Source of the DNA: Allopontixanthobacter sediminis
GTDB lineage: Bacteria > Pseudomonadota > Alphaproteobacteria > Sphingomonadales > Sphingomonadaceae
Reading direction: 5' to 3'
Length of the DNA stretch: 64,000 nucleotides
Assembly: GCF_009828115.1 (NCBI RefSeq)
Contig: NZ_WTYL01000001.1
Span: 992,001-1,056,000, forward strand
The stretch's first letter is position 1. Each line of letters opens with the position of its first letter. Position numbers and translations under genes: made by a program. This document shows, piece by piece, positions 1-64,000 of the stretch. The notes under the pieces are model-generated. The model saw only the letters and a program-made list of their open reading frames with translations, ran no database searches and was not told where the DNA came from.

Positions 1-525
1 CTCGCCCGCGTAAACCGCTCGCGGTCGATCGCCATTGCGCCGCTCCGGATGGAAGCGGTGACGCAGGACGGCGCGCATCACACGTTCTGCGCCATCAACG
101 AGGTCTCGTTGCTGCGCGAAACCCGACAGACCGCGAAGATGGAAGTGACCGTCGACGACAAGGTGCGGATCAGGGAACTGGTCTGCGACGGTGTGCTGGT
201 GGCGACGCCGGCCGGATCGACCGCCTACAATTTGTCCGCCAACGGGCCGATCCTGCCGCTGGATTCACAATTGCTTGCCCTGACACCGATCTCCGCATTC
301 CGGCCGCGGCGCTGGCGTGGAGCGATCCTGCCCGACCGCAGCCGCATCACGTTTCGGGTGCTGGATTCGGTCAAACGACCCGTATCCGCCGTCGCCGACC
401 AGAAAGAATTGCGCGACATCGCCGAGGTGTCGCTGGAAATCGCGCGCGAATCCCAGCTCACCCTACTGTTCGATCCCGGCCATTCGCTTGACGAAAGGAT
501 CGTCGCGGAACAGTTCATGGTGTGA
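1..525 (+). CDS. nadK: NAD kinase, C-terminal part (5' end outside window)
   Basis: ATP-dependent phosphorylation of NAD to NADP in the cytoplasm. The reading frame is open from base 1 and stops at 523-525, so the N-terminal half with the GGDG motif lies outside the window. The visible part carries the family signature [16 protein letters not shown], then [20 protein letters not shown] (nucleotide and substrate contact region), then the conserved [13 protein letters not shown] stretch. A GC-rich tail ends in EQFMV. The first in-frame ATG at 49 is internal and not the true start. A tRNA gene follows on the same strand. Identification is secure; only the 5' extent is unknown. Confidence 0.93.
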
Positions 526-629
526 ATTCGGGCGAGACTTTTTCACCCGTCGCGCCCGCATCCACTTGCCAAACGAATCCGCCCTGCATATAGGCGCACT
601 CCTGCCCGCAAGGGCGGCTGAGATCGTGT

Positions 630-704
630 TCCCCGATAGCTCAGCGGTAGAGTAGGTGACTGTTAATCACTTGGTCGTTGGTTCGAATCCAACTCGGGGA
701 GCCA
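630..704 (+). tRNA. tRNA-Asn (anticodon GTT)
   Basis: A complete cloverleaf can be read. The acceptor stem TCCCCGA at 630-636 pairs with TCGGGGA at 694-700. The anticodon loop CTGTTAA places GTT as anticodon, and the T-arm carries GTTCGAATC. The discriminator G at 701 is followed by an encoded CCA at 702-704. It lies between nadK and the converging secA gene. Confidence 0.97.
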
Positions 705-728
705 CTCTTTTCCTGATACGGAATATCC

Positions 729-761
729 AAGGGCCGGTTCAGCAGCGCTGAACCGGCCCTT
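729..761 (-). terminator. Hairpin between tRNA-Asn and secA
   Basis: A perfect 15-bp inverted repeat (arms 729-743 and 747-761) with a 3-nt loop lies 24 bases beyond the secA stop codon. No long T-run follows on either strand, so it may be a weak or Rho-assisted bidirectional terminator serving secA on the minus strand and the tRNA on the plus strand. Confidence 0.65.
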
Positions 762-785
762 GATGTATTGCAGGCGACTGCGGCT

Positions 786-3533
786 TTACGCCGCGGCGCC
801 GTGGCAATGCTTGTATTTGTTGCCGGATCCGCATGGGCACGGCGCGTTGCGGCTGACATCCTTCTCAGCATAGGGATTTGCCTTGTTCGAACCACCCGGA
901 CCCGCCGCGGCTCGCGGAGAGCCAGCGAAGGATCCGAACATGGCTTCGCGCCCGGCGGACCCGTCATTGTCGTCGGAATCGTCGAGCCCGCTCAGCGGAT
1001 CGACATGCCCGGTCAGGAAGTCCGGCAGATCGGGCAAAGCCTCCTGCGGCGGAGGTGCCATGCGCAGCTGGCTCTTGAGGAGGATACTGGTGATATCGAT
1101 CCGCAGCGAATCCAGCATGTGCTCGAACAAGCCGAACGCCTCCTGCTTGTATTCGTTGATCGGCTGTTTCTGCGCATAGGCGCGCAGGAACACCACCTGA
1201 CGCAGCGCATCCAGCGTAGCGAGGTGTTCTTTCCAGTGATAGTCGAGCCGTTCCAGCAGGATGCTCTTCTCGACCCGGCGCCAGATGCCCGGCTCCGACG
1301 CCGCCATCTTCTGTTCCATGATCGCATCGACTTCGGTGCGAAGCCGCTCCTCGATCATCTCCGGCTCGACATGGTCTTCTTCGAGCCAGCTGTCGATCGG
1401 CGGAGAAATCCCCAGCACTTCGGCAGTCCGCTCCTTCAGGCCCGCGATATCCCACTGTTCGGGGTAGGAACCGGGAGGGCATGCGGTGCTGACAATCGAG
1501 TTGACCGTGTCGTGGCGCATATCGACCACCACCTCGTCAACCGTTTCGCTGTCCATGATTTCGGCGCGCTGTTCGTAGATCACCTTGCGCTGGTCGTTCA
1601 TCACGTCATCGTATTCGACGACCTGCTTGCGAACGTCGTAATTGCGCGCCTCGACCTTCTTCTGCGCCGTCTCGATGGCCTTGCTGAGCCATTTCGAGCC
1701 GATTGCCTCGCCGTCTTCCAGGTTGGAATTCATCATCCGGCTGAACAGAGTGTCGGGCCCGAAAATACGCAGGAGATCGTCTTCGAGGCACAGGTAGAAG
1801 CGAGACAGGCCGGGGTCGCCCTGACGGCCCGAACGGCCGCGCAGCTGGTTGTCGATCCGGCGGCTTTCGTGACGCTCCGTGCCGAGCACGAACAGGCCGC
1901 CCGCTTCCAGCACCTTTTGGCGTTCAGCCTTCACTTCGGCCTTTATCTTGTCGAGCGCGGCGTCGCGTTCCGGCCCCTCGGGCATCCCGGCGAGTTCGTC
2001 ATTCTCGCGAAACTCGACGTTACCGCCGAGCTGGATGTCGGTACCGCGGCCCGCCATGTTCGTGGCGATGGTAACCGCACCGAGACGCCCGGCCTGCGCC
2101 ACGATATGCGCTTCGCTTTCGTGAAAGCGCGCGTTGAGGACGGAGTGCTTGACGCCTTCATCATCGAGGAATTTCGACAGCAGCTCCGACTTCTCGATCG
2201 AAACCGTGCCCACCAGGGTCGGCTGGCCGATTTCCGCCTTCTCTGCGATCGCCTTGGCAATCGCCCTGAACTTGTCTTCGGTGTTCTTGAAGAACTGGTC
2301 TTCCTCGTCGATCCGCAGGACCGGAACGTTGGTCGGGATGGTGACCACGTTCATCTTGTAGATTTCCCAGAACTCGCCTGCTTCGGTGGCGGCGGTGCCG
2401 GTCATGCCGGACAGCTTGGGATACATGCGGAAATAATTCTGGAAGGTGATCGAGGCCATCGTCTGGTTTTCCGGCTCGATCTTCATGCCTTCCTTGGCTT
2501 CGACGGCCTGGTGAAGGCCGTTGGACCAGCGGCGCCCGTCCATCATCCGGCCGGTAAATTCATCGATGATGACGACCTTGTCGTCCTTGATGATGTAATC
2601 GGTGTCGCGCTTGAACATGATGTTCGCTTTGAGCGCCTGGTCGAGGTGATGGACCACCTGGGTGTTCACCACATCGTACAGATTGTCGCTTTCGAGCAAG
2701 CCCGCCTCGGCCAGCATCTGTTCGACTTTCTCGGTCCCGTCTTCAGTCCACGAAATGTTCTTGGTCTTTTCGTCCGCGTCGTAGAAATCGGGGTCGATCT
2801 GCTTCACGATGGCGTCGATCTGAACATACAGCTCGGTCTTGTCTTCGGTCGGTCCGGAGATGATCAGCGGGGTTCGGGCCTCGTCGATCAGGATCGAATC
2901 CACTTCATCGACAATCGCGAAATTGAACGGCCGTTGGACCATCTGGCCGCGCTCGTGCTTCATGTTATCGCGCAGATAATCGAATCCGAATTCGTTGTTG
3001 GTGCCGTAGGTAATGTCGGCGGCGTAGGCCTCGCGCCGCTCGAACTCGCCGAGATTGGGCACGATCACACCGACGGTCAGGCCCAGCCAGGTGTACAGCT
3101 GACCCATCCAATCGGCGTCGCGGCGGGCGAGGTAATCGTTGACCGTGACGACGTGGACGCCCTTGCCCTCGATCGCGTTGAGATAGGTCGCCAGCGTCGC
3201 CACCAGCGTCTTGCCCTCACCCGTGCGCATTTCCGCGATCTCACCGCGGTGCAGCACGACGCCGCCGATCAGCTGGACATCGAAGTGCCGCATGCCGAGC
3301 ACGCGGACAGATGCCTCCCGGACGGTGGCGAAGGCTTCCGGCATGATATCGGCGAGTGTCTTGCCGTCGGCCAGTTGCGCGCGGAACTTCTCGGTCTGCG
3401 CCTGCAACTCCTCGTCCGACAGCGCGGTGATCTGGTCTTCGAGCGCATTTACCTGGTCGACGATCTTGCCGATGGATTTGACGTAACGATCGTTCGAGGA
3501 TCCGAATACGGATTTCGCGAGTGTCTTGAGCAT
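786..3533 (-). CDS. secA: Preprotein translocase ATPase SecA
   Basis: Motor ATPase of the Sec export pathway, cycling between cytosol and the SecYEG channel. The 915-residue product begins [16 protein letters not shown]. It has [13 protein letters not shown] (Walker A), [14 protein letters not shown], the [15 protein letters not shown] Walker B region, the preprotein-binding domain, NMAGRGTDI (motif VI area), and a C-terminal zinc/SecB-binding tail [14 protein letters not shown]. The frame stays open upstream to 3944, but the start at 3533 matches the family N-terminus and is preceded by a purine-rich AGGAC. Length is normal for alphaproteobacteria. It is transcribed toward the tRNA-Asn gene and ends before a strong hairpin. 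Confidence 0.98.
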
Positions 3534-3658
3534 GGGTATGGGTCCTGTCGGGCCTGATATGTCTGGATAAATTGGCCGCAAGCGCTTGTTTAAGCTGCGC
3601 GGCACACGGGAATCAGAGAGAAGTCCTGGTGGTGTTCGCCAGGCTCTATTCGCCGGTT

Positions 3659-3931
3659 CTATTCGTAGGCGCGGTCGGCACCGAAATGGATCGTGGGTAT
3701 GAAGATCACGATCGGTTTGCGTGCCTTGCACACTTTGACCGGGCCACCCTTGGACGGACTGGTGGACGGTTGGACCACACAGTCGCATTGGGTTACCTTG
3801 CCCTGCTGGCAAGGTGCTCCGGTGCCGCTGACCTGTTCGCTCAGTGTATCGAACACCGCCGCGTTGGCAGGCGCACCCACAGCCGCGAGGCCGGTGATGA
3901 GCGCAAGGCAGGTGAGAAGACGGCGAAACAT
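3659..3931 (-). CDS. Small secreted cysteine-containing protein, unknown function
   Basis: A 90-residue product starting [20 protein letters not shown] has a clear Sec signal peptide with a likely cleavage site near ANAA-VF at residue 25-26. The predicted mature part of about 65 residues contains four cysteines (41, 49, 51, 68; two as CDC), a Ser/Pro/Gly linker, and a hydrophobic segment PIVIFIPTI near the C-terminus. I do not recognise the family. The frame extends to 4597, but the upstream part overlaps argJ antisense, so the ATG at 3931 with its signal peptide is the sensible start. It lies between secA and the divergent argJ. Four cysteines suggest two disulfides in the periplasm. Confidence 0.7.
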
Positions 3932-4016
3932 TACTGCTACACATAGTGAGCCCGGGTTAATTAGTCCACTCGCAAACAGATTTACGTCGCAGCGTTGCCG
4001 CAGTAGACGCACCGGA

Positions 4017-5243
4017 ATGGACCTCAGCCGCTCTCCGCTCGCCCTGCCCTTTCCCGATATGCCCGCCATCGATGGCGTCACGTTGCGCGCTGCGCGGGCG
4101 CGGTACAAGGATTGGGACAGGGCCGACCTGACGTATGTCGAACTGGCGGAAGGAACCAGCGTGGCGGGCGTGTTCACTCGCAGCGCGTGCCCCTCTACCG
4201 AAGTGGAAATGGGCCGCGAACAGGTCAAGTCCGGCACAGCGCGGGCGCTAGTGGTCAATGCGGGCAACGCCAACGCCTTTACCGGACATCGCGGGCGCGA
4301 GGCCGTCGAACAGATCATGGCGCAGGTATCGGACCATCTCGGCTGCGATCCGAGCGAGGTTTTCGTTTCCTCCACCGGAGTGATCGGGGTGCCCCTGCCC
4401 AAGGACAAGGCGCAGGCCGGGATCGCCGCCGCGCTGCAGTCCGCACCGTGCAACTGGGAAGATGCCGCCAACACCATCGCCACGACCGATACCTTCGCAA
4501 AGGGGGCGACAGCGTCCGCGATGGTCGGCGGCAAGCGGGTCGAACTTGCCGCGATCATCAAGGGCAGCGGCATGATCGCGCCCGATATGGCGACCATGCT
4601 CGGCTATATATTCACCGATGCTGCAGTGGCCCCTGAATTCCTGCAGCAGCTGCTGAGTGCCAGCAATGTGCAGACTTTTTCCTGCATCACGGTGGATAGC
4701 GACACCTCCACCAGTGACACGGTGCTGGCATTCGCGACGGGCAAGGCTGGCAACGCAACGCTGACCAGTTTCGAAGATGCCGGCGCGGACGCATTTGCCG
4801 CCGCGCTCCACGATGTCTGCCGCCAACTTGCACACCTGGTCGTGCGGGACGGCGAAGGCGCCCGCAAGTTCATCGAAATCGAAGTAACCGGGGCAGTCTC
4901 CGATGCGAGCGCCCATACTGTCGGGATGTCGATCGCCAATTCGCCGTTGGTCAAAACGGCCATCGCGGGAGAAGACGCCAATTGGGGCCGGGTCGTGATG
5001 GCCGTCGGCAAGGCCGGGGAACCGGCCGACCGGGACAGACTGGCGATCCGCTTCGCCGACAAATGGGTCGCGCAGGCCGGTCTCGCGGTCGATTCCTACG
5101 ACGAAGCCCCGATTGCCGCGCATCTGAAGGGACAGGAAATCTCCATCGGAGTCGATCTCGGCCTAGGTCAGGGCCGCGCCACGGTGTGGACCTGCGACCT
5201 GACCCACGGCTACATCGACATCAATGCGGATTACCGTTCGTGA
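4017..5243 (+). CDS. argJ: Bifunctional ornithine acetyltransferase / N-acetylglutamate synthase
   Basis: Moves the acetyl group from N-acetylornithine to glutamate (and can acetylate glutamate from acetyl-CoA) in the cyclic arginine pathway. The 408-residue protein has VVNAGNANAFTG, SSTGVIGVPLP and the self-cleavage region KGSGMIAPDMATMLGY. In that region the peptide is expected to be cut before Thr193, the nucleophile of the mature enzyme. The ATG at 4017 gives MDLSRSPLALPFPDMP, a standard family start; a longer open frame upstream (from 3693) overlaps the small secreted gene and is not needed. The stop codon overlaps the GTG of the following phosphatase gene, so the two are co-translated. 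Confidence 0.96.
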   Translation: MDLSRSPLALPFPDMPAIDGVTLRAARARYKDWDRADLTYVELAEGTSVAGVFTRSACPSTEVEMGREQVKSGTARALVVNAGNANAFTGHRGREAVEQIMAQVSDHLGCDPSEVFVSSTGVIGVPLPKDKAQAGIAAALQSAPCNWEDAANTIATTDTFAKGATASAMVGGKRVELAAIIKGSGMIAPDMATMLGYIFTDAAVAPEFLQQLLSASNVQTFSCITVDSDTSTSDTVLAFATGKAGNATLTSFEDAGADAFAAALHDVCRQLAHLVVRDGEGARKFIEIEVTGAVSDASAHTVGMSIANSPLVKTAIAGEDANWGRVVMAVGKAGEPADRDRLAIRFADKWVAQAGLAVDSYDEAPIAAHLKGQEISIGVDLGLGQGRATVWTCDLTHGYIDINADYRS

Positions 5244-6061
5244 GCGACATCACCGCCTTTCACGGGGAACTCCACACGCTGCTGCGAGAGGTGTCGCAGA
5301 AGGTCATCCTGCCGCATTACCAGAGCCTTACCTCAGATCAGGTGGAGGAAAAGTCCCCGGACGATCTGGTCACGGTCGCAGACCGCTTATCCGAAGAGAT
5401 GCTCGCGGAAGGGCTAGCACGGATCATCCCGGGGTTGCCGATTGTCGGCGAGGAAGCGGCGTATGCCGATCCATCGGTGTTCGACCGACTTTCCAGGGAT
5501 TGCTGGATTGTCGATCCGATCGACGGGACGAACAATTTCGCCCATGGCCGGCCGCCGTTCGGCGTCCTGATTGCAATGGCGTCGAACGGAGAAGCACATA
5601 CCGGCTGGATTTATGACCCCTTGACCGACCGCCTCTGCACCGCCCACCGCGGAAAGGGTGCGTACATCAATGGCGAACGGCACATGACACAAGCCAGCGA
5701 CGCCGCCATGCCGGTGGCCGCCATCTCAACGCAGTTCATGGATCTGGAAAAGCGTCAGGCGGTTAAGGACCACATAGCGCCGCATTACACCATGGTCGAC
5801 ATCCCGCGCTGCGCCGCGGAGCAATATCCTCGTCTCGCGCTTGGAGCCAACGACGTTTCAATTTTCGAACGGACGTTACCGTGGGATCATGCGGCGGGCG
5901 CGTTGTGGCTTAACGAAGCTGGCGGCAAGGTCGCCCGGATGGACGGTTCGCCCTACCGCGTAGACGAACATGGCCGCACCGGTCTTATCGGTGCAGCCAC
6001 GCCGCAATTGTTCGATGAACTGGCAACCCGGCTGGACCGGATGCCGCCGAGCCCCGCTTAA
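5240..6061 (+). CDS. Inositol monophosphatase family phosphatase
   Basis: Mg-dependent phosphomonoesterase of the IMPase/SuhB/HisN superfamily. The 273-residue product starts at GTG 5240, overlapping the argJ stop as GTGA. Metal-site motifs are visible in order: SPDDLVTVAD near residue 40, GEEAAY near 70, WIVDPIDGTNNFAHG near 89-103, and PWDHAAGALWLNEAGG near the C-terminus. Family members dephosphorylate inositol phosphate, histidinol phosphate or PAP, and sequence alone does not decide which. Translational coupling to argJ makes an amino-acid role (histidinol phosphatase) attractive but unproven. It converges with trxA, overlapping by four bases. Confidence 0.9.
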   Translation: MSDITAFHGELHTLLREVSQKVILPHYQSLTSDQVEEKSPDDLVTVADRLSEEMLAEGLARIIPGLPIVGEEAAYADPSVFDRLSRDCWIVDPIDGTNNFAHGRPPFGVLIAMASNGEAHTGWIYDPLTDRLCTAHRGKGAYINGERHMTQASDAAMPVAAISTQFMDLEKRQAVKDHIAPHYTMVDIPRCAAEQYPRLALGANDVSIFERTLPWDHAAGALWLNEAGGKVARMDGSPYRVDEHGRTGLIGAATPQLFDELATRLDRMPPSPA

Positions 6062-6378
6062 AGTTCGCCTTCGAGCCAGCTCTTGAGTTGGCCCTTAGGT
6101 GCAGCGCCAAGTTTCTGGGCAACGGCCTTGCCGTCCTTGAACAGCACCATCAGCGGGATCGACTGAACCCCGATTTCACCCGGAATGCCGGTGTTTTCCA
6201 TGATGTCCATCTTGGCGATCGTCACCTGGTCGGCCAATTCGTCGCTGATTTCTTCCAGTGCCGGTCCGATCATCTTGCACGGGCCGCACCACTCGGCCCA
6301 GAAATCGACCAGCACGGGCTTGCTGGATTCGAGGACGTCGGCCTTGAAACTGTCGTCGGTGACGTTGATTGTCGCCAT
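6058..6378 (-). CDS. trxA: Thioredoxin
   Basis: Cytoplasmic protein disulfide reductant of 106 residues, the canonical length. The active site WAEWCGPCKM places the redox cysteines at 31 and 34, and the cis-Pro loop is SIPLMVLF. A good Shine-Dalgarno (AAGGAG) sits 7 bases before the ATG. It lies 46 bases downstream of addA on the same strand, so it may be read through from the long divL-addA operon or have its own promoter. The matching reductase gene (trxB) is at the far end of this window. Confidence 0.97.
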   Translation of the reverse strand: MATINVTDDSFKADVLESSKPVLVDFWAEWCGPCKMIGPALEEISDELADQVTIAKMDIMENTGIPGEIGVQSIPLMVLFKDGKAVAQKLGAAPKGQLKSWLEGEL

Positions 6379-6424
6379 GATGTATCTCCTTATCGATTAT
6401 CTGTAACTTAGGTGCTCTGCCGTT

Positions 6425-9400
6425 TCACTCAAGCAGGGAAGCGGAAAAGCTTTCCTGCGCGGGGGCCAACCGGGGTTTGTATTGCGCGAGTAGGTCCGCC
6501 GGGATCGGCACAAGCAGCGGGGTCTGGGTATAAAGCACCGCGACGTTGACGGCCTTGCCCGGGTAGATCTCGGCCAACGCCGCAGCATAGGCGCCCAACT
6601 GCTGCAAGGTTGATCGCGGAACATCATCGATACCGGCAGGCGGGCGGCGGGCAGTCTTGAAATCGATGACGGTCACGCTTTCGTCAGTTACCAGCAATCG
6701 GTCGGCAGTCCCTGCGATGACCTGCCCCTCGACAATGGCGGCCAGCGGCACCTCCGCAAGAGCCGCAGGAGAGAAGATATCCGCAAATTCGGGCGTTGCC
6801 AGAACCGTGAGCGCGGACTGGAGCATCTCCTCCCGCACGGGATCGGCCAATTCGCGGGCTTGGCGCGCCAGCCATGCCCGCGCAGCTTGCTCGCGATTTT
6901 CGGCAGCAACATCGGGCAACCGTTCGAGCAGGCTGTGGATCAGCACCCCGCGCCGTGCCGCATCGCGGGCGATCTCCGGCGGCAACGGCGGGTCGGCATC
7001 CTGTTCACCGCCGGCAGACGATGGCGCGAGAGGGCGCGGTGGCCGCGGTTCCGGTCCGATCGGCGTCACCGCCCAGCCCAGCAATTCGGCGTGGGCAGCG
7101 GTGATGTCGGTCCGGTCCGTGGACACCGGGTCGGGCCGTTTGCCACATGTCTTGCGGGTACCCCACACCGGATCGGGTTCCGCGTCGCCTAGGCAAAGGG
7201 GCTCGAGCCGCGCGTACCAGCTATCCGGCGCCGGGACGTCTTCTCTTTTGCCCAGCGCTCCGCCGACAAACAGCGCTTCTTCCGCACGGGTCATCGCGAC
7301 ATAAAGCAGCCGCCAATGTTCTTCCCGTTCGTTCGACGCTGCCAATTGCTTGGCCGCTGCGATGGGCCCGACTTCCTCCGCACGGCGCAGCGGCGGGAGG
7401 GGGATGGCGCGATCACCCTCCTTTAGCGAAAGGCTGCGAACCAGTGACGTGTCGGGATTACCCGTGGCATCGGCCAAAATCACGAGCGGGGCCTGCAATC
7501 CTTTCGAACCGTGAACGGTCATTACTCGGACCAGCCCTTCGCTGGCACCCGCATCGCGTTTCAGCTCGCCCTCACCTGCGTCGAACCACTGGATGAATCC
7601 TTGCAGGCTGGCGGTATGCGCTGAGGCGTAATTGGCCGCGGCGTTGAGCAATTCGTCGATCGGATCGTTGGCGTCGCGGCCCAGACGCGCAATCAGCCGC
7701 CGCCGTCCCTGCCACGGACCGGTCAGCATCCAGTGCAGCAATGCCTGCGGCAATTCATAGTCCGCCAGCCGCAGCAGATCGCGCAGCCGCTCGCAAGTTT
7801 CGGCAACCAGAGGATCTTCGCTGCTGCGCAGATGGTCCCACAGCTTCGTACCTTTAGGCCGGTGACCATGTTCGAGAAGATTATCCTGGCTCCATCCGCC
7901 CAGTGGAGAAACGAGCCAATTGGCAAGGCTGAGATCGTCCAGCGGTTGGACCGCGAAGCGTAATCCCGCCATCAGGTCCTTGACCGCCAGCGGCGCCCCG
8001 AGCCGCAGCCGGTCCACCCCGGCAACCGGAACACCCGCCGCGTACAGCCGCGCCACGATCAGCCCCGCCAATTCCCGCCGCTTGCGTACCAGCACCATGA
8101 TATCGCCCGGCCCCGCGTTTCGCGCCGGATTTTTCGGGTGACCTTTGACGAGCGGATATCCGTCTTTCAGCCAGAGGCGGATTTGCGCAGCAATCCGGTC
8201 AGCCATCCGGCGCTCGGGTTCCGAGACCCACGTCTCCGGCCCCTCCCCCGGATCGTCATCGCCCGCCGCATCGCCTTGCTGCGCATCGACCGGTTTCCAC
8301 AACACCACCTCACCCGGCCGAGCGTCACCGCGGTGCGGCTCCGGCTGTTCCGACAGTCCGAACTGCTCATGACCGATGGCTTGGATCGCACGGTCGACGA
8401 AATCGAGCACCGGCTGCGCTGTCCGGTAAGAGCGACCGAGGCCGATGTTCAGCAATTCGCGAACGTTGGTGGGTTCGCGAAGTTCGGACGCATTGGCCCG
8501 CGCCTCCCCCATTAACCGCGCGAAGCGATCACGATTGCTCGAAAAATTCTTCGGGCTCGTGCCTTGGAAACCGAAGATCGCCTGCTTGTAATCGCCGACC
8601 ACGAAAATGGTTCGCAGCTTGTTCTCCCGCTGGCCCATCCCCGTGAAGAAATCGCCCGTCAATGCGGTGATGATCGACCACTGCGCTTCGTTAGTGTCCT
8701 GCGCTTCGTCGATCAGGATGTGATCGAAACGCCGGTCCAGTTTATAGCGTATCCATTCCGAAAGGTCGGATTTTGACAGCAGCGCCGCCGCCTGACGGAT
8801 CTGATCGTCGAAATCGATGAAACCCTCGCGGGCCTTCGCCTCTTCCCACCGAAGCGCGAAACGCCGCCCGACCAGCAGCGCCGGGGTCAGGAAATCGACG
8901 AGCTCAAGAAGGGTTTTATGTTCTCGGAATGCCAGAACGGACTGGCGAACGCCTTCCATATATTCTGAGTAATCGGCATCACGGTTCGCAATGACCTTTT
9001 TGTCCACCCCATCTTTGTTCAAGATTGTTCCGAAGAAGCCTTCGACGTTCTTCGCTCGCTCATGTGGATCGAGGGATAACCAAAGCCGGATAGCTTCCGC
9101 GCCTTCCTGCCCGGTTTTTGCTTTCCAAAGTTCGAGCGTTGCCAAACAGCGCCTGAGTCCACCGACATCGAAAACATTATCGCCGCACAGCGCCGCCAGA
9201 CTGGCCGGACCTGTGTCGGCAGCCAGCCCCAGCATTCGCCGCACGTTGTCTTCCAACGGTTCCTGCCAGCTACCAGGCCCGAACCATGCCTCACGCGCAT
9301 CGGCGCAGCGCATCAGCCATGCGCGAACGCCGTCGGGGCCGAGCCGGATGCTCAGCATTTCGAGCGCGCCGATCAGCGCATCTTCGCGGCATTCTTCCCA

Positions 9401-9910
9401 ATCTACCAGCATCGCGGCCAGCACTTCATGCGCCAGCAGGTCGCGGTCGCGGTCTTCCATCGGGCGAGTGCCGGGGGTCAGCCCCGCTTCCGCCGGAAAC
9501 GCGGCCAGCAACCACTGCGAAAAAGCATGGATCGTATCAATCCTGAGCCCCCCGCCGGGGCTGTCGAGCACACTGGCGAACAGGGTCCGTGCGCGCGACA
9601 GGGTCGCCTCGTCCACCCCTTCGCCGATCGCCTTGAGATCGCTGGCAAGCGCGGTGCTGTCCATCCGCACCCAGCTGGCGAGAACTTCGTTGACGCGGGT
9701 GGCCATTTCAGCCGCACCGGCCTTGGTGAAAGTCAGGCTCAGGATTTGCGCGGGATCGACGTCGGGCTTCAGCAGCAGTCGCAGCACCCTCGCGGACAGG
9801 ACCTGGGTCTTGCCGGTGCCCGCGGACGCAGACAGCCACACACTGTCCGCCGGATCGACCGCCTGCGCCTGGTTGCCGCTGAGCGGATAGACCAGTGTCT
9901 TGCCGCTCAT
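6425..9910 (-). CDS. addA: Double-strand break repair helicase-nuclease AddA
   Basis: ATP-driven 3'-5' helicase with a C-terminal nuclease. It forms the AddAB complex that resects DNA ends for RecA, the alphaproteobacterial counterpart of RecBCD. The product is 1161 residues from the ATG at 9910, which overlaps the addB stop as ATGA. The frame also has an in-frame ATG at 9928 giving six more residues. UvrD-type motifs are visible: SASAGTGKT (28-35), LTFTKAGAAEMA, ILIDEAQDTNEAQW, VGDYKQAIFGFQG, VMTVHGSKGLQAP and LLYVAMTRAEEAL. The PD-(D/E)xK nuclease follows with AGTADRLL and VTVIDFKTARRPP near residues 1070-1105. Confidence 0.96.
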   Translation of the reverse strand: MSGKTLVYPLSGNQAQAVDPADSVWLSASAGTGKTQVLSARVLRLLLKPDVDPAQILSLTFTKAGAAEMATRVNEVLASWVRMDSTALASDLKAIGEGVDEATLSRARTLFASVLDSPGGGLRIDTIHAFSQWLLAAFPAEAGLTPGTRPMEDRDRDLLAHEVLAAMLVDWEECREDALIGALEMLSIRLGPDGVRAWLMRCADAREAWFGPGSWQEPLEDNVRRMLGLAADTGPASLAALCGDNVFDVGGLRRCLATLELWKAKTGQEGAEAIRLWLSLDPHERAKNVEGFFGTILNKDGVDKKVIANRDADYSEYMEGVRQSVLAFREHKTLLELVDFLTPALLVGRRFALRWEEAKAREGFIDFDDQIRQAAALLSKSDLSEWIRYKLDRRFDHILIDEAQDTNEAQWSIITALTGDFFTGMGQRENKLRTIFVVGDYKQAIFGFQGTSPKNFSSNRDRFARLMGEARANASELREPTNVRELLNIGLGRSYRTAQPVLDFVDRAIQAIGHEQFGLSEQPEPHRGDARPGEVVLWKPVDAQQGDAAGDDDPGEGPETWVSEPERRMADRIAAQIRLWLKDGYPLVKGHPKNPARNAGPGDIMVLVRKRRELAGLIVARLYAAGVPVAGVDRLRLGAPLAVKDLMAGLRFAVQPLDDLSLANWLVSPLGGWSQDNLLEHGHRPKGTKLWDHLRSSEDPLVAETCERLRDLLRLADYELPQALLHWMLTGPWQGRRRLIARLGRDANDPIDELLNAAANYASAHTASLQGFIQWFDAGEGELKRDAGASEGLVRVMTVHGSKGLQAPLVILADATGNPDTSLVRSLSLKEGDRAIPLPPLRRAEEVGPIAAAKQLAASNEREEHWRLLYVAMTRAEEALFVGGALGKREDVPAPDSWYARLEPLCLGDAEPDPVWGTRKTCGKRPDPVSTDRTDITAAHAELLGWAVTPIGPEPRPPRPLAPSSAGGEQDADPPLPPEIARDAARRGVLIHSLLERLPDVAAENREQAARAWLARQARELADPVREEMLQSALTVLATPEFADIFSPAALAEVPLAAIVEGQVIAGTADRLLVTDESVTVIDFKTARRPPAGIDDVPRSTLQQLGAYAAALAEIYPGKAVNVAVLYTQTPLLVPIPADLLAQYKPRLAPAQESFSASLLE

Positions 9911-12876
9911 TCTTCCCGTCCCATCCATTCATCGAGCCGCATCAACTGGTCATATGTGTTGTAGCTCACCGCGTCCGGATTGAGCCTAGCGATGAACGGC
10001 TCGTCGCCCAATATCCAGCGGTCCAGCGCGTCGTGCAGCATATCCTCGGCCATCGGCAGGAAGTCGAGCGGGTCGATCTTGTTCCGCTTTCCGCCGTCCT
10101 TCACCGGACTTGCAACGTAGCCAAAACCTTCTTCGCCACTCGGCCTTCTGCTAAGCGACCAATATTCGAATTTCCGCGCCTCGCCCTCGATGCCCTCAAA
10201 GCCGCCTCGCTCCGCGATCAAGCCGATCGTCCCGAGTTGCAGCGCAAATCCTTTCGCGACCTGTGGGCCGCTCGGCGATTTGCCGGTCTTGTAATCGACT
10301 ATCGCCAGCCCCCCGTCTTCAAGCGCGTCGATCCGGTCCGCCTTGCCCTTGATGGTGATGCCCTTGATTTCCATCCGGCCCGATTTTTCAAACAGCACGG
10401 GAGTCCGTCCGTCGAATGCGGCGATTGTCTGCTCGGCCCATTTAAGCGCCTCCAGCAGGCGGGGCCGCCACAACGCGCGCATCAACGGATGCGCGTTCAT
10501 CTGCTGCAACACCTCCGCCGCGACTTCCTGCATCGGACGCCCACTCTTGTGCCATTGCTCAAGGATTTCGTGCGCCGCAGTTCCGCGCCAGGCGGCTGAC
10601 GGATCGGCATCGAGTGGCTCCAGCTCCGACAGGCGCAGGATGCTCGCGGCGTAGAACTGATACGGGTCGGAGCGCAGCCGGTCGAGTGCGGTCACGCTGA
10701 TCTGCACCCGCCGCTGCTCTGCCGAGGGCCGCGGCTGCGGGCGTTCGTAAAGCTTGGGCGGCTCGGCATAATCGAGCGCTGCGGCCAGGTCCTTGATGTG
10801 GGTCAGTTGGTGCCGGGGAAGCAGGTCGGTGCCGAGCAAAGCCTGCACCCGCAGCAGGAAGCGCGAAGGGATCGCCGGACCGGCGGTATCGCGCCGCGCC
10901 CTACTTAGCACGACTTCCGGTGCGCCGAGCGCTCCGGCGAGGTCATGCGCTGACAGGCCAATCCGGAAATCGGCGCCGGGTACGCCCAGCGCGCGCAGCA
11001 CGGGCGCAGCCAGCAAGGGGTCGGGGGCGGGCGCGGCAGGCCAGCTGCCTTCGTTTAGCCCGGCACAAATCACCAGGTCCGCGCGGCTCATCCGCGATTC
11101 GAGCAGGCCGTAGATGGCAACCCGTGGATGCCCGCCATAGGGCGGACGGACCGCGACCAGTTCCATAGCGTCCTGCAGAACCGTGTGCAGTTCGCGCAGA
11201 TCGATGACGGTGCCGACATCGCGGGCATGGAGCCTGAGCTCTTCGATGAGCGAGGCCAGCGCACGGCCATCTTCGCGCGACCAGATCGCATCGCCGCACA
11301 AACTTTCCGCAGCGGCGGACAGCGCGTCGAGCCGGTCCGCGAATGGCCGGTCGCCCCGGTCCGCCACCAGTGGCGCAAGGGTCACCTCGACGCCGTGCCA
11401 CCACTCCTCGACCTTTGCCTTGGCCGCTATCGGCGCCAGCGGTGCAAGTCCCGGTGCCGGGCGCGGACCGCGCAGTTTAAGCTCCAGAGCGCGGACATTG
11501 GCCAGCCATTCGCGCCGTTCTTCCCCGAGATGCACCAGCGGATGCTGGAGCAGCGCCATCAACGGCACTGGCGGAACATTCTCCGACGCGGCCTCTGCCA
11601 GCAGCAGGAACAGGCGGCCCGCCGGCGTATCACTAAGCGGGCGGCCAGCGGAATCGTCCGCAGTGATGTTCCAGCGCCGCAAATGCTGGACGATACGCCG
11701 GGCTAGCCCGCGGTCCGGGGTGATGACATTGACGCGCTTCGCCGGCTCCTCGACCGCCTCACGCACCAGCAGCGCGATGGCCTGTGCTTCTTCTTCGGGA
11801 CCCGCGGTTTCCATCAGGCGGACGCCGGACAAGCGGCGCTTGTCCGCTTCCAGGTCCGCCCAGCCCTTGCTGGCTTCGGGCGGCAGGAACAGCGAAGAAA
11901 TCGCGTATGTCCGGTCAGGTGAAGCCGCAGTCAGCCCCTTGCGGTGCCATTGGCGAACTTCACCGCGCGCGATGCCCATCCGGTTGAGCAACAGCTTGAG
12001 ATGATATTGCGGGTGGGTCACGGCGTCGCCGCGCGTGAACGGCGGATCGCCGGCCTGTTCCGGTGCGCCGGCGGTGCCAAGCTCGGCCCACACCGCATCG
12101 GCCATCGCCAGGTCGAGATCGGGCAGGATCACCGCGCCTTGTGGCAATTCCGACACCACCCGCAGCAGCCGCGCAAGCGCCGGCGCCGCACTGGTGACCC
12201 CGGCCGCGACGATCGGAGTGGCGGGCGGCTGCGCTTTCCAACGCTGGGCGGCAAAATCGAACAGGCGGTTGCGGCGCGCGGCAGCGTCCAGTTCCCCGGC
12301 CGCCGTCAGTTCCGCAAGCCAACGCAGCTGGACCCGGGCGAAGGTGCGCAGGCTGTCCTGCCAGTGGACTGCGAGATCGGGCCGCAAACCAAGGACGTTC
12401 TCGCCCAGAAGTTCTTCCGGACCGATATCCTCGACCAGCAGCCGGTCCATCGCGGAGGCAACATCGCGGGCCATGCGGAGCAGCGCGCTGCCCCGCGGTG
12501 CGTCCTTGCCGAGTTCCTCTCGCAGCAATTCAGCCAGCCGCAGCCAGCGGCGCGTCGGATCCACGCTGCGAGGAATATCGGCAGCGCCGAGCGGATCGAG
12601 CAAACTGCCAAGCGTCTCGTCGAGATCGAGGTCACCCACCACGGCCATGCGCGGCATCAGCATTCCGCCCAATCCAGCGGCACCGAAATGGCGGATGAAC
12701 GCCTCGCTGACAGTGCGAACGGCACGGGTGCTGGGGAGCAGCAGTGTCAGCCGGACCAGGCCGACATCGTCCTGCGCATATCGCGGGACCAGTCCGGCGA
12801 CCAGGGCATCCGCAAATCCGCGGTGCGCCGCGATGGAATAGACGTGAGGTGGTTGGTTCCGGGGGCCGTCAGCCAC
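9907..12876 (-). CDS. addB: Double-strand break repair protein AddB
   Basis: Partner of AddA, giving the second nuclease and the inactive helicase-like scaffold. The 989-residue product starts with GTG at 12876, overlapping the end of murU by 8 bases. It lacks an N-terminal Walker A, as expected for the alphaproteobacterial AddB form. The C-terminal region has the nuclease fold pattern: AWRGTAAHEILEQWH, KGKADRIDALEDGG, then AIVDYKTGKSPSG with the catalytic D and K. It ends in the ATGA overlap with addA. The alphaproteobacterial family typically has about 1000 residues, so this copy looks full length. Confidence 0.93.
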   Translation of the reverse strand: MADGPRNQPPHVYSIAAHRGFADALVAGLVPRYAQDDVGLVRLTLLLPSTRAVRTVSEAFIRHFGAAGLGGMLMPRMAVVGDLDLDETLGSLLDPLGAADIPRSVDPTRRWLRLAELLREELGKDAPRGSALLRMARDVASAMDRLLVEDIGPEELLGENVLGLRPDLAVHWQDSLRTFARVQLRWLAELTAAGELDAAARRNRLFDFAAQRWKAQPPATPIVAAGVTSAAPALARLLRVVSELPQGAVILPDLDLAMADAVWAELGTAGAPEQAGDPPFTRGDAVTHPQYHLKLLLNRMGIARGEVRQWHRKGLTAASPDRTYAISSLFLPPEASKGWADLEADKRRLSGVRLMETAGPEEEAQAIALLVREAVEEPAKRVNVITPDRGLARRIVQHLRRWNITADDSAGRPLSDTPAGRLFLLLAEAASENVPPVPLMALLQHPLVHLGEERREWLANVRALELKLRGPRPAPGLAPLAPIAAKAKVEEWWHGVEVTLAPLVADRGDRPFADRLDALSAAAESLCGDAIWSREDGRALASLIEELRLHARDVGTVIDLRELHTVLQDAMELVAVRPPYGGHPRVAIYGLLESRMSRADLVICAGLNEGSWPAAPAPDPLLAAPVLRALGVPGADFRIGLSAHDLAGALGAPEVVLSRARRDTAGPAIPSRFLLRVQALLGTDLLPRHQLTHIKDLAAALDYAEPPKLYERPQPRPSAEQRRVQISVTALDRLRSDPYQFYAASILRLSELEPLDADPSAAWRGTAAHEILEQWHKSGRPMQEVAAEVLQQMNAHPLMRALWRPRLLEALKWAEQTIAAFDGRTPVLFEKSGRMEIKGITIKGKADRIDALEDGGLAIVDYKTGKSPSGPQVAKGFALQLGTIGLIAERGGFEGIEGEARKFEYWSLSRRPSGEEGFGYVASPVKDGGKRNKIDPLDFLPMAEDMLHDALDRWILGDEPFIARLNPDAVSYNTYDQLMRLDEWMGREE

Positions 12877-13600
12877 GTTTCAGGGCTTCTTCGGTCGGAC
12901 GGATTGCCTGCGGCGTCCCGACTTCGAACCATTGGCCGGTGAAACTGGTGCCGAACAGGCGACCTTCCTCGATCGCGCGTTCCCACAGGATGTTAGTCGA
13001 AAACGGCCCTTCCGGCGGTTCCCTCAGCAACCGGTGCGAGACAATCTGGATGCCGGTATAAATGAAGGGCGCGATCCGGCCAGAACGGCGGCGCGTGAGA
13101 CGCCCGACCGGGTCCATCTGGAAGTCGCCCTTGCCCCTGAAATTAAGCGCCCGCGCGTGGGGCACCATCAACAGCAGCGCATCCATCTCGTCCGGGTTCC
13201 AACGGTTCGACAGGTCGTGGAAGGCATCGCGCGGCCCGTCGAGCCAGATGTTGTCGGCGTTGAGGCAGAAAAACGGATCGGGCAGAAGGCCCTGCGCCTT
13301 CACCATTCCGCCGCCGGTTTCCAGCAGTTGGCCGCGTTCGTCGGAAATAGTGATTGCGGGACTCCGACGTTCCCCCAGATGCGCTTCAAGAGCGTCTGCC
13401 AGATAGTGGACATTGACCATCGCCCTGGTCACTCCGGCATCGGCCATCCGGTCCAGCGCGTGATCGATCAGCGGCTTCCCCGCGACACGGACGAGCGGCT
13501 TGGGCTGCGACGCAGTGAGCGGGCGCATGCGCTTGCCGAGCCCGGCGGCCATGACCATCGCAGTGTCCGAGACCAAACCGTTCGAATGGCCCGCGCTCAT
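12869..13600 (-). CDS. murU: N-acetylmuramate 1-phosphate uridylyltransferase
   Basis: Nucleotidyltransferase that converts MurNAc-1-phosphate to UDP-MurNAc, bypassing de novo synthesis in the fosfomycin-insensitive peptidoglycan recycling route known from Pseudomonas and Caulobacter. The 243-residue product has the sugar-nucleotidyltransferase signature AAGLGKRMRPLT (18-29), PKPLVRVAGKPLIDH and LNADNIW. The start at 13600 overlaps the amgK stop as ATGA; a longer frame exists upstream but runs inside amgK. Its partner kinase AmgK is immediately upstream, which raises confidence in the specific name. Confidence 0.9.
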   Translation of the reverse strand: MSAGHSNGLVSDTAMVMAAGLGKRMRPLTASQPKPLVRVAGKPLIDHALDRMADAGVTRAMVNVHYLADALEAHLGERRSPAITISDERGQLLETGGGMVKAQGLLPDPFFCLNADNIWLDGPRDAFHDLSNRWNPDEMDALLLMVPHARALNFRGKGDFQMDPVGRLTRRRSGRIAPFIYTGIQIVSHRLLREPPEGPFSTNILWERAIEEGRLFGTSFTGQWFEVGTPQAIRPTEEALKRG

Positions 13601-14589
13601 GCGATTTCCCCGCCGAAATTGTCGCGCACCGGTCGCGGGATATTGGCATCGAACCATGTGGACACGGGGGCGAGCGCAGGATGCCGCAGATCACGCTCAA
13701 GCGCTTCCCACACCCGCGGAATGTAGGAAAGGTAACGCGGTTTCCCGTCACGCCTCCATAGGCGTGCAAAGATGCCCACGATCTTGGCGTTCCGTTGGGC
13801 ACCGAGCCGCGCGTAATCCGCCAGGAAATCCTCATCCGCGCCGGTCTGCGCCAGATAATGGTCCAGCATCCGCCGCTCCAGATCGGCAGAGACATCGCGC
13901 CGGGCGTCCTGGAGCAGAGACACCAGATCGTAGGCGGGATGGCCGACAAGCGCGTCCTGGAAATCGAGCAGGCCCTGCGCGCCATGCCCCGACGCGTCAG
14001 GGTCCAGCAGCATGATGTTCTCCGCATGATAATCGCGCAGCACCGTCACCTGACCTTCAGGCTTCGCCAGCAGGGGTGCGAGCGCCGCGTTCCAGGCCTG
14101 CAGAAAACTGTCACCGTCGGCGTCGATATGCATCGCCGGACAATACCATTCGGTCAGAAGTGCCGCCTCGCGCGAGTAGACTTCCATATCATACGGCGCG
14201 AACGGTCCGGCGGGCTTGGCGTGAAGCCGCGCCAAGGCATCGACCGCCTCGGTATAGGCGCCGGTTTCGCCCTGCGGGTTGGCATCGAGCCAGTCACGCA
14301 TTCGGTCGTCGCCGAAATCCTCGATCAGAACCCAGCCCCGCGCTGCATCTTCGGCGAAAATTTTTGGCGCGCGCATGGCGTTTTCGTTGAGCCATTCCGC
14401 CACGTGAAGGAATGGCGCAGGATCTTCCTCTGGCGGCGGGGCAAACATCAGCATGGCGCGGCGGTCGTCGCCGACGATGCGGAAATAGCGGCGGAAGGAC
14501 GCGTCGCCTGGAATCGGGTCGATCGCAGCGCCGCCCCAACCCGCATTTTCGAGGAAGGAATCGATACCGGCGGGTAGGAGTTCGCTCAT
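13597..14589 (-). CDS. amgK: N-acetylmuramate/N-acetylglucosamine kinase (AmgK)
   Basis: Anomeric sugar kinase of the aminoglycoside-phosphotransferase fold that phosphorylates recycled MurNAc (and GlcNAc) at C1 to feed MurU. The 330-residue product has GDASFRRYFRI (nucleotide loop), VLRDYHAENIMLL (catalytic loop; D and N) and LLDFQDALVGHPAYDLVSL (metal-binding DFQ). It starts at 14589, sharing ATGA with the tsaE stop. The order tsaE-amgK-murU supports the wall-recycling assignment over antibiotic resistance. Confidence 0.9.
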   Translation of the reverse strand: MSELLPAGIDSFLENAGWGGAAIDPIPGDASFRRYFRIVGDDRRAMLMFAPPPEEDPAPFLHVAEWLNENAMRAPKIFAEDAARGWVLIEDFGDDRMRDWLDANPQGETGAYTEAVDALARLHAKPAGPFAPYDMEVYSREAALLTEWYCPAMHIDADGDSFLQAWNAALAPLLAKPEGQVTVLRDYHAENIMLLDPDASGHGAQGLLDFQDALVGHPAYDLVSLLQDARRDVSADLERRMLDHYLAQTGADEDFLADYARLGAQRNAKIVGIFARLWRRDGKPRYLSYIPRVWEALERDLRHPALAPVSTWFDANIPRPVRDNFGGEIA

Positions 14590-15029
14590 GGCATCCGCCC
14601 TAGCCAATCGGTACCGCCGCGGGCAATCGCAATCCGGCCTTCCTCCGCAACTTCGAGCGAAATTGCGAGACATCCCGGCTCGGATTCGAAGCCGCCGGCG
14701 TTTTCCGGCCATTCCGCCAGCAAAGCGGCACCGGTGCGGTAATCGTCGAGGCCTATCTCGTCGATTTCCCCGGCCCGCTCCAGCCGGTAGAAATCGGCAT
14801 GTACCAGCGGCAGGCGGACCGCAGGCGGGTCATAAGTTTCGATTATCGTGAATGTTGGCGAGGGCACTTCCGCGGAGTAACCGAGTGCCGAGATGATCGC
14901 CCGCGCCAGAGTGGTCTTGCCCGCGCCAACGCTTCCGGACAGGGCAACCACGTCCCCCGCCCGCAACTGCGCCGCGATCCGCACGCCGTATTCTTCCATT
15001 GCGGCAAGATCGGGCAACCGGATCGTCAC
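14586..15029 (-). CDS. tsaE: tRNA threonylcarbamoyladenosine biosynthesis ATPase TsaE
   Basis: Small P-loop ATPase needed with TsaB and TsaD to make t6A at position 37 of ANN-decoding tRNAs. The 147-residue product has Walker A GSVGAGKTT (32-40), PSPTFTIIETY and HADFYRLERAGEIDEIGLDDY, all family hallmarks. The start is GTG at 15029, overlapping the divL stop as GTGA, so translation is coupled to the upstream kinase-like gene. Confidence 0.94.
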   Translation of the reverse strand: MTIRLPDLAAMEEYGVRIAAQLRAGDVVALSGSVGAGKTTLARAIISALGYSAEVPSPTFTIIETYDPPAVRLPLVHADFYRLERAGEIDEIGLDDYRTGAALLAEWPENAGGFESEPGCLAISLEVAEEGRIAIARGGTDWLGRMP

Positions 15030-17380
15030 GGGATCAGGATGGTGGCGCTGGTCCCCGCCCCCTTGCGCGAGATGATTTCGAGCGTCCCGCCGTGCGCTTC
15101 GATCAACTGCCGGGCGAGCGGAATGCCGAGCCCCTGGCGGCGTTCGAGACCGGTACCGTCGGCGCTTGCGCGGAGGCCATCGAGAGCGCGGGACAATTCA
15201 TCCTTCGCCATCCCGGGGCCGTTGTCCGATACCACGATGCGCGTGATGCCCTTCGGTTTGCCGACATCGACCAGGATGCGGCCGCCTTTCGGCGTGGCAG
15301 CGATGGCGTTGTCGAGCAAATGGCCGATCGCCCTGCCAAGCTGCCGGGCATCCGCTTCCAGCTTGCCCCCGGCGCCTCCGCGTAGATCAAGGGTCAGGCC
15401 GGCATCGGTGATCGCTTGTTCGCGCTCGCGGACAATCTTGGTCACGAACGGGAGCAGTTCGATCCGTTCCTTCGCGATCGGGAGCAAGCCAGCCTCGCTC
15501 TGCGAAAGATCGAGGACGTTTTCGACTTGCTCTGTCAGCCGCTCGACGGAGTTCAGGATAGCGGCGACATATTCCTGGCCCTGTTCGGTCAGGGCGCCGG
15601 CAACGCCCGCCTCGAGCAATTCGGCAAACCCGCCGATGGTCGTCAGCGGCGTGCGGAATTCATACGACATATTGGCGAGGAAGCGGGTTTTCACCGCATC
15701 GGCTTCCTCCAGCGCTTCCGCCCGCTGGCGCAGCGCGTCTTCGGCTTTTTGCGAATCGGTAATATCGAGCGTGGTCAGGAGGCCGTTGCCGTCGGGCAGC
15801 GGAACACCGGCAAATTCCAGGGTCCGGCCGTCGGACATCAGGACCCGCCCGGCGGTCCGCTTGCGGTCGAGCGTGGCGGCGCGGATGACTTCGCCGATCG
15901 CCCTTGCCTGCTTTGGCCGGGCGAGGTTGGGCGCGATCGCCTCCAGCATCTTTTCCGCATTCGGATGCCCGTCGAGCATTTCCGGGTCGAGCGCCCAGAC
16001 ACCGGCAAAGCTGCGGTTCCACAATTGCAGAGTACCATTGGGCGCGACAACTGCCAGCGCTTCGAACAGACTGTCGAAAATTGCCGTTCGGGTGCGCAGC
16101 AGCGTGTCGCGAGTGGCCGAAAGGGCGAGTTGCTCCGTGCGGTCTTCGGCGATAAGCACCAGCCCGCCATCGGGCATTGGCTGGGCGACCATGCGCACAT
16201 GGGTGCCGCCCGACAGGGGCCAGGCCTCCTCCTGCGCTTCGTCGCTGGTGAACCATTCGACATGTTCCTTGCGCCACGCAGGGAAATCACGAACCTCGGG
16301 TGTCCGGCCCTGCTCGCGCGCCTCGCTCAACAGGCGCTCAAAACTGGTGCCGACAACGACCGTACTGGGGGCAATTCCGAAAATCCTGCGGAACGGTTGG
16401 TTGGCGAAGGTGAGCTTGCGTTCCGCGTCGAACTGGGCGACACCGATGGAAAGCTGGTCGAGCATGGAGCGCTGGGCGTCGCGAAACGCGCGAAAACTGC
16501 GCGCCTGTTCTTCCATTTCCTCGATATCGACGGCGTATCCGGCCACCCCGTCATTGCCAAGCGGCAGGTCGCTAACCCGCAGGCTACGCCGCTGTCCGTC
16601 AATCGTGGTGGCGACGATCCGTTCGATCGACTGGTTCTGCTCAGCCGCCTGAGCCGCGATCTGGGCGGCGGTAAGTCCGTCGACGGGTTCGACCAGCTCG
16701 AGCTGCTTTTCGACCGTAACATCGGCGCTGGGCGCGCCGACCGCCTTGACGTAGGCCTTGTTGACCAGCCGCAACCGGCTGTCCGGACCACGGAACCACA
16801 TCGGGATCGGAGCCGCTTCGATCAGGCCGACCAACGCGGAGAAATCGCCCTTCGCGCGCGCAGCGTCTTCACGGAGCTGGGCCAACTCGCCTTCGCTTTC
16901 GCTGAAGTCGAACACCCAGATGAGCGCTGCCCCACCCGGCGATATCTGGGGGTCGGCAAGGTAGCCGCGCAAGGCCAGGCTGCGGTGCGAACCGGCGGTG
17001 GTCAGCGAGAGCCGGAACGGGGCGGCTGTGCGCTGGGTGTGGCGCACCTTTTGGGTGAGATCAGCCAGTTGTTCCGGAGAAAGGCCGGCGAGTGAGCCAT
17101 CCTTGCGTTCCCCCGACAGTTCGCTGAGATACTGGGGCAGCTTGTCGATGCCGAGCCAGCCCGCGAGACGTTCCGACCCCTCGATCCGGCCGTCAGCGCG
17201 GACCAGCAGCGGGATGGCCGGCGCTTCGTCGATCATCCGGGCCATCCGGCGTGCGGCTTTTCGGCTTTGTTCGGCCTGTTTCGATTTGGACCCTGCGGCA
17301 ATCATCACCCATGCCGCGCCCGCAGTCCAGGCGGCGAGCAAGAGACCGATCAGGGCCAGCGCGGTGGCGGATAATTCCAT
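15026..17380 (-). CDS. divL: DivL-type PAS sensor pseudo-histidine kinase with Tyr in place of the H-box His
   Basis: Inner-membrane cell-cycle regulator. In Caulobacter, DivL binds phosphorylated or unphosphorylated DivK and controls the CckA-CtrA relay. The 784-residue product has an N-terminal membrane segment (about 7-28), several PAS-like regions (about 45-150, 185-290, 300-415, 425-540), then a dimerisation helix reading FLANMSYEFRTPL. The usual MSHELRTP histidine is replaced by Tyr573 (codon at 15664-15662), the known DivL hallmark. The ATPase domain looks intact: HLLDNAIAATP (N box), VSDNGPGM (G1) and QGLGIPLARQLIEAHGG (G2). It heads the overlapped operon to tsaE and beyond. The name rests on the Tyr and family knowledge of its tsaE neighbourhood. 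Confidence 0.88.
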   Translation of the reverse strand: MELSATALALIGLLLAAWTAGAAWVMIAAGSKSKQAEQSRKAARRMARMIDEAPAIPLLVRADGRIEGSERLAGWLGIDKLPQYLSELSGERKDGSLAGLSPEQLADLTQKVRHTQRTAAPFRLSLTTAGSHRSLALRGYLADPQISPGGAALIWVFDFSESEGELAQLREDAARAKGDFSALVGLIEAAPIPMWFRGPDSRLRLVNKAYVKAVGAPSADVTVEKQLELVEPVDGLTAAQIAAQAAEQNQSIERIVATTIDGQRRSLRVSDLPLGNDGVAGYAVDIEEMEEQARSFRAFRDAQRSMLDQLSIGVAQFDAERKLTFANQPFRRIFGIAPSTVVVGTSFERLLSEAREQGRTPEVRDFPAWRKEHVEWFTSDEAQEEAWPLSGGTHVRMVAQPMPDGGLVLIAEDRTEQLALSATRDTLLRTRTAIFDSLFEALAVVAPNGTLQLWNRSFAGVWALDPEMLDGHPNAEKMLEAIAPNLARPKQARAIGEVIRAATLDRKRTAGRVLMSDGRTLEFAGVPLPDGNGLLTTLDITDSQKAEDALRQRAEALEEADAVKTRFLANMSYEFRTPLTTIGGFAELLEAGVAGALTEQGQEYVAAILNSVERLTEQVENVLDLSQSEAGLLPIAKERIELLPFVTKIVREREQAITDAGLTLDLRGGAGGKLEADARQLGRAIGHLLDNAIAATPKGGRILVDVGKPKGITRIVVSDNGPGMAKDELSRALDGLRASADGTGLERRQGLGIPLARQLIEAHGGTLEIISRKGAGTSATILIP

Positions 17381-17451
17381 GGGGTTTCAGCTATGCTGCG
17401 CAGGGCCATGATGCAATGGCCGCAAGAGGGTAGTGACCAACAAAAGCACAC

Positions 17452-17488
17452 AAGAAAAAGGCGGCCCCGCCGGATGACGGAGCCGCCT
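17452..17488 (-). terminator. Intrinsic terminator of ahcY
   Basis: On the minus strand, arms AGGCGGC (17482-17488) and GCCGCCT (17459-17465) flank a GC-rich loop. The second arm is followed by a T-rich run (complement of 17452-17459). It lies just after the ahcY stop and before divL, so ahcY and divL are separate transcripts. Confidence 0.8.
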
Positions 17489-17506
17489 GTTTTTCAGGGC
17501 CCGGTT

Positions 17507-18919
17507 TTAGTACCGGTAGTGGTCCGGCTTGAAGGGGCCTTCCTGCGGTACACCGATGTAATCGGCCTGCTTCTTGCTCATCTGGGTCAGCTTGACGCCA
17601 AGCTTTTCAAGATGGAGCGCGGCAACCTTTTCGTCGAGATGCTTGGGCAGCACATAGACGTCGTTTTCGTACTGGTCGTTACGCAGGAACAGTTCGATCT
17701 GCGCCAGGACCTGGTTGGTGAAGCTGGCGCTCATCACAAAGCTCGGGTGGCCGGTCGCACAGCCAAGATTAACCAGGCGCCCCTTGGCGAGAATCAAGAT
17801 CTGTTTACCGTCCGGGAAGGTGACCATGTCGGTCCCTTCCTTGATCTGCGTCCAGTCGTAATTGTCGAGCGCGCCAATCTGGATTTCGCTGTCGAAGTGG
17901 CCGATGTTGCAGACGATGGCCATGTTCTTCATCGCCTTCATGTGTTCGGCGGTGATCACGTCTTCGTTTCCAGTCGCGGTAACGAAGATGTCGCAGCGCT
18001 TCACTGCTTCTTCCATGGTTACGACTTCATAGCCTTCCATGGCGGCCTGCAGCGCGCAGATCGGATCGACTTCGGTCACCATCACCCGGGCGCCGCCCTG
18101 GCGCAGCGACGCGGCCGAACCCTTGCCAACATCGCCGAAACCGGCAACGCAGGCGACCTTGCCGGACAGCATCACGTCGGTGGCGCGGCGGATCGCGTCG
18201 ACCAGGCTTTCACGGCAGCCATACAGATTGTCGAACTTCGATTTGGTCACGCTGTCGTTCACGTTGATCGCCGGGAACGGCAGTTTGCCCTGTTTGGCGA
18301 TCTGATAAAGACGGTGGACGCCGGTGGTGGTTTCTTCCGAAACACCGCGAATGTTGTTCACCGATTTGGTCAGGTAGCCCGGGTTCTTGGCCACATAAGC
18401 CTTGAGCGCGCGCTGCATTTCGATTTCTTCGGCGTTCTGCGGATCGGGCATGGTTTCACCCGCTTCCAAGCGTGCGCCCCACAACGCGAACATGGTGGCA
18501 TCGCCGCCATCGTCGAGAATGATGTTGGCGGTCTGGTCCGGATCGGCATGGGTCCACCAATCGAAGATCTTGCCGACGTAATCCCAGTAATCGGCCAGGC
18601 TTTCACCCTTGATGGCAAACACCGGAACACCCGAAGCTGCGATTGCCGCAGCAGCATGGTCCTGCGTCGAGAAGATGTTGCAGGTTGCCCAGCGGACTTC
18701 CGCGCCCAGCGCGGTCAGGGTCTCGATCAGGACCGCGGTCTGGATGGTCATGTGCAGTGAACCGGTGATCCGCGCGCCGGCCAGCGGCTTGCTGTTCCCG
18801 AATTCTTCACGCAGCGCCATCAGGCCGGGCATTTCGGTTTCAGCGATGCGGATTTCAGCACGGCCGTAATCGGCAAGCGAGATGTCCTTGATGATGTAAT
18901 CGATGTTGTCGGCGGCCAC
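17507..18919 (-). CDS. ahcY: Adenosylhomocysteinase (S-adenosylhomocysteine hydrolase)
   Basis: NAD-dependent hydrolysis of S-adenosylhomocysteine to homocysteine and adenosine, relieving product inhibition of methyltransferases. The 470-residue product has [16 protein letters not shown], the proteobacterial insertion with [21 protein letters not shown] (NAD loop), [10 protein letters not shown] and [16 protein letters not shown]. The chosen GTG at 18919 follows AGGAG with 7-base spacing and gives [15 protein letters not shown], the usual start. The frame runs on to 19039 but that part lies over a palindromic operator-like site. It diverges from a peroxiredoxin gene. Confidence 0.97.
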
Positions 18920-19008
18920 GGGGATTCTCCTGGAAAGTGTCCATTCACGCCGTTGCGGACGCACGGCAATCTGGGGGCGCATGTAGCGATCAAGGGCCCC
19001 TGAAGCAA

Positions 19009-19028
19009 ATATAAAGCGATCTTTATAT
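19009..19028. promoter_or_regulatory. Perfect palindrome ATATAAAG-N4-CTTTATAT upstream of ahcY
   Basis: Eight-base perfect inverted repeat with spacer CGAT, AT-rich in a GC-rich genome, 90 bases before ahcY and 77 before the peroxiredoxin gene. Palindromes of this type occur before SAM-cycle genes in proteobacteria and are bound by ArsR-family regulators such as SahR. I infer such an operator here. The regulator gene is not in this window. Confidence 0.55.
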
Positions 19029-19104
19029 GATGTTGTCATTGCTCCGCCACCGAGGCGCCCTATATCTGTGCCAGAACGCAGTTTTCACGAAAGGATATTA
19101 CCCC

Positions 19105-19584
19105 ATGGCAATCTCAGTTGGCGACAAGCTTCCCGACATCAAGCTGGTCAAAGCGACTCCGGAAGGGCCCGAAGCGGTCCAATCCTCCGAGTTTTTCGCG
19201 GGCAAGAAAGTCGCGCTGTTCGCAGTACCTGGCGCCTTCACGCCGACGTGTTCAGCCAAGCATCTGCCCGGCTACATCGAAAAGATGGACGAGTTGAAAG
19301 CCGCCGGTGTCGATGAAGTCGCCTGCACGTCGGTCAACGATGCGTTTGTGCTCGGCGCCTGGAGCAAGTCCAACGATGCCGGCGACATTTCCATGCTGGC
19401 CGACGGCAATGGAGAGTTCGCTTCTGCCCTTGGCCTCGATGCCGACTTCAACGGTTTTGGCATGGGCACTCGCAGCCAGCGCTATTCGATGGTGGTCAAC
19501 GACGGTATCGTCGAACAGATCAATGTCGAAGCGCCGGGTGATTTCTCGGTCAGTTCCGCGGAACACCTGCTCGGCCAGCTGTAA
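19105..19584 (+). CDS. Peroxiredoxin, Prx5-like (redoxin)
   Basis: Thiol peroxidase reducing hydrogen peroxide and organic hydroperoxides, probably with glutathione or thioredoxin/glutaredoxin as electron donor. The 159-residue product starts MAISVGDKLPDIKL after an AAAGGA ribosome site. The peroxidatic Cys49 sits in PGAFTPTCSAKHLPGY, diagnostic of the Prx5 group. The only other cysteine is Cys74 (EVACTSVNDAF). The FGMGTRSQRYSMVV segment is also conserved. It is divergent from ahcY and shares with it the palindromic region. The transcript ends at a strong shared hairpin before folE. Confidence 0.93.
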   Translation: MAISVGDKLPDIKLVKATPEGPEAVQSSEFFAGKKVALFAVPGAFTPTCSAKHLPGYIEKMDELKAAGVDEVACTSVNDAFVLGAWSKSNDAGDISMLADGNGEFASALGLDADFNGFGMGTRSQRYSMVVNDGIVEQINVEAPGDFSVSSAEHLLGQL

Positions 19585-19601
19585 AGTCCAGGACGAATAG
19601 A

Positions 19602-19638
19602 AAAAGGGGCGGTGCGACATCAGTCGCCCGCCCCTTTT
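19602..19638. terminator. Bidirectional terminator between peroxiredoxin and folE
   Basis: Arms AAAAGGGGCGG (19602-19612) and CCGCCCCTTTT (19628-19638) are perfect complements, with a nested GCGAC/GTCGC inner stem. T-runs on both strands allow termination of the converging genes. Confidence 0.88.
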
Positions 19639-19670
19639 GCTTGCCCTATGCGCTCGTGACGCGGGCGGGG

Positions 19671-20279
19671 TCAGTATCCCATCAGGCTTAGCACTTCCTT
19701 GCGGCTTCTCTGGTCTTCGAGGAAGCAGCCCATCAGCCGGCTGGTGACCATCCCGACACCCGGAGTGCGAACTCCGCGGGCGGTCATGCAGGCATGGCTG
19801 GCTTCGATCACCACCGCGACGCCGTGCGGTTGCAGGTTATCCCAGATGCACTGTGCCACTTCGGCGGTCAGTCGTTCCTGGATTTGCAGGCGCCTGGCAA
19901 AACCGTGGAGCACCCGGGCCAGCTTTGAAATTCCAACTACGTGATTGCGCGGCAGATATGCGATCGCGGCCTTGCCGATGATCGGCGCCATGTGGTGTTC
20001 GCAGTGCGACTGGAAGGGTATGTCGCGTAGCAGGACAACTTCGTCATACCCGCCGACTTCCTCAAACACCCGGCTGAGGTGGATTGCCGGGTCTTCCCCG
20101 TAACCCTGGCAGTATTCCTTCCACGCCCGCGCGACCCGCTTGGGGGTGTCGCGCAGCCCCTCGCGGTCCGGATCGTCGCCGGTCCATTCGATCAGGGTGC
20201 GGATCGCATCCTGGACATTTTGTGGAACCGGCGCCTTGCCGCGTTCCACATCTTCATCGGGCCCCACCAGACTGCTCAC
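19671..20279 (-). CDS. folE: GTP cyclohydrolase I
   Basis: Zinc enzyme converting GTP to 7,8-dihydroneopterin triphosphate, the first step of folate synthesis. The 202-residue homodecamer-type protein has the zinc ligands Cys93 and His96 in SHCEHHMAPI and Cys164 in SHACMTARG, plus the GISKLARVL signature. The start is GTG at 20279, one base after the preceding phospholipase D gene ends, so translation is probably coupled. It is last in the hemerythrin-pld-folE minus-strand group. Confidence 0.96.
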   Translation of the reverse strand: MSSLVGPDEDVERGKAPVPQNVQDAIRTLIEWTGDDPDREGLRDTPKRVARAWKEYCQGYGEDPAIHLSRVFEEVGGYDEVVLLRDIPFQSHCEHHMAPIIGKAAIAYLPRNHVVGISKLARVLHGFARRLQIQERLTAEVAQCIWDNLQPHGVAVVIEASHACMTARGVRTPGVGMVTSRLMGCFLEDQRSRKEVLSLMGY

Positions 20280-20280
20280 T

Positions 20281-21816
20281 TTATTTTTTCCTTTTCTTCA
20301 CCTTGTCTCGGATCCTGCCGAGCAAGCTGTGTTGCTGGAACATTCCGCCATGGGCGTAAGGTTCGAACAGTTCATCGGGTGTTTCCGGATCCAGGATACT
20401 AGATTCGGCCAGAGTTTCCTGCACCCCGTTCAATTCCGGCAGTTCGAACCGCCGCAACGTGCGGTTCCGGCTGGTCCCCAATTCCCGGACCATTGCCCCC
20501 ATGCTGCCATGCCGGGCAAGCAGACCTGGCACTTCATCGACCTCCAGTCCGCAATGCTCCGCCAAAAGCGAATGCCGCAATCGTGCAACCTCGTCCCGGC
20601 AATGATCGTTTCCGGGTCGTTCGCAATCTACAAAAACATCGCATTCGCTATCCAGACCCATCGAACGGTTGTTCATGTTCGCGGACCCGATCCGCAGGAT
20701 GCGATCATCGATAATCATGATTTTGGCGTGGACGTATATCGGTGTCTCGCCAGTATAAGGGACGTAAAGTCCAAATCGCCCTGCTTCATCAAGATGACCT
20801 AAGGTCCGTATCAGCTCCGCGCGGGCATAGTCCATGGCCTGCTGTTCTAGCCAACCCTCGGCGTGTTCGGCATGGACAATAAGTATTTCCGGCGGGTTTT
20901 CTTCTGTCAGGCGCTTGCAAATCGCCTGCCCGATGCGGCGCGAAGTGAAATATTGGCTCTCGGCGTAGATATAGTCCTTGGCCGAAGCGATCTGCCGCTC
21001 GAACAGTTCGGCGATTTCGTCGATTGCCGGGTCACCGTCATATTCGGCGCGGGTGCGGGCAATGCCGAGTTCCACGTCCTTGAATTGTGCCTCGAGTTTA
21101 TCGGGCCAGGCACTTTCCTTCTTCGCGTCCGCCGTGATCGGTTCGAGCCGGGGCCCCTTCGCTCGCGACCAGCGGTCACGCGCGAGATCCCCCAGCGCGG
21201 CAGCAGCCTCACCTTCGATCATCATGGTGGCATCGTGCCAGGGCCCATAAACCTTGCCGCGCGGTCGTTTGCGCCGACGGTCTTCCTCGCGGTGTTCACG
21301 CGTGTCCCACCGGTCGGTAGTCATGTCGATACCGCCGCAGACCGCAACATGATCGTCGATCACGACTATCTTCTGGTGATGGCTGCCGCCTACCGGGTGA
21401 TGGGTGTCGAATTTGAAATCGATCCGTTTATGCCGCCACCACCGCATGAGATCGAGCAGCATCGATCCGCGGGAAAAGAATTTGAAGGCCCCGTAACTCC
21501 ATTTCAGGATGCGGATTTCCAGTCCGCTGCGATGCCGGTTCAACCACAGGATGAAACTGCCGAGCCGCGAGGGGTAAGTGCGATCCGACCCCTTTTGGAA
21601 CCACCGCCGACCTCTTGCTAGGTGGATTCGGGTGTCGAAATCCCAGCCGACCATCAGAATCCGCTGGCGTGCCGCCAGCATTGCCTGCTGCATGTGCATG
21701 AAATAGTTTTCCGCATCGACAATCACCGTCGCGCGGCTTGCCCGGACATAGCGCCACACACCCGGTTCGACCGAGGTATCCTCGACCGCATCGGCTTGAT
21801 CGGCGTCTCCCTGCAT
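20281..21816 (-). CDS. Phospholipase D-family (HKD) protein, cardiolipin-synthase-like
   Basis: Phosphatidyltransferase or phospholipase of the PLD superfamily, 511 residues. Two HxK(x)4D motifs are present: HHQKIVVID (His147, Lys149, Asp154) and VHAKIMIID (His363, Lys365, Asp370), the second followed by GSANMNNRSMGLDSE. There is no obvious N-terminal membrane segment, unlike classical ClsA, which favours a PLD-like protein of the group that includes eukaryote-like PLDs. The ATG at 21816 follows GGGAGGAAAC directly; an in-frame ATG seven codons earlier lacks such a site. It lies 21 bases after the hemerythrin gene. Exact substrate unknown. Confidence 0.88.
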   Translation of the reverse strand: MQGDADQADAVEDTSVEPGVWRYVRASRATVIVDAENYFMHMQQAMLAARQRILMVGWDFDTRIHLARGRRWFQKGSDRTYPSRLGSFILWLNRHRSGLEIRILKWSYGAFKFFSRGSMLLDLMRWWRHKRIDFKFDTHHPVGGSHHQKIVVIDDHVAVCGGIDMTTDRWDTREHREEDRRRKRPRGKVYGPWHDATMMIEGEAAAALGDLARDRWSRAKGPRLEPITADAKKESAWPDKLEAQFKDVELGIARTRAEYDGDPAIDEIAELFERQIASAKDYIYAESQYFTSRRIGQAICKRLTEENPPEILIVHAEHAEGWLEQQAMDYARAELIRTLGHLDEAGRFGLYVPYTGETPIYVHAKIMIIDDRILRIGSANMNNRSMGLDSECDVFVDCERPGNDHCRDEVARLRHSLLAEHCGLEVDEVPGLLARHGSMGAMVRELGTSRNRTLRRFELPELNGVQETLAESSILDPETPDELFEPYAHGGMFQQHSLLGRIRDKVKKRKK

Positions 21817-21837
21817 GTTTCCTCCCCCGTGTGGCAC

Positions 21838-22329
21838 TTACTCTTTGGCGTCGTCTTTTGCTTCGGGTGTTACCTCTGCATCGTCATATTCGTCTTCTTT
21901 CCGACGATCGAAGACCTCGCGCATGTAGCGGGTGTCTTCGGCTGTAAGATGCTTCGCGAAGTCTGGAAAGTGATCGTCTTCCTCTTCTTCAATGTGATGC
22001 CGGTAATCGTGGTCCAGTTGTTTGAACTTGGCCATCCATGCGCTCGAAGACATGTCGGTCGCCGCCAGATCGTTCATGGCTTCTTCGAGTTCGTGATGCT
22101 CGGCAACCGAATGACGGGTTTCGTCGGTAGTCGGCGGCTTGCGGAGCATTGTCGAATACAGTGCCTGTTCTTCGGCTGAGGCGTGCGATTTCACTTCCAG
22201 AGTGAATTTTTCGAACAGTTCCTTGCGCTCGTCCGTCTCACCGTGCGTTTCCGCAAGTTTGTCGAGCAACTCCCTGTGCTTGTCGTGATCCTGCTTAAGG
22301 CGATCGAAAATATCCGCTGCATCGGCCAA
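21838..22329 (-). CDS. Hemerythrin HHE cation-binding domain protein
   Basis: Four-helix di-iron protein of 163 residues, probably sensing or binding O2/NO or buffering iron. Candidate ligands are spread over the helices: QDHDKHRELLDKL, EVKSHASAEEQALY, VAEHHELEEAM, and LDHDYRHHIEEEEDDHFPDF. The C-terminal tail is very acidic. Translation appears to start at TTG 22329, 8 bases after GGAG. It is the first gene of the hemerythrin-pld-folE group, behind an EcfG-like promoter, suggesting a general stress role. Confidence 0.88.
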   Translation of the reverse strand: MADAADIFDRLKQDHDKHRELLDKLAETHGETDERKELFEKFTLEVKSHASAEEQALYSTMLRKPPTTDETRHSVAEHHELEEAMNDLAATDMSSSAWMAKFKQLDHDYRHHIEEEEDDHFPDFAKHLTAEDTRYMREVFDRRKEDEYDDAEVTPEAKDDAKE

Positions 22330-22360
22330 TGTGGTTCTCCATGTAAGGTGTCACACGTCC

Positions 22361-22385
22361 AACAGCCCAAGTCCTGCACGGTTCC
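22361..22385 (-). promoter_or_regulatory. EcfG-like general stress promoter of the hemerythrin operon
   Basis: Minus-strand GGAAC (22385-22381), 16 bases, then TGTT (22364-22361). The alphaproteobacterial general-stress sigma factor EcfG recognises GGAAC-N16/17-cGTT, so this differs by one base. It sits 31 bases before the hemerythrin start codon, a good promoter distance. Confidence 0.55.
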
Positions 22386-22415
22386 GAAACTAGGCCGCGC
22401 GGGACCTCAAAACGA

Positions 22416-22442
22416 AAAGGCCACCCCTGCAGGATGGCCTTT
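22416..22442 (-). terminator. Intrinsic terminator of tRNA-Arg
   Basis: Minus-strand hairpin AAAGGCCA (22442-22435) / TGGCCTTT (22423-22416) begins 7 bases after the tRNA and is followed by TTCGTTTT. It ends the tRNA transcript before the stress promoter of the next operon. Confidence 0.8.
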
Positions 22443-22449
22443 CAGATTT

Positions 22450-22526
22450 TGGTGCGCCCGGAAGGATTCGAACCTCCGACCCCTTGATTCGTAGTCAAGT
22501 ACTCTATCCAGCTGAGCTACGGGCGC
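22450..22526 (-). tRNA. tRNA-Arg (anticodon ACG)
   Basis: The minus-strand cloverleaf begins GCGCCCGTAGCTCAGC at 22526. The anticodon loop CTACGAA gives ACG (inosine-modified in vivo, reading CGN). The T-arm is GGTTCGAATCC. The acceptor 3' strand CGGGCGC is followed by A and an encoded CCA ending at 22450. Confidence 0.97.
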
Positions 22527-22620
22527 TGATGGAGGGCGGCACATAAGGGGGGCGTCGGCGCTTGGCAATCCCCTATCGGCCCCCAATCCGCCTAAATGAG
22601 GTAACTTGTCCGGTTGGCTG

Positions 22621-23052
22621 TCACGCTGGCCGTCCGAACAGCTGGCGAGCCAGGACTACATCGAGCGGGGGCTTAGCAAGCAGTTCGATCTCGGATGGGG
22701 TGAACCAACCCACCGCGCCACCTTCCAATGCTCGCGGTTGCGAGAGCTGGCTAAGGTCCCAAGGCGCACTAGTGTAAAGCATTATGACAATCTGCGGGCT
22801 GTCACATTCACTGGAACTTTCCGCAAAACCTGCGGGTTTGAGCGACACGGCATTAAGGCCAATTCCTAATTCCTCGGCGATCTCGCGAACCAGTGCAATC
22901 GCGGGCCTCTCGCCAAGTTCGACCTTTCCGCCAGGGAATTCCCATAGGCCCCCATGTTGTTTTTCTTCGCTACGATAATGCATCAACCAGCGCCCATCCG
23001 TTTCCGGCAAAGCGAGCGCTACAACCGGAATCCATGTCGGATTATTTTCCAT
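22621..23052 (-). CDS. mutT: MutT-type Nudix pyrophosphohydrolase
   Basis: Hydrolyses oxidised (deoxy)nucleoside triphosphates such as 8-oxo-dGTP to prevent mutation. The 143-residue product carries a full Nudix box, GGKVELGE followed by REIAEELGIG, after HGGLWEFP. The ATG at 23052 gives MENNPTWIPVVALAL, the usual MutT start; the frame continues 31 codons upstream toward the pilin promoter and is rejected. Nothing co-transcribed is seen; it diverges from the Flp pilin genes. Confidence 0.9.
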   Translation of the reverse strand: MENNPTWIPVVALALPETDGRWLMHYRSEEKQHGGLWEFPGGKVELGERPAIALVREIAEELGIGLNAVSLKPAGFAESSSECDSPQIVIMLYTSAPWDLSQLSQPRALEGGAVGWFTPSEIELLAKPPLDVVLARQLFGRPA

Positions 23053-23127
23053 GTGCAAGGCCCTTCGAAACCTTTTCTTAACGTTTGGCGGCGAATTAGT
23101 GGCAATTAAGACCGTAGGACAAGTGAA

Positions 23128-23313
23128 ATGATGAAGTTGGGCCAATTCCTGAATAAACTGGAGTGCGACGCTTCGGGGGCCACCGCGGTCGAATACGGTC
23201 TGATATTGGCCCTGGTCTTTCTCGCCATGCTTGGCGCGATTCAGGGTTTCGGCGACGTGACTATCGCGATGTGGAACGACATTTCCTCAAAGATGATAGA
23301 AGCTTCGGCATAA
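23128..23313 (+). CDS. Flp-family type IVb pilin (first copy)
   Basis: A 61-residue prepilin with the class III leader and cleavage region CDASGATAVEYGLILAL, in which processing is expected after the Gly before Ala and the invariant Glu-Tyr pair follows. One hydrophobic helix (about 24-42) forms the pilus core. The second ATG at 23131 is also possible. GTAGGAC lies before the start. A second, more typical Flp gene follows 110 bases on. No cpa/tad assembly genes are in this window, so the export and peptidase functions must be elsewhere. Confidence 0.88.
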   Translation: MMKLGQFLNKLECDASGATAVEYGLILALVFLAMLGAIQGFGDVTIAMWNDISSKMIEASA

Positions 23314-23423
23314 AAAGGGTGCGGCATTAGGGATTTGTAAATTCCTTCGTCTTATCTCCAAAATCGTCCGTATCGAATGTTTCGGTCGGGCCGGGTAACG
23401 AAGACCAAACCAGGAGAATACAC

Positions 23424-23588
23424 ATGAAGTTCATCAACAAGCTGATCCGCAACGAAGACGGCGCTACCGCAATCGAATACGGCCTGATCGCCGCTCTGAT
23501 CGCCGTTGCTGCGATCACCGCAATGCAGGGCCTCGGCGATCAGCTGGGCGCCACGTTCAACGAAGTTTCGGATGAGATGAAGGGCTAA
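23424..23588 (+). CDS. Flp-family type IVb pilin (second copy)
   Basis: A 54-residue prepilin beginning MKFINKLIRNEDGATAIEYG, cleaved at the Gly-Ala junction before the hydrophobic helix GLIAALIAVAAITAM. A strong ribosome site (CAGGAG, 7 bases before ATG) and a perfect intrinsic terminator just downstream mark it as an abundant short transcript. Its Lys/Asp-rich N-terminus and Ala-rich helix are closer to the common major Flp pilin than the upstream copy, which has a longer tail; I infer this is the major subunit and the other the minor one. Confidence 0.93.
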   Translation: MKFINKLIRNEDGATAIEYGLIAALIAVAAITAMQGLGDQLGATFNEVSDEMKG

Positions 23589-23616
23589 TCCCCTCCGTTC
23601 GCAAACGAACAAAGAG

Positions 23617-23647
23617 AGGCGGCGGGGTATTCCCCGCCGCCTTTTTT
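23617..23647 (+). terminator. Intrinsic terminator of the pilin genes
   Basis: A perfect 11-bp stem AGGCGGCGGGG (23617-23627) / CCCCGCCGCCT (23632-23642) with loop TATT is followed by TTTTT. It is 28 bases after the second pilin stop and converges with the M48 protease gene. Confidence 0.95.
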
Positions 23648-23682
23648 GTGTCTTCATCTAGAATGAACTGCCAGGGATTCGG

Positions 23683-25152
23683 TTACTTCACCACCAGCTT
23701 GACCTTCTGGCCGGCGGTCACAACATCTGATGAGCCAAGCCCGTTCAGCACACGTAAGCGCTGTTCCTGCGCAGTGGTGTAAGCCATGCGGTTCGCCAGC
23801 GTCCGGACTGTGTCGCCCGGTCGAACCGTGATCACATCAATGCGGCGCGGCACTACGGCCGCGGCTTCCGACGCCGAAATCCGCCGCATCGAATTGTACA
23901 TGGGGGTGAATGTCGCCGCCCGGCCAGCCGGGGCAATGGTGGCGAAATGGAACGCCTGGCTCCGCGAGAATTCATAGGCAAAAACCGTCACGTCCACCTG
24001 GCTTCCGCCGCTGGTGACCCGCGCCGTGCCATACATCGCGGGAATTCCGTTGACAGTGTTGCGCTGCATGCTTGCCGGAGCAAGCGCCTGACCAGAACCT
24101 GCAAGCGCGCTGAAAGCCGTTCGCACGTAGCTGTCGAGATTGCCACTGTAAGGCGCAGTCGATAGCTGGCCGCTGCCGCTTTCGCCATTGATCGAAACCG
24201 CGCGGCTGCCGTTGACCATGTAGAAGCCGCTCGGCGCGGTGAACGCGAGGCGGAATTCGGGGTGCAGGTATTGCCGGCCCTCGATCACACCTTGCGACGG
24301 GTCGTCGCCATACATCATCCCGTCGATCCGGGTGAGAAACGTGTCGCGATTAGTGGTCCCCGATGCCTGGCCTGCCTTGGCGAAGGCAGATTGCACACGG
24401 CTTGCGGGATCGGGGTGCGTCGATGCCCACTCGGGAACCGATGCGTTGTTGCCCTGGAGTGACGAATCAAGGGCATTTTGTGCGGCAAGGCTCTGAAGCA
24501 CAGTTGCCATAGCCCGCGGATCGTAGCCGGCCTTATTCAAATACTGGATGCCAAGCTCGTCAGCCTGCAATTCCTGGCTGCGCGAAAACTTCAGGGTCAG
24601 CAATTGCGACCCCTGCAAAAAGCCGCGAGATACAGTTTCCCCGAGCCCGCTATCGCCGAGTAGGATCCCAGACAGGATCGCTCCGGCAGCGCCGATGATA
24701 CTGTTCTGCTGCGCGGTCGACTGGCGGCGCTGCGAATGGCGGGCTGCCACATGACCCACTTCGTGCCCGAGAACCCCGGCAAGTTCGGCCTCGTTGTTCA
24801 TCAGGCCGACAAGTTGGCGCGTCGCATAAACATAGCCGCCAGGGATCGCGAAGGCGTTGTTCACCGAGCTGTTGAGCAGCGTAACCGTGAAGCTTTCCCG
24901 CGCGTTGCCGAGACCGGACTGGACAGCGATATTCTTGCCGACCTGTTCGACGTATGCCGCTTGGGGTCCTTGGTAGCTGCCGCCGAATTCCTGCAGGAAC
25001 TGTGGATGGGCTTCGGCCCCCTGCTGCGCTTCGTTCGACGTGATCGGCGCGGACGTGCTGGGTATCGCCCCGCCGCCCATCGCGGTACAGCCGCTTAGCG
25101 CGAGCGATGCGATCGCCGTGGAAATAAACGCAGTCTGTTTGAAATTTGGCAT
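23683..25152 (-). CDS. M48-family metalloprotease lipoprotein with C-terminal LysM-like domain
   Basis: Envelope zinc protease, BepA/YfgC-like, likely acting in quality control of outer-membrane proteins. The 489-residue product starts MPNFKQTAFISTAIASLALS, with lipobox LALSGC (Cys22). The zinc site is HEVGH (130-134) with a downstream Glu in SQELQADELG. The C-terminus (IDVITVRPGDTVRTLANRMA...) resembles a LysM peptidoglycan-binding module. The start is chosen at 25152 because of the lipoprotein signal and the GGGGAGAG site; the frame is open 17 codons further. An EcfG-like motif lies about 70 bases upstream. Confidence 0.92.
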   Translation of the reverse strand: MPNFKQTAFISTAIASLALSGCTAMGGGAIPSTSAPITSNEAQQGAEAHPQFLQEFGGSYQGPQAAYVEQVGKNIAVQSGLGNARESFTVTLLNSSVNNAFAIPGGYVYATRQLVGLMNNEAELAGVLGHEVGHVAARHSQRRQSTAQQNSIIGAAGAILSGILLGDSGLGETVSRGFLQGSQLLTLKFSRSQELQADELGIQYLNKAGYDPRAMATVLQSLAAQNALDSSLQGNNASVPEWASTHPDPASRVQSAFAKAGQASGTTNRDTFLTRIDGMMYGDDPSQGVIEGRQYLHPEFRLAFTAPSGFYMVNGSRAVSINGESGSGQLSTAPYSGNLDSYVRTAFSALAGSGQALAPASMQRNTVNGIPAMYGTARVTSGGSQVDVTVFAYEFSRSQAFHFATIAPAGRAATFTPMYNSMRRISASEAAAVVPRRIDVITVRPGDTVRTLANRMAYTTAQEQRLRVLNGLGSSDVVTAGQKVKLVVK

Positions 25153-25222
25153 GGTGGAATTCTCTCCCCGAATGGACGCGGCACAGGGTTCAAAGCCGGT
25201 CACCGCCTGGTATCGAGTTCAA

Positions 25223-25248
25223 AACCAGTGGAGTAGCCACTTTGTTCC
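25223..25248 (-). promoter_or_regulatory. EcfG-like promoter upstream of the M48 protease
   Basis: Minus-strand GGAAC (25248-25244), 17 bases, then GGTT (25226-25223), one mismatch from the GGAAC-N16/17-cGTT consensus. It sits 70 bases before the protease start codon and directly after the accA stop. Weaker support than the hemerythrin promoter. Confidence 0.35.
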
Positions 25249-25252
25249 GGTG

Positions 25253-26200
25253 TCAGAGTGTACCAATTTGCAAATAACGTTCTTCGCGCTGCTGGCGCAA
25301 CTCTGCGGAGGTCTTACCTGAAAGTGCGTCCAGCTCCTCACCAATGATCCGGCCGAGAGATTGCGCGGCTTCCACCGGATCACGGTGGGCGCCTCCCTTG
25401 GGTTCCTGCACGATCCGGTCGATGATCTTCAACTGGAGCAATTGCTGGGCGGTGACCTTCATCGCTTCGGCGGCATCAGGCGCTTTTTCGGCAGTGCGCC
25501 ACAGGATCGAGGCGCAGCCTTCCGGCGAAATCACCGAGTAAACCGCATGTTCGAACATCACCACACGTTCGGCGCTGGCCAACGCAACCGCGCCGCCCGA
25601 ACCGCCTTCGCCGACGATCGTCGCCACCATCGGTACCGGCAGTGCGAGGCAAGCCTCTGTAGAACGAGCGATGGCTTCGGCCTGGCCGCGTTCTTCCGCT
25701 TCGACGCCGGGGAATGCGCCCGAGGTATCCACCAGCGTCACCACCGGCAGTCCGAACCGCCCAGCCAGTTCCATCAAGCGGATGGCCTTGCGGTAACCTT
25801 CGGGTTTGCCCATGCCGAAATTGTGCCGGATACGCGACTGCGTGTCGTGGCCTTTCTCGTGGCCGATCAGCATTACGCGCCGTCCGCCGAGGCTGGCGAA
25901 ACCGCCCAGGATCGCTTCGTCTTCGCCGTACAGGCGGTCACCACCAAGGGGGACAAATTCCTCGAAAGCATGTTCGACGAAGTCCCGGAAATGCGGGCGC
26001 GACGGATGCCGCGCGACCTGCGTCTTCTGCCACGGAGTCAGCGCGGCATAGGTGCTGGCCAGCAAACTGGCGCTCTTTTTCTCGAGACGGCTCAATTCAC
26101 CGGAGATATCGACATCGTCCCCCTCTGCGGCGAGACGCAGTTCTGCGATACGGGCTTCAAGCTGGGCAACCGGCTTCTCGAATTCGAGGTATGCAATCAT
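25253..26200 (-). CDS. accA: Acetyl-CoA carboxylase carboxyltransferase subunit alpha
   Basis: Alpha subunit of the carboxyltransferase that makes malonyl-CoA, the first committed step of fatty-acid synthesis. The 315-residue product begins MIAYLEFEKPVAQLEARIAE. It has RPHFRDFVEHAFEEF, the GHEKGHDTQSRIRHNFGM signature, LVDTSGAFPGVEAEERGQAE, and GEGGSGGAVALA in the CoA-binding crotonase-fold core. It is 15 bases downstream of xerD, probably co-transcribed. Its partners accB, accC and accD are not in the window. Confidence 0.97.
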   Translation of the reverse strand: MIAYLEFEKPVAQLEARIAELRLAAEGDDVDISGELSRLEKKSASLLASTYAALTPWQKTQVARHPSRPHFRDFVEHAFEEFVPLGGDRLYGEDEAILGGFASLGGRRVMLIGHEKGHDTQSRIRHNFGMGKPEGYRKAIRLMELAGRFGLPVVTLVDTSGAFPGVEAEERGQAEAIARSTEACLALPVPMVATIVGEGGSGGAVALASAERVVMFEHAVYSVISPEGCASILWRTAEKAPDAAEAMKVTAQQLLQLKIIDRIVQEPKGGAHRDPVEAAQSLGRIIGEELDALSGKTSAELRQQREERYLQIGTL

Positions 26201-26215
26201 TGCGCCGCGCTAGTC

Positions 26216-27106
26216 CTACTCGCTGCGATCGGCAAGGGGGCGGACTCTCGTTTTATCCCGTTGGCGCGCCAGGGGGTGCCGCTCGTTGACCAGCGCAACG
26301 AGCCGCGCGCTGTCCACGTGGGTGTAGATTTGCGTGGTGGCAATATCGGCATGGCCAAGCAATGTCTGGAGCACGCGAAGGTCCGCCCCGCCCTCCAGCA
26401 AATGGGTCGCAAATGCGTGGCGCAGGACGTGCGGGCTGATCTTTTCCGGCGGCAGGTCGGCCCGGACGGCAAGGTCTTTCAGCATCTGGAACAAGCGAAC
26501 GCGCGACAGATGGCTACCGCGGGACGGGAACAGGAATTTATTGCCGGGCCGCGCTTTATTACCCCTCAGCGCCGCCCAATCCGCCAGCGCCGCCCTCGCC
26601 CGCTTGCTGACCGGCACCATGCGGGCTTGTCCGCCCTTGCCGTTTACCGTCAGTAGCGGGGCGTCGCGCGGGATCGCTGACAGCGGCAGCGACACCAGTT
26701 CGGTCGCGCGCAAGCCGGAACCGTAAAGCATCTCGAGCAGCGCCAATAACCGGACCGCAGCCGGCTTTCCGCTGGAAGCTTCAAGTTCCGCCTGACCGAA
26801 CAGGGCGGAAATCTGGCTGTGCGAAAGGATTTTCGGCAGCGGTCGCCGCGGCGTCGCTCGCGGCAGGGCGGCAGAGGGATCGTCGGCGCGGACACCTTCA
26901 TCCATGAGGAACCCGTAGAACTGCCGCAGCGCCGAGGCTTTCCGGGCCAGGCTGGACGGTGCGAGGTCGGACCATGCGGGGCCAAGCTTGGCCAGGTCCG
27001 AGGCTTGCGCGCTGGCCAAGTCGCCAATCCGTTCCTGCGCACCTTCGAGATCACGGCGATAGGCCAGCATCGTGTTGATGGCGGCGCCGCGTTCGGCGGC
27101 AAGCAT
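26216..27106 (-). CDS. xerD: Site-specific tyrosine recombinase XerD (true start probably an AUC at 27136)
   Basis: Chromosome dimer resolution at dif with XerC and FtsK. The catalytic set is visible: Arg in YGSGLRATELVSL, Lys in VNGKGGQARMVPV, HVLRHAFATHLLEGG (HxxR), HADIATTQIYTHV (His and nucleophile Tyr). From the first usable ATG (27106) the protein is 296 residues, but it then lacks the conserved start of helix 1. The frame continues upstream as ISGEIDSFLA, aligning with the family IEQFL segment, with no ATG, GTG or TTG before the stop at 27173-27175. AAAGGAAG lies 7 bases before the ATC at 27136-27134, so a non-canonical AUC start adding 10 residues is likely. Confidence 0.93.
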   Translation of the reverse strand: MLAAERGAAINTMLAYRRDLEGAQERIGDLASAQASDLAKLGPAWSDLAPSSLARKASALRQFYGFLMDEGVRADDPSAALPRATPRRPLPKILSHSQISALFGQAELEASSGKPAAVRLLALLEMLYGSGLRATELVSLPLSAIPRDAPLLTVNGKGGQARMVPVSKRARAALADWAALRGNKARPGNKFLFPSRGSHLSRVRLFQMLKDLAVRADLPPEKISPHVLRHAFATHLLEGGADLRVLQTLLGHADIATTQIYTHVDSARLVALVNERHPLARQRDKTRVRPLADRSE

Positions 27107-27172
27107 CGCCAGGAAGCTGTCGATTTCACCAGAGATGGCGAGGCTTCCTTTCTGCCATGCTTCACGCCGGAA

Positions 27173-29050
27173 TTACCCGCGCGCGACCGCTTCCGCAGCG
27201 ATCATGCGGGCTTCGGCGGACATCCCGACGCGGTCGAGGGCCGAGACGATATGGTACAGGTGCATCGCGGTCATCTTGTCCCACCCCTCGCCCTGCATGC
27301 CGACACCGGCCAAATAGGCGACCAGGGCCGGGTTGCGGACTTCTGCCGCCCGGTCGATCAAGCGGCTCCACTTGGATTCGCGCCCGAGATTTACGGACAC
27401 GCGGCCAGAAAGGTCGGAGATTGCCGACTGCTCAATCCGGCCGAGCCCGGCCAATCCTGCCAGCAGGAATTGCGACTTGCGCTGCTCTGCGCTGGTATCG
27501 TCATCGAAAAAGCTGTCGAGCGCGCCCGTATCAACCGAACTGTCCCGCTGAGGCTGCGCAAGCGCGAGCAGTGCCCAACCCTGGCTTCCCGGCTCCACTA
27601 CCGAGGCCCAGCGCAAAGCGTTGCGGTCCAACCCGGCCGCGAGCATCGAGGCGATCAATTGCCCGGCATCAGCCTCGAAATCGGAACTGGGTGGCATCCG
27701 GGCGGCAGCATAGGCGGTCAGCACCGATCTGCTGTAAGGCGCAGGCCCCTCCCCGCTCCAGATGGACTTCATTGCGGCCAGACGGTCTCCCGGGCTGGTT
27801 CCGACATAAGCAGTTTGCAGCAGCTCGGCGGTTTGTGCGGGGGAGCCTTCGAAATCGTCGATTGCGTAGACCTGCGAGTACAGATCGACCAAGGCCGCCG
27901 AAGACAGGATGCCCTCGCTCGCGGCGCGCCCGGACGCGGCGATACGTTGCGGCAAAGCCAGCATAGGGGCGACTGCGGACACCCGGTCGTAATACGCCCC
28001 GGCATTTTCCAGCAGGCTGGCGGGTACCTCCGCGCCTACGGCGGTCGCCAGCGCGAAGCGCCAAGGGGTCATGTCCTCCACGGTATCCCATTCAAGCGTC
28101 ACCGCCCGGCGTCCGCGTCCGGCAGCCCCGGCATAGCGCTGGGCAAGCAGCACATCGATGTCGGGCGCGATCTGCCGCGAGAGGGCACGGTTAAGCTGCG
28201 AATTAGCACGCGCACCCTGCCCCGAATACGCATCGCAGATCGACTGGAGCATCCGCCATTGCGGGTCCTCGCGTTCGCCGCCCTGCAGCTTGATCGCCGG
28301 ACATGCGCCGACGAGATCCGCTGTACCGATATAGGCCGTCAGCGCGGTGTCAGTCAGCCGCTTGTCCCAATTGCTGGTGTCAACATCCTGGACCAATGTC
28401 CGCGCGGTCGAGAACTCTCCCAAGCGGTTAAGGGCATTCGCGCGCAGGGCCGCAAATTCGACCGGGTCCATCCCTTGCGGCGCTGCCAGACGACTGGCCA
28501 ACGCGCGGCGCAGCATGATGTGCCCCCAGCGCGATACCACTGGCCCCTTGGTGCCTGCCAACGCAGCCCGAACGATCGAAGCGGGCTGGTTCGCCAAGGC
28601 CACCGGCGGCAGTCCGCCTTCCTCCGCGCTCAGTATCCCCACCCGCGACAGCGAACGGCGCGCTGCAGGCGGGATATCGAACTTCGGTTTGAGACCGAGC
28701 AATTCGTCCAGTTCATCGGAGTCCATCGACTCCAGTTCGCTCAGCGATGGCAAGCCGTCGGGGACGTCGATGGGTTCCTGGCTGGTTGGCGCGCTTGGCG
28801 ATGGCAGCGGCTGGACGACCGGTGTTCCGTCCGCCGGAGGTGTGACCGGTGCAGTAGGTGCGCGCGTCGTCGGGGACGGACGGGGCGCGGGCGACGGAGT
28901 AGGAGCGGGATCGTCGAAACCCGGCGGCAACAAGGATGTCGGCGCAGCCTGTGCAATGGCCAGCGCCGAACACAACGCCAGTGCACCCGCTCCGGCAAAC
29001 AGGGCCCGTCGCAGCGGCACTATCGCGGATTTTTCTGGTTTTCCGCTCAT
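27173..29050 (-). CDS. Secreted/membrane-anchored helical-repeat protein, unknown function
   Basis: A 625-residue product with a membrane or signal segment at about 14-36 (FAGAGALALCSALAIAQA), a Pro/Thr/Ser-rich linker (about 42-95), then a long mostly alpha-helical domain rich in Ala, Leu and Asp resembling tetratricopeptide/Sel1-like arrays without a clear repeat I can delimit. Cleavage after AQA would release it to the periplasm. It starts in the ATGA overlap with the 52-residue membrane protein upstream, and xerD follows 66 bases downstream. I do not recognise the family beyond a conserved hypothetical type seen in related bacteria. A periplasmic scaffold is one possibility. Confidence 0.8.
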   Translation of the reverse strand: MSGKPEKSAIVPLRRALFAGAGALALCSALAIAQAAPTSLLPPGFDDPAPTPSPAPRPSPTTRAPTAPVTPPADGTPVVQPLPSPSAPTSQEPIDVPDGLPSLSELESMDSDELDELLGLKPKFDIPPAARRSLSRVGILSAEEGGLPPVALANQPASIVRAALAGTKGPVVSRWGHIMLRRALASRLAAPQGMDPVEFAALRANALNRLGEFSTARTLVQDVDTSNWDKRLTDTALTAYIGTADLVGACPAIKLQGGEREDPQWRMLQSICDAYSGQGARANSQLNRALSRQIAPDIDVLLAQRYAGAAGRGRRAVTLEWDTVEDMTPWRFALATAVGAEVPASLLENAGAYYDRVSAVAPMLALPQRIAASGRAASEGILSSAALVDLYSQVYAIDDFEGSPAQTAELLQTAYVGTSPGDRLAAMKSIWSGEGPAPYSRSVLTAYAAARMPPSSDFEADAGQLIASMLAAGLDRNALRWASVVEPGSQGWALLALAQPQRDSSVDTGALDSFFDDDTSAEQRKSQFLLAGLAGLGRIEQSAISDLSGRVSVNLGRESKWSRLIDRAAEVRNPALVAYLAGVGMQGEGWDKMTAMHLYHIVSALDRVGMSAEARMIAAEAVARG

Positions 29051-29205
29051 CGCGCAGGCTCCGGCAATTGGGCAGGTGGTTGGTCAGGGACTGATACGGG
29101 CTCGGCGATCGGACGCAAGGATTCTTCCCCGCCATCGATCCAAGCATAGGCCAGGACCGCCGCGACCACCGCGGCCAACAACGCTAGAATCCGTTTAGAG
29201 GACAT
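29047..29205 (-). CDS. 52-residue single-pass membrane protein
   Basis: Begins MSSKRILALLAAVVAAVLAY: a positively charged start, one transmembrane helix (about 6-22), then an acidic and Pro-rich periplasmic tail ending PPAQLPEPAR. Its TGA overlaps the ATG of the 625-residue helical protein (ATGA), so the two are translationally coupled, which strongly supports this as a real gene. The tail matches the Pro-rich linker style of the downstream protein. Function unknown; a small partner or anchor for that protein is my inference. It diverges from aroK. Confidence 0.72.
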   Translation of the reverse strand: MSSKRILALLAAVVAAVLAYAWIDGGEESLRPIAEPVSVPDQPPAQLPEPAR

Positions 29206-29276
29206 GATGAAATCTGTCTGCACCGATAGTGAACCATAGTTGCGCCCCGCCTAGCGCATCTATAGGCGAAGCGGCA

Positions 29277-29885
29277 ATGAATATGGACGATCAACCTTCG
29301 ATCCCCGTGGGACACACCAGGCCGCTCGATACCGCAGCGATCCGGGCGGTTGCCGTGCGGATTACGCGTCCTATCGTGCTTGTCGGGCTGATGGGGGCCG
29401 GGAAATCGACCATCGGCCGCCGCCTGGCCGGAATGCTCGGCACTGAATTTCTCGACGCCGATGATGCGATCGAGGATGCGGCGCAGATGTCCATCGCCGA
29501 AATCTTCGAACAATTCGGTGAAGACTACTTCCGCGACGGCGAACGCCGTGTGATCGCCCGATTGATTGAAGATTGCACCCGCGAAAGGGGCGGCGTCATC
29601 GCCACAGGCGGCGGTGCGTTCTGCAACGCCGAAACCCGCGCGCTGATCCTGGACGAGGCGATCGCGGTGTGGATCGATTGCGATATCGACACGCTGGTCG
29701 AACGCACCGGGCGGCGCAAGACCCGGCCCCTGCTACTCGGCGGCGATCCGCGCGAGATACTCGCGCGGCTGTACCGCGAACGCAAGGATTTCTACGCCCA
29801 GGCACCGGTGACGGTGAGCAGCCGGAACGGCCCGCATCAGGACACCGCACTGGCGATAATCGAGGCAGTGGACAGATGGCTGTAA
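29277..29885 (+). CDS. aroK: Shikimate kinase
   Basis: ATP-dependent phosphorylation of shikimate in the chorismate pathway. The 202-residue product has P-loop GLMGAGKST (37-45), FLDADDAIED (shikimate-binding Asp), FRDGERRVI, and TGGGAF. The adenine/lid region is RTGRRKTRPLL. The N-terminus has about 28 extra residues before the core, so the exact start is uncertain: ATG 29277 is chosen, with ATG 29283 and 29229 also in frame. It overlaps aroB by 10 bases. Confidence 0.95.
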   Translation: MNMDDQPSIPVGHTRPLDTAAIRAVAVRITRPIVLVGLMGAGKSTIGRRLAGMLGTEFLDADDAIEDAAQMSIAEIFEQFGEDYFRDGERRVIARLIEDCTRERGGVIATGGGAFCNAETRALILDEAIAVWIDCDIDTLVERTGRRKTRPLLLGGDPREILARLYRERKDFYAQAPVTVSSRNGPHQDTALAIIEAVDRWL

Positions 29886-30985
29886 TTCCCGTGGCCCTGG
29901 GCGGCCGGTCCTATGAAGTGCGCGTGGAAAGCGGTCTGCTGGCCGACGCCGCTACGCACTGCGCGCCATTCCTTCGCAAGACGCGGGTTCCGGTGATCAC
30001 GGACGAGAATGTTGCGCAGCATTGGCGCGAGCCCGTAGAGCGCTCCCTCGCCGCCGCAGGGCACGAAGCCCGCTGGCATGTGCTGCCCGCCGGTGAACGG
30101 GCCAAGAGCTGGACCGAACTCGCCAGGACCGTCGACTGGCTGCTGTCCGAAGAGGTGGAACGCGGCGATCATATTCTCGCGCTCGGGGGCGGCGTAGTGG
30201 GCGATCTGACCGGCTTTGCCGCTGCAATTTTGAAGCGCGGCTGCGGATTCGTGCAGTTGCCGACCACTCTGCTGGCTCAGGTCGACTCCTCGGTCGGCGG
30301 CAAGACCGCGATCAACACCCCCGCGGGCAAGAACCTGGTCGGTGCGTTTCACCAACCGTCGCTGGTGCTGGCGGACCTCGACGCGCTTGGCACCCTGCCC
30401 CAGCGCGAAATGCGCGCCGGTTTTGCCGAGGTGATCAAATACGGCATCCTGGGCGATCCAGAATTTTTCGACTGGTGTGAAAGAAACGGCCATGCGGCTA
30501 TTTCTGGCGACACGGACCTGCTCGAACAGGCCGTTGCCCGCAGCGTGGCCGCAAAGGCGCGGATCGTGGCGGAGGATGAACGCGAAACCACCGGCGCGCG
30601 TGCGTTGCTCAATCTTGGACATACATTCGGCCATGCGCTGGAGGCGCAAACCGGTTTCTCGGACCGCCTGCTTCACGGAGAGGGCGTTGCGCTGGGCATG
30701 GTCTTGGCCGCGCGCTATTCTGCGCGCCGCGGACTCATCGCGCCTGACGACGCGGCGAGGGTCGCGACCGCAATCGCGGCCGCCGGGCTACAAACCGAAA
30801 TTTCGACGCTTGGCCTTACCTGCACCGGCACCGCGCTGGCCGACCACATGATGCACGACAAGAAGATGGATGCCGGTACCCTGCCGTTCATTTTGCTGCG
30901 CAGCATCGGTGCAGCATTCCTCGACCGCGAAGTCGCGTTGATCGATGTCTCCGCTTTTCTGGACGAGCAATTGCTGGCGGGTTAG
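29876..30985 (+). CDS. aroB: 3-dehydroquinate synthase
   Basis: NAD- and Zn-dependent cyclisation of DAHP to 3-dehydroquinate. The 369-residue product starts MAVIPVALGGRSYEV inside the aroK 3' end. It has ALGGGVVGDLTGFAAA (NAD loop), LPTTLLAQVDSSVGGKTAIN, GFAEVIKYG, LNLGHTFGHALE and LLHGEGVALGM, including the zinc-binding Glu and His residues. The aroK-aroB order is the usual one. It converges with pccA, leaving six bases between the stops. Confidence 0.97.
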   Translation: MAVIPVALGGRSYEVRVESGLLADAATHCAPFLRKTRVPVITDENVAQHWREPVERSLAAAGHEARWHVLPAGERAKSWTELARTVDWLLSEEVERGDHILALGGGVVGDLTGFAAAILKRGCGFVQLPTTLLAQVDSSVGGKTAINTPAGKNLVGAFHQPSLVLADLDALGTLPQREMRAGFAEVIKYGILGDPEFFDWCERNGHAAISGDTDLLEQAVARSVAAKARIVAEDERETTGARALLNLGHTFGHALEAQTGFSDRLLHGEGVALGMVLAARYSARRGLIAPDDAARVATAIAAAGLQTEISTLGLTCTGTALADHMMHDKKMDAGTLPFILLRSIGAAFLDREVALIDVSAFLDEQLLAG

Positions 30986-30991
30986 CTGTTC

Positions 30992-33037
30992 CTATTCCAG
31001 CTCCAGTATAACCGCATCCACGGCCAGGCTTTCGCCCTGAGCTGCGTTGATTTTCGCCACCACTCCGGCCTTTTCGGCACGAAGGATGTTTTCCATCTTC
31101 ATCGCCTCGACAGTGGCGAGCGGCTGGCCGGGCTGGACTTCCTCGCCCTCCTCGACATGCAGCTTCATCAGGAGGCCGGGCATCGGGCAGATCAGGAACT
31201 TGGAGAGATCGGGCGGGATCTTCTCGATCATGTGGCCCGCAAGATGCGCGATATGGGCCGGGAGTATTCGCAGCGCATGTTTCGCGCCGCGCGTCGTGAT
31301 GGTGTAGCCTGAGCGCGTGGGTGCCAGCTGGATGGTTAGCGCGTCTGATTGTCCAGCGCCTCCCGAAGGGTCTTCGACATCGACATCGATCATTACGTCG
31401 CCCGGCGTATATTCCATTTCCAGCTCGATCTGGACACCATCGACGGTGACGCCTTCTTCCTCGAGGCTGACTGCATAATCACGGCCGTCCAATGTCACCA
31501 CCCAATCGCCCGGGGGCGCAGTGCGGCCATTCAGCCGCTGGTCGATCCGCTGGGCGCGGTCGGCGTTGGCGGTGGCGATCACCCCTACAATTGCAGCCAG
31601 TGCGCGCTTGAGATGGTCCGATGTCGCCGCGCCTTCGAAGCCGTCGGGATATTCCTCGGCGATAAAGCCGGTGGTGAGTTCGCCGGAACGGAAGCGCGGA
31701 TGCTGCATGATCGCGCTGAGAAAATCGACGTTATGCCCCAGGCCTTCGATCCGAAACGCATCGAGCGCCTGCACCTGCAAGTTCGCGGCTTCGTCCCGCG
31801 TTTCGCCCCAGGTCACCAGCTTGGCAATCATCGGGTCGTAGAACATGCTGACTTCGCCGCCCTCGAAGACGCCGTCATCGACCCGGATGCCTTCCACTCC
31901 GCGCCGACCGTTTGCCGCACCGTCATCGGCCCATGGTTCGACCGGCGGTTCGTAATGCACCAATCGGCCGGTGCTGGGCAGGAACCCGCGATAGGGGTCC
32001 TCGGCATAGACGCGGTTCTCGATGGCCCAGCCATCAATCCCGATATCGTCCTGCGCCATTGCCAGCTTCTCGCCCGCCGCGACACGGATCATCTGTTCGA
32101 CCAGGTCGATGCCGGTAATCGCCTCGGTCACGGGATGTTCGACTTGCAGCCGGGTGTTCATTTCCAGGAAGTAGAAGCTCTCCCCGCTAGGGTCCGCGCC
32201 GCTGACGATCAGTTCGACGGTGCCTGCGCTATGATAGCCGACCGCCGCTGCCAGGGCGACGCATTGCTCGCCCATTGCCTTGCGCATCTTTGGCGTGACG
32301 AAGGGCGACGGCGCTTCCTCGACAACTTTCTGATGGCGGCGCTGGATGCTGCATTCGCGTTCGTTGAGGTAAAGAATATTGCCGTGCTTGTCGCCGAGGA
32401 TCTGGATCTCGATATGGCGCGGGTTGAGGATGAATTTTTCGATAAACACGCGGTCGTCACCGAAGCTGTTCAGCCCTTCCCGCTTGGTCGCCTCGAACCC
32501 TTCGCGGACGTCCTGCTCATTATAGGCGAGCCGCATACCCTTGCCGCCGCCACCCGCGCTGGCCTTCATCATCACCGGGTAGCCGATTTCTTCCGAAATC
32601 CGCACCGCGTGCTCGGTATCGTCGATCTCGCCAACGAACCCAGGCACGACGTTGACACCGGCTTCCAGAGCCAGCTTCTTGCTTTCGATCTTGTCACCCA
32701 TCGCGGCGATCGCGTTTACCGGCGGGCCGATGAACTCGATGCCTTCCTTGGCCAGCGCTTCGGCGAAGCTGGTCCGTTCGGACAGAAAGCCGTAACCCGG
32801 GTGGACCGCCTCGGCCCCGGTCTGCTTGCACGCCGCGATGATCTTTTCGGGCACCAGATAGCTTTCCGATGCCGCCGAAGGACCGATATGCACGGCCTCG
32901 TCCGCCATCTTGACGAACGGAGCGCGCGCGTCGGCGTCGGAATAGACCGCCACGGTGGCGATCCCCATCCGGCGCGCGGTCTTGATCACGCGGCAGGCGA
33001 TTTCGCCGCGGTTGGCAATCAGGATCTTCTTGAACAT
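30992..33037 (-). CDS. pccA: Propionyl-CoA carboxylase, biotin carboxylase/carrier (alpha) subunit
   Basis: Carboxylates biotin with ATP and bicarbonate and passes it to PccB to make methylmalonyl-CoA. The 681-residue product has the biotin carboxylase domain MFKKILIANRGEIACRVIKT, KASAGGGGKGMR (ATP-grasp loop), FLEMNTRLQVEHPVTE, a central BT-type domain, and a C-terminal biotinyl domain with VEAMKMEN (biotin on Lys647). Its length and lack of a separate carrier fit PccA rather than AccC. It is the last gene of the mutase-bioB-pccA group and its ATG touches the stop of the LprI gene. Confidence 0.95.
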   Translation of the reverse strand: MFKKILIANRGEIACRVIKTARRMGIATVAVYSDADARAPFVKMADEAVHIGPSAASESYLVPEKIIAACKQTGAEAVHPGYGFLSERTSFAEALAKEGIEFIGPPVNAIAAMGDKIESKKLALEAGVNVVPGFVGEIDDTEHAVRISEEIGYPVMMKASAGGGGKGMRLAYNEQDVREGFEATKREGLNSFGDDRVFIEKFILNPRHIEIQILGDKHGNILYLNERECSIQRRHQKVVEEAPSPFVTPKMRKAMGEQCVALAAAVGYHSAGTVELIVSGADPSGESFYFLEMNTRLQVEHPVTEAITGIDLVEQMIRVAAGEKLAMAQDDIGIDGWAIENRVYAEDPYRGFLPSTGRLVHYEPPVEPWADDGAANGRRGVEGIRVDDGVFEGGEVSMFYDPMIAKLVTWGETRDEAANLQVQALDAFRIEGLGHNVDFLSAIMQHPRFRSGELTTGFIAEEYPDGFEGAATSDHLKRALAAIVGVIATANADRAQRIDQRLNGRTAPPGDWVVTLDGRDYAVSLEEEGVTVDGVQIELEMEYTPGDVMIDVDVEDPSGGAGQSDALTIQLAPTRSGYTITTRGAKHALRILPAHIAHLAGHMIEKIPPDLSKFLICPMPGLLMKLHVEEGEEVQPGQPLATVEAMKMENILRAEKAGVVAKINAAQGESLAVDAVILELE

Positions 33038-33423
33038 CAGTATGTTTCCACCAATTCAGCCAGTTGGGCGGTTCGCGCCCGGGTCAGTTGTGCCAGGCAG
33101 CCCGATACGAGCAGCGGTTCCAGGCTGCCGCCGCGTGCGAAATAGCCCTCGTTCCGGCAGTGATTGTCACGGTAGGCCAGCCAGGCGCGCTGGGCCGCCA
33201 GCAGTGTTTCGAAATAGCCGGGACGGCTGTCGTATTCGCGGCCCAGACTCGCGTCGCGCTGCTTCATCTCCGCAGCGGTGATTTTCCACTGCGCGTTGAG
33301 TTCGGCATCGGCTGCCTTGTAGTCTTGATGCGCGCATTGGTTCATCGCCATCTGCGTCATCGCATTGTCGCAATCGGGCGCAGGTTCGCTCGCCATCAGA
33401 GATAGTGGCAGCAAAGCAATCAT
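33037..33423 (-). CDS. LprI-family (DUF1311) secreted protein
   Basis: A 128-residue product with a short hydrophobic start ([12 protein letters not shown]) that is a weak signal peptide, then the LprI core: CDNAMTQMAMNQCAHQDYKAADAELNAQWK and AAQRAWLAYRDNHC, with paired cysteines typical of the family. Members inhibit lysozyme or have unknown envelope roles. An in-frame stop (33430-33432) lies two codons upstream, so the ATG at 33423, overlapping the previous stop as ATGA, is the only start. Its place inside a metabolic operon is unexpected. Confidence 0.85.
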   Translation of the reverse strand: MIALLPLSLMASEPAPDCDNAMTQMAMNQCAHQDYKAADAELNAQWKITAAEMKQRDASLGREYDSRPGYFETLLAAQRAWLAYRDNHCRNEGYFARGGSLEPLLVSGCLAQLTRARTAQLAELVETY

Positions 33424-34220
33424 GCGGCATTACCTTCGCGCTGCGCGGCGAAACCTGTCAGGGCAGCGGCGTAATGGGGCGCACCGCGCCGGTCGCCTTC
33501 GCCTTGCAGCAGTGATTCCATCGCAGCGGCTAGAATCGAAACATTGGACTGCATGAGGCTGCCGAGACGGGCGACATAAACTCCGATGGTGAACAGGATC
33601 GCGCCCGTTTCGGGAAGGCGCCGCAAGGTCTGGCGCTCACTACGGATGAACAGCGTATCGCCAGCGTTGTCCGCGGTGACGTGGCTGAAGGCGACGTCCG
33701 GCGCGCTGTCCGCGATCCAGCGCATGTCCGACGTCGGGGTGATGAACCAGTTGCACCGCCCGAAAATGCGACCGGGCTTCAGTTTTGCCATGAAATGATC
33801 GACCCCGCTGGCCAATTGCTGTGCATAGCCCTGAATCGGCGCGTGCATCGCGGAAAGCGGCAGGCCCATCTTGTCCTTGGGGTGCCAATCGGTGGGCCAG
33901 GCAACGGCTGCACCTATGAGGCGGTATTCATCCTCGTCCGCGCGGCGGGTGAGCAGGCACATGTCCTCGTGGTGCGCCATCGCCGCTTCGGGTAGCGAAC
34001 CGTTTAGGCCCAGCATTTGCGCGAGTTCCTCGCCCGGCGCATCGGCTTCACGCGTCAATAGAATGCCGCCGGGATGCGCGGCAAACCCGGCTTTGCGCGC
34101 CGAGAGGTCTGGATTGCGCTGCAACCACTCATCTTCCGACAGACTGACCAGCCCCATCTTGAGCTGGCCGCCGCCGCGGGCGCGGGGCAGTAATTCATCG
34201 ACGGAGAAGCCAAGGCTCAC
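33420..34220 (-). CDS. Heme-dependent oxidative N-demethylase family protein (DUF3445)
   Basis: A 266-residue product of the DUF3445/HODM family, whose studied fungal-type and bacterial members demethylate amines or are heme proteins. Conserved elements seen are [38 protein letters not shown] and [15 protein letters not shown], with a candidate heme-ligand region near [20 protein letters not shown]. The start is GTG at 34220 overlapping the bioB stop as GTGA. Physiological substrate unknown; its operon position between bioB and pccA does not reveal it. Confidence 0.78.
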
Positions 34221-35227
34221 TCGGCCGGTTCCGCCACTTTGCAGGCGCGGAGCGGTTCTTCTCCCTGCAATGCGGTAAGGCCGAGGCGCGCGAACAATGC
34301 CGCATCGCTATCGTCGCCGGCATTTGGCGCGGTCAGCAATTTGTCGCCGGTGAAGATCGAATTCGCGCCCGCCATAAAGCACAGCGCCTGCGCCGCGTCG
34401 GACATGCTTTCGCGCCCGGCAGACAGCCGCACCATGCTCAGCGGCATCGTGATCCGCGCGACCGCGACGGTGCGGACGAATTCGATATCGTCGATCTTGG
34501 CCAAGGGGGTATCGGCCAGCATATCGCCCAGCACGGTGCCCTTGACCGGCACCAAGGCGTTGACCGGGACGCTCTCGGGGTGCTGCGGCAGCGTGGCGAG
34601 CGTGTGGATGAAGCCGACCCGGTCTTCCCGCGTTTCGCCCATGCCGACAATCCCGCCGCTGCACACGTTGATGCCCGACTTGCGCACATGATCCAGCGTT
34701 TCGAGCCGCTCGCCCATCGTACGCGTTGTGATGACGCGCTCGTAATATTCCGGGCTGCTGTCGATGTTGTGGTTGTAATAATCGAGGCCAGCGTCCGCCA
34801 GCATGCCCGCCTGTTTCGGAGTCAGCATACCAAGCGTCATGCAAGTTTCGAGACCCATGGCGCGCACGCCCTTCACGATCTCGACAATCGCGGGCATATC
34901 GCGGTCCTTGGGGTTGCGCCATGCCGCGCCCATGCAGAAACGCTGGCTGCCGTGGTCCTTGGCCTGCGCCGCGGACTGCAACACCGCCTGCACATCCATC
35001 AGCTTGGTCGCTTCGACCCCGCTGTCCGCCTTCACCGACTGGCTGCAATAGCCGCAATCTTCCGGACAACCGCCGGTCTTGATGCTGAGCAAGGTGCACA
35101 ATTGCACCTGATCCGCAGGGTGATTCTGGCGGTGGATGGACGCTGCCTGGAACAGCAGCTCCGTGAACGGAAGGTCGAACAGCGAGGCGATTTCAGTGCG
35201 GGACCAATCGGTGCGGATCTCGGTCAT
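34217..35227 (-). CDS. bioB: Biotin synthase
   Basis: Radical SAM enzyme inserting sulfur into dethiobiotin. The 336-residue product has the SAM cluster cysteines Cys54, Cys58 and Cys61 in [14 protein letters not shown]. Residues for the second cluster lie downstream ([17 protein letters not shown]-like [16 protein letters not shown]). It sits between methylmalonyl-CoA mutase and the HODM-like gene with 4-base overlaps on both sides, and no other bio genes are present. This suggests that biotin supply is co-regulated with the biotin enzyme PccA. Confidence 0.97.
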
Positions 35228-37368
35228 TCTGCGGCCTCCAAGGTTTCGCCAGCAGGCGGCATATTATGGCCAAGCAGGCGGAGCATATCCGCGCCGCATT
35301 CCACCACGTTGCTGCCCGGGCCGTAGATGCCCTGCACTCCGGCTTCGCGGAGGAATTCGTAATCCTGCGGCGGGATCACGCCGCCCGCGACGACCTTGAT
35401 ATCGGCACGGCCCGCGTCCTTCAGCAGGCGGACCAGTTCGGGGATCAGTGTCTTATGCCCGGCGGCGAGGCTGCTGGCGCCGATCGCGTCGACATCTTTT
35501 TCCAGTGCCATCGCGGCGGCTTCTTCGGGGGTCTGGAACAGCGGACCGGAAACCACTTCGAAACCCATGTCGGTGAAAGCGCTGGCGATCACATTCGCGC
35601 CGCGATCGTGGCCATCCTGGCCCATCTTGGCGACCATGATCTTTGGCTTGCGGCCAAGACGGCGTTCCACAGCATTGACGCCGTCAAGCACCTGCGCCCA
35701 GCGCTGGTCGAATTCGTAGGCGGTCTTGTAAACGCCCTTTACCGGCGTCGGAACGGTATCGTAGCGGCCGAAAACGGCCTCCATAGCCGTAGAAATCTCG
35801 CCCAGGGTAGCGCGCTCGCGGGCCGCGTCGACTGCGAGAGCCAGAAGATTGCCGCCACCCTTCGCGCCTTCGGTCAGGGCCTTCAGCGCCGCCTTGCACG
35901 CGGCCTCGTGACGACCCGCGCGGTTCTTTTCCAGCCGCGTTATCTGGCCCTCGCGCACCGCGTGGTTGTCGATGTCGAGCGTGTCCATATGATCTTCGGT
36001 GCCAAGACGGTATTTGTTGACCCCGATGATCACGTCTTCGCCGCGGTCGACGCGGGTCTGCTTGGCAGCGGCTGCTTCCTCGATCCGCTGCTTGGGCATT
36101 CCCGAGGCAACCGCCTTGGTCATGCCGCCAGCCGCGTCCACCTCGGCCATCAAAGCTTCTGCTTCCTCGACCAGCTTCGCAGTCAGCGCTTCGATATAAT
36201 AGCTGCCGCCAAGGGGATCGACCACATTGGTGATGCCGGTTTCTTCCTGCAGCACCAATTGCGTGTTGCGCGCGATACGGGCGCTGAAATCGGTCGGCAG
36301 TGCGATCGCTTCATCCAGCGCGTTGGTGTGGAGCGACTGCGTGCCGCCCAGCGTCGCCGCCATCGCTTCCACGGTCGTGCGGATGACGTTGTTATACGGG
36401 TCCTGCTCCTGCAAACTGACACCCGAAGTCTGGCAATGGGTACGCAGCATCTTGGAGCGTTCGGATTTTGCGCCCAGATCGTCCATCACCTTGTACCACA
36501 GGGTGCGAGCCGCGCGCAGCTTGGCGATTTCCATGAAGAAGTTCATGCCGATGCCGAAGAAGAACGAGAGCCGCCCGGCGAAGGCGTCGATATTCAGCCC
36601 GGTGGCCATCGCCGATTTCACGTATTCCTTGCCGTCGGCAATGGTGAACGCGAGTTCCTGCACCGCCGTCGCCCCGGCTTCGTGCATATGATAACCGCTG
36701 ATCGAGATGCTGTTGAACTGCGGCATATGGGCGGAAGTGTAGGTGATGATGTCCGACACGATCCGCATGCTCGGCGCAGGGGGATAGATGTAGGTGTTGC
36801 GCACCATGAATTCCTTGAGGATATCGTTCTGGATGGTGCCGGACAGTTTCTCGCTTCCAACCCCCTGCTCCTCGCCCGCAACGATGTAGAACGCGAGGAT
36901 CGGGATCACCGCGCCGTTCATGGTCATGGAAACGGACATCGTATCGAGCGGGATCTGGTCGAACAAAATCTGCATGTCCTCGACCGTGTCGATCGCCACG
37001 CCCGCCTTGCCGACATCGCCGACAACGCGGGGATGATCGCTGTCATAACCCCGATGGGTGGCCAGATCGAAAGCGACCGACAGGCCTTTCTGACCCGCTG
37101 CCAGATTGCGGCGGTAGAAAGCGTTCGATTCCTCGGCAGTGGAAAAGCCCGCATATTGCCGGATCGTCCAAGGGCGGCCGGCATACATGGTGGCCTTCAC
37201 ACCGCGAGTGAACGGGGCGAAGCCCGGTAGGCCTGGATCCAGCGCATCCTCCGCGGTATACAGCGGCTTGATCGGGAATCCTTCGGGCGTGTTCCACGTC
37301 AGGTCGGCGCCCTTGACCTCCTTGTCGGCAAGGGTCTGCCAGTCGGTTTTGGTCGGTTTTTCGGTCAT
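35224..37368 (-). CDS. scpA: Methylmalonyl-CoA mutase (single-subunit, AdoCbl-dependent)
   Basis: Isomerises (R)-methylmalonyl-CoA to succinyl-CoA, the last step of propionate breakdown. The 714-residue product has the catalytic barrel ([33 protein letters not shown]) and the C-terminal cobalamin-binding domain with [17 protein letters not shown] (DxHxxG, lower axial His) and [12 protein letters not shown]. Its length matches the single-chain bacterial type rather than split McmA1/A2. It overlaps bioB by ATGA. No B12 riboswitch was recognised upstream. Confidence 0.96.
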
Positions 37369-37417
37369 AGCCTAAACAGTATCCGTTGGGTTCAGTCGGA
37401 AGGGGTAATCGAGGGCG

Positions 37418-38200
37418 TTACTCCCCCTTGAACTCGGCCTTGCGCTTTTGCAGGAAGGATACCGCGCCTTCAACCGCGTCCTTGCTGTCCCCGGCGATCC
37501 GCTGGCCCTCGGCTTCGCTGTGCAAGGCCACGGCATAGCTCATTTCGAGCGCCTTCGCGATGTTCCGGCGCATGACGCCCAGGGCAAGGGTCGGTCCCTT
37601 GGCGAGCCGCTGAGCCAGCGCCTGCGCATCCGCAAGCAGGCCGGCATCTTCGACGCTCTTGTAGATCAGCCCCCATTCCGCGGCCTTGTCCGCGGGAATT
37701 TTCTCGCCGAGCAGCATCATTTCCGTTGCTCGCGCTTTTCCCACCATTCGGGGCAGCATCCAGCTCGCGCCGCCATCGGGCACGAGGCCGATATTGACGA
37801 ACGCCTGCAGGAAATAAGCACTTTTGCCCGCGATGGCGAAGTCGCTTGCAAGCGCGATGGAGCAGCCGATTCCGGCCGCCGGTCCATTTACCGCGGTGAC
37901 GATCGGCACCGGGCAGCGGGTAAACTCCATCATCATCGGGTTGTAGCTGCGCGAAAGCGAATCGTAGGCTCCGCGTCCACCGCCAATCGACTGGTCTCCG
38001 CGGCCTGCCAGATCGGCACCCGAACAAAACGCCCGGCCCGCGCCGGTAATCAGGATCGCCCGCGCCTCGCCCGGATCGGCCAGCACATCACGGATTTCCG
38101 CCGCCATGTCCGGCGGGCAGGCGTTCAGCCGCTCGGGCCGGTTGAGGGTAATCGTGGTAACGTCGTCCGCCGTTTCGACGAGGATGTGTTCGTAAGCCAA
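37418..38200 (-). CDS. Enoyl-CoA hydratase/isomerase family protein, PaaG-like
   Basis: Crotonase-fold CoA enzyme of 260 residues. The oxyanion loop AFCSGADLAG and the stretch NGPAAGIGCSIALASDFAIA are typical. The segment GLVPDGGASWMLPRMVG carries Asp where hydratases have the second catalytic Glu, as in PaaG (ring-1,2-epoxyphenylacetyl-CoA isomerase), so isomerase rather than hydratase activity is likely. It lies between the epimerase and mutase genes of the propionate group, 49 bases before the mutase start. The true substrate is not deducible. Confidence 0.85.
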   Translation of the reverse strand: MAYEHILVETADDVTTITLNRPERLNACPPDMAAEIRDVLADPGEARAILITGAGRAFCSGADLAGRGDQSIGGGRGAYDSLSRSYNPMMMEFTRCPVPIVTAVNGPAAGIGCSIALASDFAIAGKSAYFLQAFVNIGLVPDGGASWMLPRMVGKARATEMMLLGEKIPADKAAEWGLIYKSVEDAGLLADAQALAQRLAKGPTLALGVMRRNIAKALEMSYAVALHSEAEGQRIAGDSKDAVEGAVSFLQKRKAEFKGE

Positions 38201-38239
38201 AGTATAACCTTCCAGAATTCGTCCGAAATGACGGCCGAG

Positions 38240-38677
38240 TTAATGCCCGCTCTTCGGCGTTTCCATGATTTCGGTCAGCTGGCCCATCATGTCCTTCGGG
38301 TGAAGGAAGAAGATCGGCGTGCCATGCGCGCCAGGGCGCGTCGGGCCGAGAATGCGTTTGCCCTGTCCCTCGAACCATTCCCGCGCCGCGTGGATATCGG
38401 CCATTTCGTAGCACAGATGATGCTGCCCCCCCTGCGGGTTCTTCGCGAGGAAATTGGTGAAGGCGGTGTCACCGGGCAACGGTTGGATCAGTTCGATCTG
38501 CGTCCCGTTCATTCCGGACTCTGTCGGCGTATCGACAAACGCCACCAGCAGATTGCGATCGGCCAGTTCGAACGGCTCGACGACCGACGTCGCGCCCATC
38601 ACCTCGCGGTAGAATTTGAGACTTTCGTCCATTGACGGCGTTGCGACACCGATGTGGTTGAGGCGGCCTAGTTTCAT
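38240..38677 (-). CDS. mce: Methylmalonyl-CoA epimerase
   Basis: VOC-fold metal enzyme interconverting (S)- and (R)-methylmalonyl-CoA, linking PccAB to the mutase. The 145-residue product starts MKLGRLNHIGVATPSMDE. Metal ligands are in NHIGVAT, QIELIQP, and GQHHLCYEM, with the C-terminal HPKDMMGQLTEIME. ATG 38677 gives the usual family start; a GTG at 38689, in a GTGA overlap with the pccB stop, would add four residues. Position and motifs agree. Confidence 0.94.
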   Translation of the reverse strand: MKLGRLNHIGVATPSMDESLKFYREVMGATSVVEPFELADRNLLVAFVDTPTESGMNGTQIELIQPLPGDTAFTNFLAKNPQGGQHHLCYEMADIHAAREWFEGQGKRILGPTRPGAHGTPIFFLHPKDMMGQLTEIMETPKSGH

Positions 38678-38685
38678 TTCAATTC

Positions 38686-40212
38686 TCACAAAGGAATGTT
38701 GTCATGCTTTTTCCACGGGTTCTCCAGCACCTTGCCGCGCAGTTTCCGCAGGCCCATCGCGATTCGGCGCCGGGTCGAATGCGGGTAGATCACGTTGTCG
38801 ATATAACCGCGGCTGGCGGCGACGAAGGGGTTGGCGAAGCGGTCTTCGTATTCCTTGGTCCGTTCGGCGATTTCTTCCGGGGTCTTGCCGCGGAAAATGA
38901 TCTCCACCGCGCCTTTCGCACCCATCACGGCGATTTCGGCGGTCGGCCAGGCGTAGTTCAAATCGCCGCGTAAATGCTTGGACGCCATGACGTCATAAGC
39001 ACCGCCGTACGCCTTGCGGGTGATTACGGTGATTTTGGGCACAGTCGCCTCGGCATAGGCAAACAGTAGTTTCGCGCCATGCTTGATGATCCCGTTATGC
39101 TCCTGCGAAGTGCCGGGGAGGAAACCGGGGACATCCACGAAGGTCAGGATCGGAATGTCGAACGCATCGCAGAACCGCACAAAGCGCGCGGCCTTCTTGC
39201 TCGAATTGATGTCGAGACAGCCCGCCAGAACCATCGGCTGGTTCGCCACCACGCCTACGGTGCGGCCTTCGATCCGGCCGAAGCCGCACAGGATGTTGCC
39301 CGCATGGGCTGGCTGGATTTCGAAGAATTCACCTTCGTCGAGCACCTTCCGGAGCACTTCGTGCATGTCGTACGGCTGGTTGGCGTTATCCGGGATCAGC
39401 GTGTCGAGGCTCGGCTCCTCACGGTCGAAGGGATCGTCGGTCGGCCGTTCGGGCACCTGCTCGCGGTTCGACAGCGGCAGGTAATCGAAGAAATTACGCG
39501 TCGCCAGCAGGGTTTCGATGTCGTTTTCGAACGCCAGGTCGGCCACGCTGGTTTTGGTGGTATGGGTCACCGCGCCGCCAAGTTCTTCCTGCGTCACTAC
39601 TTCGTTGGTCACCGTCTTGACCACGTCAGGTCCGGTCACGAACATGTAGGAGCTGTCCTTCACCATGAAGATGAAGTCGGTCATCGCCGGGGAATACACC
39701 GCGCCGCCCGCGCATGGCCCCATGATCAGGCTGATTTGCGGGACCACGCCGCTGGCCAGCACATTGCGCTGGAACACATCGGCATAACCGCCAAGGCTAG
39801 CCACGCCTTCCTGGATACGCGCGCCGCCGCTGTCGTTCATGCCGATTACCGGCGCACCGACTTTCATCGCGTTTTCGAGAACCTTGCAGATCTTCTCCGC
39901 ATGACGTTTCGACAAGCTGCCGCCGAAAACGGTAAAATCCTGGCTGAAGACGTAGACCAGCCGGCCATTGATCGTACCGCTGCCGGTGACCACGCCGTCA
40001 CCCGGGATTTTCTGGTCGGCCATGCCAAAATCAGCGCAGTCATGTTCGACAAACATGTCGAGTTCTTCGAAGCTGCCCTCGTCCAGCAGGACGTCGATCC
40101 GCTCGCGCGCGGTCAGCTTGCCCTTAGCATGCTGCGCGTCAATCCGCTTCTGCCCGCCGCCCATCCGGGCAGCTTCGCGGCGGCGTTCCATTTCGGCGAT
40201 ATTGGCTGACAT
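38686..40212 (-). CDS. pccB: Propionyl-CoA carboxylase carboxyltransferase (beta) subunit
   Basis: Transfers carboxyl from biotin on PccA to propionyl-CoA. The 508-residue product has paired crotonase-fold halves: [56 protein letters not shown], then [24 protein letters not shown] and [11 protein letters not shown]. It is first of the propionate cluster, and the next genes follow with little or no gap up to the crotonase gene. A palindrome at the predicted promoter may control it. Confidence 0.96.
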
Positions 40213-40249
40213 TCAGGTCCCTCGAATTGCGTGGCCGTGCCTAGCCATG

Positions 40250-40267
40250 CCCTACCTGTAGGGTCAA
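40250..40267 (-). promoter_or_regulatory. Candidate pccB promoter with overlapping palindrome
   Basis: A perfect 6+6 palindrome CCCTAC-CT-GTAGGG at 40250-40263 overlaps a minus-strand TTGACC (40267-40262) that could be a -35 box, 38 to 55 bases before the pccB ATG. No good -10 is seen at the expected spacing, so it may be an activator or repressor site rather than a plain promoter. Confidence 0.35.
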
Positions 40268-40307
40268 GTGCGGGGCGAACAGGGTTTCTATACATTCGGA
40301 TAGCCTA

Positions 40308-40323
40308 GTGCATAGGAATGCAC
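40308..40323 (-). repeat. Short perfect inverted repeat GTGCAT-N4-ATGCAC
   Basis: Lies 4 bases after the SDR gene stop and before the pccB control region. The stem is only 6 bp and has no T-run, so it is a weak terminator at best or a second operator half. Confidence 0.35.
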
Positions 40324-40327
40324 GAAC

Positions 40328-41050
40328 TCAAAACCGCAGCATCATCCAGGCCGCCAGTTTAGGTGACAGCGAATGAACCCCGCGAAGGATCCTGACCATG
40401 CCGATATTGGCTTCGTGGTCGTTCTTCTCGATTGCGCGGATAATCTGCGCGGCGCATTCCTCGGGCGGCATCTTGATCCCGCCCATCCCTGCGGTCATCT
40501 GGGTCGCCACGACCGGTGGCAGCGCCTCAACCACATGAACATTGCAGCCGGACAATTGCGCTCGAAGCGCCTGCGTATAGCTGCGCAGCGCTGCCTTGGT
40601 CGCGCAATAGACCGGCGATCCGGTGTTCGGGGCAATCGCGAGGCCACTGGTCACGTTGACAATCGCCGCTTCAGGTCGCTGCTTCAGCCGCGGCAACAGG
40701 GCAGCGATCAGGCGAACAGGCGAATTGAAATTGGCGTAGATGCAATCGTCCGCAGCCTCCAGGTCCGGTGCCGCCTTGCGAAAGTCATGATCGGCGCCCT
40801 GCCCTGCGTTGTTGATCAAGATATCGATGGTGCGATCCCCCAAGGCATCCAGAATTGCCGCTGTCCCGCCGGGTCCGGACAGATCGGCTGCAATAGCGTC
40901 AAAGCCTTGCTCCCGCGCGTTTTCGAGGCCAGTCGCAGATCGTCCGGTGACGATGACCTGCGCCCCTTTGGCAGCCAGCTGCCTCGCCAGTTTAGCGCCG
41001 ATCCCCGCGGTCCCGCCAGTCAGCAGGATCGCCTTGTCCCTGATATCCAT
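40328..41050 (-). CDS. Short-chain dehydrogenase/reductase
   Basis: Classical SDR of 240 residues with NAD(P)-binding TGGTAGIG (11-18), LINNAGQGADHDF, and the catalytic Ser135, Tyr148 and Lys152 (YCATK). The GTGRS-type basic residue after the second strand (VTGRS) suggests NADP preference. The C-terminal helix SPKLAAWMMLRF may touch the membrane. The closest subgroup appears to be DltE-like oxidoreductases; substrate unknown. Its ATG shares one base with the stop of the upstream extended SDR, so the two reductases are coupled. Confidence 0.88.
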   Translation of the reverse strand: MDIRDKAILLTGGTAGIGAKLARQLAAKGAQVIVTGRSATGLENAREQGFDAIAADLSGPGGTAAILDALGDRTIDILINNAGQGADHDFRKAAPDLEAADDCIYANFNSPVRLIAALLPRLKQRPEAAIVNVTSGLAIAPNTGSPVYCATKAALRSYTQALRAQLSGCNVHVVEALPPVVATQMTAGMGGIKMPPEECAAQIIRAIEKNDHEANIGMVRILRGVHSLSPKLAAWMMLRF

Positions 41051-42078
41051 TACAGTTTCACAATCCGCTGATCGATCAGGCTTCGCGCCGTGTCGAGGAT
41101 GGTTTTTTCGCTGTCGATCATCGTCCAGCCGAGAGTCTTCATGGCATTGCTGGCATCGATTTCGCGGACACGGCCCATCTCTGTTCGCAGCTGGCGCATT
41201 TCCGGCATGAACAACGCGAGCACCGGCACGAGGAAATCGGGCATCCGCCGCGTCGGCACCTTGCGCGCGTGAAGCGGCGTCAGGTTCTCGCGCAGCGTCC
41301 GGGCGATATCGGCAAGCCAGACAAACGGGCCGGACGCAGCAAACCGCTCTCCGCGAACCAGATGGTCCGGAGCTTCGAGCGCCAGCACGTGCAGCGCGGC
41401 AACATCGCGGACATCGACAATTCCGACGCCGACATTCGGGATCATCGGCATCGATCCATCGAGCGCCTTTCTCACGAACTCGATCGAGGTCGAGAGGTCA
41501 TCGTCATGCACCGGACCAAGCACCGCAACCGGATTGACGCTGCAAAACACCATCTCCGGCGCATACTCGGCCACCCAGTCCCGGGCTGCGCGTTCGGCGA
41601 CGGTTTTTGACTTGGGATACTCTGCGGTCGCCGGATTATCGACGTCGGTCCAGTCACTCTCGTCGAAGCGGGTCTGGCTGGGCGGATGGCCGTAAGCGAT
41701 GGCGGCGGCGGAACTGGTTTGCACGAACCGCGTGACTCCCGCCGCATGGGCGAAACGCAAGGCACGCAAGGTGCCGTCGCGAGCCGGGACGATAAGCTCG
41801 TCCTCGTTTTTCGGCACCGCCAGCGGGAATGGCGACGCAACGTGGGCAGCGTGGGTGCAGCCCTTGTTCGCCTCTGCCCAACCGGCGTCGGCCAGCAGAT
41901 CGGCCTCGAACACCTTCAACCGGTTGCCGGCATTGGGCCAACGGGTGTGCAGCCTGGTCTCGTTCTTTGCTCGCGAACGCACCGTGGTGTTCACTGTCCA
42001 GCCGCGCGCCAGTAATTGATCAATCAATTCGCCGGCGATGTACCCCGTGCCGCCGGTAACCAGGACCGTGCCCGCCAT
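41050..42078 (-). CDS. Extended SDR, dihydroflavonol-4-reductase/epimerase-like
   Basis: A 342-residue NAD(P)-dependent reductase of the extended SDR family. TVLVTGGTGYIAGELI is the nucleotide loop, TSSAAAIAYG supplies the catalytic Ser, and YPKSK (Tyr154, Lys158) completes the catalytic set. TTVRS after the second strand points to NADP. Relatives reduce carbonyl groups of aromatic or aldehyde substrates; none can be named here. It is followed directly by a classical SDR and preceded, 52 bases away, by the end of gor. Confidence 0.87.
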   Translation of the reverse strand: MAGTVLVTGGTGYIAGELIDQLLARGWTVNTTVRSRAKNETRLHTRWPNAGNRLKVFEADLLADAGWAEANKGCTHAAHVASPFPLAVPKNEDELIVPARDGTLRALRFAHAAGVTRFVQTSSAAAIAYGHPPSQTRFDESDWTDVDNPATAEYPKSKTVAERAARDWVAEYAPEMVFCSVNPVAVLGPVHDDDLSTSIEFVRKALDGSMPMIPNVGVGIVDVRDVAALHVLALEAPDHLVRGERFAASGPFVWLADIARTLRENLTPLHARKVPTRRMPDFLVPVLALFMPEMRQLRTEMGRVREIDASNAMKTLGWTMIDSEKTILDTARSLIDQRIVKL

Positions 42079-42130
42079 GATGTGTCTCCCTAATTATCCG
42101 GGAGTAGGACCAACGGTTGCAGGCGGCAAC

Positions 42131-43477
42131 TTACTTCATCAGCACCAGTTCTTCCGCCATCGTGGGATGGATGGCCACGGTCGCGTCGAAATCGGCCTTG
42201 GTGAGACCGGCCTTCACCGCCACCGCCGCGCCCTGCATGATTTCCGGAGCTTCCGGACCGATCATGTGGATTCCCACGATCCGGTCGTTCGCCGCATCGC
42301 AGATCATCTTGTAGAGGCCGCGCTCGTTCCGGCCCGCGACCACGTTCTTCATGGGCCGGAAGTCCGACATGTAGACCTTGATCGATCCCAGCTTGTTGCG
42401 CGCCTCACCCTCGGTCATGCCGACTGCGGCGATGGGCGGATGGCTGAACACGGCGCTGGGGATACAGCCGTAATCAACCGTTTTGGGGTCGTTGTTGAAG
42501 ACCGTGTCGGCAAACGCCTGCCCTTCGCGAATGGCCACCGGGGTCAGCTGGACACGGTTCGTCACGTCTCCCACGGCGTAGATGTAATCGACGTTGGTCC
42601 TCGAATATTCATCGACCACGATTTCTCCCTTCTCGCCCACGTCAACGCCCACGGCATCCAGCCCCAGCCCTTCGACATTGGGGTCGCGTCCAGTGGCGAA
42701 CATGATCAGGTCGACCACTTGGTCGTCACACCCGTCGAACTTGGCGAGGAATTTGCCGTCATCCTGCTTCTCGATCGATTTGAAGCTGGTGTTGAACTTG
42801 AAATCGATGCCTTTCATCAGGCTGATCTGGAGCAGCCGGTCGCGCAGGCTCTCGTCATAACTGCGCAGCAGGGTGTCGGAGCGGTTGACGATGCACACCT
42901 TGCTGCTGAATTCGTTGAAAATCCCGGCAAACTCGTTGGCGATATAGCCCCCGCCGACGATGATCACCCGTTCCGGCAACTTGTCGAGATGAAACGCCTC
43001 GTTCGAGGTGATCGCGTGTTCGCAGCCGGGAAAATCGGGCTGCGATGGTCGCGCGCCGGTGGCGATCAGGATGTATTTCGCGGTCACGACCTTGCCGCTG
43101 GCCAGTGTTATCTCGTGGTCGCCGGTAATCTCGGCCCGCTCGTGGAAAATCTCGACATCGTGGTTCTCGAGCGTTTCGGTATAGAGACCGCTCAGCCGCG
43201 CGACGTCTTTCAGCACGTGATCGCGAAGCCGGACCCAATCGAAGGTGCACTCGCCGACAGTCCAACCGAACGATTGCGCGTCCTCCAGATCCTCCGCGAA
43301 ATGCGCGCCGTAAACGAGCATCTTCTTGGGTACGCAACCACGAATAACACAGGTGCCGCCAACCTGGTGCTCCTCCGCAACTGCCACCTTTGCACCGTGC
43401 GCCGCCGCGACGCGCGAAGCCCGCACACCGCCGGAACCGGCTCCGATCGTGAAGAGGTCGTAATCGTAGTCGGGCAT
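42131..43477 (-). CDS. gor: Glutathione-disulfide reductase
   Basis: FAD enzyme reducing glutathione disulfide with NADPH. The 448-residue product has FAD-binding IGAGSGGVRAS, the redox pair Cys43/Cys48 in GGTCVIRGCVPKK, NADP-binding VGGGYIANEFAGIF, YAVGDVTNRVQLTPVA, and the C-terminal catalytic HPTMAEE. The SGGVRA form (GSGG-R) is the glutathione reductase type rather than lipoamide dehydrogenase. It lies between the SDR pair and pgi on the same strand, with 59 bases to pgi. Confidence 0.95.
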   Translation of the reverse strand: MPDYDYDLFTIGAGSGGVRASRVAAAHGAKVAVAEEHQVGGTCVIRGCVPKKMLVYGAHFAEDLEDAQSFGWTVGECTFDWVRLRDHVLKDVARLSGLYTETLENHDVEIFHERAEITGDHEITLASGKVVTAKYILIATGARPSQPDFPGCEHAITSNEAFHLDKLPERVIIVGGGYIANEFAGIFNEFSSKVCIVNRSDTLLRSYDESLRDRLLQISLMKGIDFKFNTSFKSIEKQDDGKFLAKFDGCDDQVVDLIMFATGRDPNVEGLGLDAVGVDVGEKGEIVVDEYSRTNVDYIYAVGDVTNRVQLTPVAIREGQAFADTVFNNDPKTVDYGCIPSAVFSHPPIAAVGMTEGEARNKLGSIKVYMSDFRPMKNVVAGRNERGLYKMICDAANDRIVGIHMIGPEAPEIMQGAAVAVKAGLTKADFDATVAIHPTMAEELVLMK

Positions 43478-43536
43478 TCAAAGAACCTTTCGGGTGTATC
43501 TCGCCGTCACCACACGAGCCAGCGGGGCGTCAAATG

Positions 43537-45060
43537 TCAAAGTCCTGCGGCAGCCAGCAGGGCTTCGGTACTGGCATCGAATTCGTTACCGCCAGCCTCG
43601 ATCTTCTTCGCGATTGCCTTGCCCAGTTCCACGCCGAACTGGTCGAACGGGTTGATCCCCATCAGCACGGCGTTGGCAAACGTGCGGTGTTCGTGGAATG
43701 CGATCAGTGCGCCCAATGTCGCCGCATCGAGATCGTCGCACAGGAAAGTCGCGCTGGGCCGGTCTCCCGCAAAGCTGCGAGCCGGATCATCGCTTGCCTG
43801 TCCCGCCATCAGCGCGGCACCCTGCGCGAAGCAATTGGTCAGTAGGATGCGGTGATGCTCGGGGTCGAGGTCGTCGCCCGGAGCAATGCTGGCGATGAAG
43901 TCGACCGGGATCAGATGCGTACCCTGATGCAGCAGTTGGAACACCGCGTGCTGGGCGTCCGTGCCAACCCCGCCCCAAGTGATCGGCGCGGTCGGGCGAA
44001 TAACCGGCTCACCCTCGGCCGTCACCGACTTGCCGTTGCTCTCCATCTCGAGCTGCTGGAGATAATCGGGAAACAGGCCGAGCCGCTCGTCATAGGCGAA
44101 CACCGCACGGGTCTGGCAGCCTCGCAATTGTGTATAATACTGGTCGGCAAACGCCGCGCGTAGCGGCAGGTTGGCGGCGCCGTCGGTATCACGGAAATGC
44201 CGATCGACCGCTGCGGCCCCCGCCAGCATCTCGGCGAAATCGTCCCATCCGACCGAAACAGCGACCGGAAAGCCGATCGAGGACCAAAGCGAATACCGGC
44301 CCCCGACCGTTTCGGGAAATGGTAGGACCCGCGTCTCATCGACGCCCCACTCGACCGCGGCATCAGGGTTGGCGGTCAGCGCGACCACCCGGCCTCCGGG
44401 ATCGGACACGCCGTTATCACCCAGCCATTTGAGCGCACTTTGAGCGTTGGTCATGGTTTCGATGGTGGAGAACGTCTTGGACGCAATTGCGATCATCGTC
44501 GTCGCCGGATCGCAGGCCGCAAACGCCGCTTCCAGCGCGACCCCGTCGATGTTGGAAACAACATGCACATCGACCAACGCAAGGTCGCGCGACAGGGCAT
44601 CCACCGCCAACGCGGGGCCGAGCGCCGAACCGCCAATGCCGATATGGATCAAGTGCTTTACCGGACCCAGCGCCCCTACGTGTATGGCGTCGACCAGCAT
44701 TTTCATCCGCTGGTGCAGCGCCTGCGCTTCTTCGACCGAGGCTTCGTCGCCCACGCCGCGCTGCGCCGTATGTTCGGCGGCGCGGTCTTCGGTTTTGTTG
44801 ATCTTTGCACCGGCGAACAGTTCCTCACGCTTTGCATCGAAACCAGCGGCGGCTGCCAGTTCCTCGAACAGGCCAAGCAATTCCGCGTCGAGGTGGGTCT
44901 TTGACCAATCGCACAGCATCTCGCCGCGATCGACTTCCTCGCCCCATTCCAGGCGGTCCGACAGCAATTTCAGCCGGTCACCATCGGAAAACAGCTGGGT
45001 CAGTGTCCGGCGCGGGGTGGCCTCCAGTTTCGTCCACACTGCGGCAACTGCATCATTCAC
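43537..45060 (-). CDS. pgi: Glucose-6-phosphate isomerase
   Basis: Interconverts glucose-6-P and fructose-6-P. The 507-residue product has HIGIGGSALGPALA, VHVVSNIDG, SKTFSTIETMTNA (phosphate loop), GGRYSLWSSIGFPVA and a C-terminal region with NPFDQFGVELGK. The GTG start at 45060 follows AAAGGA with a 7-base spacer; the frame is open for 58 further codons that overlap lepB antisense. It is divergent from lepB across 160 bases in which I see no further gene. Confidence 0.95.
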   Translation of the reverse strand: MNDAVAAVWTKLEATPRRTLTQLFSDGDRLKLLSDRLEWGEEVDRGEMLCDWSKTHLDAELLGLFEELAAAAGFDAKREELFAGAKINKTEDRAAEHTAQRGVGDEASVEEAQALHQRMKMLVDAIHVGALGPVKHLIHIGIGGSALGPALAVDALSRDLALVDVHVVSNIDGVALEAAFAACDPATTMIAIASKTFSTIETMTNAQSALKWLGDNGVSDPGGRVVALTANPDAAVEWGVDETRVLPFPETVGGRYSLWSSIGFPVAVSVGWDDFAEMLAGAAAVDRHFRDTDGAANLPLRAAFADQYYTQLRGCQTRAVFAYDERLGLFPDYLQQLEMESNGKSVTAEGEPVIRPTAPITWGGVGTDAQHAVFQLLHQGTHLIPVDFIASIAPGDDLDPEHHRILLTNCFAQGAALMAGQASDDPARSFAGDRPSATFLCDDLDAATLGALIAFHEHRTFANAVLMGINPFDQFGVELGKAIAKKIEAGGNEFDASTEALLAAAGL

Positions 45061-45221
45061 GTGAAAATCCTTTCCTAGGCCTGCATCACGCGGGTAGGGA
45101 CTGCGGCGATGATTTGGAACCCTCCACACCCTTCCGCATACGATTTTCGGACCGCGATGTTGACCATCCGCTCGAATCCCGCCCCGCACGCCCTTGCGCA
45201 TACCCAAGCCGAGACCACGCC

Positions 45222-46046
45222 ATGACCGACGCAACTCCGGCGAATCAGGTCGCTGCGCCTGACATGGTCGAGCCGAAGGCCGGGAAGGAAGAAGGAAACT
45301 TCTTCGTCTTCTTGCTGAAACTGGTGCTGATCGTGGTGATCTTCCGCAGCTTCATCTTCTCGCCGTTCAATATCCCGAGCGAAAGCATGATGCCGGGGCT
45401 GATCAACGGCGACCAGCTGCTCGCGGCAAAATGGCCCTATGGCTATAGCCGCAATTCCTTCCCGCTGATCCCGGGCCGTATTTTCGCATCGGCACCGGAA
45501 CGCGGCGACGTGGTGATCTTCAAGCATCCGATCGACGGCACCGATTACATCAAGCGAGCCATCGGGGTCCCCGGCGATACGGTTGAGATGCGCGAAGGTC
45601 AGATCATCCTCAACGGCGAGCCGGTACCCAAGGTCCGCGTCGACGACTTCATCATCCCGCAGTCCGACAACACTCTGTGTCACGCCTTTTCGGAAATTTT
45701 CACCCTGCCGGACGGGTCCGAGGCCTGCCGTTACCAGCAATTCCGCGAAACACTACCCAACGGGGTCTCCTATAACGTCCTTGATTTCGGCGCGATGCCA
45801 CAGGACAATTTCGGTCCGGTCGTGGTGCCGGAAGGTAAGTTCTTCGCCATGGGCGATAACCGCGACAACTCGCTCGACAGCCGTTTCCCCGCTGCCGCCG
45901 CCGAAGGGATCGGTATCGTTCCGGAAGAAAATCTCGTCGCCCGCGCGACCGTGCTGATGTGGTCGACCGATGGCAGCGCGGAATGGTTGTTGCCATGGAC
46001 ATGGTTCACGGCACTGCGCGCCGAGCGGATCGGAAACACGCTATGA
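45222..46046 (+). CDS. lepB: Signal peptidase I
   Basis: Inner-membrane serine protease that removes signal peptides from exported proteins. The 274-residue product has a cytosolic N-terminal tail, a membrane helix at about 27-41 (FFVFLLKLVLIVVIF), catalytic Ser55 in IPSESMMPG, catalytic Lys112 in DYIKRAIGVPGD, and GDNRDNSLDSR (box E). The ATG at 45222 is preferred over the longer open frame. Its stop overlaps rnc as ATGA, forming lepB-rnc-era, the order conserved widely in proteobacteria. Confidence 0.97.
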   Translation: MTDATPANQVAAPDMVEPKAGKEEGNFFVFLLKLVLIVVIFRSFIFSPFNIPSESMMPGLINGDQLLAAKWPYGYSRNSFPLIPGRIFASAPERGDVVIFKHPIDGTDYIKRAIGVPGDTVEMREGQIILNGEPVPKVRVDDFIIPQSDNTLCHAFSEIFTLPDGSEACRYQQFRETLPNGVSYNVLDFGAMPQDNFGPVVVPEGKFFAMGDNRDNSLDSRFPAAAAEGIGIVPEENLVARATVLMWSTDGSAEWLLPWTWFTALRAERIGNTL

Positions 46047-46756
46047 ACGCGGCGAAATCAGGGAATGTCGCCAAGGCGGGCGCGAAAGCGGGACTGCCGG
46101 CGGATGCGCGCGAATGGCTGTTGGAGAAAGGGTTCGCGGTCCGGGACGAGGATCTGTGGTACGAGGCTCTGACCCACGGCAGCACCGGAAATGCGCGCGA
46201 TTACCAGCGGCTCGAATTTCTCGGCGACCGCGTCCTCGGTCTGACCGTCGCGGCGCTGCTGTATGAACGGACGCAAGCCGCGGAAGGCGCCCTGGCGCAG
46301 CGCCTCAACGCGCTGGTCAGCCGGTCCACCTGCGCCGCTGTCGCGCGGGAAATCGGCGCGGCGCGGCATCTCAACCTCGGGAAACAGGCGCGGGACGACG
46401 GTGCGGCGGACAGCGACAATATCCTTGGCGACGTGATGGAAGCGCTGCTGGGCGCGAATTTCGTCGAAGCGGGCTTCGAGGCTTCGAGCGATTTGATCCG
46501 GTCCATATGGGACAGCCGGATCACAGGCGGCGCCGGGGCTTCGAAACATCCCAAAAGCGCGCTACAGGAATGGGCGGCGGGCAACCGGCGCAAAGGTCCC
46601 GAATACGCGATTATCGACCGGTCGGGCCCCGACCACATGGCAGAATTCACGGTCCGCGTGAGCGTGAAGAACGTCGGAGAGGCCGAAGCGACGGCCAGCA
46701 GCAAACAAGAGGCGGAGACCGAAGCGGCCCGGCTATTCATGGAGCGGTTCGGATGA
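46043..46756 (+). CDS. rnc: Ribonuclease III
   Basis: Double-strand-specific endoribonuclease for rRNA and mRNA processing. The 237-residue product has the signature YQRLEFLGDRVLGLTVA; the family usually has LGDSVL, so Arg replaces Ser there. NILGDVMEALLGANFVEAGF supplies the metal-binding Asp and Glu, and the C-terminal dsRNA-binding domain runs from HPKSALQEWA to the end. It starts in the lepB stop (ATGA) and its stop overlaps era (ATGA). Confidence 0.96.
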   Translation: MNAAKSGNVAKAGAKAGLPADAREWLLEKGFAVRDEDLWYEALTHGSTGNARDYQRLEFLGDRVLGLTVAALLYERTQAAEGALAQRLNALVSRSTCAAVAREIGAARHLNLGKQARDDGAADSDNILGDVMEALLGANFVEAGFEASSDLIRSIWDSRITGGAGASKHPKSALQEWAAGNRRKGPEYAIIDRSGPDHMAEFTVRVSVKNVGEAEATASSKQEAETEAARLFMERFG

Positions 46757-47655
46757 GCAACAAAACTTCAAAATGCGGCGTAGTGGCCGTAATTGGCGCA
46801 CCTAACGCGGGCAAATCGACACTGGTGAACCAGATGGTCGGCCAGAAAGTCGCTATCACCAGTGCCAAGGCGCAGACGACCCGCGCCCGGCTGCTCGGGA
46901 TTGCACTGGCGGACAAGACGCAGATCATCCTCGTGGATACCCCGGGCATCTTTGCGCCAAAGCGCCGCCTCGACCGGGCCATGGTTAGCGCCGCGTGGGA
47001 AGGCGCCACCGCCGCCGATGCGGTGTTGCTGGTGGTCGATCCGCTGAAGAAGCGGCGACACGAACTCGAACCGCTGCTGGAAGCGCTGGCGAAGCGTCCG
47101 GAACGCAAGCTGTTGGCGCTCAACAAGGTCGACAAGGCGGCAAAGGAACCGCTGCTGGAATTGGCACAGGAACTGACCGGAAAAGTCGATTTTGACGAGG
47201 TGTTCTTCATTTCCGCCTACACCGGAGACGGTGTGCCCGAATTGAAGGCGCATCTGGCAAATTTGATGCCGGAGGGCGAATGGCACTATCCCGAGGACCA
47301 GGTCAGCGACGCCAGCGAACGCCTGATGGCGGCGGAAATTACCCGTGAACAGCTGTACAAACAGCTGCATGACGAGCTCCCGTATGACAGCGCGGTGCGA
47401 CCGGAGAGTTATCTCCAGCGCGGCGATGGCAGTGTGGAAATCCGCCAGCAGATTGTAATCGGCCGCGAAAGCCAGAAGCCTATCGTGCTGGGCAAAGGCG
47501 GCTCTATGATCAAGAGCATCGGCGAGGCGGCCCGTAACGAATTGTCCGAAGTGCTAGGGGTGAAGGTGCATCTGTTCCTGCACGTCAAGGTCGACGAGAA
47601 ATGGGCCGACGACAAGGAAATCTACGAGGAAATCGGACTCGATTGGGGTCGGTGA
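46753..47655 (+). CDS. era: GTPase Era
   Basis: Essential GTPase for 16S rRNA maturation and 30S assembly. The 300-residue product has G1 GAPNAGKST (15-23), G2 AQTTRARLLG, G3 DTPGI, G4 NKVD, and a C-terminal KH domain (VLGKGGSMIKSIGEAARNEL). It ends the lepB-rnc-era operon, followed within 20 bases by a hairpin. GEWHYPEDQVSD is a family-specific switch region. Confidence 0.97.
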   Translation: MSNKTSKCGVVAVIGAPNAGKSTLVNQMVGQKVAITSAKAQTTRARLLGIALADKTQIILVDTPGIFAPKRRLDRAMVSAAWEGATAADAVLLVVDPLKKRRHELEPLLEALAKRPERKLLALNKVDKAAKEPLLELAQELTGKVDFDEVFFISAYTGDGVPELKAHLANLMPEGEWHYPEDQVSDASERLMAAEITREQLYKQLHDELPYDSAVRPESYLQRGDGSVEIRQQIVIGRESQKPIVLGKGGSMIKSIGEAARNELSEVLGVKVHLFLHVKVDEKWADDKEIYEEIGLDWGR

Positions 47656-47671
47656 TGCGCAACCGGATAAT

Positions 47672-47699
47672 GCTGGCGGCCACCCGGGCCGTCAGCGTT
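47672..47699 (+). terminator. Terminator of lepB-rnc-era
   Basis: GCTGGCGGCC (47672-47681) pairs with GGCCGTCAGC (47687-47696) with one mismatch and a 5-base loop, then TTTCTT. The right arm overlaps the stop region of the converging 60-residue gene. Confidence 0.65.
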
Positions 47700-47874
47700 T
47701 CTTGACGATCATCACCTTGTTCTTCTTGGCGAAATCCTTGGTCGATTCCTCGCTTCGGCCCAATGCCTTGGCGATGGCCTTGATGCCGTGACCCTTCCCG
47801 GCGAGGAGGCGGAGCTTTCCGGCCTCTTCGGCGTTCCAGGGCTGCTTGTGGCGTTCGAAATGTTCCTTCGCCAC
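47692..47874 (-). CDS. 60-residue SANT/Myb-like helix-turn-helix protein
   Basis: A basic, mostly helical product reading MAKEHFERHKQPWNAEEAGK at the start, then KGHGIKAIAKALGRSEESTK, which resembles the Trp-containing Myb/SANT helix-turn-helix (W..EE..KL..L...G..I..IA..LGRS). The start is GTG 47874, sharing one base with the topA stop, so it is translated after topA. Likely DNA- or nucleoid-binding, possibly helping topoisomerase I; this is inference. Short but strongly coupled to topA, which supports it being real. Confidence 0.7.
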   Translation of the reverse strand: MAKEHFERHKQPWNAEEAGKLRLLAGKGHGIKAIAKALGRSEESTKDFAKKNKVMIVKKR

Positions 47875-50438
47875 TATTCGGCAGCTTTCGTCGCAGGAGC
47901 CTTCTTAGCCGGAGCCTTCTTCTTCGCTGCGGGTTTCTTCTTCGGTCCGGCTTTCTTCTTTGCCGGCGCCTTGCGGCCCTTTTTCTTCGGCGGTCCCTTC
48001 GCGATGCGAGCGTCGATTAGCTCGATTGCCTGTTGATCGGTCAGATCTTCGGGCTTCACGTCCTTCGGGATGGTCGCGTTGTTGGTGCCATCGGTAACGT
48101 AGGGACCGTAGCGTCCCGGCATCACCTTCATTTCGGCGTCGGTGGTCGGATGCTTGCCGAGAACCTTGATCGGTTCCGCCGCCGCCCGTGTACCGCCCTT
48201 GCGGTTGGCGGCCTCCGCAAGCAGCGTTACCGCCGCGTTCATTCCGGTGTCGAACACATCGCGGGTGGAGGTCAGCTTCGCATATTTTCCGTCGTGACGG
48301 AGGTACGGCCCGTAACGGCCAATGTTGGCTTCAATTTCCTTGCCGGTTTCGGGGTGGGTTCCGACAATACGCGGCAGGTCGAGCAATTTCAGCGCCCATT
48401 CCAGATCGAAATCGTCGAGGTCCTTGGGGATACTCGCGCGCTTGGCGTCCGCACCCTCACCCAATTGGATGTACGGTCCGAAGCGGCCCGTCTTGCGCTC
48501 GACCGGCAATCCGGTGACGGGATCGTTGCCCATCGATTCGTCTTCGCCGCCCTCGTCCGCCTCTCCGCCCGGCTGGGCAAAACGGCGGGTGAACTTGCAT
48601 TCGGGGTAATTCGAACAGGCGATGAAGGCACCGTATTTGCCGCCGCGCAGCGCCAGCCGCCCTTCCCCGCACTTGGGACACAGGCGCGGATCGCCGCCAT
48701 CTTCCTTCGCCGGGAACAGGTAGTCGGACAGAAATTCGTCAAGCTTCTCGGAAACTTCGGACGGCTTGAACTCCATAACCTCGTCGGATTTCGGTTTGAA
48801 ATCCTTCCAGAAATTGGCGAGCACCGCCTTGTATTCAGCCTTGCCGTCGGAGACGATATCGAGCTCATCCTCCATGCCGGCGGTAAAATCATAGGCCACG
48901 TAGCGGTCAAAGAACCGTTCGAGGAATGCGGTCAACAGACGCCCGCTCTCCTCGGCGAAGAAGCGGTTCTTCTCCATCCGGACATAGTCGCGGTCGCGCA
49001 GGGTCTGGATGGTCGAGGCGTAGGTCGATGGACGGCCGATGCCCAGTTCCTCCAGCCGTTTGACCAGGCTGGCTTCGGAAAAACGCGGCGGCGGCTGGGT
49101 GAAATGCTGGTTGGCATTAACTGCCTTCTTCACAGGGCTATCGCCCTTTTTCATGACCGGCAGCAGTCCGGATTCGTCGTCCGCCGCGTCGTCGAAACTC
49201 TCTTCGTACACAGCGAGGAAACCGGGGAATTTTACGACCTGGCCGGTAGCGCGCAATTCGTGCCGGCCGGTCGGATCGCGCATCGTTACCGTGGTGCGCT
49301 CGAGGCTGGCCGAAGCCATCTGGCTGGCCATCGCGCGTTTGAAGATGAGCGAATACAGCTTCGCCTCGTCACCGCTGCCGACCTTGTCCTGGGTAAAGCT
49401 GGTGGGCCGGATCGCCTCGTGCGCTTCCTGCGCGTTTTTCGCCTTGGTGGCGTAATGGCGGGGTTTTTCCGGCAGGTAATGGCCGTTGTAACGGTCCGAA
49501 ATCGCCGCCCGCGCTGCAGAAATAGCGCTGTGATCCATCTGCACGCCGTCCGTCCGCATGTAGGTAATCGCGCCGGCCTCGTACAGATTCTGCGCCAGCC
49601 GCATGGTGTGGCTCGCGGAGTAACCAAGCTTGCGGCTGGCTTCCTGCTGCAATGTCGAGGTCGTGAACGGCGGCGAGGGATGGCGCTTCTGCGGCTTGGT
49701 TTCGACGTCCTCGATCGTGAAGCGGCCGTTCTCGACGGCGGTCTTTGCCGCCATCGCGCTGCCTTCGTTGCCGAGGGTCAGCTTGTCGAGCTTCTCGCCA
49801 TCGAACTTGACCAGGCGGGCGTCGAACTCGGTCCCGTCCTGCTCCATCTTGGCGACGACAGACCAATATTCCTGCGCGCGGAACGCTTCGATCTCACGTT
49901 CCCGGTCGACGATGATCCGGAGCGCAACGGACTGCACCCGGCCCGCGCTTTTCGCGCCAGGCAGCTTGCGCCACAGAACAGGCGAAAGGGTGAATCCGAA
50001 CAGATAATCCAGCGCGCGGCGCGCCAGGTACGCGTCGATCAGATCGGTGTCGAGACCGCGCGGCCGGGTCATCGCCTCGGTCACGGCGGCCTTGGTGATC
50101 GCGTTGAAGGTCACCCGGTCGACCACCTTGGGTAGCGCCTTGCGCTTGGCCAGCAATTCCTGGACGTGCCACGAAATCGCTTCGCCTTCACGATCAGGGT
50201 CGGTCGCGAGGATCAGCCGGTCGGCCTTCTTCGCCGCGTCGGTGATTTCTTTCATCCGGGACGTCTTGTCGCGGTAGACTTCCCAATCCATCGCAAAATC
50301 CTCGTCCGGCCGCACGCTGCCATCCTTGGGCGGCAAGTCACGGACATGGCCGTAGGAGGCGAGAACCTTGAAGTCCTTGCCGAGGTATTTCTCGATGGTC
50401 TTCGCCTTGGCTGGCGATTCGACGATAACTAACTGCAT
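47874..50438 (-). CDS. topA: DNA topoisomerase I
   Basis: Type IA enzyme relaxing negative supercoils. The 854-residue product has the TOPRIM domain MQLVIVESPAKAKTIEKYLG with DPDREGEA, and the active-site Tyr in GAITYMRTDGVQ. One C4 zinc finger (CPKCGEGRLALRGG, then CSNYPEC) is followed by further zinc-finger-like repeats lacking Cys (GRFGPYIQLG, GRYGPYLRHD, GRYGPYVTDG). The C-terminal tail is extremely Lys/Ala/Pro rich (KAPAKKKAGPKKKPAAKKKA), a nonspecific DNA-binding extension. The 60-residue HTH gene is coupled downstream. Confidence 0.97.
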   Translation of the reverse strand: MQLVIVESPAKAKTIEKYLGKDFKVLASYGHVRDLPPKDGSVRPDEDFAMDWEVYRDKTSRMKEITDAAKKADRLILATDPDREGEAISWHVQELLAKRKALPKVVDRVTFNAITKAAVTEAMTRPRGLDTDLIDAYLARRALDYLFGFTLSPVLWRKLPGAKSAGRVQSVALRIIVDREREIEAFRAQEYWSVVAKMEQDGTEFDARLVKFDGEKLDKLTLGNEGSAMAAKTAVENGRFTIEDVETKPQKRHPSPPFTTSTLQQEASRKLGYSASHTMRLAQNLYEAGAITYMRTDGVQMDHSAISAARAAISDRYNGHYLPEKPRHYATKAKNAQEAHEAIRPTSFTQDKVGSGDEAKLYSLIFKRAMASQMASASLERTTVTMRDPTGRHELRATGQVVKFPGFLAVYEESFDDAADDESGLLPVMKKGDSPVKKAVNANQHFTQPPPRFSEASLVKRLEELGIGRPSTYASTIQTLRDRDYVRMEKNRFFAEESGRLLTAFLERFFDRYVAYDFTAGMEDELDIVSDGKAEYKAVLANFWKDFKPKSDEVMEFKPSEVSEKLDEFLSDYLFPAKEDGGDPRLCPKCGEGRLALRGGKYGAFIACSNYPECKFTRRFAQPGGEADEGGEDESMGNDPVTGLPVERKTGRFGPYIQLGEGADAKRASIPKDLDDFDLEWALKLLDLPRIVGTHPETGKEIEANIGRYGPYLRHDGKYAKLTSTRDVFDTGMNAAVTLLAEAANRKGGTRAAAEPIKVLGKHPTTDAEMKVMPGRYGPYVTDGTNNATIPKDVKPEDLTDQQAIELIDARIAKGPPKKKGRKAPAKKKAGPKKKPAAKKKAPAKKAPATKAAE

Positions 50439-50547
50439 GGGAAGTTCGGAAAGTCCTTACGTGTACGTGTACGCGAGGGTGGGGCCGTAGATTACGGTTC
50501 GTCAAGTGGCTAGGATTTGTGTCGTTTCAATGCGGGCGGCGCCGAAT

Positions 50548-51663
50548 TCAGCCTACCAGGCTCACCCTGCCCGCTGCGTGCCGGGTCAGGCGTCCGACAA
50601 TTTCCAGTTCCAGCAGCGCGAGTTGCACCGAGGCGGTGCTGGTGCCGGATTGCCTGATCAGTTCGTCCACGGAAATTGGCGCGGTGGTCAGGAGCTGTTC
50701 GATGTCTGCCGGTTCCTCACTCGCAAAATCCTCCCCGGGATCGTAAGTCCACGGCTGGGCTTCACGGAAACGGGAGCGGGGATTGCCGTCGAAGCCGGAC
50801 AGCAATTCCACCACATCTTCCGGAGACTGGACGAGCACGGCGCCGTCACGGATCAGCTGATTGCAGCCCTGCGACCGGCTGTCGAGCGGGCTGCCAGGGA
50901 TCGCCATGACTTCGCGCCCGGCCTCCCCCGCCAGCCTCGCCGTGATTAGCGATCCGGATTTCGGTGCCGCCTCGACCACCAGAGTTCCGGCAGCCAACCC
51001 CGCAATAATCCGGTTGCGGCTGGGGAAATGGCTGCCGCGCGGTTCCGTGCCCGGGGGCTGCTCCGCAATCAGCAGGCCCTCGCTGGCGATCTGCTTCTGC
51101 AATTCGGCGTGTTGCGGCGGATAGGCAATCTCGATCCCGCTAGCGATTACCCCGATGGTTATGGGCAACGCGCCCTTGTGGGCGGCGCCGTCTATGCCCC
51201 GGGCAAGACCGGATACCACCACCAACCCCGCATCCGAGAGAGCCAGCGCGAAATCACGGGCCAGCTTCACCGCTGCGGCAGAGGCATTGCGCGCGCCGAC
51301 CATCGCCACACAGGGTTTCGCCGCCAGCGCAATATCGCCTCGGTAGGTGAGGATCGGCGGTGCGCTTTCCAATTCGCGCAGCAAGGCGGGGTATTCCGGA
51401 GAATCGTGGAACAGGTACCGCGCGCCGGCTTGACGAACGGCGTTTACTTCCGCCTCGATCCGCGCCGAAGGGGCCGGCGCGTATTGCCGCCCTCCCCGCT
51501 TTCCGAGATCGGGCAGTCCATCCAACGCGGCCACGGCGCTGCCGAACCGGCGCAGCAATTGGGCGTAGCTGACCGGGCCGATGTTCGGGGATCGCAGCAA
51601 GCGGATGCGGGCAAAAGCCTCTTCCTGCCCCAGAACAGGTGGCTTCAGTGCTCCTTCGGTCAC
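50548..51663 (-). CDS. dprA: DNA processing protein DprA
   Basis: Binds incoming single-stranded DNA and loads RecA in natural transformation; it is also present in bacteria with no known competence. The 371-residue product has a helix-hairpin start (LLRSPNIGPVSYAQLLRRFG), the Rossmann core VAMVGARNASAAAVKLARDFA, VVSGLARGIDGAAHKGAL and FPSRNRIIAGLAAGTLVVEAA, and a C-terminal winged helix (PISVDELIRQSGTSTASVQLAL). It starts at GTG 51663, overlapping the plsY stop as GTGA. No com genes are present here. Confidence 0.95.
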   Translation of the reverse strand: MTEGALKPPVLGQEEAFARIRLLRSPNIGPVSYAQLLRRFGSAVAALDGLPDLGKRGGRQYAPAPSARIEAEVNAVRQAGARYLFHDSPEYPALLRELESAPPILTYRGDIALAAKPCVAMVGARNASAAAVKLARDFALALSDAGLVVVSGLARGIDGAAHKGALPITIGVIASGIEIAYPPQHAELQKQIASEGLLIAEQPPGTEPRGSHFPSRNRIIAGLAAGTLVVEAAPKSGSLITARLAGEAGREVMAIPGSPLDSRSQGCNQLIRDGAVLVQSPEDVVELLSGFDGNPRSRFREAQPWTYDPGEDFASEEPADIEQLLTTAPISVDELIRQSGTSTASVQLALLELEIVGRLTRHAAGRVSLVG

Positions 51664-52244
51664 GCGTTGCTGCCGCCCACTTTCGGTTCCGTACCGTTTT
51701 TAAGGCGGCCGATGTTGGCCCGGTGGAGCCACAGGATCAAAGCGGCGATAACCGCAAGGAACGGCACGAATTGTGGCCATCCAGTCAGATAGGCGGCCAC
51801 CGGAGCCGCCACCGCCGCCGTCATTCCGGCAAGCGAGCTGAACCGCCAGATCGCCAGCATCCCAAGCCAGGCGAGCGCGTAAAACGCTCCGATGGGCCAG
51901 GCGAGGCCGAAGCAGACGCCAGCAAGCGTCGCGACGCCCTTGCCGCCCCTGAATTTGAGCCACAACGGAAAACAGTGTCCGATTACCGCGCCCACCGCGG
52001 CAAAGCCCGCCGCCTCGGGGAAGAGGCGCCACGTCAGGAATACCGCCAGGAATCCCTTGAACAGGTCGAGCAGCAGGGTCGCCGCCGCCAGCCCCTTGTT
52101 GCCGGTGCGCAGGACATTGGTTGCGCCGATGTTGCCGGAACCGATATTTCGCACATCGCCGAGACCGGCAACCCGGGTCAGGATCAGACCGAATGGGATC
52201 GAACCCAGCACGTAACCCAGCAAGGCGGCCCAGATGTTATCCAT
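51660..52244 (-). CDS. plsY: Glycerol-3-phosphate acyltransferase PlsY
   Basis: Inner-membrane acyltransferase using acyl-phosphate to make lysophosphatidate. The 194-residue product has about five membrane helices and the three family motifs: LGSIPFGLIL, RNIGSGNIGATNVLR, and GHCFPLWLKFRGGKGVAT (substrate and phosphate binding). ATG 52244 follows GAGGG; a second ATG six codons earlier is possible. It is followed by dprA in overlap and divergent from murI. Confidence 0.96.
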   Translation of the reverse strand: MDNIWAALLGYVLGSIPFGLILTRVAGLGDVRNIGSGNIGATNVLRTGNKGLAAATLLLDLFKGFLAVFLTWRLFPEAAGFAAVGAVIGHCFPLWLKFRGGKGVATLAGVCFGLAWPIGAFYALAWLGMLAIWRFSSLAGMTAAVAAPVAAYLTGWPQFVPFLAVIAALILWLHRANIGRLKNGTEPKVGGSNA

Positions 52245-52359
52245 ATTACCCTCAGTTACCATGCGCGCCGAGCTTGCCGATGCGCAGACATGTTCCTAAT
52301 CCCGATGGAGTAAATCGCGCCCTTCGACAAGCGCGGGCCGAACCGAAGCGGAGTTTAAT

Positions 52360-53154
52360 TTGCAGCCTGACGCGCCAATCCTGCTGTTCGATTCCGGTGT
52401 CGGCGGTCTTTCGGTTTTGGGGGAACTACGGAAAATCCTTCCGCAAGCTCCGGTAATCTACGCTTCCGACCAGGCGGGGCTACCCTACGGCACAAAAACC
52501 GAGGTCCAGATTGCGACGCGGGTGGCAGGCCTGCTTGGCCGGATGAGCGAGCGGTACCGCCCGCGCCTTGTCTGCATCGCTTGCAACACCGCTTCCACCA
52601 TCGCGCTGGGCATGGTTCGCGAAGTGCTGGAGGTGCCGATTGTGGGCACCGTCCCGGCGATCAAGCCCGCCGCCGCGATCACAAGCAGCGGAGTGATCGG
52701 GCTGCTCGGCACGGCAGCGACAGTGCGGCAGGCTTATGTCGACAACCTCGAGCGGGAATTTGCCGGCGGCAAGACCTTGCTGCGCCACGCAGCGCCGGAA
52801 CTGGTCGATGTTGCGGAAGCCAAGTTGCGCGGGGAGCCGGTCGACCGCGCCACCATTCACGCTGCGGTCGCCGGATTGCGCAGCCAGCCTGGCGGCGAGT
52901 CGCTGGATGCGGTGGTTCTCGCCTGCACACATTTCCCGCTGCTGCGCGAGGAACTGGGCCGCGAGTTCGGGCCGGAGGTGGCCCTGATCGACGGGGCCGG
53001 GGGCATCGCGCGGCGGATCGCCGACTTGACCAGCGGGCAGGAATTTGTCCGGAGCGGGCCAGATCGGGCAATTACTACCGGTTCAGCCGAATATCTCGAG
53101 AGCTTGCGCGGGGCGCTGGAAGAATTCGGCCTCCACCGGTTCGACCGTTTCTAA
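52360..53154 (+). CDS. murI: Glutamate racemase
   Basis: Makes D-glutamate for peptidoglycan. The 264-residue product has the catalytic cysteines in ACNTASTIAL and ACTHFPLL, the front motif FDSGVGGLSVL, and SDQAGLPYGTK. The start appears to be TTG 52360 (preceded by AGCGGAG), giving MQPDAPILLFDSGVGG; no ATG lies nearby in frame. It is divergent from plsY and followed by hemA. Confidence 0.95.
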   Translation: MQPDAPILLFDSGVGGLSVLGELRKILPQAPVIYASDQAGLPYGTKTEVQIATRVAGLLGRMSERYRPRLVCIACNTASTIALGMVREVLEVPIVGTVPAIKPAAAITSSGVIGLLGTAATVRQAYVDNLEREFAGGKTLLRHAAPELVDVAEAKLRGEPVDRATIHAAVAGLRSQPGGESLDAVVLACTHFPLLREELGREFGPEVALIDGAGGIARRIADLTSGQEFVRSGPDRAITTGSAEYLESLRGALEEFGLHRFDRF

Positions 53155-53257
53155 TCGAGAATCGTTCGCAAAGATCGCGGTGGCAATATCGCTCTGGAGC
53201 GCCTAAATCGCGTCGTGAACAGCCGGGGCAAACCGGCGCAAGGACGCAGGTTACGGT

Positions 53258-54472
53258 GTGAACTACAACCAGATCTTCGACCAGGCTATCGACCGCCTGC
53301 ATTCCGAGGGGCGTTACCGCGTCTTCATCGAGATTATGCGCAACAAGGGGGCCTACCCCAACGCGCGCTGTTTCCATGGCCACAACGGCCCCAAACCGAT
53401 TACGGTGTGGTGCTCTAACGATTACCTCGCGATGGGACAGCACCCCAAGGTGATCTCCGCAATGGAAGACGCCTTGCATGATGTTGGCGCTGGTTCCGGC
53501 GGCACCCGCAATATTGGCGGTAACACCCATTTCCATGTCCAGCTCGAAAACGAACTGGCCGACCTGCACGGCAAGGAAGGTGCGCTGCTGTTTACCAGTG
53601 GTTACGTCTCCAACGATGCAACCCTGTCCACGCTCGCCAAATTGCTGCCCGGATGCGTAATCTTTTCGGACAGCCTGAACCACGCCAGCATGATCGCCGG
53701 CATCCGCAATTCAGGCTGCGAAAAGCGGGTGTTCAACCACAATGACGTGGTCCATCTCGAACAATTGCTGGCGGCCGAAGATCCCGAAACGCCGAAGCTG
53801 ATAGCATTCGAAAGCGTTTATTCGATGGACGGTGATATCGCGCCAATTCACGCCATCTGCGACCTCGCGGAAAAGTACAACGCGCTGACCTATATCGACG
53901 AGGTCCACGCTGTGGGCATGTACGGCAAGCGCGGCGGCGGCATCTCCGAACGCGACGAAGCGGCGCACCGGATCGACATCATCGAAGGTACGCTGGGCAA
54001 GGCGTTCGGCGTCATGGGCGGATATGTCGCGGCGGACAGGAAGATCATCGACGTGATCCGGTCCTATGCGCCCGGCTTCATCTTCACGACTTCGCTCAGC
54101 CCGGTCCTGGTCGCCGGCGTGCTGGCGTCGGTTCGCCATCTCAAGGAATCGTCGGTCGAGCGCGATGCGCAGCACGCCAATGCCGCTGCACTCAAGAAAC
54201 ATTTCCGCGATGCCGGCCTGCCGGTCATGGAATCGACTACCCATATCGTCCCGTTGATGGTCGGCGATCCGGTGCGCGCGAAGCGGATCAGCGATATCCT
54301 GCTGGCGGAATACGGCGTCTACGTGCAGCCGATCAACTTCCCGACGGTGCCGCGCGGAACGGAGCGGCTGCGGTTCACTCCCGGTCCGGCCCATACCAAC
54401 GAGATGATGACGGAACTCACCAAGGCGCTGGTTGAAATCTGGGACCGTCTGGATCTGCGCCAAGCCGCCTGA
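53258..54472 (+). CDS. hemA: 5-aminolevulinate synthase
   Basis: PLP enzyme condensing glycine with succinyl-CoA to start tetrapyrrole synthesis (C4 route typical of alphaproteobacteria), feeding heme and, in phototrophic relatives, bacteriochlorophyll. The 404-residue product has [45 protein letters not shown], and the PLP-binding Lys248 in [13 protein letters not shown]. The start is GTG 53258 after an AAGGACGCAGG site. The LOV-HTH blue-light regulator begins 83 bases downstream on the same strand. Confidence 0.96.
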
Positions 54473-54555
54473 AGCGGCGTAAGCCCAACCTGCTCCAGAC
54501 CCCGCCAGAAAAGTCAATATTTGCAATCCAGCCAAGCAACGCCGATATTGGGCTT

Positions 54556-55233
54556 GTGGTCGAACGTCTCTCAGATCAGGTCCTGACATCGGAGACGATG
54601 GCAGCGGAACCTTTTGCCCCTAGTGCGGACATATCTCCGCCAGATTGGGTGGTAGACTTGATCGCGTCGAGCCCGATCGCTTCCGTAGTTTCAAATCCGC
54701 GCCTGCAGGACAACCCGATCGTGGCGGTCAACTCGCCCTTCATCGAACTGACCGGCTATCCCGAATGCGAGATAATTGGACGCAATTGCCGCTTCCTTGC
54801 GGGGACCGGTACCGAGCCGTGGCTGACCGAACTCATCCGCGAGGGCGTTCGCGGGCACAGGCCAGTGTTGGTTGAAATACTCAATTACAAACGTGACGGG
54901 AGTCCTTTTCGCAACGCGGTGCTGATTGCGCCCATCTACGACGAGCTTAACGAATTGCTCTATTTCCTTGGAAGCCAAGTTGAGGTGGACGAAGGGCAGC
55001 AAGGCGTTTTCACTGCCCGCAGGAGCCGCGCGGCCCAGTCGATGAAGACACTGTCCCCGCGGCAGCTTGAAGTGACCCGATTGGTCGCCCAGGGGCTGCG
55101 CAACAAGGAAATCGCATTTCAACTCGGACTGGCGGAAAAGACCGTAAAGATGCACCGCGGTCTGGTCATGGAAAAGCTGGAACTACGCACCAGCGCCGAT
55201 CTGATCCGGCTGGCAGTCGAGGCGGGAATTTAG
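54556..55233 (+). CDS. LOV-HTH blue-light transcription factor, EL222-like
   Basis: Flavin photoreceptor fused to a LuxR-type DNA-binding domain. In E. litoralis EL222, blue light forms a Cys-flavin bond, frees the HTH and lets the protein dimerise on DNA. The 225-residue product has a LOV domain (about 31-145) with GRNCRFLAG (adduct Cys78), flavin contacts in [13 protein letters not shown] (Asn110, Asn120) and FLGSQVE (Gln141), then a LuxR HTH (about 165-225) with [20 protein letters not shown] and [13 protein letters not shown]. The GTG at 54556 gives an EL222-like N-terminus; an ATG at 54598 is the alternative. Its own candidate operator lies 22 bases after its stop. Confidence 0.95.
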
Positions 55234-55254
55234 CCTCCGGAAGGCCCGGACCAC

Positions 55255-55266
55255 AGCCTAAAGTCC
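55255..55266. promoter_or_regulatory. Predicted LOV-HTH operator AGCCTAAAGTCC
   Basis: Matches the EL222 SELEX consensus RGNCYWWRGNCY at all 12 positions. Its centre is about 44 bases before the predicted transcription start (CATATT -10-like hexamer at 55293-55298), the usual distance for LuxR-type activation. The intergenic stretches I scanned by eye gave no other full match. No experimental data; the consensus is from the literature as I remember it. Confidence 0.6.
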
Positions 55267-55303
55267 GTATTTTCGCACTCGCCCCGATACCGCATATTCC
55301 TGT

Positions 55304-55447
55304 CACTAGGGAATCGGATTGCTTCCGGAAAGGCATCTGACGCTGTTGGCGTGGCGCGGGTAGCCGATTTCGGTCGAACCACCCAAGTGGGATCCTCCGT
55401 CCCGCATGCGCCGCCGCGAGCTACCCACCAGCTCGCGGCGGCTTTTT
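55304..55447 (+). ncRNA. Candidate light-induced small RNA of about 145 nt
   Basis: Predicted from three signals: a full EL222-like operator at 55255-55266, a -10-like CATATT at 55293-55298, and a strong terminator at 55410-55447. No conserved protein or homologous family is visible. Several local stems can be drawn (TTCCGGAA at 55323-55330; GGGTAGC at 55358-55364 pairs with GCTACCC at 55420-55426). It could equally be the 3' UTR of the LOV gene. Both ends are estimated. Confidence 0.4.
55410..55447 (+). terminator. Strong plus-strand intrinsic terminator
   Basis: A perfect 13-bp stem GCCGCCGCGAGCT (55410-55422) / AGCTCGCGGCGGC (55430-55442) with a 7-base loop is followed by TTTTT (55443-55447). 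The T-run is on the plus strand, so it ends transcription coming from the LOV gene side, 177 bases after that gene's stop. Confidence 0.92.
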
Positions 55448-55467
55448 GTGCCCTCGGTTTGCGAGGT

Positions 55468-56694
55468 TCAGCGAAGGCTGACGACGTTGTCGCTTTCACG
55501 CGGATCGATCCGGTCACCGCGGTACAGGCTGGCCATGGGCTCATCCTGTACAATCACCACTTCCGCAGCACCGAATCCATTGAACCCGGTCTTCATCGCC
55601 GCGCCATAGGCGCCCAACATCCCGATCTCGATGAAATCGCCAGCCTGTATGTCGGCGGGCAGCATGAAGGGACCCTTCATGAAGTCGGCGTCATCGCAGG
55701 TCGGGCCATAAAAGGAAAACTCGTCAAGCCCTTCGATCAGGTCGTCCTCGAGTGCCGAGACCGGGAAGCGCCAAGCAACATGTGCCGCATCGAACAGGGC
55801 GCCATAGGCACCGTCATTGATGTACAGCTCATCCCCGCGGCGCTTTTCCACGCGCACGATCAGGCTGCTGTATTCGGCGCATAGCGCACGGCCGGGCTCG
55901 CACCACAATTCGGCGTTGTAGGCGATCGGCAGCGCTTCGAAATGCCGGTGGATAATGTGGAAGTAATCTTCCAGCGGCGGGGGCTCCATGCCGGGATAGA
56001 TCGACGGAAATCCGCCGCCGACATCGATCATGTCGATAACCACGCTCGAATCGGCAATCGCGGCACGCACGCGTTCCAGCGCCTGGACGTATGCGAACGG
56101 CGTCATCGCCTGGCTACCGACGTGGAAGCACAAGCCGAGCCAGTCGGCTACCTGGCGAGTCGCCTGGAGAAGCGGCGCAGCATCGACCAGATCGACTCCG
56201 AACTTCGACGCGAGGCTCAACTCGGCATATTCCGACGATACCCGCAGCCGGACGCAAAGCCGCAGATCAGCCGCTGGCTCGCCATTTTCACTAGCGGTCG
56301 CAGAGACAATCTTTTCCAGCTCTTCGATGGTGTCGAGGCTGAACGTGCGCACACCATGCTCGTGATATGCTTCTGAAATGGCGCGCGCGGTCTTGACCGG
56401 GTGCATGAAGCATAGGGTCGCCCCGGGCAGCGCAGCCCGCGCCATCCGCACTTCGCCGATCGACGCCACATCGTAATGCGTGATGCCGTTGTCCCACAGG
56501 ATTTGCAGCAGGTCGGGTGATGGGTTCGCCTTGACTGCATACAGCGACTTACCCGGAAACTTCTCGACGAAGAATCGGGCAGCGCGCGCAGCAGCAAGCG
56601 GGCGGTTGAGGATGACCGGTTCGTCCGGCGCCAAGGCGCGGACTACTGCAGCAGCGTCAGGATAATGGTGCAACTCAAGGGACCCCCAGGACAA
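55468..56694 (-). CDS. Type III PLP-dependent ornithine/lysine decarboxylase
   Basis: Beta/alpha-barrel (alanine-racemase fold) decarboxylase producing putrescine or cadaverine. The 408-residue product has SLYAVKANPSPD (PLP Lys55), GFHVGSQ-type LCFHVGSQAMTP, IDVGGGFPSIYPG, ELWCEPGRALCAE and GPTCDDADFMKG (catalytic Cys region). The start is uncertain: TTG 56694 gives MSWGSLELHHYPD, and a second TTG seven codons later is possible. It supplies the diamine for the NspC/dehydrogenase pair 2 kb away. The transcript seems to start about 50 bases upstream from its own promoter. Confidence 0.9.
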   Translation of the reverse strand: MSWGSLELHHYPDAAAVVRALAPDEPVILNRPLAAARAARFFVEKFPGKSLYAVKANPSPDLLQILWDNGITHYDVASIGEVRMARAALPGATLCFMHPVKTARAISEAYHEHGVRTFSLDTIEELEKIVSATASENGEPAADLRLCVRLRVSSEYAELSLASKFGVDLVDAAPLLQATRQVADWLGLCFHVGSQAMTPFAYVQALERVRAAIADSSVVIDMIDVGGGFPSIYPGMEPPPLEDYFHIIHRHFEALPIAYNAELWCEPGRALCAEYSSLIVRVEKRRGDELYINDGAYGALFDAAHVAWRFPVSALEDDLIEGLDEFSFYGPTCDDADFMKGPFMLPADIQAGDFIEIGMLGAYGAAMKTGFNGFGAAEVVIVQDEPMASLYRGDRIDPRESDNVVSLR

Positions 56695-56751
56695 TAGTTT
56701 CCAACACAGCTGCCTTGCGGTTTGGAAGTCCCCATGGGGCAGCGAAGGGGC

Positions 56752-56779
56752 GATATATCGTGCGCATTATGAATTTCAA
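56752..56779 (-). promoter_or_regulatory. Predicted sigma-70 promoter of the decarboxylase gene
   Basis: Minus-strand TTGAAA (56779-56774), 16 bases, TATATC (56757-56752). The predicted start near 56745 leaves a leader of about 50 bases containing a 6-bp stem (56743-56738 with 56714-56709) that encloses most of a CCCCATGGGG palindrome. Confidence 0.45.
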
Positions 56780-56853
56780 CTGAAAATTGGGCTCCTGGCG
56801 GGCGTGAACTGATTTAACGGTTGAAATTGGCCACAGCGTTCAGCACGCTGAAT

Positions 56854-57408
56854 TCAGAAACTGACATTCGGCACCTGATCGACGACGCCTTTTTCGCTAT
56901 CGTCGAGCCGGCTGAAATCCGCGGTCTTGAAGCCCAGCAGGTTCGCAAACAGTACCGCCGGGAAGCTCTCCATACCCGTATTATAGCGAGATACGGCGGC
57001 ATTCAAGGCCCGCCGCGCCGCTGATAATTTGTCTTCAAGGTTCGCCAATTCGCCTTGCAGTGCCTGAAAATTGGTGTTGGCCTTGAGATCGGGATAATTC
57101 TCCGCCAGCGCCAGCAAGCGGTCCAGCGAAAGCTTCAACTGTGCTTCATCCGCGGAATTCATGGTGCCCTGCGCTGCCGTGTTGCGCGCGGTGATCACGG
57201 CATCGAGCGTATCCTGCTCATGCGCGGCATAGCCTTTGACCGTGCTGACCAGGTTCGGAACAAGATCATGTCGCTGCCGCAATTGGGCATCGATATCGGC
57301 GACGCCCTGATTAACGTTCTGCCGTAGGGCAACCAGTTGGTTGTAAATCACGATGACCAACAGTGCGACGCCCGCAAGCACTGCGATAATGACAATCATT
57401 TCGAACAT
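56854..57408 (-). CDS. lemA: LemA family protein
   Basis: Membrane-anchored helical protein of 184 residues. One transmembrane helix (about 4-22) is followed by the coiled LemA core: LRQNVNQGVADIDAQLRQRHDLVPNLV, then VKGYAAHEQDTLDAVITARNTAA and AENYPDLKANTNFQAL, ending near GMESFPAVLFANLLGF. Function of the family is poorly known, with links to envelope stress and vesicles. Divergent from the DUF3137 gene, a frequent LemA companion. Confidence 0.93.
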   Translation of the reverse strand: MFEMIVIIAVLAGVALLVIVIYNQLVALRQNVNQGVADIDAQLRQRHDLVPNLVSTVKGYAAHEQDTLDAVITARNTAAQGTMNSADEAQLKLSLDRLLALAENYPDLKANTNFQALQGELANLEDKLSAARRALNAAVSRYNTGMESFPAVLFANLLGFKTADFSRLDDSEKGVVDQVPNVSF

Positions 57409-57478
57409 GGACTAAACCCCCGATGTATCAGATGCTGATTGGTATAGAGTCCCGCCAATGATGGAAATGGCTTTATGA

Positions 57479-58435
57479 ATGATTGAATTTCCAACCGCAG
57501 ACAAATTGCTGGCCGGCCCGCTTGGTCTTTGGCTGGAACAACAGGCTGTCGTTCGCGAAAAGGCTAAGGTCGACGCGAATAACCGGTTGTTCAAGGCAAG
57601 TTTGCCCGGGGTATTCGTTCTGGTTTTCGTCTGGATACTGTTATCAATTCCGATAGAGATGAAACTCTTCGTCAGTTTTGGCGTCGCCGCGGCGGTCTGG
57701 TACTGGTCGCAGGCTCCGAAACGCAAGGCGGTGAAACAGGTCAAGACCGGCATCAACGAAGCCATCGCGCAGGCGCTGGACCTTTCCTACGTCCATGATC
57801 TCGAACCTGGCCTGGGGTTCGAAAACGCCAAGACGTTCAAGATGCTCCCGAACCACGACCGCGCCAGTTTCGATGATATGTGGAGCGGCCACACCGGTGG
57901 ACACCCGTTCGTGCTGCATGAAGCAAGGCTGGAGGAGAAGCGCGGATCGGGCAAGAATACGCGCTGGGTCAAGGTGTTTCAGGGATCGATCCTGACTATC
58001 GGGTTCAGCCGGAATTTCCACGGCACAACGCTGGTATCGCGCTCGGGATCGCACTCGAAATTGTTCGGCGGGGCCAGGGACATGGTAAAGCTGGGAGGCC
58101 ACAGGCTCGATTACGTCGATATGGTCCATCCCGGCTTCGAGGATATGTTCGACATTTATACCAACGACCAGGTCGAGGCCCGCTACCTGGTACACCCCGA
58201 ATATGTCGAGCGGCTGATCGCTATCGAACAGGCCTTCAGCGGACAGGACATATGCGCCCTGTTTACCGGCGGCGATCTGGTAATCGCGCTCAATTGCGGA
58301 GACCTGTTTGAAAGCGGCTCAATCGAGGCGGTGGACGACCGCCGGCTGGTTGCGACCACAATCGACCAGTTTGCGCGGCTTGCGGAACTTGCCCAATCTC
58401 TCAATGAGCCGGAACGAACCGGTTTTTCCTCATGA
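57479..58435 (+). CDS. DUF3137 membrane protein
   Basis: A 318-residue product with two adjacent membrane helices (about 42-59 and 61-77: VFVLVFVWILLSIPI, KLFVSFGVAAAVWYW) and a large soluble domain holding the DUF3137 pattern (FKGSIL-like VFQGSILTIGFSRNFHGTTL, and NDQVEARYLVHPEYVERL). Role unknown. LemA and DUF3137 genes often sit together, so the two may act as a pair. It converges with nspC, separated by 58 bases. Confidence 0.85.
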   Translation: MIEFPTADKLLAGPLGLWLEQQAVVREKAKVDANNRLFKASLPGVFVLVFVWILLSIPIEMKLFVSFGVAAAVWYWSQAPKRKAVKQVKTGINEAIAQALDLSYVHDLEPGLGFENAKTFKMLPNHDRASFDDMWSGHTGGHPFVLHEARLEEKRGSGKNTRWVKVFQGSILTIGFSRNFHGTTLVSRSGSHSKLFGGARDMVKLGGHRLDYVDMVHPGFEDMFDIYTNDQVEARYLVHPEYVERLIAIEQAFSGQDICALFTGGDLVIALNCGDLFESGSIEAVDDRRLVATTIDQFARLAELAQSLNEPERTGFSS

Positions 58436-58493
58436 CCCGTCATCAATCTCGCCGGACCGATCGGAAACGCGGCGCGATATCAGCAAAGTACTA

Positions 58494-59669
58494 TCAGGAC
58501 AGGCGATCCCGGAAATCCTCGTAACCGAAGCTCTTGATCAGATCGAGGTTGTCGGTGTCGCTGTCCCACAGATAGATTGACGGCAACTGGACCCCGTTGA
58601 AGGTGTTGGTCTTGACCATGGAATAGTGCGCCTGATCGAGGAACGCGATCCGCTGTCCTGGCTCGCACGGCACCGGCAAGCGGTAATCGCCGATCACATC
58701 ACCCGCGAGGCAGGACGGACCGCCCAGGCGCACGGGTTGGCCCTGCCCCTGTTCCTCATGCAGCATCGCTGGGCGGTACGGCGCTTCGATCACGTCGGGC
58801 ATGTGGCAAGTGGCGGAGATGTCGGTAATCGCCAGCGGCACTCCGTTGACGCCATTGTCGAGGATCGTGCCCACCAGGATTCCCGCATCGAGCGCAACCG
58901 CCTCTCCGGGTTCGAGCATGATTTCGCAGCCGGTATCTTCCTTCGCGTCACGGAGAAATTCGACCAGTTCCTCCCGCTGGTAATCCGCACGGGTAATGTG
59001 GTGGCCACCGCCCATGTTAATCCATTTGAGCTGGCCGAAATACGGTTCGATCGCGTCGAACACCTTATCCCAGGTGTCCTTGAGCGGCTGGAGGTCCTGT
59101 TCGCACAGATTGTGGAAATGAATGCCCTCAACGCCCTCCATATGCTCTTCGGTGAGCTGTTCGAGCGGGAAGCCGAGCCGCGATCCGGGGCTGGAAGGAT
59201 CATAGCGGGGTACTTCGCCGGTCGCGACCTGCGGATTGATCCGCAGCCCGATATCGAAGCCCTGGCCGCTGCTGCGGGCATGGTCGATGATCAGCGCGGC
59301 CCGTTCCATCTGGCCAGGCGAGTTGAAGATGACATGGTCGGAAAGGCGGCAGATTTCCTCCAACTCGTCCGGCTTGTACGCCGCGCAATAGGTCGCAATC
59401 TCGCCGTCGTAGAATTCCGAAGCCAGCCGCGCTTCCCACAGGCCGGAGGTACAAACGCCGTCGAGAAATTCTCCGATGATCGGCGCGACCGACCACATGG
59501 AGAACGCCTTCAGCGCCGCCAGCACCTTGATATCCGCCGCATCGCGGATATCCGCCAGGATTTTGAGATTGGACCGCAGTTTTGCCGCGTCCACTACGAA
59601 CGCGGGACTGTCGATACGGGAAAGGTCAAAATGGGCGAAGGCGCCCGGATCACCGGCTTTCGTTTCCAT
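58494..59669 (-). CDS. nspC: Carboxynorspermidine decarboxylase
   Basis: PLP-dependent alanine-racemase-fold decarboxylase acting on carboxyspermidine/carboxynorspermidine to release spermidine/norspermidine. The 391-residue product has VLAALKAFSMWS (PLP Lys54), GRINPQV-like LRINPQVATGEV, WINMGGGHHITR, EPGEAVALDAG, and the C-terminal LDQAHYSMVKTNTFNG. The gene order with the carboxynorspermidine dehydrogenase identifies the pathway. Five bases separate it from the upstream VOC gene. Confidence 0.93.
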   Translation of the reverse strand: METKAGDPGAFAHFDLSRIDSPAFVVDAAKLRSNLKILADIRDAADIKVLAALKAFSMWSVAPIIGEFLDGVCTSGLWEARLASEFYDGEIATYCAAYKPDELEEICRLSDHVIFNSPGQMERAALIIDHARSSGQGFDIGLRINPQVATGEVPRYDPSSPGSRLGFPLEQLTEEHMEGVEGIHFHNLCEQDLQPLKDTWDKVFDAIEPYFGQLKWINMGGGHHITRADYQREELVEFLRDAKEDTGCEIMLEPGEAVALDAGILVGTILDNGVNGVPLAITDISATCHMPDVIEAPYRPAMLHEEQGQGQPVRLGGPSCLAGDVIGDYRLPVPCEPGQRIAFLDQAHYSMVKTNTFNGVQLPSIYLWDSDTDNLDLIKSFGYEDFRDRLS

Positions 59670-59674
59670 GGCGG

Positions 59675-60100
59675 TCAGGTACCGAACACGATGTTGCCAT
59701 CGTCATCGATGGAGAATGCGGGATTGTAGGCGATTTCCCAAGCATGGTCGTCGGGATCGGCAACATACCCGCGAAGCCCCCCAATCGGCGGAGCGTCGGC
59801 GGGCCGCAGCACTCGGCCGCCGGCCGCGACCAGATCATTCATCAGTGCCTTCACCTCGCTTTCAGCGCGAACATTGTGCGCCAGCGCGAAGGCTCCTGGC
59901 CGGAGCAGTTCGCCGCGCGCCATGTCCGCTTGCAAAGAGGTATCGGCAAAGGTCGACAGGATGAGGCCGTTTAGCTGGTAAAAAATGATCTCGTCATTTT
60001 CGAACACCGGTTTCCAGCCGAAGCCGTCGACATAGAAACGGCGCGACTTTTCCAAATCGCGCGATCCAAGAGTAATGAGGGAAACCCGTGGCTCAGCCAT
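59675..60100 (-). CDS. VOC family (glyoxalase/bleomycin-resistance fold) protein
   Basis: A 141-residue VOC-fold protein with paired beta-alpha-beta units: PRVSLITLGSRDLEKSRRFY and GLRGYVADPDDHAWEIAYNP. The C-terminal DHAWE holds a candidate metal Glu. The ATG at 60100 is chosen; the open frame runs 14 codons further. It is placed between the two polyamine genes with 2- and 5-base gaps, so it is clearly in their operon; function there is unknown (perhaps handling a reactive aldehyde). Confidence 0.85.
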   Translation of the reverse strand: MAEPRVSLITLGSRDLEKSRRFYVDGFGWKPVFENDEIIFYQLNGLILSTFADTSLQADMARGELLRPGAFALAHNVRAESEVKALMNDLVAAGGRVLRPADAPPIGGLRGYVADPDDHAWEIAYNPAFSIDDDGNIVFGT

Positions 60101-60102
60101 GG

Positions 60103-61314
60103 TCAGAACTCGACCGGCCCATCCAGTTCCTCGACCTTCCACGGCAGGCCGTGCGCGTTGAGCATTTCCATGAACGGATCGGGGTCCATCTGCTCCATGT
60201 TGAACACGCCGTCACCCGACCATTTGCCGGTCAACATCATTGCACTGCCGATCATCGCGGGAACGCCGGTGGTGTAGCTCACCGCTTGGTTGCCGGTTTC
60301 CTCATAGGCATCCTCGTGATCGCAGATGTTGTTTATATAGAACGTCTTCTCGCCCGAACCGTCCAGCGCTTCTCCGGTTGCAATGACGCCGATGTTGGTC
60401 TTGCCCTTGGTGGTTTCGCCCAGCGATTCCGGCTTGGGCAGCACCGCGGCGAGGAACTGGAGCGGGATGATATCCCGGCCTTGGTACTTGATCGGCTCGA
60501 TGCTGGTCATGCCGACGGCCTGCAGAACCGTCAGATGGGTGATGTAGGCATCGCCGAAAGTCATCCAGAACCGTGCCCGCTCCAGTTCGGGAACGAACTT
60601 GGCAAGGCTTTCAAGCTCCTCGTGATACATCAAATAGGCGTTTTTCTTGCCGACGCCTTCGAAGTCAAATTCGGTCCTGATCTGCATGGCGGGGGTTTCG
60701 ACCCATTCGCCGTTCTCCCAATGACGTGCCGGCGCGGTCACTTCGCGGATGTTGATTTCCGGATTGAAGTTGGTCGCGAACGCCTGCCCGTGATCGCCGC
60801 CGTTGCAATCGAGGATGTCAAGTTGGCGGATGGTTTTCAGCTTGTGCTTCTTGAGCCATATGGTGAACACGCTGGTCACGCCCGGATCGAAACCCGACCC
60901 CAGCAGCGCCATCAGGCCCGCTTCCTTGAACCGGTCGTGATAGGCCCACTGCCAGTGATATTCGAACTTCGCTTCGTCCTTGGGTTCGTAATTCGCGGTA
61001 TCGAGATAGCTGACGCAGGCTTCCAGGCAGGCATCCATGATCGGCAGGTCCTGATACGGCAGCGCCAGATTGACCACCAGCGAAGGCCGCACCTTGCGGA
61101 TAAGATTGACCATCGCGGGCACTTCTTCGGCGTCGATTTCATAGGTCGCCACGTCGCGCCCTGTGCGCTGCTTCACGCTGGCGGCGATACTGTCGCACTT
61201 GCTCTTCGTGCGGCTCGCCAGATGGATATCGCTGAAGATATCCGCATTCATGGCCATCTTGTGGACCGCGACCGAACTGACGCCGCCTGCGCCGATAACC
61301 AGAACTGTAGACAT
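60103..61314 (-). CDS. Carboxynorspermidine dehydrogenase (saccharopine dehydrogenase-like)
   Basis: Reductively condenses aspartate semialdehyde with a diamine to carboxyspermidine/carboxynorspermidine, using NADPH. The 403-residue product starts MSTVLVIGAGGVSSVAVHKM (Rossmann loop), with YEIDAEEVPAMVNLIRKVRP, the central LGSGFDPGVTSVFTIWLKKH, and a GGDHGQAF substrate region. CTGGAG precedes the ATG at 61314. It opens the CANSDH-VOC-nspC operon and is divergent from a threonine dehydratase-like gene. Confidence 0.93.
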   Translation of the reverse strand: MSTVLVIGAGGVSSVAVHKMAMNADIFSDIHLASRTKSKCDSIAASVKQRTGRDVATYEIDAEEVPAMVNLIRKVRPSLVVNLALPYQDLPIMDACLEACVSYLDTANYEPKDEAKFEYHWQWAYHDRFKEAGLMALLGSGFDPGVTSVFTIWLKKHKLKTIRQLDILDCNGGDHGQAFATNFNPEINIREVTAPARHWENGEWVETPAMQIRTEFDFEGVGKKNAYLMYHEELESLAKFVPELERARFWMTFGDAYITHLTVLQAVGMTSIEPIKYQGRDIIPLQFLAAVLPKPESLGETTKGKTNIGVIATGEALDGSGEKTFYINNICDHEDAYEETGNQAVSYTTGVPAMIGSAMMLTGKWSGDGVFNMEQMDPDPFMEMLNAHGLPWKVEELDGPVEF

Positions 61315-61364
61315 GTTTACTCCAGAATATTGGTGTTTTTCTGGCAACGCATTAGGCGGTAACA

Positions 61365-62327
61365 ATGTTTCAAGAAAGCCCCCGCGCTCCGACAAATGAC
61401 GGAGTTCACCGCGCAGCCGCGAAAATAGGCGCAATTCTGCCGCCAACACCCTTGCTGCCGGTGGAAATCGACGGGGTGACATGCTGGGTCAAAGCGGAAA
61501 ACCTGCAACCGATCGGCGCATTCAAGATCCGCGGCGCATGGCACCGGATGAGCGACCTGACCGCGGAAGAGCGGGTGCGCGGCGTCGTGGGCGTGTCCAG
61601 CGGAAACCATGCCCAAGGGGTGGCCTGGGCGGCGCGGAAGCTTGGTATTGCCGCGACCATCGTCATGCCGCGCGACGCGCCGCAGATGAAGCTGGAAGCG
61701 ACCCGGGCGCTCGGCGCGGACGTTGTGCTATACGAAAGGCCGGGCGAGGACCGCGATGCCGTGGCCAATCAGCTGTGCGAAGAAACCGGCGCAGTGCTGG
61801 TCCATGCTTATGCCGATCCGTGGGTGATCGAAGGGCAAGGCAGCGCCGGGATCGAGATCACCGCGCAACTGGGGCGTCAACCGTCCGCAATCATCGCTTG
61901 CTGCGGTGGCGGCGGGCTATCGGCAGGCCTCGCCCTCGCCTGTCCGGAAAGCCGGATTGTAACGGTGGAGCCGGAAGGCTGGGACGATCTGGCACGCAGC
62001 CTTGCGACGGGCAAAATCCTGCCGGTCGGGCTCAACCCGCCTCCCACCGCTTGCGACGCCTTGCAAACGCCGGTGACGGCGCCGGTCAACTTCGCAGTTC
62101 TTAATGGCCGTGCGGAGGCTGGCCTCGCCGTGTCGGAATTCGAAGTCCGGCGGGCCCAGCGCTTCGCCTTCGCCCGTTTGAAACTGGTACTAGAACCGGG
62201 CGGTGCCGCGGCGCTGGCGGCGGGCCTCGCCGGGAAGGTCGCGCTCGATGCCAACAGCGTGATCATGCTGACGGGCGGAAATGTCGATCCGGCGGCTTTC
62301 GCAATGGTGCTGACCAGCGGAAATTAG
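61365..62327 (+). CDS. Threonine/serine dehydratase-like PLP enzyme
   Basis: Fold type II PLP protein of 320 residues with the PLP Lys54 in GAFKIRGAWHRM, phosphate loop GGGGLSAGLA, VVGVSSGNHAQGVAWAA and the C-terminal EPGGAAALAAGLAGKVAL. It lacks the C-terminal regulatory ACT region of IlvA, fitting catabolic threonine dehydratase or serine racemase/dehydratase. Which amino acid is used cannot be told from sequence. It diverges from the CANSDH gene, and MAPEG genes follow 62 bases on. Confidence 0.9.
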   Translation: MFQESPRAPTNDGVHRAAAKIGAILPPTPLLPVEIDGVTCWVKAENLQPIGAFKIRGAWHRMSDLTAEERVRGVVGVSSGNHAQGVAWAARKLGIAATIVMPRDAPQMKLEATRALGADVVLYERPGEDRDAVANQLCEETGAVLVHAYADPWVIEGQGSAGIEITAQLGRQPSAIIACCGGGGLSAGLALACPESRIVTVEPEGWDDLARSLATGKILPVGLNPPPTACDALQTPVTAPVNFAVLNGRAEAGLAVSEFEVRRAQRFAFARLKLVLEPGGAAALAAGLAGKVALDANSVIMLTGGNVDPAAFAMVLTSGN

Positions 62328-62389
62328 GTTGCAATTGACAATTGACTGGCGCCGCGCCAGTTTCCTGGAAAATATGGAGGGGATTTTCA

Positions 62390-62839
62390 ATGCAGGCTCA
62401 AATGCTCGCGCCGGCAGCCGTACTCGTACTTTGGTCGCTGGTCATGCTTTACTGGATGGCCGCTACGCGCGGACCGGCGATGAAGAAGATGGAAGGCGGG
62501 CTTGGCGCGGCGAAACCTGGCGGACGGGGCCAGGATCTTGAGGGCCGCATTCCCGACAGGGTCAACTGGATAGCCCATAATTACACCCACCTGATGGAAC
62601 AGCCGACGATCTTCTATCCGGCGGTGATCATCCTCGCGCTGGTCGGAAGCACAGGCCTCGATATCCTGCTCGCATGGATTTATGTCGGGATGCGGATCAT
62701 TCATTCGATCTGGCAGGCGACGGTGAACAAGGTTCCGGTCCGTTTCCTGATGTTCCTGGTGTCGACCATCGCGCTGACAATCCTCGCCATTCGTGCAGTT
62801 ATGGCTACCCTGTTCGCCAATCCGGCAGCCCTGTCATGA
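62390..62839 (+). CDS. MAPEG-family membrane protein (first)
   Basis: A 149-residue protein with four predicted membrane helices and the MAPEG signature (AAVLVLWSLVMLYWMAATR, DRVNWIAHNYTHLMEQPTIF, LAWIYVGMRIIHSIWQ). The family contains glutathione S-transferase/peroxidase and eicosanoid enzymes; bacterial members are mostly uncharacterised. GGAGGGG precedes the ATG at 62390, while the frame is open further upstream. Overlaps the second MAPEG gene by ATGA. Confidence 0.88.
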   Translation: MQAQMLAPAAVLVLWSLVMLYWMAATRGPAMKKMEGGLGAAKPGGRGQDLEGRIPDRVNWIAHNYTHLMEQPTIFYPAVIILALVGSTGLDILLAWIYVGMRIIHSIWQATVNKVPVRFLMFLVSTIALTILAIRAVMATLFANPAALS

Positions 62840-63270
62840 TCGGCGCGGCGATCCTCCAGCCGGTCGTCGCCCTGATGATCTGGACCATGGTGATGTGGGT
62901 GTGGATGTACGCCACCCGCATTCCGGCCATGTCCCGGGCGCCGGATATCGAAGCGCCGGGCAAGCTGGTGGGTAGCACCGGGGCTGACCTCCGCGCCAAA
63001 TTGCCGAGTAGTGTGAGTTGGAAGGCCGACAATTACAATCACTTGCACGAAGCGCCGACCGTGTTCTACGCGGTCGCCATCGTGCTGGCGGTGATCGGCC
63101 AGGGTGACGGGATGAACGCGTTGCTCGGGTGGATCTACACGGGCCTGCGGGTTACCCATTCACTGGTACAAGCGACGGCAAATCGCGTCCTGGTGCGCTT
63201 TGTCCTGTTCGCCCTGTCGAGCCTGGTGCTGATGGCGCTGATCCTGCACGCAGCGCTGTCGGTGTTCTAG
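62836..63270 (+). CDS. MAPEG-family membrane protein (second)
   Basis: A 144-residue paralogue of the preceding gene with the same layout: ALMIWTMVMWVWMYATRIP, WKADNYNHLHEAPTVFYAV, LGWIYTGLRVTHSLVQ. The central NHLHEAPTVFY region parallels THLMEQPTIFY of the first. A tandem duplication with overlap suggests a heteromer. The pair is unusual enough to note; substrates unknown. Confidence 0.88.
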   Translation: MIGAAILQPVVALMIWTMVMWVWMYATRIPAMSRAPDIEAPGKLVGSTGADLRAKLPSSVSWKADNYNHLHEAPTVFYAVAIVLAVIGQGDGMNALLGWIYTGLRVTHSLVQATANRVLVRFVLFALSSLVLMALILHAALSVF

Positions 63271-63288
63271 CGCCGCTGGGTGGCCGGA

Positions 63289-64000
63289 CTACTCGGCCGC
63301 TTCGCGCGCTTCTTTCTTCGCGAATTCCATTGTCGCGAGGAATTTCTCCGCATCGAGCGCGGCCATGCATCCTGTGCCCGCGGCAGTAACCGCCTGCCGA
63401 TAGGTATGGTCCATCACGTCACCGCAAGCGAACACTCCGGGCAGGATTGTCTTCGGGGTGCCCGGTTCGACAACCAGATAACCGCTTTCATCCATCGGCA
63501 ACTTGCCCTTGAACAGCTCGGTTGCCGGGGCGTGGCCGATCGCCACGAAGGCCCCGTCGACCTCAAGCTGGCTGATTTCGCCGGTTACGGTGTCCTGCAA
63601 CTCGAGCGCTTTCAGCCCGCCGGCCAGCGGATCGCCAAGGAAGCGGGTGACCGCCTTGTTCCACATCGGGGTGATCTTCTCATTTCCGAACAACCGGTCC
63701 TGCAGGATCTTCTCCGAGCGGAGCGTATCGCGTCGGTGGATCAGGGTCACATCGTCGGAATGGTTGGTGAGATACAGCGCCTCTTCGACCGCAGTGTTGC
63801 CGCCGCCGATCACCGCGACTTTCTTGCCGCGATAGAAAAATCCGTCACACGTCGCGCAGGCCGAGACGCCCTTGCCGCCCAGTTCCTGTTCGCCCGGTAC
63901 GCCTAGCCACTTGGCCTGCGCCCCGGTCGAGATGACCAGCGTATCGCCGATATAGATATCGCCGCTGTCACCGATCGCCCTGTAGGGCGGACCGTTCGCG
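63289..64000 (-). CDS. trxB: Thioredoxin reductase, C-terminal part (5' end outside window)
   Basis: FAD enzyme reducing thioredoxin with NADPH. The visible 237 codons include the redox pair in SACATCDGFFYRG, NADP-binding VIGGGNTAVEEALYL, and VFACGDVMDHTYRQAVTAAGTG. The reading frame is open to the window edge, so the N-terminal FAD domain is missing here. Its partner trxA is at 6058-6378. Confidence 0.96.
   Translation of the reverse strand, partial: ANGPPYRAIGDSGDIYIGDTLVISTGAQAKWLGVPGEQELGGKGVSACATCDGFFYRGKKVAVIGGGNTAVEEALYLTNHSDDVTLIHRRDTLRSEKILQDRLFGNEKITPMWNKAVTRFLGDPLAGGLKALELQDTVTGEISQLEVDGAFVAIGHAPATELFKGKLPMDESGYLVVEPGTPKTILPGVFACGDVMDHTYRQAVTAAGTGCMAALDAEKFLATMEFAKKEAREAAE

Follow-up and report, generated by a model that had tools for sequence, protein, structure and literature searches.

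A probable AUC start codon in xerD of Allopontixanthobacter sediminis, within a recurrent AUC/AUU/AUA pattern in related genomes

The xerD locus and its start region

The window, the whole stretch of 64,000 nucleotides from Allopontixanthobacter sediminis that was analysed, carries three neighbouring minus-strand genes that concern us here. An upstream gene of 625 aa (27173-29050) is followed by a tyrosine recombinase gene with a role in maintaining the chromosome (26216-27136, 306 codons when counted from the AUC proposed below as its start codon) and, 15 nt past the stop of the latter, by accA (25253-26200), which matches TIGR00513 and NF004344 above cut-off, starts with ATG and served as a within-locus control. 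The upstream ORF had no match in Pfam or NCBIfam profile searches; by eye, its start resembles a signal peptide. A homolog of this gene sits before xerD in 165 of the 166 loci compared below.

The genome has two close Xer copies, and the one in the window is the XerD-like copy. Its product scores 295.7 bits with NF001399 (cut-off 279), and it scores higher with the XerD equivalog TIGR02225 (266.6 bits against a cut-off of 329.6) than with the XerC model TIGR02224 (226.9 bits), below the model's own cut-off in both cases. The N-terminal SAM-like domain (PF02899) and the catalytic phage-integrase domain (PF00589) are both found above their gathering scores, and the best PDB match is E. coli XerD (1a0p, E = 7e-49), with an alignment that begins at query residue 4. 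The other copy (L009) has a higher XerC score (267.9) than XerD score (207). On relative score only, xerD is the better name for the gene in the window.

In the minus-strand frame of xerD, the upstream stop TAA (27175-27173) is followed by TTC CGG CGT GAA GCA TGG CAG AAA GGA AGC CTC GCC and then by ATC (27136-27134), from which the frame continues as TCT GGT GAA ATC GAC AGC TTC CTG GCG to an ATG (27106-27104). As a preliminary description of this DNA had reported, the frame contains no ATG, GTG or TTG from the upstream stop to 27106, although the N-terminus encoded there is conserved. The ATC begins 36 nt past the end of the TAA. The Shine-Dalgarno (SD)-like sequence that the same description placed 7 bases before the ATC is AAAGGAAG at 27151-27144; in the sister gene L002, AAAGGA is equally far from the ATG. 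The SD-like energy of the focal gene is average (-5.6 versus a median of -5.7). That some 22 codons go by with no canonical start is unremarkable taken alone; what exceeds chance is that the ATC stands in the column where four of the five congeners have ATG, and that ATC, ATT and ATA recur in that column across the family. We write AUH for AUC, AUU or AUA.

Folding of the RNA near the focal start (27080-27180) gave a predicted pairing of AGGAAGC, within the SD region, with GCUUCCU in downstream codons (z = -2.35). A hairpin over the SD and the AUC was rejected as a feature of the class, since the start-region folding energies of AUH and canonical genes are alike (p = 0.55). A promoter scan of the xerD locus found nothing.

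Start codons in the genus and the family

Six genomes of the genus were compared, the window's own and those of five congeners (G001 to G005). Four of the five (G001, G003, G004 and G005) have ATG precisely at the position of the focal ATC, separated like it by three codons from the helix-1 Ile. The closest congener (G002, locus L002, 85%) has an ATG after the same AAAGGA and at the same spacing as the focal ATC, with about five extra codons after this ATG; an alternative codon alignment pairs an ATC of G002 with the focal ATC, and its row was therefore counted as ambiguous. The focal genome is alone among the six in having no ATG at the start position. Its gene is otherwise intact, is 77-85% identical to those of the congeners, and is nested together with that of G002 in a tree group whose remaining members are canonical. 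Because the congeners have ATG and the tree neighbours are canonical, the preferred reading is that the focal AUC took over from an AUG not long ago; a base error is a less likely reading of the same facts. The preliminary description had offered use of the AUC and mutation of ATG to ATC as alternatives, and had proposed a comparison of the codon in close relatives. Each alternative holds in part, the ATC having apparently taken the place of an ATG still present in congeners and, for reasons given below, very likely being used.

For the wider comparison, xerD genes were drawn from GTDB r220 genomes and from genomes of the window's family. Matches that were below 55% identity or began after query residue 15 were left aside (23 loci, XerC copies among them). 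The 179 loci with at least 60% identity were kept and collapsed to 166 non-redundant ones; a canonical start 7 to 11 codons upstream is present in all 14 loci whose identity falls from 55 to 60%. The AUH class comprises 35 of the 166 genes (23 ATC, 9 ATT and 3 ATA), a proportion for which the 130 closest of 396 matching family genomes were read, and which is not a family-wide rate. A further 124 genes are canonical, 3 are ambiguous in having both kinds of codon, and 4 are other.

In 31 of the 166 genes the whole stretch from the upstream stop to helix 1 is free of ATG, GTG and TTG. In these genes codon -4, counted from the helix-1 Ile or Val, is ATC in 17 cases, ATT in 9, ATA in 2 and another codon in 3, while each of columns -12 to -5 and -3 to -1 has AUH in 0 to 2 cases. 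Set against the frequency of AUH in xerD bodies (1145 of 46,575 codons, 2.5%), the 28 AUH codons among 31 give a binomial probability of 4e-42, uncorrected for relatedness. Seven further genes have AUH at -4 with their only canonical codon far upstream. Of the three genes with another codon at -4, two (L070 and L146) have ATC elsewhere, 4 and 3 nt, respectively, past the upstream stop, as if distance to the stop outweighed distance to helix 1. The third (L183) has neither ATG, GTG or TTG nor AUH near its start; its best candidate is a CTG, 7 nt past the upstream stop and after CAGGGGT.

AUH genes were found in 11 of 34 coded genera. All members read have AUH in three genera (g61, 3/3; g62, 4/4; g70, 5/5), and six others (g1, g15, g67, g79, g88 and g96) mix AUH and canonical starts. 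Named isolates with an AUH xerD are Altererythrobacter segetis, Altericroceibacterium xinjiangense and Alteraurantiacibacter aquimixticola. On a tree of the xerD proteins built without their first codons, AUH and canonical states are separated by at least 11 switches; when AUH is scored against all other rows 12 changes are needed, 5 of them forced by well-supported branches, as compared with a mean of 32 after shuffling. Among the AUH codons themselves there are at least 10 changes from one of ATC, ATT and ATA to another, mirroring ordinary Ile codon usage. The pattern across the group is no artefact of sequencing, and the sequences compared place the focal AUC within it, as one instance of something that recurs in the family and not as the oddity of a single genome.

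Control genes behave differently. The homologous accA start is ATG in 162 of 163 loci and AUH in none, and in the lone exception (L058) ATG flanks the position on both sides. XerC has an in-frame ATG start in each of the six congeneric genomes, that of the window among them. When the window was compared with relatives by aligned start columns, the 35 genes with a clear column were canonical in 26 cases, other in 9 and AUH in none; this is a rough control, in which xerD was scored on its internal ATG and many of the 9 other columns are terminal gaps or probably fall on an internal Met.

The AUH codons have a characteristic position relative to the upstream gene. In the 35 AUH genes the gap between the upstream stop and the AUH is 4 nt (20 genes), 3 nt (8 genes) or 2 nt (1 gene), with 17 to 125 nt in the rest. 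A start 3-4 nt past the upstream stop occurs in 28 of 35 AUH genes versus 9 of the 123 genes with a canonical start (Fisher 5e-17, uncorrected for relatedness). In all 29 AUH genes with 2-4 nt spacing the upstream protein ends in Arg-Gly, and the penultimate Arg codon always ends in a purine (CGG 23, CGA 3, AGA 2, AGG 1), versus 51 of 123 canonical genes. With such a codon, the G-rich, SD-like stretch that precedes the AUH by about 8 nt is longer. The Ala codon before the Arg has no purine-ending bias at these 29 upstream gene ends. SD-like duplex energy is stronger in AUH genes (median -6.2 versus -5.3 kcal/mol in canonical genes, p = 5.5e-4). Tree-aware tests of spacing, SD strength and Arg codon had 3 independent pairs on well-supported branches, too few for significance. 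The focal gene is unlike most AUH genes here, having a 36-nt spacer and the separate SD-like AAAGGAAG in place of the tight spacing.

Translation from the AUH codon and competing explanations

Several features point to the AUH being a start. The six codons from the AUH to the internal ATG have a pN/pS of 0.27 in AUH genes and 0.34 in canonical genes, and of 0.24 when only the 28 AUH genes that lack a canonical start altogether are taken; since these values are low, the codons appear to be translated. Residue 2 after the AUH is small in all 35 genes (S 20, A 6, G 5, V 3, T 1), as expected for a removable initiator Met. The organism's own infC (L222, G000:C6:7676-8167, minus strand) has AAGGAG followed by ATA, with no canonical start close to this SD and its first ATG about 20 codons past the ATA. 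It most likely starts at this ATA, a conventional feature of infC, which makes it very probable that the organism initiates at AUH codons. Because many relatives carry AUH at the xerD position without an alternative and the residues before the first ATG are constrained, the near-cognate start of the focal xerD is very likely translated, as it is in infC.

Initiation at the internal ATG (27106-27104), the first canonical in-frame start, would shorten XerD by ten residues at helix 1. ATG is found at this codon in 34 of 35 AUH genes and also in 119 of 124 canonical genes; its equal conservation where a canonical start lies upstream marks it as a structural Met of helix 1. The codons before it keep the pattern I/V-D/E-x-F-L-A with mostly synonymous changes, the alignment with E. 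coli XerD begins upstream of it, and in one gene with an ATT start (L139) it is replaced by CTG, which rules out an internal start there. We rejected this start on the coding constraint and on L139, and regard it as highly unlikely for the focal gene. That an ATG was misread as the focal ATC during sequencing or assembly, or that the ATC is a new and harmful mutation in a gene being lost, is also unlikely, if a little less so. It would fit the fact that only this one of the six genomes is without ATG at the start place. Against it, AUH stands at the same codon in 34 other non-redundant xerD genes, including those of the three named isolates, the focal gene is intact in its other parts, and the assembly has 6 contigs and is 99.99% complete. 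Least probable of all is that the N-terminus comes from another near-cognate codon, or from stop read-through or frameshifting out of the upstream ORF. The gene without AUH at the site (L183) may use its CTG, and the upstream ORF is in frame with xerD where the spacing is 3 nt. The AUH column is, however, the only shared one; several genes have a stop directly before a 5-codon stretch in which AUH is the only shared near-cognate codon. Fusion by read-through or frameshift was rejected, as in most AUH genes the gap is 4 nt, so that xerD and the upstream gene are in different frames.

We therefore hold with considerable confidence to the proposal, read from sequence, that translation of the focal xerD begins with the AUC at 27136-27134, which the ordinary initiator tRNA would read as fMet with help from AAAGGAAG, and that the gene exemplifies a family-wide habit in which xerD of Erythrobacteraceae-type Sphingomonadales has switched many times between AUG or GUG and AUC, AUU or AUA at one fixed position. 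In most relatives, ribosomes ending the upstream gene probably re-initiate at the AUH, or are captured by the G-rich stretch; we propose this because the AUH lies 2-4 nt past the stop and about 8 nt past the G-rich stretch of the last upstream codons. The likely effect would be a low, IF3-sensitive yield of XerD, while accA, which comes next in the operon, retains a strong AUG. Along with initiation at the AUC and coupling to the upstream gene, this low rate and its sensitivity to IF3 are what we infer, the last two by likeness to known near-cognate starts.

As to purpose, it is plausible that the AUH serves to keep XerD low; neutral tolerance of a weak start and regulation are about as likely as each other. 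Under neutrality the AUH starts would be real and without regulatory function, the third base of the start codon drifting almost freely, either because few XerD copies are needed or because ribosomes coming off the upstream gene reach the start in ample number. This competes with a regulatory purpose and not with use of the AUC as a start, and we give it a substantial chance, somewhat below even. In its favour, switching may have gone many times in both directions, and the interchange of ATC, ATT and ATA follows ordinary Ile codon usage. On the other side, G is under-represented at 2-4 nt spacing (5 ATG among 34 ATN starts versus 43% G at fourfold sites, uncorrected for relatedness), and the purine-ending upstream Arg codons of all 29 tightly spaced genes suggest that initiation strength still matters. 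The regulatory counterpart, which we put forward tentatively, is that selection on Erythrobacteraceae-type xerD may repeatedly have favoured a weak AUH, making XerD dosage depend on the level of IF3 and on ribosomes terminating upstream, with synonymous codons at the end of the upstream gene evolving to tune re-initiation.

Relation to known near-cognate starts

A near-cognate start is in itself a known device, used by infC, sigR and pcnB, and AUC, AUU and AUA starts normally permit only weak protein production. E. coli pcnB starts at AUU and is similar to the present case in having an AUH start on an enzyme kept at a low level, that enzyme being one other than XerD. We know of no recurrent switching or stop-codon spacing pattern in pcnB.

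The infC gene starts with ATT in E. coli and ATC in Streptomyces and is associated with autoregulation by IF3 (PMC5472188). Its likeness to xerD is in the AUH start with an SD sequence, which the focal genome's infC also has. In contrast to infC, xerD does not encode a translation factor, so that self-feedback would be absent; its codon toggles with AUG or GUG among close relatives, and most of its cases abut an upstream stop. In Streptomyces sigR, a GTC start is repressed by IF3 and sets protein dosage (PMC5472188). There too a clade has conserved a near-cognate start in an operon whose products may be needed in set proportions, and gene finders limited to ATG, GTG and TTG serve such starts poorly. 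The codon (GUC), the gene and the clade differ from ours, and the IF3 effect is experimental for sigR, whereas for xerD it is a prediction. In general, IF3 disfavours initiator pairings with weak third-base matches (PMC10158994) and represses near-cognate starts (PMC5472188).

Our literature search, which covered titles and the openings of abstracts, found no description of a non-AUG start in xerD, of repeated gain and loss of a near-cognate start across one family, or of a tie to a position 2-4 nt past a stop. Switches from AUG to AUH are extremely rare in surveys: among 61,358 ancestral AUG starts, one switch to AUU and two to CUG are reported (PMC5622118), a count of AUG-to-AUH switches that may be too low if that survey rests on annotated starts. 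Here one gene in one family provides at least five to eleven. Paired species with and without the AUH form a natural series for testing AUC, AUU and AUA initiation in bacteria, and the series could also be used to test compensation by nearness of the upstream stop and by SD strength, and the translational setting of XerD dosage. In dozens of genomes, gene finders restricted to ATG, GTG and TTG would call xerD too short or give it a wrong start.
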